A stretch of DNA of 64,000 nt from Aspidiotus rigidus. Its lineage: Eukaryota > Arthropoda > Insecta > Hemiptera > Diaspididae. Shown here piece after piece: positions 1 to 64,000 of the stretch (position 1 is the first letter of the stretch; the number at the start of each line of letters is the position of its first letter). Position numbers and translations under genes: made by a program. The stretch is taken from positions 8,952,501 through 9,016,500 of the forward strand of contig JAVHKY010000001.1 of assembly GCA_035079385.1 (NCBI GenBank), written 5' to 3'. The notes beneath the pieces were generated by a model that worked only from the letters and a program-made list of their open reading frames with translations, did not search any database and was not told where the DNA came from.

Positions 1-560
1 TTTTCTTAGTGACACAGCTACCTATTATTATTATTAAGTATCCTTTTCTGGTCTTCACATTGCAGCGTGCTAAGCTGGTGATACATATAGAATTAAGTAC
101 AAAAAAATTAATATTAAGTCGATGTTTCGTTCTCATTCTCGAATCTCGATACCTTATTTAGTCGTTTTTTCAATGCCAACACGGTTACCGTGCTCATTTT
201 CATATAAAATATGTTTTCATGAGTGATAAGGCAATTATTGATGTTCATTATTATTATTAAGTATCCTTTTCTGGTCTTCATATTGCAGCGTGCTAAGCTG
301 GTGATACATATAGAATTAAGTACAAAAAAATTAATATTAAGTCGATGTTTCGTTCTCATCCTCGAATCTCGATACCTTCTTTAGTCGTTTTTTAAATGCC
401 AACACGGTTACCGTGCTCATTTTCATATAAAATATGTTTTCATGAGTGATAAGGCAATTATTGATATTCATTATTATTATTTATTATGCTTTTCTGGTCT
501 TCACAACACGTAAGTAGTTGGTGATACATAGAATTAAGTGCACAAAAATTAATATTTTTG
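1..560. repeat. 223-bp tandem repeat, about 2.5 copies
   Basis: The block beginning 'cttttctggtcttcac' recurs at about 43, 266 and 489, an exact 223-bp period. The unit carries 'gtgctaagctggtgatacata' and 'cacggttaccgtgctcat'. The third copy is more diverged and fades after about 560. No coding potential is conserved between copies. Confidence 0.85.
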
Positions 561-1023
561 TCAATAATATTATCATTATTTTCTCGTCCTTGAAAATTAT
601 TTTTAAAGACATCGCAGTCACCGTGTTAGTGAATTGTAATGTTTAATCATTCAATCTAAAATATATTTTTATGAGCAAGAAGACGTGGACATGATATTAT
701 TGAAGTTTTGAATCTTGTTGTTGTTGGCGGGAAAAAAATTAATGTACGGCCCGCAAGCAAAAAATCCGGCTATTTTAACGCTGAAAATACGGCCGACCTG
801 CGAGCATGAGTTGGCAACGCTGATCGGCGTCTTGGAGAACATTTTTAGTGTTTTATTCATTTAAAAGTTTATTTTATACTCCTACAAATTGCTCAATTCA
901 CGTGAGGACAAACGTACGTCCGTATTTTGCAGGTAATTTATTTGAATGGAGAATTTCATCATGATCAAAACGATATATAATACATAGGGTTTATGTTTGT
1001 ACCGAATTTAATGAGAATTTTTT
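561..1023. other. Non-coding stretch upstream of a pogo-family relic
   Basis: AT-rich sequence without a convincing ORF or repeat. It probably includes the 5' end of the transposon that carries the next gene, but I could not find a terminal inverted repeat matching the 3' side. Confidence 0.4.
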
Positions 1024-1027
1024 TTCG

Positions 1028-3176
1028 GTGGGCCGGTATCAACGAACACCCGGTGCGCGTCGATATAATGATTTTACCGAGGAAACTGTGGCAAAAGCCC
1101 TAGAAATGATTCGAAAGAAAGAGATTAAAGTTGTGGTGGCGGCAAGGGTCTACAAGATTCCAGGAAGAACGTTGTATAATAAATTGCAGAACAAGACTTC
1201 GAATAAATTTGGTCGTCCTACAGTGTTTTCGGCTAAAGAAGAAGCCGCATTTGAGCAACATTTACTGTTGTTAGCGGAATATAATATGCCGATAGCGAAT
1301 GATGATTTAAAAATCATTGTGAGGAATTATCTTGAAAAAATTCGTCGTCGTGTTCATTGTTTCCGAGACAATATTCCAGGTCGTGATTGGGTCAGAAACT
1401 TCTTGCGTCGACATCCAACCCTGAGCAATCGTTTCGCCGAAAACGTTAAACTCGCACGCGCAACCGTTTTAGAATCAATGTTGAGAGCGTATGTGCAGAA
1501 TCTTGAAAAAACGATTAAGGATGTTCCTATTGAAAACATCTACAATTTTGACGAAACTAATTTAACCGATAATCCTGTGAAAAAAAAGGTAAACCTACTT
1601 ACATATATGGTGCCGTATTAAGTTATTTGTTTACAATTTTTATTAGGTACCTAGGTACCGGTAGTGCCAATTTTTTCCTTGTTTTTTTTTCTTGGTGTTC
1701 CTGCGAACGCTTTTTCCTAATCATCTAACTAGTTACCTATAATTATGCTTCTCTGCTTTTTGCACTATTTATAGGTTATTGTTAAGCGAGGGTGTAAATA
1801 CCCTGAACTCATTCTGAATGAGAGCAAAACATCGACTAGTCTTATGACGTGTGGTACTGCCTGTGGCGAATTGTTGCCACTCTACGTTGTCTATAAATCT
1901 GGAAGAGTATGGGATATTTGGACTGAGAATGGCCCTCCAGGAACAAAGTATGATTGTTCCAAAAGTGGATGGTTCGACAATTGTACTTTTAGGAACTGGT
2001 TCTTTCGTATATTACTGCCACACGCTAAAAAGAAGTCTGGTATCAAAGTTGTCTTTTGCGATAACTTGTCAAGTCATCTTGACCCCGAAGTTATTTCAGT
2101 CTGTAAGGAGCACCAGATAAAATTTGTTTTCTTACCAGCAAACAGTACACATTTAACCCAGCCACTGGATGTTGCGTTTTTCCGAAGTATGAAAAGTCTG
2201 TGGCGAAAATTGTTAAGAGCATGGAAATGGGACTAAATATGGTCAGCGATGTGCAACATTACCAAAGTGTGAATTTCCTCGCCTTCTCAAAAAGCTATGG
2301 GATTGTTTGTTAGTCAACGCAGAGAATAACTTGAAAAGCGGCTTTCGAAAATGTAGCATTTTTCCTATTGATATTCAGGTGCTGTTGGATCGTCTACCAC
2401 AAAAAGATAAAGTTGACCTAACATTAGTAGGACAGAGTTTCTCAGAATTTGTCGAAAATCGAAGGCAAGAGACTGTGGAATCGGTTGCTCCGAGGAAGAA
2501 GAAAGCTACGAACATTGTTGCAGGTTGGTACACCTTTAATTAGGTACCGATATTATCATTTTTCAAACTCGTAACTTTTTTTGAAATATTTTTCTCATAG
2601 GATGTAATGTATGGTCGGAAGATGAAGCGTCAGAAAACGAGAATTCTGGTGATGAAGAAGCTGTTGATAACAGCGGCAACTCTGGTGAATCTTCATCGGA
2701 TGATAGTGATGAAGCTTTATCGGACGATAGTGATGAAGATGATGAAGATAATCTGGCAGATGCACAAGAAGAGTCTGAAGAATTGGAAGACGAAAATCAA
2801 TTGGATCATGCGGAGGTACAGTACAGAATTTTCGAATTAGATATTCATTTTCACTTCTACTCCTACCTACTTACCTACCTCTTTCAACCTTTTTTTTTTC
2901 ATTCGCTTTCAGATAATAGCTGGAGATTTTGTACTTCTCAATTTCCTTTCGAATCGCACTAAAGAACACGTTGAATATGTTGGAAGAATTGAGGAGAAAG
3001 TGAATGATGACGAATTTTTAGTCAGCTACTTGAAACAGCATAATAATCGTCGTCATGAGTTCGTTTTTCCAAATGTCGTTATGGAAGGAACTGTCAAAAA
3101 TAAGAGCATAATTTCCGTTTTGCCAGCTCCTACAATTCGCAGAGGACATTATATTTTCCCATATGATGTATTGTAA
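1028..3176 (+). pseudogene. Jerky/pogo-like DDE transposase, nearly complete, two lesions
   Basis: Four coding blocks fit GT..AG introns in phase: about 1028-1588, 1775-2523, 2601-2815 and 2913-3176. Order: N-terminal HTH (RRYNDF...VAARVYKIPGRTLYNKL), CENP-B-type HTH (RDWVRNFLRRHP), DDE core with NFDETN, CDNLSSH and HLTQPLDVAFF, an acidic Ser/Asp/Glu linker (2601-2815), then a C-terminal module (GDFVLLNF..YVGRIEEK..RRGHYIFPYD). It aligns throughout with the copy at 30471-32521. Lesions: the expected start ATG reads GTG at 1028, and a one-base frameshift lies near 2231 (AWKWD then stop; frame resumes KYGQRCATLP). Such proteins bind transposon ends and catalyse cut-and-paste movement with TA target duplication. 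The rest is open, so decay is recent. Confidence 0.85.
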
Positions 3177-3378
3177 GCTCACTACTGCATGTGTTTTTGT
3201 TTCTAGGCTGTTTCTGGCATTTTATAATATGGTAATTTTTGCCGTTCTAAAATGTCAGCACTGCACTGGCTCAGATTGTTATCAGGTCAGTGGGTAGCGG
3301 ACTTTTACGTTATCAAAGCGCGGTAGTTGGGTGTTTGAGTTCTCAGAAGGCGTAAGAACTACTGCGAGAGTATTTGAA

Positions 3379-3859
3379 ATGAAATGCCGGAACAATGTTC
3401 ATTCATTTTGCAATATTTGCGGGCTGTACATGTTCAAAGGAGAGTCTCAAAATATTACGCATGTAGCCAGAGCAGCCTACTCAGAATATTATGGTTGTGT
3501 TCCCCAAAACAAAACAGAATTAGAATACTGGATACCAAGTCAATTTTGCGAAACTTGTTACATCAATTTACTCCAATGGAAAGCCAGTAAGAGGAAGTCG
3601 ATGACAGTTGCGGTCCCGGCAATATGGAAAAAACCTCATCATGAATTGAATGATTGTTATTTTTGCAAAATCAATGTTGCTGATTATACCAAGAAGAATA
3701 GAAGCGGGATCGTGTATCCAGACGTAGATTCAGTTACAGAGGCGCTTACGTATGAATCATTTGTTGATGCTGGTTTGGGAGCACCGGCTATCCCAACTCC
3801 CCTATCAACTTCTTCAGTTACACAAATGGAGACCTGTAATATCAATAAGACTCCAACAG
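3379..3859 (+). CDS. Zinc-binding N-terminal exon of an uncharacterised repeat-associated protein
   Basis: Open from ATG 3379 to a good splice donor (acag|gtaaat) at 3860, about 160 residues. Visible: CNICG, FCETCY, then AVPAIWKKPHHELNDCYFC, a paired-cysteine arrangement ending in a Pro-rich stretch (YPDVDSVTEAL...APAIPTPL). This resembles a multicopy arthropod/Hydra family with a 'W-x-x-P-x-x-H...DCYFC...YP' pattern. Function is unknown; a zinc-stabilised N-terminal domain is the most that can be said. No downstream exon was identified, so the gene is partial here. Reading continues past the donor to a stop at 3930, which would replace splicing if the donor is unused. Confidence 0.5.
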
Positions 3860-4324
3860 GTAAATCAATGCTTCTTATACGTATCTGTTTTGAAGATAAA
3901 TTCTTGAGTGATCTCAAATTTAGCAGATAGTTTTGCGTTACTAATAATTTAACGTATATATGTAAGAATGATAGCCTCATTCTCAACTGCCTAGTGCTTA
4001 TCAACCGATTGCGTCATGTCAGAGCGTGTAGGGTAGGTACTAGGTGGTTTGGTCTTTTCTTTTCGCGCAGTCTGTTCAATTCATTCTCCAGATTGTACAC
4101 GTTCTCATTCTATTTGTATTATCACGCCCGTAAAGCGATTTAATCATCAATTTCATCGGTAATAAAATGCAGTTAACGGTCGCTGTGTAAATTTCTTTGT
4201 TCGTGTTCCACGAACTTACAAATTAACAATTTCATTTATCTCACGGGTGTGATATTCTCCGTTCGAAATTCTTTCTAAATTCAGTTTGTCGTGTAGTGAC
4301 AGTTCAGACTTCAGTGAATTCGCG
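3860..4324. other. Non-coding gap between zinc-binding exon and gag-like ORF
   Basis: AT-rich with no ORF of note. It may hold the LTR or leader of the retroelement that supplies the gag-like ORF; no paired copy of this sequence is visible in the window. Confidence 0.3.
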
Positions 4325-5078
4325 ATGTCAACCAATTTTATCTTCAGATTCGTAGTCGAAACCTCTACGCGAGACTCTAAAAGCAGTGTTATAAATCTAA
4401 AAAAAGTGTGGGAAGAGCATTCAGATGTCGAGTTCCACTTTCCGAAAGATGCCCAGCACATCAGTAACCACGATACCCTGGCGAAGACTCCAAGTGTAAA
4501 ATCGATACTCGACACGTTGAAGAAACGCGGAATGATGAGAAATATTAAGGTCCAACTTAACAAGGAATTGGAGGCGATATACCGGGATGAGTTTGGAAAC
4601 ATCGTCTTCAAGGATTTTATCATGGAGGAAACGTTAATCCAATCGAAATCTGCAGGAACAGACAAGGTCAAAGAATCCGTCACCATCACTCCTACAGAAA
4701 AGTCGCTGCAATCTATAACAAAGGATATGGTCATTGTGAAGTACTCGAGCCGATCTCAAAACGCCAACGTATGGATGAAAACTTTCAATCGTGAATGCGA
4801 CAGACTACATATTGCTGAGGACAAACGCCCTGAAGCTCTCCGACTCTTTCTCGAGAAAATCTCGCTTGATTGGTTTAACACGCAATGGATTACCCACAGC
4901 GATGAAAACTGGATAATTTGGTCAACCAACTTTCTGGAGGCTTTTGGCGACAAGGGTTGGAATGAAGTGCCTCGACAAGATTCGTGCTGACGAGGCAAAG
5001 AAGAAGGCTGATGATCGTGATGGAGACAATGAAGAGAACCGTGTTGGAGACAATGAAGACAACCGCACACATGAATAA
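4325..5078 (+). pseudogene. Retrotransposon gag-like ORF with a frameshift near the 3' end
   Basis: ATG at 4325 (MSTNFIFRF) opens about 221 residues to a stop at 4990. The core VWMKTFNRECDRL...RPEALRLFLE...WF...W..W...F...F matches the retrotransposon gag capsid pattern seen in insect LTR elements. After DKGW the frame breaks; an overlapping frame from 4962 gives a charged tail (KCLDKIRADEAKKKADDRD...) to TAA at 5076, which is probably the original C-terminus. No zinc knuckle, protease or pol follows, so this is a gag-only remnant or a domesticated gag gene. Five prime LTR not found. Confidence 0.6.
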
Positions 5079-5473
5079 TCATCACTTTTTTTATTTTTTC
5101 AATTTTTTGTTCCTTATTCTACCGCTATACTGTGTACCATAATAATTATAAATGAACTTTTTATTGATTTCTTGTTTTTTCTCAATGAATTTATTATGCC
5201 TAATTATGAAACTATTACATGTCGATTTGTAGCTGCAAAACCGAAGTGGTTCTAGTGCGCGAAAAAAACGTGCAGTATAGTGGCGAATAAGTTACTAATT
5301 TTCGCCATCACCGCGATTCTCCTGTACTTTTTGAACGCGAGAACGCGCCGATATAACAACATTCAATCGCTCTGCTTGAATTTTACGCGCATGCATCGCA
5401 AAGTCTGCGCGGTGTTTTATAGCGTTGCTATCGCTCAATGAACGATTCTAAGCCACGTTTACGCGTCGATATC
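5079..5473. other. Non-coding flank left of the BRCT-carrying pogo element
   Basis: Mixed sequence with several CGCG-containing stretches (5330-5460) but no ORF. It is the left target flank of the next transposon. Confidence 0.4.
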
Positions 5474-5500
5474 GGGTAATTACGCCATTTGTCGCCACTT
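5474..5500 (+). repeat. Left terminal inverted repeat of BRCT-pogo element
   Basis: GGGTAATTACGCCATTTGTC followed by GCCACTT. Inverted partner at 10299-10325 differs at one base (GTCA versus GTCG). Confidence 0.75.
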
Positions 5501-5877
5501 TAAGGAATTTTTCAACTTTGAAAGCGCCAAAAATAGGTGCTATAATGAAGAATTCTGACTTTTTTTTTTTAATAGACAGATGTGAGTGTCCTTGAAATAG
5601 GAATATTGTTGAAAATACATTTCATGTAATAATTATTTATTTATTTTGAGAAATACGAGAAAAACCCTAAATGTGCCTAATGTTGCCACTTTAGTCCTAA
5701 CTCCGCCAACCGAATGTGCCATTTGTCGCCATTCGTCGCAACGTTATCATTTCTCAAGTTACAAGGCATATTCTGTGTGATCTTGCGCGTGTAGATTTAG
5801 ATGGAGTTGGCCTAAGTAGAATTTTAAACCGGTAATTTTGAGCTCAAAGTAACCCTACCTACGTACCAATTCATATT

Positions 5878-6504
5878 ATGGCTGTATTTGAAAGGTGTAA
5901 GATTTTCATCGTACCGAGAGGCATCCTGCCGGCGAGGTTGAAGTTGATGAAGCAGTGCTTAGCGAAAAACGGAGGAATATTGGTGGACGACATAAGTTGC
6001 CAACCGACCCATGTTATAGTCGATAGCATCTACCTGTTCGAAAAGAAATTACACCTGCAGGACGTGTTGCTGATGCTCAATATTCATAATTGTGAAAATG
6101 TTAGGCCTAAGTACCACATTGTCGTATATAGATGGATCCATGAATGTCTGAAACAGTCAAAGTTAGTGGACGTGGAACCATTCGAATTCCCTATCAAGAA
6201 TGAAGCTGAAGTTGGTATGTTACTAAGTTGTCAATAATCATTAGCCTTCTCCGATGAGTGCATTGCACGAGTAGCTACAATAAATATTTTTTTAGTTCCA
6301 TCGCAGAATCTTCCAACTGCTGAAGAAGCAGTCAAGTACAACCTCGTAGACGTTATATTTCAAGTCATGACACATTGTGCGAGTACCACTTCCAAGGAAA
6401 AGACTGTCCGTCTGTGGGACAAGAAGGATGACGCCTGGTTAGGGCGTATGTCGATGCTTTGTAAAGGATTCTTCCAGACAGGAAAAGTCCCGCAGTACGA
6501 CTGA
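5878..6504 (+). CDS. BRCT-domain protein encoded inside a pogo transposon
   Basis: Two exons, 5878-6214 and 6296-6504, join in phase across a GT..AG intron to give 181 residues. Residues about 5-105 read as a BRCT domain: FIVPRGILPARLKLMKQCLA (strand 1 and helix 1), NGG, THVIVD, then YRWIHECLKQSKLVDVEPF (Trp of helix 3). The closing 'L-x-x-x-x-L-V-D-V..F' resembles the N-terminal BRCT of X-family DNA polymerases (lambda/mu/TdT). Exon 2 (VPSQNLPTAEE...LWDKKDDAW...VPQYD) shows no polymerase motif; it is too short for one. BRCT modules bind phosphopeptides or DNA-repair partners such as Ku/XRCC4-Lig4, so a role in handling excision breaks is plausible but inferred. ATG chosen as first in frame. 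Convergent with the transposase gene. Confidence 0.75.
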
Positions 6505-6785
6505 AGCCATCATTTATCATATGTATTTGTACTACATTACGTGTTCATTTGCGATTCTGTGTAAAATAAAATAATTGTGATTGCGTGAGACGTTCTTGAG
6601 AGTATAATTCTTGAGTGCAACAAGCTAAGAACGTCGCATCAGGTTGAAGAATGAGCTTATGTAAATGAATACGAGAACATGAAATTTTCGATAATATTGT
6701 GAACAAATATCACGAAATCAAATTCAATGTAGAAAAAACTTGGACTTGAGAATGGGAAAGGAGATAATATTTATTAAGAACCCTG
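6505..6785. other. Intergenic spacer between convergent transposon genes
   Basis: No ORF. Holds an AATAAAATAA-type polyadenylation signal for the plus-strand gene (about 6566-6577), with room for the minus-strand 3' UTR. Confidence 0.5.
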
Positions 6786-9700
6786 CTACGTGTGCGAATA
6801 GTACGCAGGCAATGTGTTAAATTCGCGGCAATACTCGCATACATTTCTACCATCAGCATCCTTCGTCACTTTCGAGTTACTCATGTACTCTGATAGTTCA
6901 CATACTGAACAAGGAACATCTTGTAACGCCTGCAAATGAATATAACATTTTGTTCACCATAGGTACATTCGTACATACGTTGGTACAAAAATTGAAACTT
7001 ACAGCAGGAAGTAGCTTTCCAACAACTTTCTTTTTCTTCTCCAATTTCATTTGTTCCGCGACTGCCTGTTTCTGCTTCCTCTCTTCTTGCCGTTTTGATT
7101 TTTCTTCGTCTTTTCTTCTCTTTGCTTCTTCTCGCTCTTTCTTCAGCGCCAATTTCCGAGCTGCTTCTTCTTCTTTCTCTTCTTTTCTGTGTATGGCCGC
7201 TAATTCTCTGACTCTTTTCTTCTCCTCGATCTCTTCAATTTTCTTCTGCTTTTCCAGCTGTACTGCTTCCTGAGAAGTGACAAATATTGTGAAAGTTGGG
7301 TATAACTATCGAGCACAGATACCCACATACAAATTTACGATAATTTACTTTAGCATCTATCCAACTTATATCAGTGACCACTGGAATGAATGGCGTTTTC
7401 TTTCGTTTTCGATTCATCGTTTTAGCCTTCTTCTCTTTCACTCCGTACATCTCTTCTAGTCTCCTGGCCACACTGTTACCCTCAGCACACTGAGACCATT
7501 CAGAAACCGTCGAACATGTTCGAACTTCGCTATTCGAACATGTTGGAACTTCGGTATTTGAATATGTTGGAACTTCGGTATTGGAAGATGTTGGAACTTC
7601 ATTCGGTGAAGAAGAAACTGTAACTGCAAAACAATTTTCCACATTGTCCGATTGAATACTTACGTTCAACTTTGCATTGCATAATTCTTTTCAATGTTCT
7701 TACCTTCCTCACGTAGGACAGCTACACCTTCAGACGTACAAAGACTGTCAAAAAGAATCTGGTCTTCGGAACGAACTGCAGTACCGGTACCTACAACACA
7801 TCAATACTTTTATTAGAGTTGTCATGTGCCCCTGGAAACCAGATTGGACTATACGTCAATACGTACAAAAATTTTCGAAAGAAATTGGAGCGTCCGAGTC
7901 TAACAAACATACAGCGCCCTTGTCAGTCACTTGAACATAGAATGAACCGTTCAGTTCCTCAACGTTTTGAGGACAAGAAACCGTTAACTGATCGTTCACG
8001 CACGGCACGCACGGACTATTAGTTCCAGTTTGTATGGAGCACTGCTCATTACTACTCGACTCTGCTGACTTCTTGTATGCCACCCAGATGTCGTACAAAC
8101 CCCCGTAATACTCGATGCCATTCCATACTCTATTGTGGTCTGCAGTATACTGATTGACGAAAGAAGCGAGAACACTTCGTGGTATTTTTTGCTCAAGCTT
8201 TTCCAAATCATAAAACTGTAAACAGTAAAGACTCTTCATAAGTACGTGTACAATTATTATTATTATTATTATTATTCATTTTACACTCACGTAATGAATA
8301 ATAATAATCACAAACCTGTGTTTGTGGTATTACCTTCTCTGATGCAGTATCATCGATACAACTTTTCTTCTTCACAAGTTTTTTGTACGGAAATTTGTCG
8401 ACGTCAAAAGGTACTAAACTACAAGCGCGAAAGCCGTTTATAAGATCGTCGACGAAATTTTCGTTCTTGAGTAGTTCATCCATCACCATCGGAATATGAT
8501 GGATCTGTACGTCAACTTCGAACTTTTGCTGGCGCTTCCATTCTTTCAAAATCGATTTCCAACCGCACTTTAGGGGAAAAAAAAAAGAGACGTCGAGTGG
8601 TTGTAGTACCGATGTCGTGTTTGGTGGCAAGAGAACGAGTATGATGCCTACATCACGACAATATTTCGATAAGCTTAGAGTTAAATGTGAGACGTGCCCA
8701 TCCATAATAAGAATTATTGGTAATTGAACATTCTTCTCGACCAGCCAAGGATAAAATGAATGCTTCACGTAATCGAAAAATGCCTCGCCGGTCATCCAAC
8801 CTTTCGCAGTTTTACAGTAATGCCATCCTTTCGGCTTGGTCGCTTTCACTCTCGATGGCGTCCGTTCAAAAGGAAATACAGCGCACGGTGGCGCGAGTTC
8901 CCCACTTGCATTTCCAGTGATCAGTACTGTCAGATTTTCTTTGCTGCGTGTGCCGACATTGAACACGGGTTTCCCTTTTTCTGCCAGCACCAGCCCTCCA
9001 GCGGGGCACACGTACACTGCTGTCTCATCTGTATTAAACACACGTTCCGGATAGTCGAAAATGGTAAGATCAGAACCCAGCAGTTGTTGAACATGTCCAA
9101 ACCAGAGACAAATATACCCTTCGTCGACGTTTGCTCGGCATCGTGACAAGTACTCCGATCGTTTCAGGGAAATTGTGCAGTGCCTTTTCATAAACAATTG
9201 GTACCACTTCTCTCCGGGAATATCTGTAATGAGTACGTACCTAGTTTACTCGATTTATAACGTAAGTGTACCTACCTACTGCATGAAAAATATTGATACT
9301 ACAGTAGATACAACTTTCAGACACTCACCATTGGTAAACGGATTTGGAATACGCCTCTCCTTAACGATCATGCTGATCGATGAAATCAGATCTATCTTCC
9401 TAATCGGCGCACCTCGAGCCGCGATATCAATCACCCACTCGACAATCTCCGACTCGATATTTCCTAAGCAAGGTGCGCGACCAACAGTGCCATAGGAGTC
9501 TACGTCTGTTTTCCCACACAGTCGATCTCGAAGAGGCGTTCTTGGTACATTGAATAGTTTGCAGGCAGTTTGAACCTAGTGATAGAATGTAATAACAATG
9601 TATAAAACAATCGAATTTCCGTGAGTGATGTCAGTGATGAAGTAATTCCGTTTTATACAACTTTACCTTCATATTTTCGTGTCGCACAGCTTGAACAGCA

Positions 9701-9822
9701 TTCCTCATCTTAGAAGGAGAGTACTGGAAAAAAATTCTTTTTGGCTTTATCACTCGACCTGCCGGTGTCTTCTTCTTCTTCACGGAACGCCCTAAGGGTA
9801 CTACGCTACCCCGTCGAGCCAT
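6786..9822 (-). CDS. Pogo/Tigger-type transposase, eight exons, apparently intact (810 aa)
   Basis: Exons on minus: 9822-9667, 9575-9329, 9223-8316, 8215-7867, 7790-7704, 7623-7349, 7269-7003, 6929-6786. All join in phase with GT..AG introns and no internal stop (811 codons). Order: basic N-terminus and psq-type HTH (YSPSKMRNAVQAVRHENMKV..ACKLFNVPRTPLRDRL), CENP-B-like HTH (EKWYQLFMKRH), DDE core with FNTDETAVY, LIMDGHVSHL and VLQPLDVSFFFPLK, then GFRACSLVPFD. The tail has a repeated 'EVPT-S/C-SN' stretch, a long basic-acidic coiled coil (about 89 codons, exon 7) and a terminal paired-cysteine motif (CSVCEL...CEYC). Catalyses cut-and-paste at TA. Start ATG 9822 gives MARRGSVVPLG. Exon 4 end is the least certain boundary. 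Confidence 0.88.
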
Positions 9823-10298
9823 GATACCTGAAAACTACCCCTTTTACAAGTTAACATCTGCGAAAACCAGTTTTGGCGACAATGGGAACCGTCGCTTTTT
9901 TCAGGTACCCAAATGGCGCCACTTCTAAAATACGTTATTAAATTGATGATTGTTCATCAATTTTCGACTTCAATACATCAAAACGAATGTGAAATGTTCA
10001 ATCTATCAGAAAATATCCTACTTACCTTCGAAAACCAACGTATCTTGGACACAGAACCTTAAATGAGAAATCACTTCACATTGAGCCAGCTACTAAGAAA
10101 CTGATGATAACACGAAACATCACGAAGTGCCGTTTCAATTCCTCGTTTTTTGAGAAATAAAGTATTGAAATATATTTATACAAGACGTCATCCGGACCCA
10201 AATCGATGCCTGAACATCGTGGAAAAATTATTTTTCACTAATACGTCCTCTCAGTAAAGATATTAACAGTTTAATCTCAAAAGTGGCGACAAATAGCG
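9823..10298. other. Right subterminal region of BRCT-pogo element
   Basis: No ORF. Contains inverted copies of the terminal word (TGGCGACAA near 9874, GTGGCGACAAATAGCG near 10282) and the likely transposase promoter upstream of 9822. Confidence 0.5.
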
Positions 10299-10325
10299 AA
10301 GTGGTGACAAATGGCGTAATTACCC
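10299..10325 (-). repeat. Right terminal inverted repeat of BRCT-pogo element
   Basis: Reverse complement reads GGGTAATTACGCCATTTGTC then ACCACTT. Pairs with 5474-5500. Confidence 0.75.
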
Positions 10326-10430
10326 TCCCGCTACATAAACGATTGCGATAAACGCGAGAAAAGTGTAGCAAAACATGCAGATTTTTCGCCTCGCGAAAAA
10401 GTAGCGATTCCGCTAAGATATTCGCTCTCA

Positions 10431-10724
10431 AAATGTCAATTGGCTGGTGTAAAGGGTAAAAATTTGACAGCGGAAATATTTGGTGGTAAAAAGGATATCA
10501 GGCTGTACTTTAATGACCATTTAATTGACAGCAAAACCCAGCTCTTTAAACAAACTAGAGAGCGTAGAGGAGATAAATACGGATACAAATTTGTCTGGAC
10601 GAGAAATGGCAAAATAATGATACGGAAGAATGAAGGAGATAGAGTTGAATTTATAAATATCGAAGAAGACCTTACTGCTATCAAGAATCGATATGAAAGT
10701 CAGTTTCGGCACAACGAAACATAA
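10431..10724 (+). pseudogene. C-terminal piece of a retroelement ORF1-type protein (FP/Baculo_FP-like)
   Basis: About 95 residues open to TAA at 10722. The pattern LTAEIFGGKKD...IRLYFNDHLI..KTQLFKQTRE...YGYKFVWTRNGKIMIRKNEG..EFINIEEDL matches the C-terminal domain found in FP25K-like proteins and in ORF1 of many insect non-LTR elements ('I-Y-x-N-x-x-L...FVW...G-x-I-x-V-R'). There is no ATG before the conserved part, so the N-terminus is missing. It starts about 100 bp outside the right end of the pogo element. Confidence 0.55.
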
Positions 10725-11061
10725 TCGTCTAATATAATATACTTTACTAATCGTCGTCAGTATGCATCACTTAACGCATTACTTAACGCATCACTTAATT
10801 TTTCCAAATTTTCAATTTAATTTATTTTCTAAATGTTATTTGTTTGCTTAAACTTTTGTTTTTTTGTTATTATCTAAGTACATGAAATACTTGATTCTAT
10901 TCATTACATATTGTCATTAGTGAGCGTGACTGATAAAGTATTTCACCAAGAGAGCACATCGTGCATGAAACATATTCACTTGCACTTTTTTCAGTCATCT
11001 TATTTTTTCATAGCTCTCGGGTTTCGAACTTTTTCTGAATTCTTTCCCTTCATGTGCGCAG
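10725..11061. other. Non-coding, possible upstream intron of DUF4806 gene
   Basis: AT-rich. An ORF is open from 10911 but the first 50 codons look non-coding and end at a splice acceptor (gtgcgcag) at 11061. Confidence 0.35.
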
Positions 11062-12872
11062 AGATTCTCTTAAAACGAACGCAAATACTGCCAACGATGA
11101 GCAGAACGCTGTCCGAATCGACCGTGAAAATGGATATCATGACCAGAAGACTGGATATGCTCGATAGGAGCACATCCACGGCGAAAGAAGGCGATTCATG
11201 TAGTCGAATTATGACGTTTATCGCCATTCAAAGCGAAACGTCTTTAAACGCATTTGAAGAGAATCTGAAAAACGACGCTACCTTCCTCCAAGAATTTGTA
11301 AGCATTTTTATTGTATACTTGAGTGAGCAAAATAACTTCATTGTGTTTCCTTGTTTTCATAATGCCTTTAAGGGTATGCTTTATTACTTGTCAGCGAAGT
11401 CGTACAAAATTCTCCTAATACCTTACAACGTTCGATTTACCAGCCATCGCTACGCGATGCTCGTCGGGTGTGGGTGCGTAGTCCTTGCTGGGAATGACTT
11501 GATAGGATAATTCTCAAGGCTCGATTTTCCAACGGATTTTCTTGATTATGAGAAATGTACAGAAAGATTTAAGGAGGGCGCTATAGAGACAGAATTTTGA
11601 ATTTCGGCTCCAAAATGATTTTACGACATCAGAAAAAAGACAAATTTTCATCAAATTCAACACCTGATAAAATAAATATGAAGAAATTTCTGCTTCTATA
11701 GCGCTCTCGATCCAACCTTTCTGAATAACATTCCAAAAAATAAGAAGAAACCGTTGTAAATTGAAGCCGTTAGAGTTATTCTACGATACCATGTTTTACG
11801 CACTCGTTTTCGGAAGTAAAGCACCCCTTAATTACGTCAACATTTTTAATTATTTTTTTTCTAGTGACAGACGGGAAAAAAAGTTTCTGAAAGAAGTCTT
11901 TCCCTATTAATTCGATCTTCTGAATTACGGTTAGTCATAATGACAAAATGGAAAAACTTATTACTCCGTAGAGTAGTATAATCAGTTTTTCAGTTTAATA
12001 AAACGTCTTTACTGCTTGAAAATCCTCCTCTTATCATTAATAAAAATACCGGTAATTCATTTTCATTTGAATAAATCACACTTTGCCTTATTCCCTTTCA
12101 GAACCTGTACATTGAGCGCATCCTGAATTTAAATCGGACGTGTGGAAACGAGGCCATCAAAGGCCAGCGTTTGTGCCGCGCAATTTTCGATGAAAATATC
12201 ACCAAGTTTGGAAATTGGGCGGGGTTCAAAAAGCAACTGTCGGAGGGAAAAACGGCAAAAATAGCATGCCGGCCCTTCAAAGATTGCGAGGCCTTCAAAA
12301 TGATCGTTGGTCAGTATCTGTCTGTTATTCTACATTCATCTATTGTAGAGTGTACTTTCACACAATAGATTTACGTATGTGAGCTGAATAACAGGAGTGA
12401 GGCGTGAGTGAAACAAGAGAATAGATTGGCATATCTGAATGAGAACTTCAAGTTATGAATTTGTCCCAGTCATATTTCTGTGCGAAAAGAAGATAAACCA
12501 TAAACCATACTTGGAAATGTGAATTTCAAAGAGATTAGAAGTGCACAAACGCTACTTGAGAAATCAAATTAATTAATTTTCCATACAATTTCCGTTCACT
12601 AACAGTGTTTCACTATTTCAGCTTCTCTCGGGAGCGAGAATATTGTCAGAGAATGGGTTCGAAACACAAACAATACGCGGATTCGCTACCACTCCTCTCC
12701 AAGAAAAGTGATGTCCCAGAGGAAGAAGATGACTCCGTCTAAACGACTTTTTCCTACCTCACCAGCACTGTCTCCCAGCTTATCCTCTCCTCTCGACGTT
12801 GATTCGCCCATTTTGCCGCGTACATTAACATTGGTGACGCACACGCGCACCCTCTCGCCAACACAATATTGA
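11062..12872 (+). CDS. DUF4806-type protein, 3' three exons
   Basis: Exons 11062-11297, 12102-12309 and 12622-12872 join in phase to a TGA at 12870. Exon 1 has a short heptad-like helix (MDIMTRRLDMLDRS) and the start of the domain (LNAFEENLKNDATFLQEF). Exon 2 continues NLYIERILNLN...FDENITKFGNWAGFKKQLSEGKTAKI, and exon 3 gives NIVREWVRN plus a Ser/Pro-rich basic tail. This 'coiled coil, L-x-x-FE-x-x-L...NW-x-G' layout is that of DUF4806 proteins, which are multicopy in hemipterans; function unknown. Five prime exons are not identified, and the ORF has no clear ATG here. The 804-bp intron 1 holds only AT-rich sequence. Confidence 0.6.
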
Positions 12873-13417
12873 TAAAGAGTTAGAAATCGCGGGTTTTTGC
12901 CGAATGATTTTGCTGAGGGGCAGATGAGAAATAATGAAAGATGAGCACGTTTTGGGGTCTCAGGAGGCTGCAAAAAAAAATTTATTTTGCTGAAAAATGC
13001 CGAAAACGGAAGAAATGCCGAAAACAGAGTGAAAGTCCGAAAAGTTCCAAAAAACGAAAAAAAACCAAATATACAGTATTATCGGAAATAAACGCTGAAA
13101 AAAAAAAAAAAAAAAAAAAAAAAATCAGAAACAGACCAAAAGTTGACAGAAAATGTACGTAGGTATTATTACTGCGCGATAATATGAATACGCGTCTACT
13201 CGCGTCTTTCAATGAGTGTACATATGCGTGAGTAATTTCATTGAGCTTGTTCTAACACGAGCATACAGGAGAGATGAGATAGAAGGCAAGATTGAAGTCG
13301 ATGTGATGGAATAATAAACATCAGTAGATACCTATCGGAGTATTCTTGTACATGTCCATTCTTTCATTCTGACTCCGCTGTTCAAATATTCGAGTGCTGT
13401 TTCATTTTGACTTTGTT
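12873..13417. other. Non-coding with poly(A)-rich low-complexity block
   Basis: 12960-13130 is A-rich with repeats of 'ccgaaaa' and a run of about 30 A near 13100. This may be the left end of the hAT element that follows; similar 'gtgccgaaaata' sequence appears after it at 15001. No clean hAT terminus was identified. Confidence 0.4.
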
Positions 13418-14913
13418 ATGGCGACAACCAAAAGAAATTTCAGTGCGTTGTTGCGGAAATGGATCGAGCCGTACAATAAGGATTTCCCGGTATTTTTCTC
13501 AGATGGAAAGACAGTGAGCTGCATACTTTGTGGTAGCAAAACGATTACGTGCACGAAGAAGAGCCATCTGCTATCGCACAGTAATTTGACTGCCCATATT
13601 GCAGCTGTTCACCAAGCGCAAAAGTCAAATTTGAGGCAGAGTACGTTGAGGTATTCCAATCCGTCGTCTCCTGAATCAACATTCAACAATGATCTCTGTG
13701 AGGCCTTCTTAGCCGCAAATATTCCGCTGTCGAAGCTGAATAATCCCACATTGAAGAAATTTTTGCAGAAGTATACAAATATGCATGTTCCAGATGAAAG
13801 CACCCTGCGGAAGAACTATGTACCAAAATTGTACAATGCAGTACTTGAAGATGTGCGAAATCGAATAGGTGAGAAGCCAGTGTACCTAATAGTTGACGAA
13901 ACGACGGATGCCCGTGTAAATTATGTAGCCAATCTCCTCATCGGGTACCTGGCGTGTGATCACGCGGGGGATCCATTTTTAATTGGTTCCGAGTCCTTGG
14001 AGAAAACAAATGCGGCCACCATCAGCACTTTTGTGAATGACTGCCTTGTACGTTTCTACGAAGGACGTCCTTTCTCCAGCAACGTTCTTTTGTTGGTTAC
14101 GGACGCTGCACCATACATGGTACGGATGGGGAAAACGTTGACGGAAATCTTTCCGAGAATGGTGCATGTGACGTGCGTCGCACATGCTATACACAGGACT
14201 TGTGAGACGGTACGAGAGAATTTTTCCGACGTCAATCTACTCATTAGTGCATCTTGGAAGATTTTCTTGAAGTCACCTGCACGTGTACAGCTGTATAAGG
14301 AGAAAATGCAGTGTGCCCTGGCCCCCGATGTCGTCGTCACAAGGTGGGGTGAATGGTTGAAGGCAGCACTTTTTTTTTTGCGGAACACTTTACAACATTT
14401 TCAGAATTGATTGAGGAATTACCGGACGACAGCAAGCACGTTTCAAAACTCAAGTCACTCATCCACACATCTAACACACTGGCCACGGACCTTGCTTTCA
14501 TCTCATCCTATTTAGCCTTCCTGCCACCACTTATTCAGAAATTGGAGACGAGGGGACTGCCATTGGAAGTTCAGCTACAGGTGGTCCAAGATTTAAAAGC
14601 AAAGATCAACGCGATACCCGGTTCTCGTGGGAGCATACTGAAACGGAAGACGGATGACGTCATAGCGAAGAATGTGGGGCTGGGTACTTTGGTCGACCTG
14701 AACAACGCAGTGGTTCACTGCGAGAAGTGTAAACAGAACGGAATGAAAGATCCAACGGTGATCAGTGCTTACTCTTTTGCACATTTGGTGTCTATAGACA
14801 TAGAGCGCTCTTTTTCCAATTATAAATATTTGCTCACTAATAGAAGGCACCGCTTTCTACAAAGCAATATTGAAAAGCATCAAATTATATTGTATAACAA
14901 AAGATTCACCTGA
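13418..14913 (+). pseudogene. hAT-family transposase, complete but for one frameshift
   Basis: ATG 13418 (MATTKRNFSALLRKW). N-terminal BED-like zinc finger (CILCGSKT..HLLSHSNLTAHIAAVH), then catalytic blocks: LIVDETTDARV (first Asp), LLVTDAAPYM (second Asp), VTCVAHAIHRTCE, and near the C-terminus DIERSFSNYKYLLTNRRHRF (Glu and dimerisation region). The frame is lost in a run of 10-11 T at about 14371-14381 (WLKAALFF) and resumes in the next frame (AEHFTTFSELIEEL) to TGA at 14911. It resembles CGGBP1/'FAM'-like hAT transposases. Cut-and-paste element with 8-bp target duplications; termini not found. A homopolymer slip could also be a sequencing error. Confidence 0.85.
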
Positions 14914-15371
14914 CTAATTCGTCATTTGTAATTTTTTATTTGTTTCAGAACCATTTTGTAATTTTCATTCAATTTTAAAGATTTTTTCAAAAACCAAAAA
15001 GTGCCGAAAATAGAGTGTCAAAAATCCGAATTTCAACTTTTTTTATCCAAAAAGTCCTAACTCTATTCATAACTGAATTTTTCTCCACATTTAACGCTAT
15101 TTCAGCTACATTTCCGTCAGCTGTCTTTACTCCTTCCCCATCATCAATGCGATTTGAGATTCTTCTTCAGTCGCTTCTAAATTCAAGAATGTAGTCTTTA
15201 ATTTGTCCAACGTAATATCGCCCTTGCAATTATCATTCAATTCATCAACTTGTTTGCAGTGCTCTACCACCGCCATTACAAAATTTCTACGAGTACGTTT
15301 GTCATTAAACGTACACAGCCTACGGCGTTATCAAACCATTTAATAAAGTCCATAGCACTTTCGCGACCTTT
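14914..15371. other. Mostly non-coding; weak minus-strand coding trace
   Basis: On minus, 15276-15127 reads MAVVEHCKQVDELNDN...MMGKE and stop, with a plausible upstream frame (FIKWFDNAVGC at about 15345-15310) offset by one base. This could be a relic of an unidentified gene; I do not recognise it. Confidence 0.3.
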
Positions 15372-15759
15372 TAGAAATTTAATCGAACAGAAAAAACACC
15401 AGAAAGAGAACTAGATATCAGACCAAATGACATTAAAGAATTCCTAGCAACCCGAGGCAATACAGCACCCGGAATTGATGGAATACAGTACAACCACCTC
15501 AAGATAATACATAAAAACTACCCAGAAATAATAACAAATATGGTCAACGTATGTATCAAACACCAGATCTACCCAAACCAATTCAAAATAGCTCAACTAG
15601 CACTGATACCAAAACCAAATAAGAATCTACAGTACACCAAATCATACCACCCATTATATCCCTACTATTGTGTCTACAAAAAGAAGATCAAGCACCAATT
15701 GAACCAGGGGAAAAACCTACATCCAAACCAATATGGTTTTTGAGAGGAGATATCGTGTG

Positions 15760-15765
15760 AAGATG
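15760..15765. repeat. Target-site duplication AAGATG (left)
   Basis: AAGATG immediately before AGTAGTAAGG; identical AAGATG at 20833-20838 immediately after the right end. Confidence 0.9.
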
Positions 15766-16076
15766 AGTAGTAAGGTCCCCCCTTCGGTACACCTGTACCG
15801 AAAGGGTGACTGTATGGAAAAAAAATATTTGGGGAAAAAAAAATTGAAAAAAAAAAATAATAAAAAAAAATTGAAAAAAAAAATAAAATAAAAATAAAAA
15901 ATAATAATATTATTTCAACCTTCGCCACGAGCCTAGAACTGTACCGAAAGGGGGACTGTATAAAAAAATAAAATAATAAAAAAAATTAAAAATTAAAAAA
16001 AAATAAATAAAATAAAAAATAAATATATTTTTTTATATGTCAGTGTGAGTCCAGAACTGTACCAAAAGGGGGACTG
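15766..16076 (+). repeat. Left terminal inverted repeat of orphan element
   Basis: Begins AGTAGTAAGG. Bases 15783-15802 (TTCGGTACACCTGTACCGAA) can fold as a 9-bp hairpin with a CC loop. The word GTACCGAAAGGGGGACTG recurs at about 15795, 15942 and, with one change, 16059, separated by A-rich runs. Confidence 0.85.
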
Positions 16077-16127
16077 AATGAGAAAAAATGAGTCCACTGT
16101 TAGAGTCTAGCATCATCATCCTCATCA

Positions 16128-16712
16128 CTAGAAGTATAATTCTCCTCTTCTTCTTCTTTGTCTTGAAATATAATTAGCTGTCTTTAACTCTTTTAGAGTT
16201 AAATCTAAATCAGCGGTGGTAATATGGTACTTGGTCACACATTCACAATCAGTTGGATAGTCTATGTACTCATCTTTTAAGCAAGTACATTCTAGACAAT
16301 TTTCCTCACAAAAACAACAACAACGAAAATTATTATGTCTAGGTTTACACTCAACAAGTTTCTTCCCATCAAACTTTATAAAACCCGACCGTGTACAAGA
16401 ATATTCATTAGGGCTAACATATATCATAACATTATTTAAAACTAATGTCGTATAATAATCATGATCAAAGTGTTTACATAGAATATTATATATTACATTT
16501 GGTACAAGATCCCTTACACATACCAGAGGTCGATCAGAAGCGCAAGGTGGATTAGAACATGGAATATAAGACTTGCTGATAATTTCTTTAAACGCATTTT
16601 CCGGATTTATACACATATTTTGTACCATCTGCGCATAATTTTTTGTTTTATTTTTGTAGCCCTGAGAAGGACTTTTTTGAGAAGTAGTAGCAGCAACAGA
16701 GCAAGACGACAT
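16128..16712 (-). CDS. Cys-rich orphan protein A of the element
   Basis: 194 residues from ATG 16712 (MSSCSVAATTSQ) to stop at 16128. Ser/Thr-rich start, then NYAQMVQNMCINPENAFKEI; a central part with paired cysteines (PCSNPPCASDRP..CVRDL); and a dense cysteine cluster (NNFRCCCFCEENCLECTCL...DCECV) that could bind zinc or form disulphides. The C-terminus is basic (SRQRRRRGEL). No signal peptide or membrane segment is visible. I do not recognise a family. A TATA-like box lies 55 bp upstream (16765-16773) inside a 30-bp promoter-like block repeated before 20194. The stop of protein B lies only 17 bp beyond that TATA. Confidence 0.65.
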   Translation of the reverse strand: MSSCSVAATTSQKSPSQGYKNKTKNYAQMVQNMCINPENAFKEIISKSYIPCSNPPCASDRPLVCVRDLVPNVIYNILCKHFDHDYYTTLVLNNVMIYVSPNEYSCTRSGFIKFDGKKLVECKPRHNNFRCCCFCEENCLECTCLKDEYIDYPTDCECVTKYHITTADLDLTLKELKTANYISRQRRRRGELYF

Positions 16713-16740
16713 GATACCTATACTAATTATCAAATCGTAA

Positions 16741-16773
16741 TAACCTCTGTAAAAACCTACAACTCCTTATATA
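16741..16773 (-). promoter_or_regulatory. Promoter-like block with TATA for protein A
   Basis: Reads on minus TATATAAGGAGTTGTAGGTT then TTTACAGAGGTTA. An almost identical block (TATATAAAGAGTTGTAGG...) starts at 20162 on plus. Confidence 0.55.
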
Positions 16774-16789
16774 ATCCCCTAAGGAATTC

Positions 16790-17362
16790 TTATTCATCAT
16801 CATCATCATTACTACTACTACTACTACTACTGTATTCACTCTCAGAGTTATCACTATATTCGTATTCGGATTTATAGTCTGTTAAAAATGCAGTCAGAGC
16901 TTCGATTACACATAACTTGTCTCTTAAATAATCTTGAAATGAATCTAAGTCAAGTTTTTTGAGATTGATATTTTGTAAATTTAATTTACGAATCTCAGCG
17001 ATATCGATTTTATGAGGTGGGATGTGTGAAAAATCTATACAACAATTAGGTAGACTTCTTTCCCATTGTAGAAAGTTACTTTCTTTCATAATCTCCCAAT
17101 CATGTACGCTCGAATCTCTATTTACGTGAGCTTTACCAAAGTTTTTCAAAAATTTTAATTCCTCTCGAGTTAATTCTCCAGTCTCAACGTAACAGATGAT
17201 ACGAAAGAAATGGTCTCCTCGATCATCAGACGTGAAATCCAGACATAAGATTTCTTTATCTTTTGCTCGAATAATTTCTTTTCGCATACGATCTAAGTTG
17301 GAAATTACAGACTTCCAGTCTTTCTCTTCTTGAAGTTTTTGCAATAAGTTTTCCCAGTCCAT
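16790..17362 (-). CDS. Orphan protein B of the element (acidic Ser/Asp tail)
   Basis: 190 residues from ATG 17362 (MDWENLLQKLQEEKDW). Mostly helical and charged: SVISNLDRMRKEIIRAKDKEIL, HFFRIICYVETGELTREELKFLKNFGKA, then WERSLPNCCIDFSHIPPHKI and a Leu-rich part (IRKLNLQNINLKKLDLDSFQDYL). The end is a low-complexity acidic tail (SESEYSSSSSSSNDDDDE) encoded by ACT and ATC trinucleotide runs at 16795-16830. No family recognised. A clear TATATAAATAC box lies about 80 bp upstream (17437-17448). Confidence 0.65.
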   Translation of the reverse strand: MDWENLLQKLQEEKDWKSVISNLDRMRKEIIRAKDKEILCLDFTSDDRGDHFFRIICYVETGELTREELKFLKNFGKAHVNRDSSVHDWEIMKESNFLQWERSLPNCCIDFSHIPPHKIDIAEIRKLNLQNINLKKLDLDSFQDYLRDKLCVIEALTAFLTDYKSEYEYSDNSESEYSSSSSSSNDDDDE

Positions 17363-17436
17363 ATTACTCGTACGACAACAAGATGTGAACTAGAAAGCTT
17401 CACCGGATGAATTAAAACTCAGACCATCTCGCACTT

Positions 17437-17448
17437 GTATTTATATAC
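17437..17448 (-). promoter_or_regulatory. TATA box upstream of protein B
   Basis: On minus GTATATAAATAC, about 75-86 bp before ATG 17362. Confidence 0.5.
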
Positions 17449-17480
17449 TTTTTCTGGAAGTGAGCAATATTCTACTATAT

Positions 17481-17804
17481 TTAAATTATGGAACAACAAT
17501 TAGTTTCTTCTTTTTTTCGAACATAAGTACCAGAATACAATCTTATTAATTTATTTACAGTTTCTTTTCGAGTTTCATAGAATGAGCAGAAACACCTATC
17601 TGGTCTAGTGATTAAAGGAGAATCCCAAGACCACGGGCACGTACTCCAGTGTTCTGCACCGTATTTATTAAGAATTAATTTCGAACCAACAAATTTCTGT
17701 TGAAACTTATCAAAACTTTTGAAATATTCTTCATGTTCAGGTAACATATTCTCCCTAAACCCTTCAAGAATTTCTTGAATATTAAGAGGTACAAAATCGA
17801 GCAT
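17481..17804 (-). CDS. Orphan protein C of the element with C-terminal CaaX-like box
   Basis: 107 residues from ATG 17804 (MLDFVPLNIQEILEGFRENM) to TAA at 17481. Contains HEEYFKSFDKFQQKFVGSKL, a Trp/Cys block (HWSTCPWSWDSP) and RPDRCFCSFYETRKETVNKLIRL. It ends ETNCCSII: Cys-Ser-Ile-Ile fits a CaaX prenylation signal with an extra upstream Cys, so membrane anchoring is possible. Same strand and orientation as A and B, about 120 bp from B. No family recognised. Confidence 0.6.
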   Translation of the reverse strand: MLDFVPLNIQEILEGFRENMLPEHEEYFKSFDKFQQKFVGSKLILNKYGAEHWSTCPWSWDSPLITRPDRCFCSFYETRKETVNKLIRLYSGTYVRKKEETNCCSII

Positions 17805-17911
17805 TTTTCAAATTGTTTTTTACTATCGTCGCTCTATTAATATTATGTTAACCGTAAGGAAACTAAGTTACACGAGTATACGTACAGAGCGAGAGCGGTA
17901 TCAGGTGATTA

Positions 17912-18523
17912 ATGTACCTAGAAAAAAGGCGGTATCAGGTAATTATGCTCACATCATCAAATAATGCAGAAAAAATAAGCCCGAGAGAAAAGTATTGTCC
18001 ACCAAGAAATCACTCGTATTATTGCATTCATTACATTCGATCAATTCCTCGTGTAAAAATGTTTGTAATAATTTGTATTATCACCATGATCTACTACTTT
18101 ATTCGGTGAGTATCCATTTTTCAAATTTTTCTCATCATTTCTTTGTTCAGTTTTGTGACAAGTTTTTTTTTTTTTTTTATGAAATAGTTTCTGGCGTAAA
18201 GACAAACAAAATAATTCTCATCCAGAAGAAGAGAATTTGATGTAAGTTTTTTCAATATTATATACTCAGAAATGTTGTGTGTATAAAAAAAAAATCGACC
18301 AAAAATGACCAAAAAACGACCAAAAAGAGCCAATTTCGACTAAAATCGACCAAAAAGAGCCAGAATCGACCAAAAACGACCAAAAAGAGCCAATTTCGAC
18401 TAAAATCGACCAAAAAGAGCCAGAATCGACCAAAATTGAGCAAAAAGAGCCAGAATCGACCAACAATGTGTGTATTTCTTTTTTTCTCTTAGACTAAAAA
18501 ATTATCCTAATTCGGAATCGTGA
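17912..18523 (+). CDS. Candidate spliced small membrane protein D of the element
   Basis: ORF from ATG 17912 (or internal ATG 18059) reaches a consensus donor (ttcg|gtgagt) after 18105. Exons 18188-18241 and 18493-18523 follow in phase with GT..AG borders, ending at TGA 18521. The end of exon 1 encodes a hydrophobic stretch (MFVIICIITMIYYFI), then a positive RFWRKDK and a hydrophilic tail, a typical single-span membrane protein. The downstream start at 18059 would give about 43 residues, the upstream one about 92. The second intron holds the 30-bp repeats. Evidence is splice-phase consistency only. Confidence 0.4.
18288..18475 (+). repeat. 30-bp tandem repeat inside an intron of the orphan element
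   Basis: About six units of the type 'CRATTTCGACYAAAATCGAC' plus 'CAAAAAGAGC', with an exact 60-bp higher-order period (18331 and 18391). A seventh, diverged group is at 18609-18690. Confidence 0.8.
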
Positions 18524-19487
18524 TGATGGTGGAATTATTTCAACGTTTTTTGTTTTATCTTTTGAATTCAGGATGACGTAAAGGAAATGTTGAATTTTTT
18601 CCTACATTTAAAATCGACCAAAAAGAGCCAATTTCGACTAAAAACGACGAAAAACGACTAGAATCAACAAAAAACGACCAGATTCACTTTTACAAGTGGT
18701 GAGAAAATTTGTGGAAGCGTTCTATTTTTTTTAACTTATAATAATATTTAATTCTATTTTCGCGAGCTTGCTCGCGCAATTCTTTCACACCTAAGTTCTT
18801 AAAAGAACTGTTATTAATTGCGGAAACGAAAGCTTGTGTCATTGTACGCAGTGCAGTGCAGTGTGTATACGTAGACTGAGCTGTCGAAAGACAATGAGAA
18901 AATAATTAGTCGTCGATTCAATTTATAATTTTTTGGTCGAGTGGGCGGAGTCTCATATATTCGTCGTTGTCCGAATATTATTTTCACGACTGTCAAAACA
19001 GTTTTGTTGGACACCGCAGGTGTATCGAATGGTCGCGGTAGCGTTAATTACTGAGAATTTGTCGTCGTCGGCACGTGTGGTCGAGCCGCGTTGTGGAATT
19101 GCGTTCACATTCTATAACTGAATACTTTTTTTTACATTCCAATGTTTTTTTCTTCTGTTTCAGCGATCGATATGACGAACTCTATATTAGCATTCGCAGG
19201 TACTTGTACTATGAAAATAAAATGTTGAAGTACAAAAAAAAACTGTCGTCTATGTTAAATACTTGTAAATAATGAATAATGAATTATACACCGTTCCCGA
19301 CAATAAGTAACTGTGTTTTTTTTCCCTCATTCGTCCGTATGACATAGGTTTCAGTCGTATGACATAGGTTTCAGTCGTAATACGTAACTGTATTTCACAC
19401 TTCTCGGAAGCTTGGATTTCAATTTCTTTCCGTCACGACACATGTAAATAGGCTATCGTTTCTGCTCGTTATTTTCGCACTTACATT
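18524..19487. other. Central gap of orphan element, one possible exon
   Basis: 18768-18783 is a perfect palindrome CGCGAGCTTGCTCGCG. After a good acceptor (tctgtttcag) at 19164, bases 19165-19272 read DRYDELYISIRRYLYYENKM... to TAA, exon-like. A phase-matched open stretch ends at 19019 (cgcag|gtgtat) but has no Met. Short direct repeat 'atgacataggtttcagtcgt' at 19340 and 19360. Nothing else seen. Confidence 0.3.
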
Positions 19488-19676
19488 ATGGAGAATAAAA
19501 AACGTAAACACGAAGAGATTGAAGAATGCTCGTTCAAAAGGGTAGGCTCTGGGAAATATAATTCATTGCAGGAACAACGTGAACGAGAAATACAAAAAGA
19601 AAAATTACAAACTTATTGGGAAGAATTGGAAGAACGTAAAAAACGAATAGAACATTATAAAAGTAAGACACTCTAG
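19488..19676 (+). CDS. Orphan protein E of the element, charged coiled coil
   Basis: 62 residues from ATG 19488: MENKKRKHEEIEECSFKRVG then QEQREREIQKEKLQTYWEELEE and RKKRIEHYK, a highly charged helical segment likely to form a coiled coil, with a basic KKRKH patch at the start (possible nuclear signal). A donor-like aaaa|gtaaga sits near the stop (about 19663), so it may instead be a first exon. No family recognised. Confidence 0.4.
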   Translation: MENKKRKHEEIEECSFKRVGSGKYNSLQEQREREIQKEKLQTYWEELEERKKRIEHYKSKTL

Positions 19677-19815
19677 CTGCATTGGGTCACTTCATCATAG
19701 GTCGAGTTATTGAAAAGAAGTACTAGCTGTAGACCTATACTCGTGTAGCTGGACATTTTTAACTGAATATAATCAGAGGGAGGAAGTAAATCTAGTCATT
19801 TCTGATCAAAACATC

Positions 19816-20160
19816 ATGGGGAAAAGATTTGAGTTTTGGAAACATCTCTGTCTTCTCTATATAGATGATAAATTAGAAGCTAGTTGTGTTTTAGGAAGAA
19901 TGACAGAAAATGATAAATATATGCTCACCTTTTATGATTCAGAGAATGTGAGCTCGAGAAAATTAATAAAATATAGTTATAGAAATGGAGAATATTTTGT
20001 AGAACTTTTGCAAGAAATTAAAAAAAGAACCATACTCTACACATGTATGTCAATTGATGACGACGATCAAGATCTATTTTTTAAGGCCAAGTTTTGGGGT
20101 AGATGGGATGTAATGAGTTACCACCCAACAGCTAAAATCATGTTTATATCACATTATTGA
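19816..20160 (+). CDS. Orphan protein F of the element
   Basis: 114 residues from ATG 19816 (MGKRFEFWKHLCLLYIDDK) to TGA at 20158. Features: alternating strands LEASCVLGRMTENDKYMLTFYDSE, SYRNGEYFVELLQEIKKRTILY, an acidic SIDDDDQDLFF, and an aromatic end (FWGRWDVMSYHP...). Looks like a compact globular domain; no family recognised. The repeated TATA block at 20162 begins one base after its stop, so spacing is as tight as in a small viral genome. Confidence 0.55.
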   Translation: MGKRFEFWKHLCLLYIDDKLEASCVLGRMTENDKYMLTFYDSENVSSRKLIKYSYRNGEYFVELLQEIKKRTILYTCMSIDDDDQDLFFKAKFWGRWDVMSYHPTAKIMFISHY

Positions 20161-20161
20161 C

Positions 20162-20191
20162 TATATAAAGAGTTGTAGGTTTTTACAGAGG
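20162..20191 (+). promoter_or_regulatory. Second copy of the TATA promoter-like block
   Basis: TATATAAAGAGTTGTAGG then TTTTTACAGAGGT, mirroring 16741-16773 on the other strand. The next ATG (20194) opens only about 22 codons (MKTGRLLSFNK...), so the gene it drove may be deleted or spliced. Confidence 0.5.
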
Positions 20192-20531
20192 TCATGAAAA
20201 CTGGAAGATTACTGTCCTTTAATAAAATCAGAGTGGATAATTTTCATCAAAAAGTAGGTATATAAGTAGGTGTATCCTGAAAAAAGTATTCATTTGCTTT
20301 TGAAAGCTTATCCTGTAAATATGGTTCACTGATAGAGGTAGGTAGGAAAGAAAAACATCTTTTTCCATGTAGTCCCCCTTTCAGTACACTTCTAGACTCA
20401 TTGGGTGTTTGAAATAATATATTTTTATTTTTATTTTATTTTTTTAATTAATTAATTAATTTATTTATTTTTATTTATTTATTCAGTCACCCTTTCGGTA
20501 CACTTCTAGACTTATTAGATATACTTTTTTC

Positions 20532-20832
20532 ATCCAGTCCCCCTTTCGGTACAGTTCTAGGCTCACACTGACATATAAAACAATATATTTATTTTTTATT
20601 TTATTTATTTTTTTTAATTTTTAATTTTTTTTATTATTTTATTTTTTTATACAGTCCCCCTTTCGGTACAGTTCTAGGCTCGTGGCGAAGGTTGAAATAA
20701 TATAATTATTTTTTATTTTTTTTTTCAATTTTTTTTTTATTATTTTTTTTTCAATTTTTTTTTCCCAAATATTTTTTTTTCCATACAGTCACCCTTTCGG
20801 TACAGGTGTACCGAAGGGGGGACCTTACTACT
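20532..20832 (-). repeat. Right terminal inverted repeat of orphan element
   Basis: Reverse complement matches 15766-16076 apart from A-run lengths and a few substitutions. Inside it, at 20375-20531, two further copies of the CCCTTTCGGTACA word extend the array on this side only. Confidence 0.85.
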
Positions 20833-20838
20833 AAGATG
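20833..20838. repeat. Target-site duplication AAGATG (right)
   Basis: Matches 15760-15765; followed directly by continuing LINE RT sequence. Confidence 0.9.
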
Positions 20839-21092
20839 TTCTTCACCATCTCATCAGGATAATAGAAACAAACAGAGAAAATAGCAACATCACCTTATTA
20901 GTACCAATCGATATTGAAGCGGCATTTGATTCTATGACCTATGCCACCATAATTAAAGGAGCGATGCAACTTGGATTACCAAACTGGCTGACCAGAATAA
21001 TCGGCGGTTATATACAAGAAAGGAAAGCACAATATGAAAACAAAATATAAGATTTGGAAAAAGGAATCCCACAAGGTGCAATACTCCCCGTT

Positions 21093-21652
21093 GAACATTC
21101 CACAACCAAAATCCGCATTTTCAGAGCGGAGTCACAACAGCGTGAGGTGGCCGCGCTACGCCTACACAATAGTGAAGTGAATACGGTTTCACGACCAAAT
21201 CACGCCATACAAGAGTGCACGGACCCATTTCATGCTCGAAGGATCCTAAGGTGACACAATAGTGTACTCTGACACAATAGTGTACTTGTATCGTAGCACC
21301 GTATAATCATTTGGCCCGCAACGCATATATTGTAACAATGACGTATTTACACTCCCCATACGCTCAAACTTTTTTTGCGCGCTGACGTTACGCTCTGAAG
21401 ACAACATTTTCACGAGGTACACACGCCTACGGCACCATATTTTCACAGTATGCATACGCGTGCGGTACCTCATTTTCACAACATACATACGCCCATAATA
21501 GCTGCGGGGCTGCGCTCCCATCTGGAGGGGGGGGGGCGAAACTCATTCGGAAAATAATTGTAAGAAAGCAAATTTGAACGGATTGAAAGAATCTATTAAA
21601 CCTGTCTTATTGGTGAATAAAATACATAAAATAAAGAAAACGGTTATCACTT
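21093..21652. other. Unidentified repeat-like sequence after the LINE break
   Basis: LINE homology stops at about 21092. 21250-21290 has 'gacacaatagtgtact' twice. 21400-21500 has CG-rich 'cacgcctacggcaccatattttcac' and 'acgcgtgcggtacctcattttcac' as related words, then a run of 10 G at about 21527-21536. No ORF recognised; possibly an ancient element end. Confidence 0.35.
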
Positions 21653-21757
21653 ATGAATAATGGCCAGACTAACACGATGGCGTGTAGAAAGTGCGGTAAG
21701 ACTGGGCACTTTTATAAAGAATGTCGTTCAATTGCTCATCTTTGTCTTCAAAATTGA
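21653..21757 (+). pseudogene. Short gag fragment with a zinc knuckle
   Basis: 34 codons from ATG 21653 with CRKCGKTGHFYKEC, a CX2CX4HX4C retroviral-type zinc knuckle, then stop. The rest of the retroelement is absent; only the nucleic-acid-binding motif survives. Confidence 0.6.
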
Positions 21758-22068
21758 GTTTTAAGACTAAAAAAATACCCACGGATGTTCAGCCTCTAAA
21801 TCATTTCATTCTTTATACATTTTCAGAATATTTATTACAATCAATAAGTCAAATTTCTCCCAAGTACGGAGATAAAGAAGTATGGGAGAAGAAAACGCCT
21901 GAAGAGAAAATCAAATTCATTTCAGTGCGATGGGTGCGCAGCAAACAAGCCACCGTTGGCAATCGCGTGAAAGCTGCATCCAAAAAGCTGCTTCCTGAAG
22001 AAACACTACGCCTCCGTGATAGTAGCGTAGATTCTGAAGAAGCTGAGAGAAATAATCAAAATTCTTAA
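21721..22068 (+). other. ORF of unknown nature
   Basis: Up to 115 codons; the later part (WEKKTPEEKIKFISVRWVRS..VGNRVKAASKKLLPEETLRL) is charged and looks coding, preceded by a possible acceptor (tacattttcag) at 21826. Overlaps the zinc knuckle in another frame, so at most the second half is genuine. No family recognised. Confidence 0.25.
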
Positions 22069-22139
22069 TGTGCTCTCTACTCTCATTTCTTTTTATTGAT
22101 ACATTAATATATTATAAAGCATCGAGTGAAATTGGGCCA

Positions 22140-22470
22140 AATTTTGTACGGGGTCAAGGTTCAGTGAACCTGCTGGTCAAAATAATCAAAGATGTCAAAA
22201 TATTGCTAAAAGACTGCCAAAGAAAAAACCAGTCAAATTGGTCAAAAGTGAGCTAAAGATTAGTCAATATTGTCAAAAAACTGCTAAAAATTGACCAAAC
22301 AAAAATTTGTCAAAAATAATGGTCAAAATACAATCAAATACTGGTGAATTTATTCAAGCATTGACAAAATATTCCAAGCGCTCTGATTGGTGCATTATTG
22401 TCAAAATGCTGTCAATTTACTTGTCAAAATTCTCACTTTTTGACAGTTGTCAATTTTTGGTCAAAACGTT
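22140..22470. repeat. Low-complexity 'gtcaaaat' repeats
   Basis: Irregular repetition of TGTCAAAATA/TTGTCAAAA words on both strands. No coding sense. Confidence 0.5.
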
Positions 22471-22559
22471 CCAATTGGGTAATAAATTTGGTTGCATGTT
22501 GAAAAATGTTTCGTAATATATTTCCTTTGAAATTACACCCTGCCTTTCAGACCACGTCC

Positions 22560-23180
22560 GAAGATCGTGAACTATAAATTAGGAATTGAATTTTCCAACA
22601 GTCAAGCGGATCCAGAAATCAACCGCTGAAAAATTAAATGTCGACTAAAAAGAACAGCCAGACTATGTAATCTATCCAGTGAACCATTTTTGAACGTCTT
22701 AGACTATATTTTATGATCAAGTTGAAATTTCAGCAGTCGGTTTTTGACCGCTGAAAAATTAAATATCGACTAAAAAGAACAGATGGACTATGTAATCTAT
22801 CTGGTGAAACATTTTCGAATGTCTTACACTATATTTTAGGATCAAATTTAAATTTCAGCAAATATCGATGAAATGTAATCTATCCAGTGAACCATTTTTA
22901 AACGTCTTAGATTATATTTTATTATGAAATGAATTTGTCAGAGGTCAAGAAACAAACCGCTAAAATTCCCATACTGACTAAAAAACGTACGTAGCTGAAG
23001 TAATTCGTCTGTCTATTAAGCTACGTCCATCGTACATTATATTTTATTATCAAAATGAAATTTCAGCGGTCCAGAAATCAACCGCTGGAAAATGGAATAT
23101 CGATTAAAAAGAACAGCCAGACTATGTAATCCATCTAGTGAACCATTTTCGAACGTCTTAGAATATATTTTATTATCAAA
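22560..23180 (+). repeat. Imperfect tandem repeat of about 122-128 bp, five copies
   Basis: The word 'aaccgctgaaaaattaaat(a/g)tcga(c/t)taaaaagaacag' begins at about 22620, 22748, 22956 (diverged) and 23078, with 'atgtaatctatccagtgaaccattt' and 'acgtcttagactatattttat' in each unit. A truncated copy lies at about 22870. Confidence 0.75.
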
Positions 23181-23183
23181 AAG

Positions 23184-24010
23184 TTGGCAACGGTGCTAAC
23201 GCGTTTCAAAATTAGAGGAAAACGAGATAGGGGAGTCTCGGTGCTGCTCCTCACCCCTCTTATGAAAGAGGCAACTGACATTTTACAAGATGAAGTTAAC
23301 CGTGAGGTAATGAGTATAGATCCTGCTAATAAATACTTTTTTGCGCTTCCGTGCACCCCTGACAGCCACTTGAGTTCATCGGCCTGTTTCCAAAAATATT
23401 CATCTGTGTGTGGTGCAACGAAACCCGAATTTTTGAGGAGTACAAACTTGAGAATAAATTTTGCTTCATCGTGCATTTTACAGAATTTGAAAGAAAACGA
23501 ATTAGATGCCGTTAGCTGACTTTATGGGCCACGACATCATGATCTACCGAAATTTCTATCGGCTGTCACAAAATGTCTTACAGCTGGTAAAAATGGGAAA
23601 ATTAATATCCCAGAAAGAATCTGGAATAATTCTTGACAATGTCTCGTCTTTAGATGACGTTGAAGACTTTCTCAATGTTGAACCAGACGTCGACAGTGAA
23701 GACGAGGATGCTTCATCAGATATCACAGTAAATACAGAGGCGATGAAGCCCAATACTACTGAGAAACCGACTACAAGACAGAAAAAGAAACGAACGTATG
23801 ATGAGGAGGAGAACAAAAATCCTCCCCCCAAAACGGCATATTTTACGAGTGAGGAAACGTTGGACCACCAAAGAAAACAAAGCAATAGAGAAATATTTTG
23901 GAGGCTGTATAAAAAGTAAAATTCTGCCGGGTAAAGAACGTATTGAGGAAATAATAACTGCTTGTCCGGCGCTAGAAACAATTAAGGAAATGAAGAAATA
24001 TAAAAGATAA
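23184..24010 (+). pseudogene. Tyrosine-recombinase-like protein (Hydra/aphid multicopy family), two frameshifts
   Basis: Left frame holds LRSTNLRINFASSCILQNLKENELD, then after a one-base shift near 23505 LADFMGHDIMIYRNFYRL. 'T-x-LR-x-x-FA' followed by 'L-G/M-GH...Y' is the box II layout of tyrosine recombinases (Arg, HxxR-like His, nucleophile Tyr). The frame then runs through an acidic/basic linker and shifts again near 23845 to the terminal domain RKRWTTKENKAIEKYFGGCIKS..LPGKE, a Myb-like helical domain also seen at 49861-50159. Crypton-like mobility is plausible but inferred. The N-terminal half and Arg I region are not identified. Confidence 0.55.
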
Positions 24011-24559
24011 AAAAAGATAAAATATGCAACATGTTTTGATCTCCTTCTTATTCCTCGCTATAATATTGTAATCAATATTATGACGTTTATCTCAATTGGC
24101 AAAAATACAAGTCTGGTATATGAAGCAGAAAATTTGTCTGTTGTCTGTCTGTCATTTTATAACTCAAAAACCGCTTTACCTAGGAAATTTCAGCTTCCAT
24201 AGAAAAAAGTTCTTATTAAAAATCGTGTCCACATTGCACTCATGCATCATTCAACGCAAAGGAAGGCAAAAAGCAAAACTGCAAAGGGGAATAGGATAAA
24301 GAATCACCTGCAGTGAACGAGATAACAATTTATGTCATTCTGTATGGACAGTGACGTGAGATAGAACAGATAGTAAGCTAGTCGGACATTGAACAAATAA
24401 AAGACTGGTGAGAAACGCCTAGTTTTTGATTTTTGTTTATTGAACGCTAAGACTGTGAGTATACCATTTCCTATGCCTAGCATAGACGACCATCTTCCGT
24501 CAATAAACAGGGCTTGCTAATCAATTTGTCAGAAGGCTATTAACGGATTTTAGTGCGCA
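24011..24559. other. Non-coding, possible LTR/leader of following Gypsy relic
   Basis: Contains a 'tctgttgtctgtctgtc' microsatellite and, at 24330-24440, sequence with AATAAA reminiscent of an LTR. No duplicate copy within the window to prove it. Confidence 0.3.
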
Positions 24560-25330
24560 AGTGCGATTGACATAAAACCGCGTTTGTTACTCCATTGTTT
24601 AAGGGTCAATTTACTCGGCTCTCCTTTGGATTATGCAACGCGCCCACCCTGTTTCAGGTCCTTATGAATAAAGTTTTAGGTACGCGTAGAAATTCATTCA
24701 CATTTGCTGATCTCGATGATATTTTGGTGTACGCGCAAACAATACCTGAACTAAAAGATCGTATTTATTCCGTCCTCGATCCTCTAAAAGAGGCCGGCTT
24801 AACCTGTAAACTAAAGAAATGTTTATTTTTCACTTCAACTGTAAAATATCTAGGTTACAAAATTTCTGTTGGTCAACTACGTCCTGGCAAAGCTAAAACT
24901 GCCGCGATTTGCGAGTTCCATGTACCGAGAAATGCTCATGATTGAAGTACGACAATGGCTGGGCCTCACGGGATTCTTCCGGCAATTTGTTTAAAAATAC
25001 GCCTTGATTGCGGCGCTATTAATAGAGCTGACTCGAAAGTCTGTCAATTTTGTATGGTCAACAAATCAACAACGCGAATTTGAGCTACTGAGAGATGCCA
25101 TTGTAAATGAACCTGTTCTGGCTCTATAGAACCCAAGGGCGGAAACCAAATTACATACTGATGCGTCTTCTAAGGGTTTAGCTGGATTATTGCTCCAAAA
25201 AGGTGAGGACGGTCATTTTCATCTTGTTTTGTGTTTTTTGCAGAAAACCACCCTTGCCGAATCAATATTTCCTTTGTCGCGATTGGAATTGATGGCGATC
25301 GTGAAAAGCGTGGAATGATTTTGGAACTAG
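24560..25330 (+). pseudogene. Ty3/Gypsy pol relic (RT and RNase H)
   Basis: KTAFVTPLFKGQFTRLSFGLCNAPTLFQ then FADLDDILVYAQT (RT catalytic block, with ADLDD where YVDD is usual), CKLKKCLFF..VKYLGYKIS (thumb). A frameshift near 24930 leads to QWLGLTGFFRQFV, then RNase H text LHTDASSKGLAGLLLQK and TTLAESIFPLSRLELMAIVKSVE. Stops at about 24990 and 25128 and the altered catalytic block show it is dead. No integrase follows. Confidence 0.75.
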
Positions 25331-27023
25331 GGTGTGTACCCGGTTTGCGACAGTTTGAGCAAATTTCGAAGTTGAGAGCACTGTAATTAAGGAAAAAGAG
25401 GAGAAACGGCCTTAAGGCGATGATTTCTATTATGTCACGACTATCCTTGTGAGAGAAAAGGGAAAAGAATAATAGAATTTTATTTAAAATGGCGAAAAAT
25501 TAGCTTTCAAATTTGAGAAGGTGCAAGTCTGCAGATCGCGTCATAGTTTCACAGTTCGCGTCACCGTAGTGCCACAGTTTGCGACAGGACCAATCATCAC
25601 ACTGATAAGAGGAATTTAAATTCGGAAAACTTGTGCTTGTTGGTTGATAGACGTCGTTTTTTCAGAGTTGTTTCTTTCCTAGGTACCTAGTTAAGCGCGT
25701 ACTTTGTACTTCAAACTTTTCAAAGAAGCAGTCGGTAGGTAGCTAAGTTAACAACGTCATTTGTACTTTGTACTTCACAAGATAAATCGAATGGTGGCAG
25801 TACTAGGCTACATTTCAAGTACTATGATAATTATGTAACAATTCTGGTCTTCCTACCAATGTTTTGTTTTCCTTATCTTTTATTCTTTTAATAAGTATAT
25901 TCTTCTTGTTTCTAAAACACATATTTTTGTGGTAAGTATTCTTTATAATTTTGATTGGCTAGTAGTATCATCTTCATCATTATTATTATTATTATTATAA
26001 ATTATCAATGTGGAATCACTAATTTGATGATTTTGTTTCTTTCATTGATGAGTTTTTATTGCTTTAAGATTTTTCCATTGATTCTCAAAGTCATATTTAT
26101 ACCAATTGTGATGTATTACTGTTCAAGTTGGAAATAAGTAGAAAAAAAAAATGTACTAACCAATTCCTATTTTTTAATTGGAATCACTTTTGTTTATTTC
26201 TTCATAAAGTTTTATTGCTTTGAAATTTGGTGTACACTTTTTTAAACACCACTTCCTCATGAAAATTCTCTTACCCAAAAAAATTCAATTTATATCTTGA
26301 AGGGATAGCATAGCAGCTTCCTAGTAAATTGATATAAAAAGGTATGTTGTGACTCTACACAATTTCAAAAAGAAAAATGGCCGCGCCTTGAGATTGATGA
26401 TTGACAATTTCACAAATTTGCTCTTATTCTAAATAACTGGTGCAAGCATGAGGATCCCTCCTTATAAAATATTCAAACTACCAAGTAATTATGAAAAAAA
26501 TGATGAAAAAAGTAAAGTAGCAAAAACTTGAATAATTGAAGATTTCAAAATTTCCTTGTTTCAATCACACTATACTGAGAAATGGGTAGCCAATTGGAAT
26601 TCTAGGTTGAATGTAGTACTGAATAAATACGTGACTGAACTTTAAGCCAAAGAAAAACTTATCGGGCAATTTTTCTTCAACCTAAGGGCATTGAGCTGAA
26701 GTTTAACCTAAACCAATCATCAGCTTAAAAGTCTTAAGCTAAGATTAAGTCAATGCTGATTGGCTGCGCATCCCTGGTCACGGCAAAAGAGTCAAATGTT
26801 GTATTGTACAAGAATGGTGAGTATATTTCCAATATATTTTAATAATAGTCCATTTCTCCGTGAAATAGCAAAAAGAAAGTGTGTCGCAAACTGTCAACAT
26901 TTTTTGTCGCAGTGACAATTTGTGTCCACCTTTTCAGACAACGCTGTTCACATTCGGTGGGCTAGTACGACATTCTTAGCTTTTACCTCTAATATTTGTG
27001 GGTAAATTATGCTCTGTAGCTGA
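25331..27023. other. Non-coding, with inverted subterminal words of a pogo-type element
   Basis: GGTTTGCGACAGTTTG at about 25340 and CAGTTTGCGACAG at about 25573 face GTCGCAAACTGTC at about 26883 and TTTGTCGCAG at about 26904. This is the pattern of transposase-binding repeats near pogo ends; the interval may be the left end of the element whose transposase starts at 27024, or a 1.55-kb non-autonomous derivative. Microsatellite (att)n at 25977. Confidence 0.4.
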
Positions 27024-28487
27024 ATGAATTCTATTATTTTTGTCCTGAAGCAGGACAAAAAGAAGAAACGCGCGATGTACACGGACGAAAAATTGCAGGA
27101 ATGTCTGCAAGCGCTCAAGTCAGGGGAAGTAGTATCAAAAAGGGCTGCTTCAAAATTGTATGGTATTCCTCGGACGACAATTGTAAGCAAATTGGGAGGT
27201 CAGCGCCCGCAGACAAAGTGTAAGCCTGGCCCGCAGCCTGCCTTAGGTGAGTAATCATTATGTTCTGAAGGTACAATGTTTGAAAGTTTGATTGTGTGGA
27301 AGCAGAATGTAGCTCCTGAGGAAAAGCAGATAAAAGAAGTGTGTTGAACATCCAAAAGTAGTCTTGAATTACATGAAATGCAGGGAAGACGTGTATTCTT
27401 TACTTATCACCCATTATATGAAGATTTTTTGCTGTTGTAGGTACCAAAAATGAGGCGAAATTGCATCGGTGGATATTATCATGTTGTAATCGAGGCTTTC
27501 CTATTTGCGTATCAGACCTGACATTCACCGTCGAGTCTATTATCCGAAACTCACCGTTGAACGTGCGGAAAGCTTTAAACTTCAAAAATGCAGTTCCGCA
27601 CCGATCGTGGTATTATAAATTACTCGCGCGTTGCCCAATCATCAGCATTAAAAAAGCTGAGTATCTGTCAGCATGTCGAGCGTCAGTTTCCGAGGAGAGA
27701 ATTCGAGGCTGGTTTCAGCAAGTGCATGATCTTCTAAAGGGAGAAGGTGTTGATATTGTATTGTCAGATCCCACAAGGATTTACAACTGTGATGAAGCCG
27801 CCGTGTGGCTAAACCCTAGCGGCAAACGAGTTTTAAAGAAAAAAAGGCGAAGTTGCCTATTCGATAAGCGCAAATGATGACAAGTGTAATGTTACTGTAC
27901 TATTCACAGCGCGTGCTGACGGCACTATTTTACCCCCTATGTACGTCCATCGCGGAGAGCGGATACCGGCAAACTACCGGTCCAGGTTACCTCCATCGTG
28001 GGGAGCAAAAGCCACTCCAAAGGGGTGGATGACGGTTCCCGCATTTATGTACTACATTAAAGATGTCTTTGATCGGTATCTCTGTCAAAATAACATCAAA
28101 AAACCGGTCATAATGTTTGTAGACGGCCACGTATCGCACCTAAGTATAGAAGTGACAGAATATTGTTTCCAAAATGGTATTGTTCTAGTGTGTCTTCTTG
28201 CTTTTACAACGCATCTCCTGCAACCATTAGATCTTTCTTTTTTCAAGGCTATGAAAGAAGGATGGAAGCGTATTGTTGGTCAATTCCGTTTTAAGCATAA
28301 ACGTGACCCGTGCTTGTACGAGGTTGCCGAACTAATTCAAGAACTCATCACAACCTCTCCTTTTGAAACCACCATTCAGAACGGCTTCCGCAAAGCGGGC
28401 CTTTTTCCATGGAATTCGGAAGCCGTGGCTTACGAGAAGAGTAAATATTCGAAGGAAGAAAACCCATGGTTGGAGTTTTCAGCTTGA
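27024..28487 (+). pseudogene. Pogo/Tigger-type transposase, one frameshift
   Basis: Exons 27024-27246 and 27441-28487 join in phase (Gly|Thr). The N-terminus has a psq-type HTH (MYTDEKLQECLQALKSGEVV..ASKLYGIPRTTI); the start may be ATG 27075 rather than 27024. Then CENP-B-like HTH (SWYYKLLARCP), DDE motifs YNCDEAAVWLNP, IMFVDGHVSHLS and HLLQPLDLSFFKAMK, and NGFRKAGLFPWN. One extra base in the A-run at about 27836-27846 breaks the frame (KKKRRSCLFDKRK stop; frame resumes SANDDKCNVTVLF). Same subfamily as the 6786-9822 transposase (DGHVSHL). No long C-terminal extension: ends WLEFSA. Confidence 0.85.
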
Positions 28488-28652
28488 GTGGTAATCAAAC
28501 CGCGATTTCTTTCTTTTAGAAGAAGTATGGTAATCAGTAGAATCGACACGGTCCAAAACGTTACGGCTCGACATAATGACAGAACACTCAAAGAGTACAG
28601 TAAATGAAAAACCAATTACAAAGACCGCAGATTATGCTTTTTGCTAATCACA

Positions 28653-29922
28653 ATGCCTCGTCCAAAAAGTTTCAATGAGATAGAACTTTCGACGATCCTC
28701 TTAGAAAATAAAATGGATTTATTCGATTTTGAACGACAAAAATACCACGGTCCTTCTCATATATGCTGGAAGACAATTGCATACTTGTTGAATAAAGGAA
28801 CATTGAAGCCCGAAACATATTTACACAATAGTAATAGAAAATAGGTACAATATTGCAGAAAAGTTCGGCTTCAAATCGTCGAAGCCCGCTTCCGATCACG
28901 ACCAAGATGATGTTGAAAATGTGAACATCGAGCCATTTACTCCCGCGAAATTATTCAATTCTCAAAAGGACGACGCTTCATCTGACGTCAATGAACCACC
29001 CATTTTGAAATTTAATCTGAATATACCGTACGAACAGTGGAACAAATTATTTTGTTCTAAGAAGTATGGGACAAAAAATTACCGCGTTCTCCAACCTTAC
29101 GAGTGGACAGACAAGATAGATCAACTGATCTATTCTGAAACGCGTGCGAGCTGTTGCCTCGCGTACAAGCGAAATAAATTAATACCGGCTGGGAATAAAT
29201 TTCTCAAATTTTGGGCAAAATGCTAGAACTGTTTTAGCGAATTGTCAGAACCTGCAACAGATTCGCCTTTGCTCATTGAGTGTCAGTATAAAGGGGATTA
29301 CAAGTACTGCAGAAGTGAAACAAAGAGACGATTAATTGGAAGTAGACGTGAGGAATTCGCTAGAAAGCTGGTTGAAGAAAACAAATCTGCAGCCTTTGTG
29401 AGAAGGGAGGAAGCTTCTTCGAAGATGATTTATTGTGATCCAGAAACGAGCAAGTTACCAAGGTACCGCCCTCTGAATATTAAAACACCGCGAGAACCTG
29501 AAGGATGTAATCGATAACAATCCTCTAATGGCATTGAAGAAGCTGAAGAAAATTATACCGTATGCGTACATTTTGCGTGATATAGGGTGCGACCCGTTCT
29601 TCCTCCATTATTGGGCTATCACGGAGATTAACGAATACATTCTATACGCAAGAGGGACTAATAATCCAACGATCTCTATTGATGCAACTGGAGGTCTTGT
29701 ACGCAGCATTAGTAATCGACACGTATTTCTGTACAAGATGACCGTTTACAATGGAAAAACTCAATTCTCGGTCGCACATATGCTCTCGGAACGCCATGAT
29801 AATAACGCGATCGGATTTTGGCTCGGTGACTGGTGTAGACAAAATATACCACAACCTAAAACTATTGTCAACAATCAATCCCTCGCGTTAATCATGGCGT
29901 GTGTCAGGGTGTTCACACAATA
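28653..29922 (+). pseudogene. MULE/Dada-like DDE transposase relic, interrupted
   Basis: Begins MPRPKSFNEIELSTIL at ATG 28653. Blocks continue over two frameshifts (about 28838 and 29505) and an in-frame TAG (29224): KFNLNIPYEQW, YKRNKLIPAGNKF, then the catalytic part ISIDATGGLV (first Asp), HMLSERHDNNAIGFWLGDW and KTIVNNQSLALIMACVRVFTQY. In this family the second block is normally 'V-x-D-x-S-x-A-L'; here Asp is Asn, so the enzyme is dead. The gene resumes after a nested pogo element at 33399 (STLTQYLRVCWGLL). Family name is by motif only. Confidence 0.65.
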
Positions 29923-29924
29923 TA

Positions 29925-29941
29925 CCGTCAAATGGGGCTAA
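29925..29941 (+). repeat. Left TIR of 3.47-kb pogo element
   Basis: CCGTCAAATGGGGCTAA preceded by TA (29923-29924). Confidence 0.92.
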
Positions 29942-30470
29942 TTGGGGCTAATTGGAACGTTGAGGTTACATGGAACGATTCGTGTTTTACGTCATAAATC
30001 GTTCTGTAGATGGCGTCCTTGTTTGTGTTGGGTGATCGATATATTTTTTTTTGGAAAGAGGGTCGTTTTCCTGGACTGTCTATATACATAAGTCGGTGAT
30101 CCAACCTTTCGATAGTTTGCGAAAAAATCGAAATAATTTGATATGAGAAACGAGTGTTGGCTTCTTGCTGGATAATTTTGTGAAGTGATTCGAGTATTGT
30201 TATCACCTCGTGCCGAAGATCCGTTCCATTCCAAAGAGAATTTCATCGCGAGTATTTTGCGTATAATTACTCCAGCCATTTGCTCATATTTTCGCCTTGT
30301 TTTCGCTCAAGTTTTCGCTCAAAGTAGTACCTATAATCAGCTGCGCGTAAGTAAGTTCATGAGTTATCATTGATTTTACGTACTATAATTTGATGGCCGT
30401 AGTAAGTTATCTTTGTGCCGGTATTTCAGATCTATTCGTGTCCAGTGATAATTAGGTTACCGGTATATCG

Positions 30471-32521
30471 ATGGTTCGAAAATACAAGCGCAAATTAGGA
30501 AGCCGAAGGTACGCTGATTTCCCGAAGGAAACGTTAGAAAAAGCTCTTCGGGAAATTCGAGAGCAGAAGCTTGGCTTCAGGAAAGCCTCGAATAAATTCA
30601 ATATTTCTATCGGTACTCTCTTTCGAAAAGTAAGTCAAGCACTGGTTTTTTCATTCGTCTTTCGTATTCAGTGCGATTCTGTGGATTATAAAAGTACCTA
30701 CTCAATTTTCTGAATCATAGTTCCACGGATTGAATCCAAAAAAACATGGTCAGCAAACTATACTGTCGAATTCAGAAGAGGATACGATTGAGCAGTATCT
30801 GCTTATTTGTTCAGATTGGGGATATCCCATCTCCATGATGGAGTTGAAGTAAGTTGTCATTATTTAGGTATAGACAGTGTATGGTGCTTTGAAAATATTT
30901 TATCGCTCTTTGTTTTTGAATAATTTTAGACAAATTGTGAAATCGTATCTTGACTTCCTGAAACGAAAAACGAGATTCAAAGACAATTTGCCAGGTTATG
31001 ATTGGTCGGTCCTGTTCTTATCACGACATCCTAAACTGAGCCATCGTATCGTGAAAAGCACCAAGACTGAAAGAGCAAAGGTTAGTCCAGAGATGGTGAC
31101 GCAGTTTTTCGAAAATTTGAAGCCCATTCTCGAAGGAGTTCCTCCCGAGAACATCATCAATTATGATGAATCGGCATTTGTGGATTCAGCTGGAGATTCC
31201 AAAGTTGTTTTAAGACGCGGCTGTAAATATCCAATCGTGATACGCGACAATAAGAAAACATCCATATCTGTTATGGCATCTGGAACAGCTTCTGGAATTT
31301 TTTTGCCGCCTTATACGGTTTACAAGGCGGACTGTGTGTGGGATCAATGGGTTTTGCGTGGTCTCCATGGAGCACGTTATGGACGAAGTAAATCTGGGTG
31401 GTTTGATATGAAATCATTTGAAGATTGGTTTCTTCAAACAGCATTACCTTATCTTCGGAGGTTGAATGGACGAAAAGTGTTGATTGGCGATAATCTTTCG
31501 AGCCATCCTATCGTTTCGCGTCATCTACAAATGCCAGAAGTATAATATCGCTTTTCTCCTACTTCCTCCGAATGCAACCCAATATCTGCAGCCACTGGAT
31601 GTGGCTGTTTTTCGTCCCATCAAAATTACATGGCGAGAAGTTCTTTTAGGCTGGAAAGGGAAAGGTAAATCTGGTAATGGTACCTTTAAAGAGAATTTTC
31701 CGCGATTATTAAAAAATACTGTTGATGCACTGGGTGCTCGCATAAAAACGAATTTATGCTCAGGATTTCGTTCCTGTGGCATATTTCCTTTTAACCCAGA
31801 TATTGCGCTGAAGAAATTTCCAAAGGTTCCTCTCGAATCTACTTCCAGTAATTCATCTAATGAATCTATTGTCTTGCAAAACCAGTTCATGACCTTTCTA
31901 CAAAAAGAACGCTTTTCAAGCACACCCAAAAAAGGTGCGGGTAAACGTAAAAAGATCAACGTTGCCCCGGGAAAATCTGTCTCCGGTACAGATTTTGAAA
32001 GCGGAGATCGAATTCTCCCTGAATCTGATAGCGACTTCGACAACTTTGAGCTTGATGTTTCAGAAATTGAGGATGATGTTTCGGAATTCGAGGGTGATGT
32101 TTTGGAATTAGAGGATGATGTTTTCAAACGCGAGAACGAGCTTCTGGAAGAAGTACCAATTCCAATTTTTGAGAGTACGGGTAATGCTGATCCGCAGCCA
32201 AAACCAAAAAATAATACCAGTAGCGGAGAATTCAATTTACAAGTAGAATCATTTGTCATCGTTCTTTACTCACACTCTCAGTTTTATGTCGGGAAAATAT
32301 TGGATATAGACTTGGCTGGGGATGGAGTCAAAGTGTGGTTTATGCGGAAGTATTTGAATCGAGTGAACGAATACAATTTTGTCACGAAGATGAACAATGG
32401 ATCCGACGAGGATGACGTTGATACTGTCTCTAAAGCTGCAATAAAAGCAGTACTCGAAACGCCGGTGATTAAACGCGGGCGGCATATATTTGACAGCGAA
32501 CTCTGCAAAAAATTTCTCTAA
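30471..32521 (+). pseudogene. Jerky/pogo-like transposase, one frameshift
   Basis: Exons 30471-30629, 30721-30848 and 30930-32521 in phase. ATG 30471 (MVRKYKRKLGSRRYADF). HTH (EQKLGFRKASNKFNISIGTLFRK), CENP-B-like HTH (GYDWSVLFLSRHPKLSHR), DDE: INYDESAFVD, VLIGDNLSSH, QYLQPLDVAVFRPIK; then GFRSCGIFPFNP, an acidic linker (ELDVSEIEDDVSEFEGDV...) and the C-terminal module (SFVIVLYSHSQFYVGKILD...IKRGRHIFDS). One-base frameshift near 31508 between the second and third catalytic residues (VSRHLQMPEV stop; frame resumes VIYKCQKYNIAFLLLPPN). Everything else is open, so the copy is young. Closest relative here is 1028-3176. Confidence 0.88.
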
Positions 32522-33379
32522 AAAATTTAAGGTGTTTGATCTCTTATTTTTAGGTACAATTCGTAGGTAGGTACATACTTTCTACAATCGTGGCAATCAC
32601 CTACATGGTACTTTACCTTCTTATTTTTACGTAACTAATTGTGATTTTATTTTTACTCACGATTACTTTCCATTTTTTGTGATTTTTTCTTTTCATTTTC
32701 TACCAAGCGCGGTAATTTCACATTTGGTGCTTACCTTTTTCTTTACTCGTTCATTACCTAATAATTATTTACTTTTACTCTTTCATTTTGTGAATTTTTA
32801 TAATTATGCAACCAAAGTTGATAATGCCATTGCCTACCTACTTATAATTACAGTTCAATTCTTACATTTATGCGTATGTCTTGTGTTTGTTCAAGTTTAC
32901 AAGCTCTGAAACGTATTTTAGGGGGTGGGGGTCTCTGTGGGGGGGAGGAGGGATATTGATAATTCCAGTTACCGGTACTTTCAGTAATAACCAGTCTCAT
33001 CTAATTCATCATTCCCTGCTTTCAAATAATTTTCACAGGCTCCGGGACATATTTTGGAGGGGGAGGAGGAGGAGGCGTTTTTTGTGAGGGGGGAGCGTGG
33101 ATATTGATAGCACTACATTTTAACAATAACCCACTTAGTTTACTTCATCATTTACTGCTTTAAAATAATTTCTAAAAGGTGTTTCCATGTAGCCCCAAAA
33201 TTGACATTCACGACTAGATTCATTCAAAAATTTGGGAAAATTGTCAAAAAAATTGAAAAATTTTTCCTAAAAGCGAAAATTATAGTAGAAGGATGACACT
33301 TTACAATAAATTTTTTCCGAAAGTCATAAGTAAATAATTGAGGCAGTTTTGCCCAATTAATTACAAAAACCGTTCGCAT
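32522..33379. other. 3' non-coding part of 3.47-kb pogo element
   Basis: AT-rich with two related G-rich blocks ('agggggtgggggtctctgtggggggaggag' type) at about 32920 and 33050, each followed by 'ggatattgata' and 'cagt/caataacc(a/c)', so a roughly 130-bp direct duplication. Another 'tagccccaaaattg' lies at 33190. No ORF. Confidence 0.5.
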
Positions 33380-33396
33380 TTAGCCCCATTTGACGG
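33380..33396 (-). repeat. Right TIR of 3.47-kb pogo element
   Basis: TTAGCCCCATTTGACGG followed by TA (33397-33398). Confidence 0.92.
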
Positions 33397-33398
33397 TA

Positions 33399-33447
33399 GT
33401 ACATTGACTCAATACTTGAGAGTGTGTTGGGGTCTTCTGATGAAAGT
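33399..33447 (+). pseudogene. Continuation of the MULE-like gene
   Basis: Reads STLTQYLRVCWGLLM in the frame of the left part. It then changes abruptly to Copia pol, marking a second junction at about 33443. Confidence 0.7.
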
Positions 33448-34654
33448 TGATGGATTTGAATTGGGAGAACAGAACGATTTCAATAAAACTAACATATGTG
33501 AGCTGCAAAAAGCTATTTATGGTCTTCAAGTGAGCCCTAAACGATGGTTTGTTAGATTTAGATCAGCAATGGATAAATTGAGATTCAGAAACTATCCACT
33601 GAATCCCTGCTTATACATCTGGCAACGCGCTAAGAAACTGGCGATTGTACTAGTTTATGTTGACGACCTACTCATAGCTACAAATTGTAAGAACAAACTT
33701 AATGAAATTAAAACAAAACTCAACCACTCAACCAAGAATTTGAAATGTCAGATTTGGGCCAGCCTTCCAAATTTCTAGGTATTCAACTCATCCGTGATCG
33801 AACAAAAGGTACAATTAGGTTACATCAACAAAGCTTTATAGAATCTATGATTTGTAAATTCAACCTGCATGATGCGAGAACAGTGAATACTCCAATGATT
33901 ACTCATGATAATGAGAGGAAAAACAACTAAGATACTTGATAAATCTAACGAAACTTTCGATAGGAAAGTTATTCCGTACCGACAAGCAATAGGTAGTCTT
34001 TTATACTTGAGGAACTCAACAAGACCTGATATCACGTATGCAGTCAATGTATTAAGTAGAAGACAGATTGATTTTACAATGGAAGATTGGACTGCAGTGA
34101 AACAAATTATGAGATATCTGAAAGGTACAAAGTCGTATGGCTTAAAATGTACGAGCTCGACTGACGATATGAAGTGCTATCCTGATGCTTCCTTGGGTCT
34201 CAACAATAACAAGGGGAAATCGACCACAGGATATGCGATTATGATTTTTGGCGACCTAATTAGCTGGAGAACAAAAAAGCAAACTCACATAGCCTTATCA
34301 TCCGCTGAGGCAGAGTTTGTAGCCATGAGTGTAGCATGTAGAGAACTCGCAAGTTTGCGTGACATCTGTAGACATATTCTGGGTGTAATTACAACTCCTG
34401 TTGTTTACGAAGATGATAGGGCTGCTATAAAACTTGCAAAAACCGAAGAATCTCAAACAATTAAACATCTGATTAATTCATGTTACCACTATGTACGACT
34501 CGAATTCAAGCTGAAGAATATCGAATTCAAGCTGAAGAATATCAAAATCGAGTGGATAGGTACAGAGAATCAATTGGGAGACTTCTTTACAAAAGCTCTG
34601 CCAGCACCAAAATTCTGTAAATTCCGTGATTTACCGATGAGTGATTTGTTTTGA
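33448..34654 (+). pseudogene. Ty1/Copia pol relic (RT and RNase H)
   Basis: DGFELGEQND...ICELQKAIYGLQVSPKRW, then VLVYVDDLLIATN (YVDD catalytic block), QPSKFLGIQL, YRQAIGSLLYLRNSTRPDITYAVN, SWRTKKQTHIALSSAEAEFVAM (RNase H), EDDRAAIKLA and ending ENQLGDFFTKALP. Frameshifts lie near 33750 and 33925. A 21-bp tandem duplication at 34501-34544 doubles FKLKNIE. Integrase and gag are missing on the left. Confidence 0.88.
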
Positions 34655-35804
34655 TTTGTTGACAGGTCAATGGAGCTAAAACAAAAGACCTTACAATGAA
34701 CTAAAGATGAAACAAGTAGGATTCATTTTTGAAACCTGTTGAACTAAAAGACAAAACAATACGATTCATTTTTGACGCCTGTTAACGAATTATCTGCGAA
34801 TTACAATCTATACTTTTTCAACGACTTTATTAACAAAATAAAATGAGTATTTGCGAATTCTCTTGTTGAATTTATTGTTGACGATGTCAAGTGTAGCTTG
34901 ACGAAATATGATAGGTAACAATTCCAGGAATATGATAATATTATTCTTTCAGCAATGATGGGTGCGTTCAGAAACGTGTAACCAGCTATCGGTTGCGAGT
35001 GGTTGCCTGGTTGCTCACAAAATCGGTCAAAAACTCCTTGGAGTGATCACGCCTACTTTTTCTCGTGTTACTCCAGTGAACGGACAAGAGTTGTTCAGAA
35101 ACTCCGGTTAACGCGTGTATTTTGCACCGCGGTAAGAATTATTTCAATCCTGGGGTGCGTTCAGAAACGATTACCTTGGTTTCCGACCATCACTCCGGTG
35201 TAATGACGTCATCACACCAGTGTAACTGCCAACCGTTCCTGTTTTTTTGAACGCGTCGGTTACGCTGGTTTGTACTCTGTTTATACTTGCACTTTTACCA
35301 ACGTATTGGTGCCGGCACGTGTGAGAAATGATTTGGCGGCCGAATTGATGTGAACTGAAAATGTCTGTAAATATTCAAGGAAGATCATTACGGTAAATGC
35401 AACGTCTTATGTATTTCATTGAGTTAAATTTATCCCATGACTGATGTCGTATGTTGTATTGTCGTGTATGTATTTTTAGAAAGGATTTGAACGAGTACCA
35501 TTCATTGACATCAAATCAAACGGGGTTCCATACCTTATTGTTACATACGATATCGAGCCACAAACAGTGCAATCTTTGAAACAAGGAGATATTATACAAG
35601 TTCGGGCCAGAGAACTTGATATCAAAATTCACAAATTACGATCGATTTACGAAGCGATTAAAATTGTGAAAATCTTAAGTCAAATCTTGTTGTGGGAACT
35701 CTGATGTATGATTCATAAATAGTTAACACAAAGTTAATATCATCCTCTGCAGGAATAATCTGATTGAAGAAGAAACATATCCGTAGGCTTATTTTTATCC
35801 TAAG
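34655..35804. other. Post-Copia sequence and duplicated 'GGGTGCGTTCAGAAACG' words
   Basis: No LTR could be proved. GGGTGCGTTCAGAAACG occurs at about 34959 and 35154, a word typical of PIF/Harbinger termini, but no inverted partner was found. 35481-35703 is open (KGFERVPFIDIKSNGVPYLIVTYD...LLWEL stop) after an acceptor and before the Myb gene; it could be an exon of a separate small gene. Confidence 0.35.
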
Positions 35805-36743
35805 ATGAATGCCACAATTGTCATAGACAATCGTGGCTCAAGTATCATTAATGAAGAAGGAGAAACCCTTGTTAGTCTGAGTGGTATGTATTTTATTTCT
35901 CGGTCGTCTTGTAGTATTATATCTCACTTGCACAAATGTGGCGAAAAACTGTAATTTTTCCTGCTCGCAGATGGAAATTTGGCGTACGTCAATCTGGGAA
36001 ACGCTACGGAAACAACGGCAGATCCGTCATTGGTAACGGTGTTTTCGTCGGTGTCTGCGAGTACGAGCAATGATGAAACTGCTGCAAGTGGTTTAAATAC
36101 AACTGATGCATGTACAGAAGGTGACGATTCGAAGGAAGGAGTTCCGTGGACAAAAGACGATACTTTAAAGTTAATACATCTGTATGCAGTAAATAAAGAG
36201 AAATTTCAGAGTACGTCTGTCAAGAACCATAAAATATGGTTAAGCATCGTACCTCACTTTTGCGGAAGAACCGTCGAGCAAGTACGCAATAGGTTCAAGT
36301 ATCTAAAAGGTCAATACATGGCAGTGAAAGACAGTATGTCGGAGAGAGGGACTGGGAAAAAAAGGATAACGTTTAATTACCTGGAAGAGTTTGACGACAT
36401 TTTCGGAAAAGAACCAAATGTCACCCCCGTAGCCGTGTGCGACTCATTGAATGCCACTAACAAGTATCCCACATTGCATACAGCAGACGAATCTTTTGAT
36501 AGGCCGCCTACTCCTTTGGATGAACAAATGCCTAGCGACTTTGAAGACCCTCTGGTATCACGTATGGAGCAGTCCAGAAAAGAGAATACAAAACCAGCCA
36601 AAAGAAGAAAAGTGGACTTGCTTATGATGAAACTGGAATCAAGACGTGAGTGCGAGAAAGAGAAGCTGCAAGTTCAAAAATTGGCAGTAAATGCTCTTGA
36701 TTGTATTGCCACGTCTTTCGAGAAGTACGTCGAAAAGATGTAA
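35805..36743 (+). CDS. Myb/SANT-like DNA-binding protein, two exons, intact
   Basis: Exon 1 35805-35883 (MNATIVIDNRGSSIINEEGE) and exon 2 35971-36743 join in phase (Ser|Asp) for about 283 residues. The domain VPWTKDDTLKLIHLYAVNKEKFQ..KNHKIWLSIVP..GRTVEQVRNRFKYLKGQY is a trihelix/MADF-like Myb fold with its three spaced Trp/aromatic positions. A nuclear-type basic patch (KPAKRRKVD) and a C-terminal helix (REKEKLQVQKLAVNALDCI-like) follow. Such proteins are either host regulators or the partner protein of PIF/Harbinger transposons; the upstream GGGTGCGTTCAG words hint at the latter. No lesion. Confidence 0.7.
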
Positions 36744-37966
36744 TATTATTGATGTTTTGCGTTCTCCTGATCAACTCTGTACGAAATTCTTCTCACTCGT
36801 ACATTTTTTTTCTTCTCATTTCTTTAGTTTTCCTATTATCGTACTATAAATCTGTGACGTCGACACTTTGTGATGGGCTGAAAGGGTTTAGAATCACAAA
36901 ACGACTAAAACCACATTTATATGAATATTGACTTTAATTGCACAGAGTATCGCGGAGACGTTATGATTTTGCGAGATTAAAAGGTGAAGTGAATTATGGT
37001 CTAAAATCGATTTACAAAGTAACCGCGTATTGGGCGTGTCGAAGGAAATGATACCGTTAGTTATGATCTAAAATTAGTCTATTTACATCATATTGAACTA
37101 GTTCGTATATTTCTCGGAATCCGATGATTTACATCTTTTATTGTATTTACAATTAACCGTATAATGTGTACGATGGTTTATTATGATACTATACTACGAC
37201 GATACGTGACGTCGACTTGCGTCGGCGTCACAGTACCCCTCTCCCTAAAAGGATGACAAAAAGGCGGGAATCTTAAAATATTAATGTTCGATACAATGAT
37301 TGTGGATGCACGTGTAGCAAATGAAAGGGATATGCGTGTCGATATTGTTAGAGGGAGAGAGTGAGTTGAAATTGTGCTTAATTTGAATTTCGGTGCATAA
37401 TTTTTGTTAATGTAATTTGATCTATGTTTAATATCGATAATTATTACTAACATATATATAGATATATATAGATACAATAGGTTTACAATGGGGGTACGGG
37501 AGGATGAGTTGTACATAGAGATTGGTGTATAGTTACTAAGCGGTGTTAAGAAATTAGTGAATTTATTTGGCGAAAAACAGGATGTAATATGATTCTGCTG
37601 ACTTGGATGCCTTGGTCAAATGGAAGTGTGCTGGTTGGACGTGGATTTTTCGATGAATCGATAACTTGAAGTGCTTTTCGGTTAGGATGTGCGACGCTTG
37701 TGCTGGTTCAGAGGCGCATGTTGAGTGAATATTGTTAACTTTGCAAAAGATTTCTAATTAATGATTGGCTCATGGGGGTATGGTGGGGTTAGGCCTAGTC
37801 CGAGTCGAATGACTGTGCCACAAAAGTCACGATGCGTTCGTGCAGTCTTCCGATACGAATCCGTTGGTGAAGTTTCTTGTATTCATTCAAAAATCGCCTA
37901 CCCGATTGTGGTGTACGAATTGTGTTTTCTTGGATTAGAATCGATAAATAAAGAAAAAAAATCGTG
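36744..37966. other. Non-coding; possible retroelement 3' region
   Basis: No ORF on plus. At 37195-37260 a CG-containing 'gtcgacttgcgtcggcgtcacagtacccctctcc' resembles the LTR edge of the env-bearing element to its right (which reads on minus). No second copy to confirm an LTR. Confidence 0.35.
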
Positions 37967-38481
37967 ATGGACCGCGAGTTTAATTTGGTGTCGAATGTTT
38001 TGGCGGAAGCATTGCAACATGTTGCTTATTTGCGTAGCTCGTTTTTGTATTTAGAGAACCAATATCGTGAAATGGCTGCTGAATTGGAGTATCGGGTCCG
38101 TTGGCACCCCTGTGATTGCTGTCGCGGGCGGTGTCACGCAGAGGCGGAGCTCGCGCGAGCGCTGTTCGCACATAACCAAGCCGCGGTGCATGGGAGTATT
38201 GGAAATGTTTCGGAGTTTGCGGATCCGGGTGCGCCCCTTGGGGTAGATGCGACTGATTTGGTTGCCATGAGAAGCGGGGGTCTCGGCGAAGGTGGTCCGG
38301 TTGTGGAGTCCGTGGGCGGAGGTGGGACGGCCGGCGAACCGATGGACATTTCGGCCAGCGATGGAGCCCCTGAAGCGACGGGTTCGTCACGCTCGTCGAC
38401 TTCTGTGGAGGACGGGCATCACGAGACTGGTGGCCGTGTTGGCGGTGTCGCCCGACGGGCGGAAAATGGCGAGTGGTCGTG
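37967..38481 (+). CDS. WHPCDxC protein, first exon (retroelement-associated)
   Basis: From ATG 37967: MDREFNLVSNVLAEALQHVAY, a helical start, then RWHPCDCCRGRCHAEAELARALFAHNQ, a CX2C plus His motif likely to bind zinc, and a Gly/Ser/Asp-rich tail. A consensus donor (cgtg|gtacgta) at 38482 is conserved in the second copy (62947), so the true protein continues in an unseen exon; unspliced, the frame ends at 38509. GC-rich compared with flanks. It faces the env-like ORF on the opposite strand with about 45 bp between the donor and the env stop. Function unknown. Confidence 0.5.
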
Positions 38482-38526
38482 GTACGTACAAATTTTAATT
38501 ATTAATTAATATGGTGTTCGTAACTA

Positions 38527-39425
38527 CTAATGGATATTAATGGGAGGTAAGAGGTCATGTATAGTAGGAGCAATATGATGAAATAGTTGAGGGAGGAGGA
38601 TTATGTAAAATATTATAATTAATAAAAAGGCGAGGAAAAAAAGAATAGTAAACACTATATCGGTGAGAAAGCGCGACCCGTATAACGTATTCGTAGTGTA
38701 TTGCAACGATATGTTTCGTAGTTCTGTCTCGTACTCTCTGACTGTTTTTAAATGCACCGTAGGAACGGTGATCTTCCACTCAGGGTTGATTGGGTTTAAG
38801 TTACTGTCGTAATTGTGCAGAGTATGTAAACCATGACCTATCATTTGTGGTGGCACGTGTGTCCATTGAGCCGGTATAATGCGAATAATGTTGTGCGAGT
38901 TTGTTTCGTCGGGGGAAAAGCATGGAATGGCCTTGTCGACAACGGTGATGTATGTACCGTTATCTTGCGTCTCGATGATTTTGCTCGTACAACGAATACG
39001 TACGTATGACGCGCCTATCGTAGAAAAAGATGGATTCACCTGACGTGACGTATTGTTTTCGAATAGAATGTGAGTAGCGTGTGACGGGTTTGCTATGACG
39101 TATTCTCTGTAGTTGACGTGGTATACAGACGGTAATGTGGTATCCTGGTACTTCGTAGGCGTGCAGTAAAATTGGCAAAACGAATTAAGTGTGGAAATGT
39201 TAGATTTAGAAAAGAGAGACTTAATACAAGCTGCGTTTTGATCGAAAATTATTGGAGTTAGTCTGCATAGTTGTTCTTCTTCGCGACAATGGTCTAAACC
39301 ATTGCCAGAAATAATCTGGACTGAATTGGTTTCTGTGTTCCTGACTAAGAAAGATTTTTGTAATAGGATTTTGCATAACTCGGCGCCATTCTGATAATCG
39401 AGAGGTATACATTCCTGTGAGGGAA
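38527..39425 (-). pseudogene. Env-like glycoprotein, C-terminal part, of an endogenous retroelement
   Basis: About 300 codons open on minus from about 39425 (no start Met) to the stop at 38527. Features: several Cys, N-glycosylation-type NXT/S sites (ENNTSRQ, DNGTY), a TM-like segment near the end (FTILFFLAFLLIIIFYIIL) and a short tail. This matches the membrane-proximal and anchoring part of an insect retrovirus-type envelope; the surface half is missing at the junction with hAT sequence (about 39430). No further identification was attempted. Confidence 0.5.
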
Positions 39426-39434
39426 CTTTTTTTC

Positions 39435-39649
39435 AGGAAAAGTCCATGGACTTGAGTCTTTTATTCAAATTTCCTTCTATTTTAAAATTATTTTTGAAAA
39501 CAAATACGGCCTTACCTTCAAGTACGGCCGTGGAACGCGTGTTCTCGATCGCGGGCAACATCTTAAAAAAAGAACGTAGTAGATTGACCGCTGAAAATTT
39601 CGAAGACCGATTGTTAGGCCAATATTTTGAGGATCTTTCTCGAGACTAG
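39435..39649 (+). pseudogene. hAT transposase C-terminal dimerisation domain fragment
   Basis: LLFKFPSILKLFLKTNTALP..STAVERVFSIAGNILKKERSRLT.ENFEDRLL is the hAT dimerisation (hATC) signature, ending at TAG 39649. Everything upstream of about 39430 is replaced by env-like sequence. A hAT-type terminus (CAGGGATGG on minus) lies downstream at 41392, so this may be the 3' part of one element. Confidence 0.85.
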
Positions 39650-40254
39650 GTAGTCTACTTTTAACAGTGATGCACAAAATCATTTTCATTTCGTTGCGGT
39701 ATTTCAGCTGAACAATTTTCATTTTTGTGTAACATCACTGCTTTCGTTTCAATGTAATTTATATTTACAAAATAAATGCAGGCGACAAGAAATTTACAGA
39801 AACTGGATAGTTGAAGAGACCTTCCTGAATAGAAAGCTTGTCTCCTAATATCACGTGGCATTGTTTTTTGTAAAAGTCTTACGTTTTTGGATTCGAATTC
39901 GAAGGTGTATTATTTTGCATACCCCATACATACTTTGAATCATTTTTCTCCCCCCAGCTAATACTTCGAAACGCAATAATGTAATTCCTGAAAAAATATA
40001 TACGCATTGTTCTCTTATTAAAAATATTGTTTCATTTATTGAGCATTACAGTTTGTACTTGAAAATAAATTTTATATTTTTATGCAATGTACATCCCCAC
40101 ATCAAATTAATGAAGATAAAACAGTAGGTACTTCATTCTCATATTTTTATTCATTTCGATTACACTTTCACTTATACGAATGAATGAAGGAATGACATTC
40201 TGAATTATTGTCAATTTGTAAAAAGACGTTTCTTATTAACGTTATTTCTAAATC
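39650..40254. other. Non-coding AT-rich spacer
   Basis: No ORF or repeat recognised. Contains AATAAA/TTTATT signals usable by both flanking genes. Confidence 0.4.
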
Positions 40255-40980
40255 CTAATCAGAGTCATCAAACGTAGGATCCCAAAAGCCTGGGGGAGTC
40301 CGTGAACGGATTGAATATTTATCTCGATACCTCGAACATTTATTCATCATGTCCCGAACTTCGTCCGAAGGATATCCTTCTTCCAGATAAGAAGCGTAAA
40401 AGTGAACACATCTGTCACAGGCTTCCCCTGGTAACTTTCGACGTTCCGCCTTCTTCCGGACCGCATCTCGTCTATATTTGTAGGGTGGACTATGCGATGG
40501 TATTTCATCAAATGAGTTGGATCGTTTTTGCTTTTCCGGTGTTTTCGTTAACAAGTTGACGTAGTGCTCTCTAAACTAATATCACCTTCTCTTTTCAAAG
40601 TAGTGGAACTCACTTTCTTGAATGACATATCAATCCATCCAGCTGTCGAGATCATACCACTTGATGGATTCTTTTCTGATGCCTGCACAGACAATTCTCG
40701 TATTCCGAGGGTTTTCGTTGGCACGTCCCGCAAGTCCATGGAATGCTCTCTCAGAAAGTTTTCATTGATGGGAGAAACACTTTTTCTTGACGTATTAGCA
40801 GAACTTTCAATCACGTGTTAGAACACAAATCACATCAATAGTTTATCTTCTACCTTTTGAAGCTGTCTCACAGTTACAAGAAGAAAATTGGAACGAATCA
40901 ATTCCACTACCTTTTTCTTTTGTCCGTCACTCACTTTGTCACTTGTAGTCTGCAATTTCATGACCAAAATTCCTTACTCT
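40255..40980 (-). CDS. CtIP/Sae2-like C-terminal domain protein, partial
   Basis: The last coding block, 40560-40255 on minus, reads YKYRRDAVRKKAERRKLPGE, CDRCVHFYASYLEEG, then NKCSRYRDKYSIRSRTPPGF and WDPTFDDSD. This is the CtIP/Sae2 C-terminal signature: CxxC, RHR-like (here RYR) and TPPGFWDP. Upstream blocks 40814-40561 (disordered, Ser/Thr-rich) and 40958-40850 (MKLQTTSDKVSDGQKKKVV...) are plausible exons, but splice joins are not settled; 40560 is offset by one frame from the preceding block. The first His of the RHR motif is Tyr. CtIP/Sae2 proteins activate Mre11 for DNA end resection and hairpin opening. Truncated host gene copy or transposon cargo are both possible. Confidence 0.65.
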
Positions 40981-41235
40981 TTTTTTACAACTTCATTTGT
41001 GGGTTTTGGCTTGTGGATTGTGGTATTATATAGGTAAAATGTGAAATCATGAGATTCTGACTACCGTTCACCAACCACCATAAGAAATTGATAAATAATC
41101 AGTAATCAAACACTTTTTCATACCCAGGTATTTAAATACTCAGTTTGGTAGAGAATGAGATTTGAGAAGGCAAAAAAAGGAGGGCTTTTATGGTCTTGTT
41201 AAAAATCGCTTGCTCGCATTGCATTATATACGTAC
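40981..41235. other. Non-coding spacer
   Basis: AT-rich, nothing recognised. Confidence 0.4.
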
Positions 41236-41392
41236 GTTATTGAAAAAACACGTTCATTTTTCAAAATGAACGTGCATTTTTTGGACGTTCACGGTAAAAA
41301 ATGAACGTGCATTTTGTGTACGTTCACGTTCACGAAAAAATTGAACGTGAACGGTGAACTTCAGTTCAAGTTCATGAACGTAACCATCCCTG
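41236..41392 (-). repeat. hAT-type terminus with GAACGTG subterminal repeats
   Basis: Minus strand starts CAGGGATGGTTACGTTCATG at 41392, the usual CAGGG start of many hAT elements. Behind it are many copies of GTTCACG/CGTGAAC and AATGAACGTGCATTTT, the subterminal binding-site pattern. The partner end was not found. Confidence 0.7.
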
Positions 41393-41419
41393 GTTTGAGG
41401 AAACTCATTAAATGACATC

Positions 41420-41683
41420 ATTCGGACCGGGCAGCGCTAGCATCGCGCAAAATTTTTGAAGTTTTTAAAATTTCTCAAAAATATGATAATCTGAAAGAAA
41501 ATTTTCCACTCTTCAATTTCGTTCCTTACGAGTACACGCCTAAATTCATTATTTTTGGAGAAATTTAAGAAAAACTAAAAAATCACCTTTGGTTTCAAGT
41601 CACGATCACCGTTCGCTTATCAGTACTTTCTAGGCATTTTACATGGGCGACGCTAGCGATCCTACAATAAGCCCGGTCCGAAT
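41420..41683. repeat. MITE-like foldback, 264 bp, 13-bp inverted ends
   Basis: ATTCGGACCGGGC at 41420 and GCCCGGTCCGAAT ending at 41683; GCTAGC also occurs on both arms. No target duplication is evident. Confidence 0.6.
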
Positions 41684-42004
41684 CCGCGGAGGGAGTGACG
41701 GAATATATAGAGTGCGTTGTTGTCATTTATTGTCAGTTATCACCCTTTACTGGATTCGGCGTTTCCTGGCTCTATTATCTTTTTCTTGAAAACGTGCTCT
41801 TAGTTTATAACTACTTTTTCTTGTTCTACTGATTTATATTTTTTATACTTTTATACGATTGTCTTGTTAATATATTTGAATATTATAAACAAAATTTGAT
41901 TATTTTAAAAATGTGATTCCAACATAATTAAAGCAATCTTGTATACTTATTTTCTTATTCCAAACCCTATTCTACACTTGAATATAGCAATTTGAGGTAT
42001 TACT
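41684..42004. other. Upstream region of orphan ORF at 42005
   Basis: Contains TATATAG at about 41705 and AT-rich leader sequence. No ORF. Confidence 0.35.
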
Positions 42005-42409
42005 ATGGAAACTCCAAGGGATGAAATTATTCACAAAGACGATAAAGGTCGTACTTACGTGATAGTAAAGGGAACGCGATATGTTTTTAAGGATTACACT
42101 TTGATGCTAAATGAAGAAGATGCTAATTTATTGAGGTTTGTCGCGCTCACGGACTGTTTGTCGAAGAAGACAACTTTCATCGCACCCAAATGCCTCCTGA
42201 ATGTCAAGGAAGGTGTCGTTTTTTGGCCGTTGAGTACGACTAGACCATCTTTGCCCAGAGGGGAGTACGATTCGTTCTGTAAGACCCTTGTAAAGAATGA
42301 GGTATCATCAAGGATGGACGTGTATCCATTCAAAGGAACAAACTACAAGATTACATGGAAGAAGTATGCGATGAAAGCAGTTTACCAAGATTTTGATAAG
42401 TATCAATAG
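42005..42409 (+). CDS. Orphan protein, 134 aa, intact
   Basis: ATG 42005 (METPRDEIIHKDDKGRTYVI) to TAG 42407. Strand-rich start (GRTYVIVKGTRYVFKDYTL), then FVALTDCLSKKTTFIAPKCLLN, VVFWPLSTTRPSLPRGEYDS and a basic end (YKITWKKYAMKAVYQDFDKY). No membrane segment or signal peptide; no family recognised. It lies just 5' of a truncated pogo gene and may be cargo of that element or a single-copy gene. No in-frame defect. Confidence 0.5.
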   Translation: METPRDEIIHKDDKGRTYVIVKGTRYVFKDYTLMLNEEDANLLRFVALTDCLSKKTTFIAPKCLLNVKEGVVFWPLSTTRPSLPRGEYDSFCKTLVKNEVSSRMDVYPFKGTNYKITWKKYAMKAVYQDFDKYQ

Positions 42410-42559
42410 CATGAGGGAGGTCACTTTTATAAAAGTCATGGAATGTGACTCCTCTGGAAAATCTTAGGAAAAGTCAGAAAATCTAATTAATCAGACAGAT
42501 CTTTAGCTGTTATTCTGTTCTGCCGAGAAAATAATATACACTTGTTGACGCTACCACCG

Positions 42560-44064
42560 GCATGCCTCTCAAAAAATCCAGCCATTGGACCGTACGTTTT
42601 TTGGTCTGTTGAAGACGTATTACTCAGGAGAGTGTGACAATTTCATGACTGGTAAGTTTGAATTTTCAGTTCAGTCGCTAGCTCTCTCATCAAAGTTTTT
42701 ATCCACTCTTCTATGAATCCTTTCCTTTTCAGGCAAGGTTGGAGAGACCGTTAGTATTTTGAAAGTTGCGCCATTCTTTAAAAATGCATACAATCGCGCG
42801 GCTACACATTCAAACGCTGAATCTGGTTTCAGATGTACAGGAATCTACCCCTATAACCCCAACACTTTTACAGACGCGGACTTCGCAGCAGCTGAAGTAA
42901 CTGAACGTAAGTTTATTGCAAGTTTCATCAAATACTGAATATCATGTACAGAAAAACTAGGAACCGCTGTGTGTAATTTTCTTTTTACAGGTCCTCTAGA
43001 GTCGATTGAGAATACAACACTGATTGAAAATGATGCTGAATTGAATGAAAATGAAAAGGAAATTAACAAAAACCTTGAATGTGATAAGGTGGAATCAGCA
43101 CATGATGATATCATAATCAAAAATGTAGAAAATGTTGTTTTTGATAATATGGTCGACGGTGAAGAATTTGAGATAGATGTAGCAGTGACCAGTGTACAGG
43201 TCCAACCAGAAGATATCTTACCTTTACCAAAGGCTCATCGCAGTACTGAGAAAAATAAAACATGGTAGGTGGGGTGTACCTGATCTATTGCAGAGCTAAT
43301 CTTGTGTTCGAGAGATGGATAGCATAATATCATAAATTACATCACAAAAATTCAAAGTTTCTTCTCTATTAGAAAATTGTTTCAGAGCATCCATCGTGCC
43401 CGAGGTTCTGACCTCATCTCCTGTCAAAAATCGAATTACCGAAGAGACTTGTATTCGAGAACTGAAGAGAACAAAGAAAGACACCAAAACTACTTCAACG
43501 GATGCAAAGAAGAAGCGTACGTACCTTACATACGTTTAGATTAGGTACCCAATTACCTGGAAGAAAAAAACAAACTTCCTGCCTCTATTCCCCTTTAGGT
43601 ACTGGTACCATAGGTGCATTGAAAAAGAAACTGACTCCTACAAACCAAGACGAGAGCAAAACTTCTCCAGGAAATACGCACCCTGAAGAAACAACTCCTG
43701 CCGCTTCATTTGCAAAGTTTGGAGTGAAAACTGGAAGACTCTCAGCAGCCCAAAACTTAAAGGAGGAAAGAAGCAAGGTCGCCCTTGAAAGACAAAAACT
43801 GTTGTTGAAGATGGTAAATTGTCAACTCATTTTAGCAGAACTTTTAGGCCTCTGTGTAGAATGCTTTCTTATTTATTTGCAGATGATGGAGACGTATATT
43901 GTCCTCTGTGTTCGCAATTATTTCAGAATCCTCCCACTGAGGACTGGATCAAATGCTCAAAATGTGGACGATGGTGGCATGAGTTATGCACACAGTACGA
44001 CAATAAGGAGACCAGTTTTGTTTGTGACTGTTGCAATCCAGGCAGTTGTTCTTTTTATGACTAA
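42560..44064 (+). pseudogene. Pogo-type transposase with C-terminal PHD finger, 5'-truncated
   Basis: Blocks: to 42651 (IQPLDRTFFGLLKTYYSGEC, containing the last catalytic Asp), 42733-42906 (GFRCTGIYPYNPNTFTDADF), 42991-43264 (acidic linker), about 43386-43516 (basic), about 43599-43813 (basic helix) and 43883-44064 with CPLC...WIKCSKCGRWWHELC...FVCDCC, a C4HC3 PHD finger. PHD fingers read histone H3 tails. The first catalytic residues and DNA-binding domain are absent. Joining 43264 to 43386 creates TGA and the PHD exon is off phase, so either borders differ or the copy is decayed. Confidence 0.75.
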
Positions 44065-45770
44065 ATTTCTAATTTCATTGACGCAGTATTTACTTATTCG
44101 TACCTACTTATAGTTGATGAAATAGCTGTGATAATGAGTGGTGATGAAACCAAAAGGTATTGCAATTCTTTATTTTATAATTCGGCAGTTTTACTCATGA
44201 CATAGGCCTACACGTAATATTTTTTTCATTTCCTAGATTATTTTTATCCTCTTATTGTTTAAAGCTATAGTTACTGTTCCTTAACAATTTTAGAGTTACA
44301 TATGTCTATTAATCATATTTTGGAATTATCTCTTCATTTTTAAAGTTTTTTAGACATGCTCTATTTCTTAAGTTACCTATTACAATAACTTCACAATTAT
44401 TTCGTTATTTTTTGAATTTCTTAGTATTAATAACATACATCTCTTTTTACCTTTTTCATACTTTCTCTTATGTGGAAAGTAATATTTCTTGCATTTTATA
44501 CATTTTATTTTATCCTATTATTGTTTAAAGCTTTAACAATTTTACAGTTACACAATTTTATACAGTTACTTATTTCTTCTAATCATTCTTTGGACTTATT
44601 TAACAATTTGTTCCTTCTTCATTTTTAAAGTTTTTTATAATTGTTGTTTTATGACATTATCTATTTCTTAAGTTACCTATTACAATGGAAAATTTGGGTA
44701 TTTTGTTATTTGTTGAAACACTTTTACAGTTACTTATTTCCACTAATCATTCTTTGGACTTATTTCAAAATTTGTTCTTTCTTCATTTTTTAAGTTTTTT
44801 ATAATTTTTGTTTTATGACATTATCTATTTCTTAAGTTAATTTGGGAAAATCATTTTCATTTTGTTATTTTTTGGAATCCTTAGTATTAGTAACATAGAT
44901 CTCTTATTACCTTTTTCATACTTTCTCTTATGTGATGTTCATGTGATTTATTGCTCATGTGTTCTTAAAAATACATTGTTCATTACATTTCTTAAACATT
45001 TTTGTTTAAATACATTGTGTGTACGTCATATTACATTTACAGCCTCACGAAGGGCGGGTAGTAAGGCTAGTTTACTTATATGAAAGAGCAAACTGAATAA
45101 TTTTCTTTTGTTTTGTTATTTTCAGTTGTATATTTTTCTTTCTTTTTCATTCGTAAAATTGTATTATTATTGAGTCATCATTCATTCATGCTAAGAATGA
45201 GAGTAATCTAGTACGTTGTTAGCCCCTCTTCTATATTCAGAAATATTACTTGTTTTTCTAATAATTTTATGACCTACTTATGAGTAGAAAATCAATTTTC
45301 AAGAGCCGATATGTGTAATTCGTTCTTTACCAATTTATATAACTATCTTTCATACTAGGAAACAAAATATTTGAGTTTACGTTTCACGTTCACTTCACCT
45401 TCCCTTAGAATTTATATATCATAACTTCAATTTTTCTTTCACTTATTTATTACTTTTTGTAATTTTTCTTTTTTTGTATTATTCTCTTACTTCCAGATAT
45501 TTTTTGAAATGGTAGACTTGTGCATGTAGTCTGGTTTTGATTTGTTTCAGAATTACTGACTGTCGAAATTAGCCAGACCTCGCGTGAATTTTTCTAAATT
45601 TATTGCTTATTTCATGTTCTCCCTTCCCCCTTGTGATAATATTTGTGGTAATACAATTTATAATTCTCTAGGATTAGCTCAGTTCTTTCTTGTATATAAT
45701 TATGGTAATTTTCCATGAATAATATCGCCATTGTGAACCTCTGAGGTTGCTTCTTATTGGGTACTTGATG
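44065..45770. other. Long AT-rich non-coding stretch with diverged tandem repeats
   Basis: At 44230-44900 a unit of roughly 166 bp recurs ('taatcattctttggacttattt' at about 44580 and 44746; related 'taatcatattttggaattatc' at about 44310; 'gacattatctatttcttaagtta' at about 44655 and 44817). Nothing coding. Confidence 0.5.
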
Positions 45771-45774
45771 TTAC

Positions 45775-46040
45775 GTTGTAACTAAAAACTGTTACAATGT
45801 AGCAATAGACGTGAAGTCTGGAATTGTTACACTATAACATGAAAATTGTTACAAAGTAACAAATATAATTGAAACAAAATCACTAAAATAATGCCACAAT
45901 GTAGCAAAAAAATTGTGACGTTGTAACAAATTATTGAAAATTGTTACAGAACTCTCTCTTCTCTGATTGGTCGAGATTTTGTTACAAAGTTGCAAAAACG
46001 TTGTTACAAATCCGTTTGTTACAAAGTAACAATTTTGACT
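45775..46040. repeat. Cluster of TTGTTACAAAGTAACAA-type palindromes
   Basis: GTTACAATGTAGCAA, GTTACAAAGTAACAA, TGTTACACTATAACA and similar words recur at least eight times in 265 bp, many self-complementary. Confidence 0.6.
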
Positions 46041-46145
46041 TAAATTTTGCACATCGGGAAGTAAAAACCCAAAAAAAGAAAAAAAAAAACAAAAAAAGGA
46101 AAAAATCTCATGAAATTAATCAATATTGATATTTTTTTTCTGCAG

Positions 46146-47238
46146 GTAAGTGTTTGCTACTCATGGATGGCGCCAAATGCCATTTCGATCACACAATCCT
46201 CCAGGCGGCTACTTCATGGGACATCGAATTATTTTGCTTGCCCAGCAATACAACGTATGAGTTGCAGCCATTCGACAAGACGGTCTTCCGTTCACTAGAG
46301 GAGTACTGGGACAATGAGTTAAACCTTTACTGGGCCTTGACTTCAAATCGCACTCTTACGAAATGGGAATTTTGTAAAGTTTTCATAAAAGCATGGACCA
46401 GAGCTGATACCCCACAAAATGTATCTAGTGGCTTTGAATCATGTGGGATATTTCCCTTTAATCCATCTCGAATACCGGAGGAAGCATACGCTCCCTCTAT
46501 TCCAACACACGTCGATCTAGGTACACCAATCCAGGATGGCCCTAATAAAAATGGGTACTAACATTCAATAAATTGGTGACACCAAAAAAAGTCGATAAAG
46601 ATACAAAGCCACCTTCGAAGAAAAATTCAAACAATACGAGTAAGACAGTTGTGAAGAAGCCAGCCAGGAAGGCTATTAATTACAAAGCAGTAAGAATTCA
46701 CAAAAATCTTTTCAATGTCCCTAGAGAAGATGAGGATGAAGATCTTTTTGAATTGCTTCCTCTGAAAGAACGACTGGAAACACGAAAAAAAGTGAAAGCT
46801 TCAAAGAAGAAAGGTGGTAAGGATAAGTTTTTGAATACAAAAGTTCCAAAAGATAAGAATTCAAAAGAGGAGGCTTCAGACAAAGAGGAGACATGTTCGA
46901 TTAGTCAGGTCGCACAGCTGACGCCAAACTACTTTGTTATAGCTTTTATAATCTTTGATTTTGGCACTCGAAAAGAAATGAAGAAATTTTATATGGGACG
47001 TGTCGAAAAACTTGACGTTGGTCGGAGTGGAAAACAAGTGGAGGTAAACTTTCTTCGCCGAATTCCAAAAATCAATAATGAAGAAACCATGCAGGGTTTT
47101 GCATTTCCCCATATTTCAGATGTATGGAAAGTGGATCGCGATCAAATCGTTCAAATTTTTACAGAGCCTGCGCTAGAACGGCGGGGACGATTTTTTTTTT
47201 CTTCTGAAACATTACAATGTGAGGAACCATTGCAATAA
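46146..47238 (+). pseudogene. Jerky/pogo-like transposase relic, C-terminal half
   Basis: Starts after an acceptor (tttctgcag) with KCLLLMDGAKCHFDH (second catalytic block), ELQPFDKTVFRSLEEYW (third), then GFESCGIFPFNPSR. A frame change near 46565 leads to a basic/acidic linker (KKPARKAINYKAVR...EDEDLFELLPLKERLETRKK) and the C-terminal module (FYMGRVEKLD...VEVNFLRR...FAFP...ALERRGRFFFS). The N-terminal half is missing. Supports the conserved C-terminal module of the 1028 and 30471 copies. Confidence 0.8.
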
Positions 47239-47971
47239 CTTCAATTGTGTTCTTTTTTTATCTAAGTATTTTTATAACTTAAGTGGACTAAGTTACTTTC
47301 ATTACAAGTCATTTAAGTTACTTTCGATCTTTAATTAAAAACGAAAATTACTTAGTCATTAGTAAGTTACCTAACTTACAAAGTTACAAACATTTTTACT
47401 GTGTTATGATGCTGTGAATAAGTTTTTTTAGGTTAAGAAAACGTTGAATTAATTTAAGTAACTTTCTGTTTTTGTTTTACTTACCACAAATTTACTTATT
47501 TCCAAAGAAGTTGCATTTTGAAAATTTTGAGTCTTCTTTTTTACAGGCATGATGAGTGATGGGAATACTGCTTTGAATTAAGAAACGCGACGTCAGATAA
47601 CTCGATTTTTGTAAAAATTTACACATTTTTATTCCTACCTCCCATCATAAACAAAACTTTCATGAAAAAAAAAAAAAAAAAAATGAAGGCATTTAATTTT
47701 TTGTCTTTATAGCGAAAACTATCGATGATAAAAGAAAATTTATTATTGTGTGGACTATTCCGAATTGATGTAGTGTCCATTTTAGCATACTTTCTCCCTC
47801 CCCTCCCTCCACCCCAAAATTTGTTTTCTTGCTGCTTTTAGTTAATCATCAAAGCAAGTTGGGTAGATTACCTAACAACCTCAATATTAGTAATTTTTAT
47901 CCATTCCATCTCTCCTTCATTTCTCACGCATGAGTAACTCAATACAGAAATATGATTGTACGTACTAAAGT
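47239..47971. other. Non-coding AT-rich spacer
   Basis: Poly(A) run of about 20 at 47664. No ORF or repeat family recognised. Confidence 0.4.
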
Positions 47972-48271
47972 TTGAACTTTGATATTGCCTCGAATGATAT
48001 ATCAAAAATTGAAAAGGCTACACGAGGCCAGGCTGCCAATGCGAATTGGTTCAAATTCAGAAAAGGACGAATAACTGGATCCAACATAGGTCAAATGATG
48101 AAGATGCGTACTTTAACATCAAACATGACGGTGCTGAAAAGAGCTTGCTATCCTGCAAATACCAAATTCTCATCTCCGGCAACCCGTTACGGTCGTAATC
48201 ATGAAAAAGATGCTATAACTGCTTATTCTGAAGAGATGAGTTATGAAGGAATGTTAATCATGGATTTGTAA
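47972..48271 (+). pseudogene. YqaJ/lambda-exonuclease-like N-terminal fragment
   Basis: Reads DISKIEKATRGQAANANWFK then FRKGRITGSNIGQMM and SSPATRYGRNHEKDAITAYS. The 'E-x-x-T-R-x-Q-x-x-x-x-x-W...R-x-x-R-I-T-G/A-S...YG-x-x-x-E-x-x-A' pattern is that of YqaJ viral recombinase/PD-(D/E)xK exonucleases, which are multicopy in aphids and cnidarians, often in mobile elements. The catalytic Asp and ExK parts are not present before the stop at 48271; no start Met precedes it. Fragment. Confidence 0.6.
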
Positions 48272-48300
48272 TCACCATATAATTGTTTATAAAATTCCAG

Positions 48301-48943
48301 GTTCATTAGCTGTTCGAACCTTTTTGAAAAAGCCGACCTTTGTTGAAGCCCAACATTTAATTGGCAAATGTTATGGCGTGAAAGTGTACGTCGACTCGTC
48401 ATACAATGGCGAAGAAGTTGGATACGTCAAAAGGAACACGGGAATCAAAAATGTTGAAAATACCGATTTGGAAAAATGGTAAGCTTGTTACAATTTATCC
48501 TTACTGATAAAACAGTGTTATTAGTAATGAAGAGTGTTGAAAATGATGTTTATATCGAAGGTACCAAGAAGTGTATCAACCTTTCCGAATCAAAGCTACA
48601 GAATTTTTACGATTCCAAAATATCGTTTCCGATGGTTCTCGTACTAACTTGAAAGGGTTGATCATCCTTACTACAAAGAATGACGACAAAATTGTGTACA
48701 CTATAAATAATGGCGGAGGTTTTATAATGAGATAGAATAATAGAAATGTGATATGTCATTGCTGGAAGAATTTTTAATTACTGTTTTCCAGATACATTAA
48801 ACGTTACAATGTGGCTAAACAATGTTACCGAAAATATTGCTGCCTTAATGAAGGATAATGTCATTGTCCACTTACAAAATGTACGAATGCATTTATATAA
48901 AAATAAAGCCCAGTTCACTTTCGACGAATTAGCAGAAATGTAA
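48301..48943 (+). CDS. Unknown protein, three phase-perfect exons (5' end missing)
   Basis: Exons 48301-48478, 48561-48718 and 48792-48943 join in phase with GT..AG borders to TAA at 48941. Text: SLAVRTFLKKPTFVEAQHLI, GVKVYVDSSYNGEEVGYVKR, EVYQPFRIKATEFLRFQNIV, LKGLIILTTKNDDKIVYTIN, TLNVTMWLNNVTENIAALMK, DNVIVHLQNVRMHLY. Alternating strands and 'DNVIVHLQNVRMHLY' recall an OB-fold nucleic-acid-binding domain, but this is only an impression. The first exon is entered through an acceptor (aaattccag) and is not in phase with the YqaJ fragment before it. No stop or frameshift, so it may be a live gene end. Confidence 0.5.
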
Positions 48944-49036
48944 TCATCTTTTATTCTTTAATACATGTGCGCCTAATCAGAATACAAAAAACTGTCATGT
49001 TGTAATGATATATTTATGGCGCCAATGAATGTTGTA

Positions 49037-49145
49037 CCAGTGTTGCAAACCACAGGGATTTATCCCAGTTTGCAGGGATTTTTGAGACCAATAGATAAGT
49101 GCAGGGATTTATGCAGGGAATTGTCATTTTTGCAGGGATTTTTCT
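49037..49145 (+). repeat. GCAGGGATTT repeats beside a hAT-like CAGTGTTGC word
   Basis: CAGTGTTGCAAACC at about 49037 followed by five CAGGGATTT-type words at 49050-49143. This looks like the subterminal array of a hAT element. Confidence 0.5.
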
Positions 49146-49241
49146 GATTTTCTCTTATTTTATTACAATATTAACAAGTTTTTACTGTTTGGAAGAGTTT
49201 ATAATATATTAAATCGCAATAAAAATGTTAAACAACTACAA

Positions 49242-49730
49242 ATGTCCATAGTTCAGAATATTAATCAACTACAGGCTAAATTTGGAGACCCTATTAAATT
49301 AGGGCAGCATTATTATGCTGATCTTGTCTCAACCCCAAGAGGAGGAAATTTGAATACCTTGTTCAAGAGGCAAGCGCAAGTGAAGGCTGATCGCTCCTCA
49401 TTGGAGAAAGTAAAAGGGATCCTTATGAACCTTCAATCGCTGGACAGTCAATTTGATCCGACGCTCCTGACCAGTCAGGTGGTTCAGAAATTTTTGTTAG
49501 AAACCATTCAAACGGTAAACAATATCATCATCTTTAATGGTAAGGTTGTGGACATCACCAAAGACACGCAGGAGATACTGAAATTGGTGGAGCAAGTGCT
49601 CACTTCCGAGAAAGCACTCCACAGTCAACTACTGGCAGGTGCGGACAAAACTTTAACCATAAGCCAAGCCATCACGTGCGCCACTAAATGGAGCACTCCT
49701 CAACAGGGTGGCTTTTCCAATTTTTATTAA
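49242..49730 (+). CDS. Orphan helical protein, 162 aa, intact
   Basis: ATG 49242 (MSIVQNINQLQAKFGDPIKL) to TAA 49728. Almost all helix: NTLFKRQAQVKADRSSLEKV, GILMNLQSLDSQFDPTLLTS, FLLETIQTVNNIIIFNG, DTQEILKLVEQVLTSEKALH, ending GGFSNFY. Heptad-like spacing suggests a coiled-coil or capsid-like helical fold. Base composition is less AT-rich than its surroundings, which hints at transfer or constraint. No family recognised. It lies between a hAT-like terminus and recombinase fragments. Confidence 0.5.
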   Translation: MSIVQNINQLQAKFGDPIKLGQHYYADLVSTPRGGNLNTLFKRQAQVKADRSSLEKVKGILMNLQSLDSQFDPTLLTSQVVQKFLLETIQTVNNIIIFNGKVVDITKDTQEILKLVEQVLTSEKALHSQLLAGADKTLTISQAITCATKWSTPQQGGFSNFY

Positions 49731-49860
49731 GAAGCGCGTGCTTATTATAAATATTTTACAACTCTGGTAACTTTATGTGTTTGTGAATTGTGTAGAGGTA
49801 ATAAGTTCATAGATTCTAGGAGACTGCATTGGTAGAATTTCTTTTTTTTTTTGTTTATAG

Positions 49861-50159
49861 ATGATGAAAACAAGCTCACACAGAACAAGAGAACCATGGA
49901 TACAAGGAAGGACAAGAACAGAATCGTCAAGAAAACGACTGAAAAACATGATTGGAAAACAGAGGAAAAAGAAGTTCTGCAAAAGTATTTTAAACATTCC
50001 TCTTTAAAAATCTTAAAACCACCAGGGAAAAAAGAGTGTGATGAATTTATCAATTCACACCTTAAATTTTCAAAATATGAGTGGAAAGACATAAAGTATT
50101 GTGTCTACAATATGATCACAAAAACAAAAAACTTGAAAAAAATGAAAAAATTATCGTAA
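49861..50159 (+). pseudogene. Terminal domain of the tyrosine-recombinase-like family
   Basis: Exon after an acceptor (gtttatag): linker, then HDWKTEEKEVLQKYFKHSSL, PPGKKECDEFINSH and KYEWKDIKYCVYNMITKTKN. Same 'W-x-x-E-E...V...Y-F...K-x-P-G-K-x-x-C' pattern as 23850-24010. The recombinase core is missing here. Confidence 0.6.
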
Positions 50160-50269
50160 CTACTTGATTAACAACAATAATGTACCAATGTACACTATTT
50201 GATTTGTAATTAATCATTTGATTCTTGTTGAAATACATCATCTTTACATACAATTATATTTCCTGCAAA

Positions 50270-50472
50270 ATGAGAGAACTTGGACGCTTTTTAATGGCGA
50301 TGAGGCAACATGTAGGGAGCGAGAGTCGCTCCTTGTTGTCGTGCCTCAGGCCTAAGGAAGTTAGTAATATCATTCAAGCCATAAGTGCGTCTGGTGTTCA
50401 AGCACCTTCTTCGTCGTATATAAATATATTCGATGTCCTACTGGCCATAAGATTTCAGCACCTAAAGGTTCG
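50270..50472 (+). pseudogene. N-terminal fragment of the tyrosine-recombinase-like family
   Basis: MRELGRFLMAMRQHVGSESR then LLSCLRPKEVSNIIQAISAS fits the 'E-x-G-R-L-L-x-x-x-R...L-x-P-x-x-F/V...V-x-A-V' start of the same multicopy family. It is in reverse order relative to the terminal domain at 49861, so these are two separate copies or a rearranged one. Confidence 0.45.
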
Positions 50473-50504
50473 GCCGTCGGATCGACTGAGTCTGGTTGGA
50501 TGAC

Positions 50505-51785
50505 GTCGAAAGCATGCCTGCCTCCTGACAGCACGCACTATTGCCAACCGCTTGATGTAACGTACTTCCGGCCCATCAAGCAAGCCTGGAGGGTGCTTCT
50601 TGGTAATTGGAAACTCACTTCTCATGGTAAACAATTTAAAACTCTTCCAAAAGAACATTTTCCCGGTCTTCTTCAAAAATTGATGGAAGTTTTTTCAATT
50701 AAGGGTCCTCAGAACCTCATATCTGGGTTTGAAGCATGCGGTATAATTCCTATTGATGCTGATCGTTTAGTTCGCAGAGCATTAGGTGGACGGAATTCAG
50801 ACCATGAGGAAATAGACGTATCATTCAAACAGTTTCTTGCCGATTTACACGAAGAATCTGTGACTGAACCTAAAAAAACGTGTCGACGGCGTCGAACTGT
50901 TGTTCCTGGAAGAAGTGTCAGTGCCGAGACCAGCGACGAGTCTGCTGTTGAAGGAGAAGAGGAATTGGACCCTCCGGATGGTGAGTCATTAGTGGGATCA
51001 AGCAGTGGATCCTCTGGTGAGGAAGAAATGGAGGTCATTACTCAATCGAACGATGAAGTTGTCGAGATATCTGTTGCTCATTCTAGCAGTGAAAAGGTTG
51101 AAGAAGAGGCCCCGTCCAGCAGTGAAGAGGGTGAAGAAGAGGTCTCGTCCAGCAGTGAGGAAGCTGAAGAAGAATCTTCCCCGTCACTCACAATGGATGA
51201 TATTGATAATGGCGACTTTGTGTTGGCTAGGTATTCTTTTGAAGAGAGAAGAACTGTACAAGAAAGATTGTATGTGGCATAGATTGTTATGTGCGGCTCC
51301 AACAAATTAAAGATTTGAGAATTAACAGTCAGTTTATTATACAATGCCAGGCTTTATATAGGTACATTTTTGGAAATATAGATATAGATTGTAAGAAGGG
51401 CAAAAAGATGAGTCGGTTAAAGTCATAAAAATTAAATATTTATGTCGATGGAATAGCGACGTATATACGGTGCGTAAAATAAGAGGTGTGTATAGGATTA
51501 TAAATACAGATGTATAAGAGGTGCAAAATAGGAGAATAGATTGGTTGCTAATACTATATGCGAATACTATAAGGTGCAAAGATGCAGGTACATAACAAGA
51601 TTGTGACAAAGTATGCAAATCGTGTGGAAATAAGCTGTTTGAGAGCTTATAAAGGTAATTCTTCTACATTTCACTTCCCCCTTTTTCTTGATATTGATCA
51701 AGTGAAAGTTGCTCAGATTGTTAAAAAATTACAAAAGCCTCAGGAGAAACGCGGCATATTCAAATTTGCTACCCCATGTTATTAA
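50505..51785 (+). pseudogene. Jerky/pogo-like transposase relic, C-terminal half with an interruption
   Basis: Begins within the third catalytic block (ACLPPDSTHYCQPLDVTYFRPIK), then LISGFEACGIIPIDADRL, RRRRTVVPGRSVS and a long Ser/Glu-rich acidic tail (about 50940-51190). The C-terminal module starts (DNGDFVLARYSFEE...RLYVA), stops at 51282 and resumes at about 51581 (QVHNKIVTKYANRVEISCLR...KPQEKRGIFKFATPCY). The 51273-51580 interval is either a new intron or a small insertion. N-terminal half absent. Confidence 0.75.
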
Positions 51786-52296
51786 TTTTTAGTACTTTTT
51801 GATTACCAAATTTATACCAGAATGTGATGAAATCACAACTTTCTAAATCAATTGACTTATTTCTCAATTCTTTCAATATTTTCATTGATTATTATGTTCA
51901 AGTACAATTTCCTATTTGATCTACCTATCTAGTTTACCAAATTGTGATGAATGAATTCTGTAATTCAATTGCTCAATGGTGCTAATATTTCCAAATATTT
52001 TCAAGATTTTCACGTAAGTCTTAATAAAGCATTTTCAAATTTATTCATTATAATTTTATTGCTTACCTACCGGTATGGTATTTATTGCAGAAAAAGGAAT
52101 TCTACGATTTTTTCCGGAATTTTTCTATAAAATTTTTCTAGCTGTAAAGTCACCCCAAGGGGGTGGTTGCAAAGTCTCCCCTGGGGCGGTTGACTTTGCA
52201 ACTTTTCTTCAAAAATTTTTTAAAAATGGGGGAAAAGTTCTACATAGAAAGTAATTACACTGCACTACTCGATTCTACAGGACAAGACGTAAAAAA
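51786..52296. other. Non-coding spacer
   Basis: AT-rich; a short inverted pair CCCCAAGGGGG/CCCCTGGGG lies at 52153-52190. No ORF. Confidence 0.4.
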
Positions 52297-52707
52297 ATGA
52301 CTCCTACATCAAGCCAGTGGCTTTACTCTACTGCTTGTAAAATTATGTCAAAGTTTGAAAACGCAAAAAAACCATGCAAAGTCCCCCCACGTTACGGTAA
52401 CAAACTCGTTACATTTTCTACAGTTGACAATAACAAACTCGTTATTGTAAGCACTAAGTATTCAAAATGTGTCGGAATACGTAGCTGGAGTGGTCTACGT
52501 ATAAATAAAAAGGTGTACGATCATTACATGATGAAAGTTGAACCTATTCAAGTTGATCCGTATGCTCACGTGCAAAATTTTGGAAAAACGTTTTCCGAGT
52601 ACAATGAATCAAATTGCCTTCAAGTTACGTTACCAGATCTGTACGAATTTTTCGTTACACGAATTTCATTTATACCCACGAACAACTACGGTGTTACAAA
52701 GCTTTAG
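52297..52707 (+). CDS. Orphan protein, 136 aa, intact
   Basis: ATG 52297 (MTPTSSQWLYSTACKIMSKF) to TAG 52705, starting 16 bp after an acceptor-like ctacag. Basic, strand-rich: KPCKVPPRYGNKLVTFSTVD, NKLVIVSTKYSKCVGIRSWS, then KVYDHYMMKVEPIQVDPYAH and LPDLYEFFVTRISFIP. No signal peptide or membrane span. No family recognised. The tandem phrases NKLVTFST/NKLVIVST come from a short internal duplication (aacaaactcgtta twice). Confidence 0.45.
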   Translation: MTPTSSQWLYSTACKIMSKFENAKKPCKVPPRYGNKLVTFSTVDNNKLVIVSTKYSKCVGIRSWSGLRINKKVYDHYMMKVEPIQVDPYAHVQNFGKTFSEYNESNCLQVTLPDLYEFFVTRISFIPTNNYGVTKL

Positions 52708-52854
52708 ACGCCTACAATACTTTTGTTTTGGGCTGGTTTTCAAAAGTACAAATTCTTCACCGAAATAATCACTACTAGCTGATTTGTGAAATAAGTTTGT
52801 GTACCAATATGACTAGTGGTGAGGCATACTTTGGTTACTAATTGACACCGAGAG

Positions 52855-52989
52855 AACTAAGCTTCAATTAAGAACTGCTTTTTGTATTGAGAGTCAATGA
52901 TTTATTTAGAGTTTAACTTGACATTTGTCAACATTTTATGGAAGTTTCGGTTAGAATAGAACGGCGTTAGTAATTCATTATCTTGTGTG
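52855..52989 (+). repeat. 135-bp direct repeat, left copy
   Basis: AACTAAGCTTCAATTAAGAA to TCTTGTGTG. Right copy at 56798-56932 differs at about five bases. Separation 3.9 kb. Could be ends of an LTR-type element or a dispersed short repeat. Confidence 0.8.
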
Positions 52990-53890
52990 TAAACGCCTAT
53001 ATTTTAGCGTAGGTAGGAGTCCTGTCCTGTATACAGAAACAGTATAGGAACGAGTATACGAGGAAACATCAAGAGTCAAAAATACACGTAGTGATACTCG
53101 TGGGTGGCGAGCACTATTACATCATTCTATACCCTCAGTTAATCTCGAAAAAAGGGTAGTAAAGGTTTTACAAGAAACACAATCATATGCTTAGAGTTAA
53201 ACGAGTTGACTACAGTTTCAACGTTTGCCATTGTAATTGAGTGGTTGTTGTGTCACTCTACAGCAAAAGAGTTTAACGCGTGCAGAAAAAACTCATATTG
53301 AAAAGTGGAGAGAGACGTGCGCGAGCACCCGGGTCAAGGGACAATGCTGGACGCGCTGTTTGCTAGGGTGGATTTTATACTGCTCTAAATGTACGGAAAC
53401 CAGTGCAGTCGAATTGGTTTGTTGTAGCTGGCATTTTAATGCAATGATGCTCGTATTTCCGGGTGGCAGTCTATTCGATGTATTTATTTGGCAGCCCGCT
53501 AGCTGATAAATTATATTTATCCTAATAATGGTACATGATGAAGATTTAAGAGAAGTGCGATGACGTTCTCAATTGTCAGTGGTTGTAAATATTCAGCGTT
53601 GTGTCGCGTGTAAAACTCGTTGATGAGGTTGAACCGGTTAAAGTTACCGTCATGAGTATTGATGCTGTATTGGTGAGTTGGTTCACTGAGTATATCTGTA
53701 ATTTACACTCGTCTGCTCGATAGATAGGGTTCTTTATTTTATACTAATGTAGGCGTTAATTTTAAGTGAGCGATACTGGGCACACAGGATAGGGTGTTTG
53801 TTAATGAATTGGAATTATAATGAAGGGTCCGTTTGTGACTGGAGCCCTATTGTCGGTGTCTAGGTGACGATGGTTATATCGTGAAGTACA

Positions 53891-54095
53891 TTTGGTTATC
53901 CAGAAGGCAGTCAGCCAATGTGGGCTGTACGTAGGTCTTCAGAGATGGATATCTCACATGTGGTGAGGCGTACTTGGTAGACATCGAAAATATCTTGCAT
54001 CCGGAAGGCAGTCAGCCAGTGTGGGCTGCAAGTAGGTCTTCAGTGGTGAATATCTCATGCATGGTGAGATGTATTTAAGTGGCATTGTGGATGTC
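53891..54095 (+). repeat. 101-bp tandem duplication
   Basis: 'AAGGCAGTCAGCCARTGTGG' recurs at about 53904 and 54005 with the same flanking words (gtaggtcttcag, atctca..atggtgag). Confidence 0.75.
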
Positions 54096-54865
54096 TTAGC
54101 AGTGCGGATCTTGTTCATGTCTAAGCGGGGATGTGACGACCCCCGGGGACGTTAGGGGTATTGTGATTTGTATCTTGCGGTGTGCCGTGGATCGTACGAG
54201 ATTTGAAGACTTGACTTAGCAGGGAAATCACAACAAGTTTTGAGGGAGTTTAAGAAAGAAAATCGGTTTTAGGTTAACAAATATTAATTTAATTCACGTA
54301 ATTATTAATTATAAATCTAAATCTGTACAACGAAATGAATTTTGTTAAAATTACGCGTGATTCTTGAACGGGTTGATGTTTATCTTGAAGTTCCTAACGG
54401 ACAGAAAACGAAAGCAGTCCGTCAGTCTACGTCTGGTAGAGTAAATACTAATTCAGAGAAATTTTAACGTAATCTAAAGATGGTTACTAAAGAAAGAGTC
54501 AGAAGCGCTTAGTGGAGGTTGCTTTCTAATAATAGGTAGGTTCAATCTCGACTTGACCAAAGCTGTCCTCAACGAAGACGAAGTTGTCTGAGTCGTATTT
54601 GAAGGATGTAAATTTAGAGGTACACGACAATGATCCCGTAGAAGTCTTTCGGGGTTGGCAGATCAAAATAAGAATTAAGTACTTACTACAGCGATTGCCT
54701 CTTCGAGGCTTATAACTATCTCTTCTGGTGGTTCCATTTATATACCGGTACTTGTAGATTTGAACTTGCGAATTTGAAGAATAGAATTTGGTAAATCACT
54801 AATAGGTATAAATAAACACGGTATGGACATACGACGAAATCTACTTTGTGAATTTTTACGGTTTT

Positions 54866-56019
54866 TGACAGATCGAAATATCGGCAGGATATCGTAGCTG
54901 ATAAATTGCTTAGTAATCGTTGTAATAAGACGCCGTTTATTTTTAATGGAAAGGAGGTCGAGAAAAGAAATGGTTTAGCCTATTTAGGCTAAGTCGAATA
55001 ATCGATGATGTAAATAATCGAGGATTTCGACACTCCCCCCGCGCAAAAACGGTGAAATATACTTGTATATTTGAGAATTATTGCTGTCGGAATTTAGAAC
55101 GGTGAGTTCTGGTTTCTTTTCATGAATGAAGTATAATATGACTAATTTTTGACTGTTAGTCTTCGGGTTATTGAATTCAATATTTGGGAGACGATAAGTA
55201 TAAAACAATAATGTAAGATTGTATTGGAATCGGATAACGAAAGGTTGGAAGGTTGTTGGTCCATATTCTTTCGATGTTTATAGGCTATATAAATCAAGAA
55301 GTAAATAGAGTATGTTTCATTCGATTAAAATGAAGCCTAATGAAGTGACGAAAATTGATGTTGTGAGTATATCGTCGGAGTCTAAACCCGGAGTTGAAGT
55401 TTCTGTGATTAATAATGCTGATTTGAGTTTTAACGAGAAAATCCGTGTATCACCTAGTCTCCAAACCTTTTTTGATCAAGAGAGTTACTGTGTTGAATTA
55501 TCGTATAAACCGGTTGTGAAAAATAATTTTCCAAGTAAGGTTTCCTGTTTGTTGTCGTTGTCACAGAAGAAGAAAACACAAGAAGTACGTCCGGTCAGGG
55601 GAGACGCCAATTTTTGGGTCCCCAACCTCGAATGCGACGAGGAAATACCGGAAGATTTTTAAAGGTTCGGAATCATTTGTTTAATTTGGAAGATAGGGTT
55701 TAATTTTGTCATACTGTAGTTTTGCGTTTAATGAGTTGAAGTGGAGGGAAGCGGTTCAATATCGGAAGGAGTTTCCGAAATTTCAAGAGGGAAAAGATGA
55801 TTAATAGCTCTCGTGGTCGTTTCTAAGCTATTATTAACTGGGACTAGGATTTTGGCAGATCGAAATATCGGCAGGATATCGTAGCTGATAAATTACTTAG
55901 TAATCGTTGTAATAAGACGCCGTTTATTTTTAATGGAAAGGAGGTCGAGAAAAGAAATGGTTTAGCCTATTTAGGCTAAGTCGAATAATCGATGATGTAA
56001 ATAATCGAGGATTTCGACA
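54866..56019 (-). mobile_element. Short LTR retrotransposon-like element (167-bp LTRs, 820-bp interior)
   Basis: Two near-identical 167-bp repeats, 54866-55032 and 55853-56019. On minus each starts TGTCGAAATCC and ends TGTCA/TGCCA, the TG..CA form of LTRs. Directly before the minus-strand 3' LTR is a purine-rich GCGGGGGGAG (polypurine-tract-like, 55033-55044). No pol is present, so it would be non-autonomous. No matching 5-bp target duplication was seen, which weakens the call. Confidence 0.6.
55312..55662 (+). CDS. Hypothetical ORF inside the short LTR element
   Basis: 116 codons from ATG 55312 (MFHSIKMKPNEVTKIDVVSI), continuing LSFNEKIRVSPSLQTFFDQE, LSYKPVVKNNFPSKVSCLLS and FWVPNLECDEEIPEDF. 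It reads opposite to the inferred element direction. Amino-acid usage looks coding, but there is no recognised domain. It could be a chance ORF, or an antisense gene of the element. Confidence 0.35.
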   Translation: MFHSIKMKPNEVTKIDVVSISSESKPGVEVSVINNADLSFNEKIRVSPSLQTFFDQESYCVELSYKPVVKNNFPSKVSCLLSLSQKKKTQEVRPVRGDANFWVPNLECDEEIPEDF

Positions 56020-57594
56020 TAGGGGCCCGAGTTGCTGAGGGTAGAGCCCTCAGGCTGGCTGAGCCAGGCAGAGTTGTGAGTCTCACGGAGCTACAACTTA
56101 GGGAGGAAGATAGGACGCTAGGGAGAACTGGGCTTAGCTGTGGTAACCAACCCACTTTGGGGTCCGGTGTCTCCATGGTTGGCAGACTCCTTCAGGTGCG
56201 GCGACACCGGTCGGGGAATGCCTGGAGTTTGTCTCACAAATCCAAAACAGGGGTCTGATCAACCTCTTGTTGCGGTGGTAGAGAGGCTGCTCTGTCCGAG
56301 GGGCACTGCGAGGGAGATGAGCCCTGCGGGACAAGATTCCGGGAACTCGTAGCCGCGGCATTGTGCGTACAGCAGTGTTGGCGGGGATCCGTTATTGCAG
56401 TTGTTCCAGATAGGAAGGTTAAGCGGTCAGACAGGTATCTAACTAGTTCGGGCAGTGGTCCCGAGGGTCGGCAATACCCAATTTGGAGTTGGAGTCTGGC
56501 GCTTGATGACAGTCTGTTCTCTGATGAAGTGTGTGCTCAGTGGTTAGGTAGGTTATAGTAGGAGTAGGTTTCAGGTATGCTCAAACGAGATTTTAAACAG
56601 GTTGCAGGTAGTTTAGAACGTGGTCTGGCTGGTCATCCAACAGTAATGTGGTATGTACTTGGTTTCATCCAGACAAGGTATTATTTATTGATAAACTGTA
56701 CTGGTAGTCTTGACAGACGGATACCCAGTGTGGTTTGGGTTGCATCTACAAGTTCACAGGCGTGTGAAAGAGGCTTGAGGAAAATTTCAGGTTACAGAAC
56801 TAAGCTTCAATTAAGAACCGCTTTTTGTATTGAGAGTCAATGATTTATTTAGAGTTCAACCTGACATTTGTCAACATTTTATGGAAGTTTCGGTTAGAAT
56901 AGAACGGCGTTAGTAATCTATTATCTTGTGTGACCTTCACACACTACAACACGTCTGTTAAATTCTGTCATCTAAATGGTTCAGAAGCATGTACCTTCTT
57001 CGTAGAAAAGAACATCAAAGCTGACGATACTGATGAAATAGCAAATATCTGTCATTGTAGTACTCATTTCCTGGGGATATTTTCTTCTAAACGCCTACCA
57101 TTAGCAACAATTCTCGTACTTGTGTCACTGAATTATTAAAGCATGCCTCCGGAAGTAAGTTACTCAATCAATTTGATATCTTTTTCATGCCTATATACTT
57201 ATATTTCAGGTCATGCACTTTCAGAGGACAAAGCTAGACAATCTCATTCCGTGGGCTATTTTGAATCCGCAACAAAGAATCATGAATGGCAGGCCTTGAT
57301 GAAGCATGTACACATACAGCTACCCTTCTTTTCTATGCTCAGCATATATACTTCATTAAAACAAACAAAAGTGTTACAGACAGTTTTGCATGGTGGAAAC
57401 CTGTCTCTCAGTCCAAAGATATTTCTTTTAAACGAAGGCGTGACGTAGAGTTTGCCGCTCTCTCTGTTGATGCGCTCAGGCAGTAGAAGGTCGGAGGGTG
57501 TTGTCCCTGAATCAGATAATGAGGCTAGTACCACAACACCGGTTAACATTAACAATAGTAATAACACCAATAATCATACTAACACGAAACAGCT
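56020..57594. other. GC-richer repeat block and LINE 5' region
   Basis: 56020-56560 is clearly GC-richer (ggggcccgagttgctgaggg...) and resembles a LINE 5' UTR/ORF1 remnant or SINE; no frame is convincing. Right 135-bp repeat at 56798-56932. 57280-57486 is open (KSVTDSFAWWKPVSQSKDIS, FKRRRDVEFAALSVDALRQ), possibly an ORF1 remnant. Confidence 0.35.
56798..56932 (+). repeat. 135-bp direct repeat, right copy
   Basis: Partner of 52855-52989. Confidence 0.8.
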
Positions 57595-57839
57595 AATCAA
57601 TAAAAAATTACTCCACAAAAACCCCTGACATACTAATTATCCAATTCAACATGATGAACTCTTTGCATGCTAAAGACAAACTTATGAGGATTGCTCAAAG
57701 ATACAACTCAGATGTCCTCCTAATACAAGGGCCTTACCAAATAAAGCGAGGAGGAACATATGTTCAAATTGGCAGTGGTAAAGCGGTGACACTGGTAAAG
57801 AAAGGCATAGGCCATACCAAAAATCACATCTCTTCAAAC

Positions 57840-57850
57840 ATAGTCTCGAT
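57840..57850. repeat. 11-bp target duplication ATAGTCTCGAT (left)
   Basis: Repeated at 58859-58869. The LINE frame (SNIVS-ITINT) is restored if one copy and 57851-58858 are removed. Confidence 0.85.
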
Positions 57851-57913
57851 TATAATAAATTTTTAAAGGCACTGACGTCAACAAAAACAAAAACACACAA
57901 ATTAAACCCGACG

Positions 57914-58718
57914 AATATATCATACTAATCTGTTACCATCATTTGCCATGTCTAATCATATCACTTTTTCAAATCAATCATCAAGCGTTGCTTACTTTCA
58001 TTCTTGTTCCACTATTATTTCATTTATTTCAGAAATTAATCGATCAATTATTGAATTTGGTATTAAAGTTGAGTGCGTCCATTATGAATCATACATTCCA
58101 GGAAAACACCACTTTGAGTTCATCCTCTACCGTCTCCGATCTACTTCCAACATTAGAGTTCGACACTTTAATATAGGATAAAAGAATATATCATACTAAT
58201 CTGTTACCATCATTTGCCATGTCTAATCATATCACTTTTTCAAATCAATCATCAAGCGTTGCTTACTTTCATTCTTGTTCCACTATTATTTCATTTATTT
58301 CAGAAATTAATCGATCAATTATTGAATTTGGTATTAAAGTTGAGTGCGTCCATTATGAATCATACATTCCAGGAAAACACCACTTCGAGTTCATCCTCTA
58401 CCGTCTCCGATCTACTTCCAACATTGGAGTTCGACACTTTAATATAGGATAAAAGAATATATCATACTAATCTGTTACCATCATTTGCCATGTATAATCA
58501 TATCACTTTTTCAAATCAATCATCAAGCGTTGCTTACTTTCATTCTTGTTCCACTATTATTTCATTTATTTCAGAAATTAATCGATCAATTATTGAATTT
58601 GGTATTAAAGTTGAGTGCGTCCATTATGAATCATACATTCCAGGAAAACACCACTTCGAGTTCATCCTCTACCGTCTCCGATCTACTTCCAACATTGGAG
58701 TTCGACACTTTAATATCA
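57914..58718 (+). repeat. 271-bp tandem repeat, three copies (third partial at its end)
   Basis: AATATATCATACTAATCTGT begins units at 57914, 58185 and 58456; copies differ at only a few positions. The third unit changes after 'cactttaatat' (about 58717) to the hammerhead segment. Confidence 0.9.
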
Positions 58719-58727
58719 TTGTAGTAT

Positions 58728-58770
58728 TGCCCCTGATGAAGACGACAGAGTCGTCGAAACGTCGGGTTTA
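58728..58770 (+). ncRNA. Candidate hammerhead ribozyme core
   Basis: GCCC-CTGATGA (58733-58739), stem II GACGAC/GTCGTC (58741-58746 with 58750-58755, loop AGA), GAAAC (58756-58760), GTC (58761-58763), GGG pairing with the upstream CCC. ACGT (58759-58762) is self-complementary, so stem III would be minimal in the monomer or form between two copies, as described for newt-satellite and Penelope-type hammerheads. Catalysis not shown. Confidence 0.6.
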
Positions 58771-58858
58771 ATTTGTGTGTTTTTGTTTTTGTTGACGTCA
58801 GTGCCTTTAAAAATTTATTATAATCTAAAAAAGCGTCAATTTAAATTTTAATTATTTT

Positions 58859-58869
58859 ATAGTCTCGAT
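58859..58869. repeat. 11-bp target duplication ATAGTCTCGAT (right)
   Basis: Matches 57840-57850. Confidence 0.85.
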
Positions 58870-58914
58870 CACCATTAATACAACTACTTTTATTAATGTC
58901 TGGTCTACCCGCGA

Positions 58915-59105
58915 GAGCGCGACACAAGCACTGTTTTAGGGTTCGTATATAACCGAAACTGGCTCCGGACACTTTTTTGTGGAAATAAATGTCTTTTCAA
59001 GTTTTCGCGTTGTTATTTCTAATTATATTTCGAACACCGCGATATGGTAGCAGAACAATGCAACGATTCGACGGCCATAAAGGCCACAGTAAATAGATTT
59101 GCGTA
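58915..59105 (+). other. Possible LTR/primer-binding-site remnant
   Basis: TATATAACC, AATAAATGTC and then TATGGTAGCAGAAC at about 59043 resemble promoter, polyadenylation signal and tRNA-type primer site of an LTR element. It interrupts the LINE endonuclease. No second LTR. Confidence 0.35.
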
Positions 59106-59693
59106 AATTCGTCTCGAATCTTCGATTGTGCGTGTTCGGTTTCCGGTTGATAAGAACATTCGGCCAGACTTGGACTCCCTCGTCAACATCCTTCCAGATA
59201 TCGATGCCCCTGTAGTAATAGGAGGCGACTTCAACGCCGAAACAGCGACCTTCAAAAGTACGCTTCATAAAACCCAAGCTCATGATAGGCGTACTCTATA
59301 TTTCGATGATTTTGTAGCGTCAAATTCATTGACCATCCACAACTACGAAAAACCCACATGGAGTGCAAGAGGTTACACTCAATTACAGATTACACCCTTT
59401 CACGCAATACGCATATTCACAGCTGGTACATTGATACCGAATATTCTGCATCAGATCACCGCTTCATCACTTACAATATTGACTCGATACCTAAATTATT
59501 GCCAAACAGAGACTGCCTACAGATAACTGATAAAGCCCTTAAGTATAGTTCCTTTAATGTTAGTCCACACGCGTACACGACAATGTTTGAACAGAAGATT
59601 GCCGAGTTAAAAGAAACACGTTTTCAATTAACTGACAAATTAATTGCCAATAGATTTTACCAATCTATTGAACAAGTAATTCCTCAGATCAGA

Positions 59694-60448
59694 GCGTTCG
59701 TGTTTACGTACAAAATGTTTCGAAAAACACATTTTGTACCTTACACAGAACTCCGAGAATGGTTTCACGCGATGGCAATGAACAACAAAGCTCAGTTAAA
59801 TGATGAAAAATTTCCATTCAACAGAGCAAACTTTACGCGAGGAAAGGGAAACTCACAACATTCGATTCGAAGTAGATTTATAGGAAGAGGTCGGGGTGCT
59901 CAAAATAATCAAGCTAATCGAAAATCCTCTTCTACAGAGTTTTGCACCAGGTGCCAGGTCCAAAGACACGATTGAAGGTCGTGCCCTAATAAAACATGCC
60001 CCGCATGTTTGAAGCGGCCGGTGGACGCGGCACACATAGCGGAATGTGCGCGTGAGCACCGCGCTAGAGTGCTGGCTGACCGCACTACAAATAGAGAGCG
60101 TCATGATGAACAACGGCGAACAGGACGTGCTGCGACACGTGGTCGCGGTACAAGTACGAGTACAACTGCAGGAACTGTGTACCGGTCTCAGCCGGCAAAT
60201 AATGGTAATTCTAGATATAACCTTAATACAAGTCGTAGTAAACCAAATACTAACGGTTCGATTAATGCGCAGTGGGTCAAAATCGAGGGAGAGGAGGTTG
60301 TTCCCGCCGATCGCGGCGAGGTGGGAGCCTACAGGCTCAAATTGCCAAGTAAGGATACCATTACCACTAAGAGTTGTGTCGATTCAGGGGGCAATGTTAC
60401 AATATATGATAGTGAAATTTACGGAACCGCTACACATCAGTCCTCCCC
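59694..60448 (+). pseudogene. Retroelement gag-protease fragment inserted in the LINE
   Basis: Open frame from about 59694 (VFTYKMFRKTHFVPYTELRE) through basic RGKGNSQH..RSRFIGRGRGAQ, zinc-binding FCTRCQVQRHD...CPNKTCPACLKRP..AHIAEC, a basic linker and finally KSCVDSGGNVTIYDSEIYG, the start of a retropepsin domain (DSG-x-N). One in-frame TGA at 59973. LINE sequence resumes at about 60449. No integrase or RT of its own. Confidence 0.65.
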
Positions 60449-61186
60449 TTTACTCAATCCACAATGAGAAAGCTGATACGTATGGAAGTGCGTACCAACT
60501 AATACTGCAAGATAAATTCCCCAGAATCAATAATCCTGGTAGCGTATTTATCCCTGGTCCACTCCTATCCTACCAAACCATCGAGTCATATACACACCAT
60601 CCTAACATACTACCATATCCTGAAGCAACTACTCCAGAACAGGCTGAAATAACGCAGGCGGAAGTGAGAGACATACTAAGAAGTCGCAATAATAAGTCAG
60701 CACCAGGGTTAGACCAAATTAGGTACACTCATGTCAAAATGTTCAACAAAACACACCCCAATGTGCTTCTTGAACTAATTAATGCATGCCTGCAGTACCA
60801 ACACTACCCAGATATCTACAAGCTGGCAAAACTATCCGTTCTACTCAAACCAGCCAAGGACCCGCACATAACCAGTGCGTATCGTCCACTATCTCTTCTT
60901 CCAGCTATAGGAAATGTTATAGAAAAAGTTATTTCTAATCTAATAACTGACTATCTCGACAATTTAGCCCCAAAGACCCTTAGTCCAAGCCAATTTGGCT
61001 TCCGTAGAAACACCTCCCCTGAAGCGGCACTCTCTAGAGTAATCTACGAGCTCCAGGAGTCATCACTTCAGGGTGATTATACAATAGCCATATCTTTTGA
61101 TATAGAAGCGGCATTTGATTCTATGCTATACCAAGCTATACTTATCGGATTTCAAAACTTCAGAATTCCCGAATACCTAGTGAATA

Positions 61187-61265
61187 TCATTCACTCCTAT
61201 CTACACTCTCGCATAGCAATCTTCCAAGATTGTATGTACTATCCCGAAAAGTGATGCCCGCAGGC
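61187..61265 (+). repeat. 79-bp direct duplication flanking an insert, left copy
   Basis: ATCATTCACTCCTATCTACA to GATGCCCGCAGG; right copy 61839-61917. They differ at one base, which gives a TGA stop in the left copy (aagTgatg versus aagGgatg). Confidence 0.9.
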
Positions 61266-61406
61266 TGGAAATCTTTATTAGCTAAATATTTGCTGAATCC
61301 CTACATTACTAATAACAGAACCAAATATCGAGACTCAGTTTTCAACTTCACAACGCAATGTGTATTTGTTTATTTGTATGTTCTTTTTCGATCGTAACTA
61401 GCTAAG

Positions 61407-61800
61407 ATGTCTAAGAGTAGTAATAGTTCTAGTGGTAGTTCTAAAGGTAGTTCAACGAAGAGTTGGAATTGGAAGGATGGTAGTAAGAAAAGTAGCAGTT
61501 CCTCCTGTGGTAGCTTCATGCCTCGTTTTTCATGCTCTCCTGCTCCTTCTGGAACACCCAATTCTATCATGAGTTTATACTCTCCTTTTTCCAACAGTAG
61601 AAGCACTTCCTCCAGCAGATCATCAACGATGGCAGCCCACGGTCTATGGACACCTACCGCGGCTCATTTGTCTCAATCCTCCTCTTCATCGTCTTCCTCG
61701 TCTACCTCTTCCAGTTGGTCCTTCAGTCGTCCTTTGGAAAATCCTCCTCGTTACCAGTTTACGAGTGAGGATTTCTTCCATGGAAGCAGAGAGTCGTCCA

Positions 61801-61835
<35 letters not shown>

Positions 61836-61838
61836 GAG
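61407..61838 (+). CDS. Ser-rich ORF in a 573-bp insert within the LINE
   Basis: ATG 61407 (MSKSSNSSSGSSKGSSTKSW). Ser/Lys/Gly-rich start, CSPAPSGTPNSIMSLYSPF, SSSSRSSTMAAHGLWTPTAA, a poly-Ser run, then WSFSRPLENPPRYQFTSEDF and an RE repeat from a (GA)n microsatellite at 61806-61831. The frame then runs into the LINE by chance. Low complexity makes coding status doubtful, but Pro/Trp/Tyr blocks between Ser runs look like a real disordered protein. Unrelated to LINE sequence. Confidence 0.35.
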
Positions 61839-61917
61839 ATCATTCACTCCTATCTACACTCTCGCATAGCAATCTTCCAAGATTGTATGTACTATCCCGA
61901 AAAGGGATGCCCGCAGG
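61839..61917 (+). repeat. 79-bp direct duplication, right copy
   Basis: Partner of 61187-61265; here the RT frame continues (GCPQGSVLGP). Confidence 0.9.
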
Positions 61918-62649
61918 GATCAGTACTAGGACCACTACTATGGAACATCGGCTACAACCCTGTCCTAGAGGTTCTCTCCACCCTTGAGCATACCACATGC
62001 TTTGCCGATGATACCATGACCATTATATCTGCTCCAACCATAGAAATACTAGAGGAAAAATTCCAAAAATTCTGCCAAATATTCAACGGCCTTCTAGCTC
62101 CGTTAGCTGTGAAACAGAATATCAATAAGATCGAAATTCTATTCATTCTTGGTATTCATCATCACCCTGGTGAATATCCTACATTTATTTTTCAAAATAA
62201 CAAAATCCAATCTCTATCAGCTATCAAATACCTTGGAATCTACATTGATAATACTTTTTCCTACACTCCACACTGTAGATATCTCTACACTAAATCTCTC
62301 AAAATCCTCAACGCGCTGAAGCCACTCTTTGCTAACAAGTATGGATACAGCAATAAGTGCCGGAGACTTATGCTGAATGGTACCAGTGGGGCCATTTGGA
62401 AGTATGGCTCCACAGCATTCTCACACACACTTACCCGAACAGTGAACAAAACCATTATCCGCAAACTTCATAGGCAGAGCTACTTCTAGTAAGCTGTTCT
62501 TATAGAACAGTATCCTATCTAGCTCTTACTAATATCTGTAACTGGCCTCCTATGCACTATGAAATCCATGCCAGAACCATTCTCTATCAACACATACGAG
62601 AACTCAGATATAATGAGCATTCTCCTCTCCTTCCTATACCAACTGGATG

Positions 62650-62946
62650 AATTGATGTACCGCCGTAACTGGCACCCCTGTGACCTGTGTGCTAATCATA
62701 CTCATGCCGAGATGGAATTGGCTCTCGCTTTGGATATGGCCGGCTATGCTGCGATGAGTGTAGATGAAATGGAATCCGTGTTAACGCAGTCCGTTTTGTC
62801 TGGTTGGTCCGAACGTCCCGGGGCCTGGAGGATGGTGGCGAACGTGAAGTTGCAGTTCCTCTGCTGGCGACCGATGGTGATGGTTCTGATGCAGGTCCGG
62901 AACGGAGCCTTCCCGCCATGGGGGTAGGCGTGGATGAAGGTCAGAG
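62650..62946 (+). pseudogene. Second WHPCDxC protein copy, 5'-truncated, frameshifted
   Basis: Reads ELMYRRNWHPCDLCANHTHAEMELALALDMAGYAA, matching the 38090-38180 motif, directly joined to LINE C-terminal sequence at about 62648. After about 62800 the acidic/Gly tail is in another frame (LATDGDGSDAGPERSL), so one base is gained or lost. The splice donor (agag|gtacgta) at 62947 and the following 'atggtgtt...agatggataggtggtaa' are conserved with the first locus, so the env-antisense flank was carried along. Confidence 0.55.
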
Positions 62947-63321
62947 GTACGTATTTCAATTATAATATATATATGGTGTTTGATAATTATGTATCAATTT
63001 AGATGGATAGGTGGTAAAAGATCAGGGATGGCAGGGATAATGTCTTTGAAAATATGAGGGAGGAAGAGTGCATAGAATTATGATCAATCTCGACAATTAG
63101 CTTTCCGCGATTCTTATCAGTGAACATTTTTTTAGCAAGAGATCATTTTTCGCTTGGTGGCTGGCTCGTTTCCTAACAGGCATACTGATCATATTATTCG
63201 CCGTGAATATTGTTTTAATCGCACACCTTCACACACACATTCAATCGTTAGGTAGACCTACGTCTTTTCTTTTTTTTTAAATTTTGAATTTATTTAACTA
63301 ATCAAAATTACGCACGCGCAG
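62947..63321. other. Intron or flank with env 3'-end homology
   Basis: 62972-63070 resembles 38509-38600 (region over the env-like stop on minus). No ORF remains. Confidence 0.4.
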
Positions 63322-63665
63322 AATCAAAAATCGCAGTGAACGTATCAACATCGAATATATTGACGTCAATGAAGGATGAAAAAGGTACGTCTTTTCTCTT
63401 TTTTATATTTCAATTTATCTAGTCCAGTACTAATCAAAATTACACGCTCGCAGAATCGAAAATCGCAGTGACGCGAACGGCTATCTCAAATGTGGATGAA
63501 AAAATGAGAGGTACTTTTTTTTCTTTTTTATTTTCAAGTGGGGTTCAATCATTTCAAACCTATTTGATTATTTTTTCTTCAGAAATGAATACGACGACGA
63601 GTAGAACAACGACGACGACGACGGAAAAATGTGACAGGGGAGAGAGGGGCTGCGGGGGGAAATAA
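63322..63665 (+). CDS. 3' end of a gene with duplicated mini-exons
   Basis: Three exons in the same phase: 63322-63384 (SKIAVNVSTSNILTSMKDEK), 63454-63510 (SKIAVTRTAISNVDEKMR) and 63583-63665 (MNTTTSRTTTTTEKCDRG...GGK stop). Each starts after cgcag or ttcag with AA completing a GAA codon. The first two exons and their upstream intron ends (actaatcaaaattac..cgcag) are tandem copies about 132 bp apart, so one arose by exon duplication; symmetrical phase allows skipping. Upstream exons were not identified. Function unknown. Confidence 0.5.
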
Positions 63666-63738
63666 TAATAACTAGTTATTTTTTTATGTACAGTTTTTTA
63701 TTTTTTATTTTTTTATGTGTACCTATGTACATTTTATC

Positions 63739-63778
<40 letters not shown>
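63739..63778. repeat. (AAT)n microsatellite
   Basis: About 13 AAT units. Confidence 0.95.
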
Positions 63779-63780
<2 letters not shown>

Positions 63781-63861
63781 GCTATTTCCTGTCTTTCGGC
63801 TTACAATTTTCTAACTAAATTGCTTAAAGAGGTACATATTCCAGGACCTTAACATGAATTA

Positions 63862-63951
63862 TTAAGCATTGGCAGCAGGTGTTGGCCCCAATTGCCTCTG
63901 ACGTTTGAACCTCAAGGCGAATATCTGTCGACGCAACTTCGACTCTCTCAT
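63862..63951 (-). CDS. Possible terminal exon of an unidentified gene
   Basis: On minus MRESKLRRQIFALRFKRQRQ then LGPTPAANA and stop. The strongly basic helix and Pro/Ala end look coding, but the piece is only 29 codons, and whether it is a start or an internal exon cannot be told at the window edge. Confidence 0.3.
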   Translation of the reverse strand: MRESKLRRQIFALRFKRQRQLGPTPAANA

Positions 63952-64000
63952 TTTGGTTAGAACAGTCGATTACAAAAATGGGATATTTTGATTTAAAACT

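What the first reader, a model, noticed from the sequence alone, without database searches (positions are those of the whole stretch)
15760..20838. Precisely delimited 5,067-bp element with Polinton-like ends and only orphan genes
Seen: about 300-bp inverted ends beginning AGTAGTAAGG, perfect 6-bp duplication AAGATG, insertion into a LINE RT whose frame is restored on removal, and at least six compact small genes with no recognisable transposase, integrase, polymerase or capsid. Known: 6-bp duplications, long inverted repeats and a 5'-AG end are Polinton/Maverick traits. Inference: a non-autonomous Polinton-type or small virus-like element carrying a novel gene set, mobilised in trans.
Basis: partly seen in the sequence, partly recalled or inferred. 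Interest (0 to 1): 0.92.

Follow-up and report, generated by a model that had tools for sequence, protein, structure and literature searches.

The report
Cut-down member of split Polinton family
This 5-kb insert is a shortened, dependent copy of a virus-like mobile element (a Polinton), and its larger relatives in the same genome appear to keep the DNA-copying gene and the main shell genes on separate elements, as if one virus-like genome were split in two.

Summary
In detail: 15766-20832 (5,067 bp), ~310-bp inverted ends starting AGTAGT, perfect duplication AAGATG, inside a degenerate LINE. The unnamed host genome (441 Mb) holds many elements with the same ends; 17 of 17 distinct insertions read at both ends have perfect 6-bp duplications. 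The window element is an internally deleted, rearranged derivative of a larger Polinton: genes A, B, C are the left end of ~13.5-kb copies that carry PolB; E and F are a right end shared with other forms; at the junction it keeps the first 41 codons of the terminal-protein/PolB gene. It most likely moves in trans.

The parent family is the surprise. Where read, Form I (12.1-12.6 kb) has major capsid, ATPase, integrase and a terminal-protein frame but no PolB; Form II (13.5-13.7 kb) has PolB, a TATA-binding protein and the minor capsid gene, with no room seen for the rest. More distant PolB copies in this genome stand beside capsid and integrase genes. The boldest reading is a bipartite Polinton; amplified defectives with an unseen helper is the rival. 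The genome-wide capsid search did not complete.

The parts
15760..15765 (.). target-site duplication AAGATG, left copy
20833..20838 (.). target-site duplication AAGATG, right copy
15766..16086 (+). left terminal inverted repeat, starts AGTAGTAAGG, with iterated TACCGAAAGGGGGACTGTA motif
   Evidence: further copies in the genome
20525..20832 (-). right terminal inverted repeat (two further motif copies lie inward at 20368-20386 and 20482-20500)
15766..15815 (.). terminal palindrome (two motif copies head to head) able to form a hairpin; same at 20783-20832
16128..16712 (-). gene A, 194 aa, Cys-rich; 33% like p141 and 40% like the A paralogue of Form I
16790..17362 (-). gene B, 190 aa, acidic tail
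17481..17804 (-). gene C, 107 aa, conserved H/C residues and CCxI tail; database relatives P0001 and P0002
16740..16776 (-). TATA-like promoter sequence upstream of A, repeated inverted at 20159-20195
   Evidence: promoter role inferred
20159..20195 (+). second copy of the promoter-like sequence, facing the right end
   Evidence: promoter role inferred
18278..18723 (.). rearranged insert holding the (CGACCAAAAA)n minisatellite; 95.7% to L019 983-1425 in inverted order (region below the minor capsid gene)
18720..18842 (-). stump of the terminal-protein/PolB gene: first 41 codons, 97.6% identical, cut at the junction
18721..20832 (.). right module, 92.4% to Form I (L011), 92.6% to Form II (L012), 96.2% to the C56 copy (L022)
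19488..19676 (+). gene E, 62 aa; 100% in L011, L012, L025
19816..20160 (+). gene F, 114 aa; 97% in L011 and L012 (117 aa there)
15375..15743 (+). host LINE RT fragment interrupted by the insertion (continues after 20838)

Best explanation
The window element is a non-autonomous deletion/recombination derivative of a Polinton/Maverick family living in this genome. It keeps the cis-acting ends (TIR with iterated motif and terminal palindrome) and two end modules (A-B-C left; E-F right), and lost the replication and capsid core; the cut runs through the terminal-protein/PolB gene and is bridged by an inverted minisatellite piece. It was inserted as one unit by a Polinton integrase supplied in trans, probably after replication by a PolB supplied in trans from the family's other copies. 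Shown: ends, 6-bp duplication, stump, shared modules, existence of same-ended copies with integrase, capsid and PolB. Inferred: trans-mobilisation, protein-primed replication, and what A, B, C, E and F do (my guess: accessory regulation of replication or host, with C membrane-anchored). The parent family itself is kept as two complementary forms, one with PolB and one with major capsid, ATPase and integrase.
For: TIR query gives 74 matches in the own genome, with 40 of 177 candidates scored. 17 of 17 distinct insertions with both ends read have identical 6-mers on both sides. Left module 96.9-98.5% to seven other loci, which are four distinct insertions; right module 92-96% to Form I, Form II and C56 copies. 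41-codon TP stump. Form I: rve 3.7e-10, DJR capsid 1.2e-46, A32 ATPase 3.9e-7, PLA2-like 3.8e-10; adenain-like protease only 0.041, below cut-off. Form II: DNA_pol_B_2 1.3e-58, TBP 2.1e-44; 8 copies of PolB at 100% without stops. Ends (AGT)2//(ACT)2 and 6-bp duplications are what vertebrate Mavericks have (PMC8097293, passages). Other shortened elements with perfect duplications: C72 4.3 kb, C21:925800 4.9 kb, C29 6.2 kb, C56 7.9 kb, C13 8.7 kb.
Against: No transposition, transcript or particle was observed. In six loci compared, A and B show 1-7 nonsynonymous against 0-2 synonymous codon changes, so no purifying selection is visible at this shallow depth. The last 17 codons of A are in another frame in the seven other loci. 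The right module differs by 4-8% from the copies fetched, so the exact parent was not found.
Confidence: 0.88

Rival explanations
1. Bipartite (or multipartite) Polinton: Forms I and II are the two parts of one virus-like genome that complement each other, and the window element is a satellite or third part using the same ends. (This goes beyond the best explanation rather than against it.)
For: PolB and major capsid/ATPase were not seen on one element of this TIR family: in 8 of 8 copies with 100% PolB a TIR lies 3.2-5.7 kb beyond PolB, and where that stretch was read it holds p141-TBP-exo and then mCP-C-B-A or an A-paralogue fragment; 7 of 7 middle pieces covering the run TP-ATPase-MCP-mCP-p166 lack PolB. 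The deletions are complementary; the Form I TP frame ends just before the presumed vOTU part, and its PolB 3' remnant is 81% identical to Form II while TP is 98%, so the form looks long-lived. Beside more distant PolB copies, capsid and integrase genes stand together in 4 of 9 stretches. L027, a 76% PolB sister, has only C and small orphan frames downstream of PolB.
Against: Mutual dependence is not tested. The genome-wide capsid and integrase searches did not complete, so an unseen complete copy is possible. Other Polintons of this genome could supply PolB or capsid. Integrase was read in only one Form I copy (L009) and one shortened copy (L039). The C11 and C13 copies carry capsid genes with A-B-C, so the modules also mix freely.
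Confidence: 0.4
2. Forms I, II and the window element are all amplified defective copies of a monopartite helper that is now lost, rare or missing from the assembly.
For: Capsid, integrase and PolB stand together in more distant families; many deletion shapes exist; minisatellites at the junctions make deletions easy. Repeated amplification of one defective could also give many like copies. Some copies are decayed: C56 PolB in pieces, a 96% PolB fragment with two stops at C21:953872, a stop in MCP of L036.
Against: Two repeated architectures keep many intact frames: MCP full length in 5 of 7 and ATPase in 7 of 7 Form I middle pieces, PolB without stops in 8 of 8 of the 100% copies.
Confidence: 0.5
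3. An unrelated cut-and-paste transposon (for example IS3EU/GingerRoot, also 6-bp duplications) that captured viral genes.
For: 6-bp duplications are shared with IS3EU and GingerRoot (PMC10045372 passages).
Against: Their ends are TA..TA, for GingerRoot occasionally TG..CA (same passages), here AG..CT; larger same-ended copies carry Polinton genes.
Confidence: 0.02

Closest known systems
Polinton/Maverick (polintovirus) elements
   Same: 6-bp duplications, long TIR, (AGT)2//(ACT)2 ends, and in larger same-TIR copies integrase, PolB, DJR capsid protein and ATPase
   Different: Window copy lacks all core genes; in its family PolB and major capsid/integrase were found on different elements
Bidnaviridae (silkworm bidensovirus)
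   Same: Two segments, Polinton-type PolB and terminal repeats (PMC4061559 passages)
   Different: ssDNA, parvovirus-like capsid; the main segment holds CP and PolB together and the second is proposed to have arisen from it by gene replacement (same passages); here PolB and a DJR capsid module are separated by complementary deletion
Non-autonomous (deleted) DNA transposons and defective viral genomes
   Same: Keep ends, lose core, move in trans (general knowledge)
   Different: Keeps five small frames and occurs beside two standard incomplete forms
Segmented densovirus AdSDV
   Same: Animal DNA virus with a bipartite genome (PMC10267136, start of abstract in listing only)
   Different: Parvovirus, no PolB or integrase (recalled)

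Membership tests
Polinton/Maverick | 6-bp target-site duplication | tested here: met
   AAGATG both sides; 17 of 17 distinct insertions of the TIR family read at both ends
Polinton/Maverick | long TIR with 5'-AG / AGT-repeat ends | tested here: met
   AGTAGT...ACTACT; PMC8097293 passages
Polinton/Maverick | own protein-primed PolB | tested here: not met
   window keeps only 41 codons of the TP-PolB gene; PolB is present on Form II relatives
Polinton/Maverick | own rve integrase | tested here: not met
   only short hits to the minisatellite-encoded N-terminus; present on Form I
Polinton/Maverick | DJR capsid and packaging ATPase | tested here: not met
   no hit in window; present on Form I
Polinton/Maverick | non-autonomous derivative: shared ends and end modules with same-genome Polintons | tested here: met
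IS3EU/GingerRoot | TA..TA (or TG..CA) ends | tested here: not met
   ends are AG..CT (PMC10045372 passages)
Bipartite virus (Forms I and II) | PolB and major capsid never on one element of the family | tested here: inconclusive
   0 of 8 PolB copies (both ends known in 5) and 0 of 7 Form I middle pieces show both, but the genome-wide capsid search did not complete
Bipartite virus (Forms I and II) | mutual complementation in the cell | not testable with these tools
   needs experiment or virion sequencing

The most novel reading that the evidence does not exclude
An endogenous, recently active bipartite Polinton: a PolB/TBP element and a capsid/ATPase/integrase/terminal-protein element that share ends and complement each other, with small A-B-C-E-F elements like the window's as satellites. 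The split arose by complementary deletions, in part at minisatellites, from a monopartite Polinton: a natural case of the 'complementary defectives' route to multipartite viruses.
Probability: 0.4. Interest if true: 0.93.

Novelty: new variant of a known kind. Interest (0 to 1): 0.8.

Why it matters
Animal Polintons are, as far as I know and found, described as single units that carry everything. A family kept as two complementary halves, beside families with all genes together and small satellites in one genome, would let the origin of multipartite genomes from complementary defectives be read directly in insertions with clean 6-bp duplications. It also shows a Polinton with its own TATA-binding protein and with orphan genes (A, B, C, E, F) whose function is open.

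Tried and rejected
Viral contigs gave none for A, B, C, F, the A1 profile of C, the capsid protein, or the TIR motif; E was not tried. Genome contigs gave none for C. A structure model of C from three sequences was poor (pLDDT 41) and was not searched further. The hit of the C profile to Crov588 (E 0.0021, no single stretch passing) and of a stretch of A to the histone stem-loop family (26.9 bits, E 0.00018, below the family cut-off of 34, inside coding sequence) were judged chance. A spliced gene D (exons near 18056-18242 and 19165-19271) reads in frame by eye, but the rearrangement junction lies between its exons, so I do not count it. The GC-richer part of that supposed intron turned out to be the TP-PolB stump. 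dN/dS between copies rested on too few changes. IS3EU, Ginger and a stand-alone small virus were rejected on ends and relatives. Short 'INT' matches of 26-35 aa in several loci are the minisatellite read as protein, not integrase.
Full report
What is in the window. The element runs from 15766 to 20832 and is flanked by AAGATG on both sides. Its ends read AGTAGTAAGG; the arms align over 323 columns at 92.6%. The arms hold ~118-bp repeat units with the motif TACCGAAAGGGGGACTGTA (10 matches in the window with up to 3 mismatches, chance 0.02), and the very tip is two motif copies head to head that can fold into a hairpin (fold z-scores, + / - strand: right tip -6.6 / -4.9, left tip -2.7 / -3.6). 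Joining the flanks restores one frame of a degenerate LINE RT, with a stop left in it. ORFs A (194 aa), B (190), C (107) lie leftward, E (62) and F (114) rightward. Having four ORFs of at least 100 aa exceeds chance: 0 of 1000 shuffles did. None of the five has a Pfam family above cut-off.

C is a real protein: two database proteins from two different sources match it over 99-100% (67% and 63% identity, E 3e-46 and 2e-34) and keep its H/C pattern and CCxI tail. That tail looks like a lipid-anchor signal; this is recalled, not tested. A and B found nothing at E<=10; E and F were not searched there.

Copies in the genome. The window lies in contig C1 of a 441-Mb genome without a name. The left TIR has 74 matches there; only 40 of 177 candidates were scored, so this is a lower bound. 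I read both ends of 17 distinct insertions and all 17 have the same 6-mer on both sides: six Form I (C52:8408419, C52:8793965, C52:8836451, C52:11516687, C33, C48; 12.1-12.6 kb), five PolB-bearing (C24, C20, C10 and C52:12051905 at 13.5-13.7 kb; C21:887342 shortened to 10.7 kb), and six others (window, C13, C56, C21:925800, C72, C29). C13 is present twice with the same flanks, probably a later segmental duplication, and is counted once.

Where the window element comes from. Its left ~1.85 kb (A, B, part of C) is 96.9-98.5% identical to seven other loci, which belong to four distinct insertions (C24, C13 with its duplicate and both ends, C11, C28); L002 is the left end of the 13.5-kb C24 copy. 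Its right 2.1 kb is 92.4% identical to the right end of a Form I copy (L011), 92.6% to a Form II copy (L012) and 96.2% to C56 (L022). Between them, 18278-18723 is an inverted piece with the CGACCAAAAA minisatellite, 95.7% identical to a region below the minor capsid gene of the C28 copy (L019). At 18842-18720, minus strand, the window keeps the first 41 residues of the terminal-protein/PolB gene at 97.6% identity. So it is a deleted and rearranged derivative, not a primitive virus. Minisatellite stretches also lie at module borders in C13, C11 and C28 copies. C13 has A-B-C at both ends in inverted order, around an ATPase fragment and both capsid genes, and is still flanked by one perfect duplication, so the mosaic probably formed before it inserted.

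Form I. Pieces from three different copies (L009, L010, L011) give: A paralogue, integrase (rve 3.7e-10), protease-like (Peptidase_C5 0.041, below cut-off), p185, PLA2-like (3.8e-10), p166, minor capsid (named by place and recalled resemblance; no Pfam hit), DJR major capsid (1.2e-46), A32-type ATPase (3.9e-7), terminal-protein frame, E, F. In seven middle pieces that cover the run (L010, L035, L036, L038, L040, L041, L043) the order TP end-ATPase-MCP-mCP-p166 is the same and PolB is absent; L037 covers part of it. For three of these seven (L040, L041, L043) I did not read both ends of the element. By a start-motif scan MCP is full length in 5 of 7 (L036 has a stop; L043 did not match the start motif), ATPase in 7 of 7, and mCP in 3 of 7 (L043 stops at 169 residues; L036, L040 and L041 did not match the start motif). 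The integrase itself was read in L009 and in the shortened C29 copy (L039) only.

Form II. PolB (DNA_pol_B_2 1.3e-58) is found at 100% identity without stops in eight places; the same search lists sister families at 53-77% and a 96% fragment with two stops (53 matches in all, capped scoring). After PolB come p141, a TATA-binding protein (Pfam 2.1e-44; PDB 1cdw 5e-43), a 162-aa protein that I call exo on recalled resemblance only (no Pfam hit), the minor capsid gene, then C, B, A and the TIR (L023 as far as C, L044 to the tip); in L044 the minor capsid frame is broken. In C21:887342 a fragment of the A paralogue takes the place of mCP-C-B-A. From a TIR lies 3.2-5.7 kb beyond PolB in 8 of 8 copies. 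In five of the eight the other end is known as well, giving 10.7-13.7 kb in all, so there is no room for ATPase, MCP and integrase there; in the other three (C61, C15, C21:4896093) the right end was not seen, and in C15 and C21:4896093 nothing between PolB and TIR was read.

How the split may have arisen. In Form I the TP frame is 98% identical to Form II up to a point, then continues in sequence 81% identical to the 3' end of PolB, directly followed by ATPase. So ~3.5 kb holding the vOTU and polymerase parts were removed from a parent in which ATPase followed PolB, as it still does in sisters L026, L028, L029, L031 and L033. The PolB remnant differs by 19% while TP stayed at 98%, so this form looks old. 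A second deletion removed p141-TBP-exo between MCP and mCP, with a minisatellite and the last bases of exo left at the join. Form II lacks ATPase-MCP and p166-to-integrase. A preprint describes Polinton PolB as TP-vOTU-EXO-PALM, with cleavage probably between TP and vOTU (PMC11071308, passages); Form I stops just before the part that I take for vOTU, so it would make a stand-alone TP. That assignment is by order and recalled motif, not by a family hit (L014:12-700 had none).

Sisters. I took nine ~9.9-kb stretches beside diverged PolB copies. Four hold capsid and integrase hits (L028, L031, L032, L033; in L028 the integrase is in two pieces); two hold capsid genes but no integrase within the stretch (L026, L029); L027 (76% PolB) has only a C homologue (65%) and small orphan frames, one of which looks A-like by eye; L030 has only B fragments 9 kb away; L034 was taken on the wrong side. 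Their ends and duplications were not read. So all genes together is the likely ancestral state, and one sister may share the Form II layout.

How it likely works. Ends: integrase and replication recognise the TIR (inferred from Polintons). The window element offers ends only, and is copied and inserted by proteins of Forms I and II or of other Polintons here. A belongs to a Cys-rich family present on both forms (p141 33%, A paralogue 40%). The TATA-like repeat upstream of A and after F may be read by the element's own TBP; untested.

Is it known. Searches around non-autonomous Polintons, Polinton satellites, adintoviruses, split, bipartite or multipartite Polintons, and Polinton plus TATA-binding protein listed nothing that I recognised as this layout. 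I saw listings, and passages of PMC2836005, PMC10045372, PMC6431247, PMC8097293, PMC8504770, PMC11071308, PMC10675990 and PMC4061559; none in full. Theory papers on multipartite origin from complementary defectives exist (PMC10223652 and PMC10159356, listing only). The library lacks most subscription journals, so this is not proof of novelty.

Limits. The genome-wide capsid and integrase searches did not complete, so 'no complete copy' rests on the copies I read. Selection within copies is not visible. Nothing here shows particles, complementation or present-day movement.

Noticed in passing
L023:468-1013 (and L013, L014, L024, L044): Polinton-encoded TATA-binding protein, 60-63% conserved in sister stretches L026, L029 and L033. 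One paper search listed three papers; the one looked into reports TATA-binding proteins in capsid-lacking viral elements of an alga (PMC10675990 passage), not in animal Polintons.
   Followed up: partly
G000:C11:627762-637929 and G000:C52:5704508-5714022: Pairs of diverged PolB genes in opposite orientation a few kb apart, and A-B-C inverted at both ends of the C13 copy: inverted-dimer-like forms that may be products of protein-primed replication.
   Followed up: no
window 18290-18680 and module borders in L009, L019, L021, L023: CGACCAAAAA minisatellite at module borders; in L009 it is read into the N-terminus of the integrase frame.
   Followed up: partly
window 16128-16712: Gene A: the last 17 codons of the window copy are in another frame in the seven other loci compared.
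   Followed up: partly
window 13373-14410: ORF with a DUF659 domain (Pfam 1.9e-9), transposase-like by recall, just before the LINE.
   Followed up: no
window 38527-39432 (-): 301-aa ORF with a hydrophobic C-terminal stretch, envelope-like by eye; no Pfam hit.
   Followed up: no
window 57913-58716: 271-bp tandem repeat, 3.0 copies at 99%.
   Followed up: no
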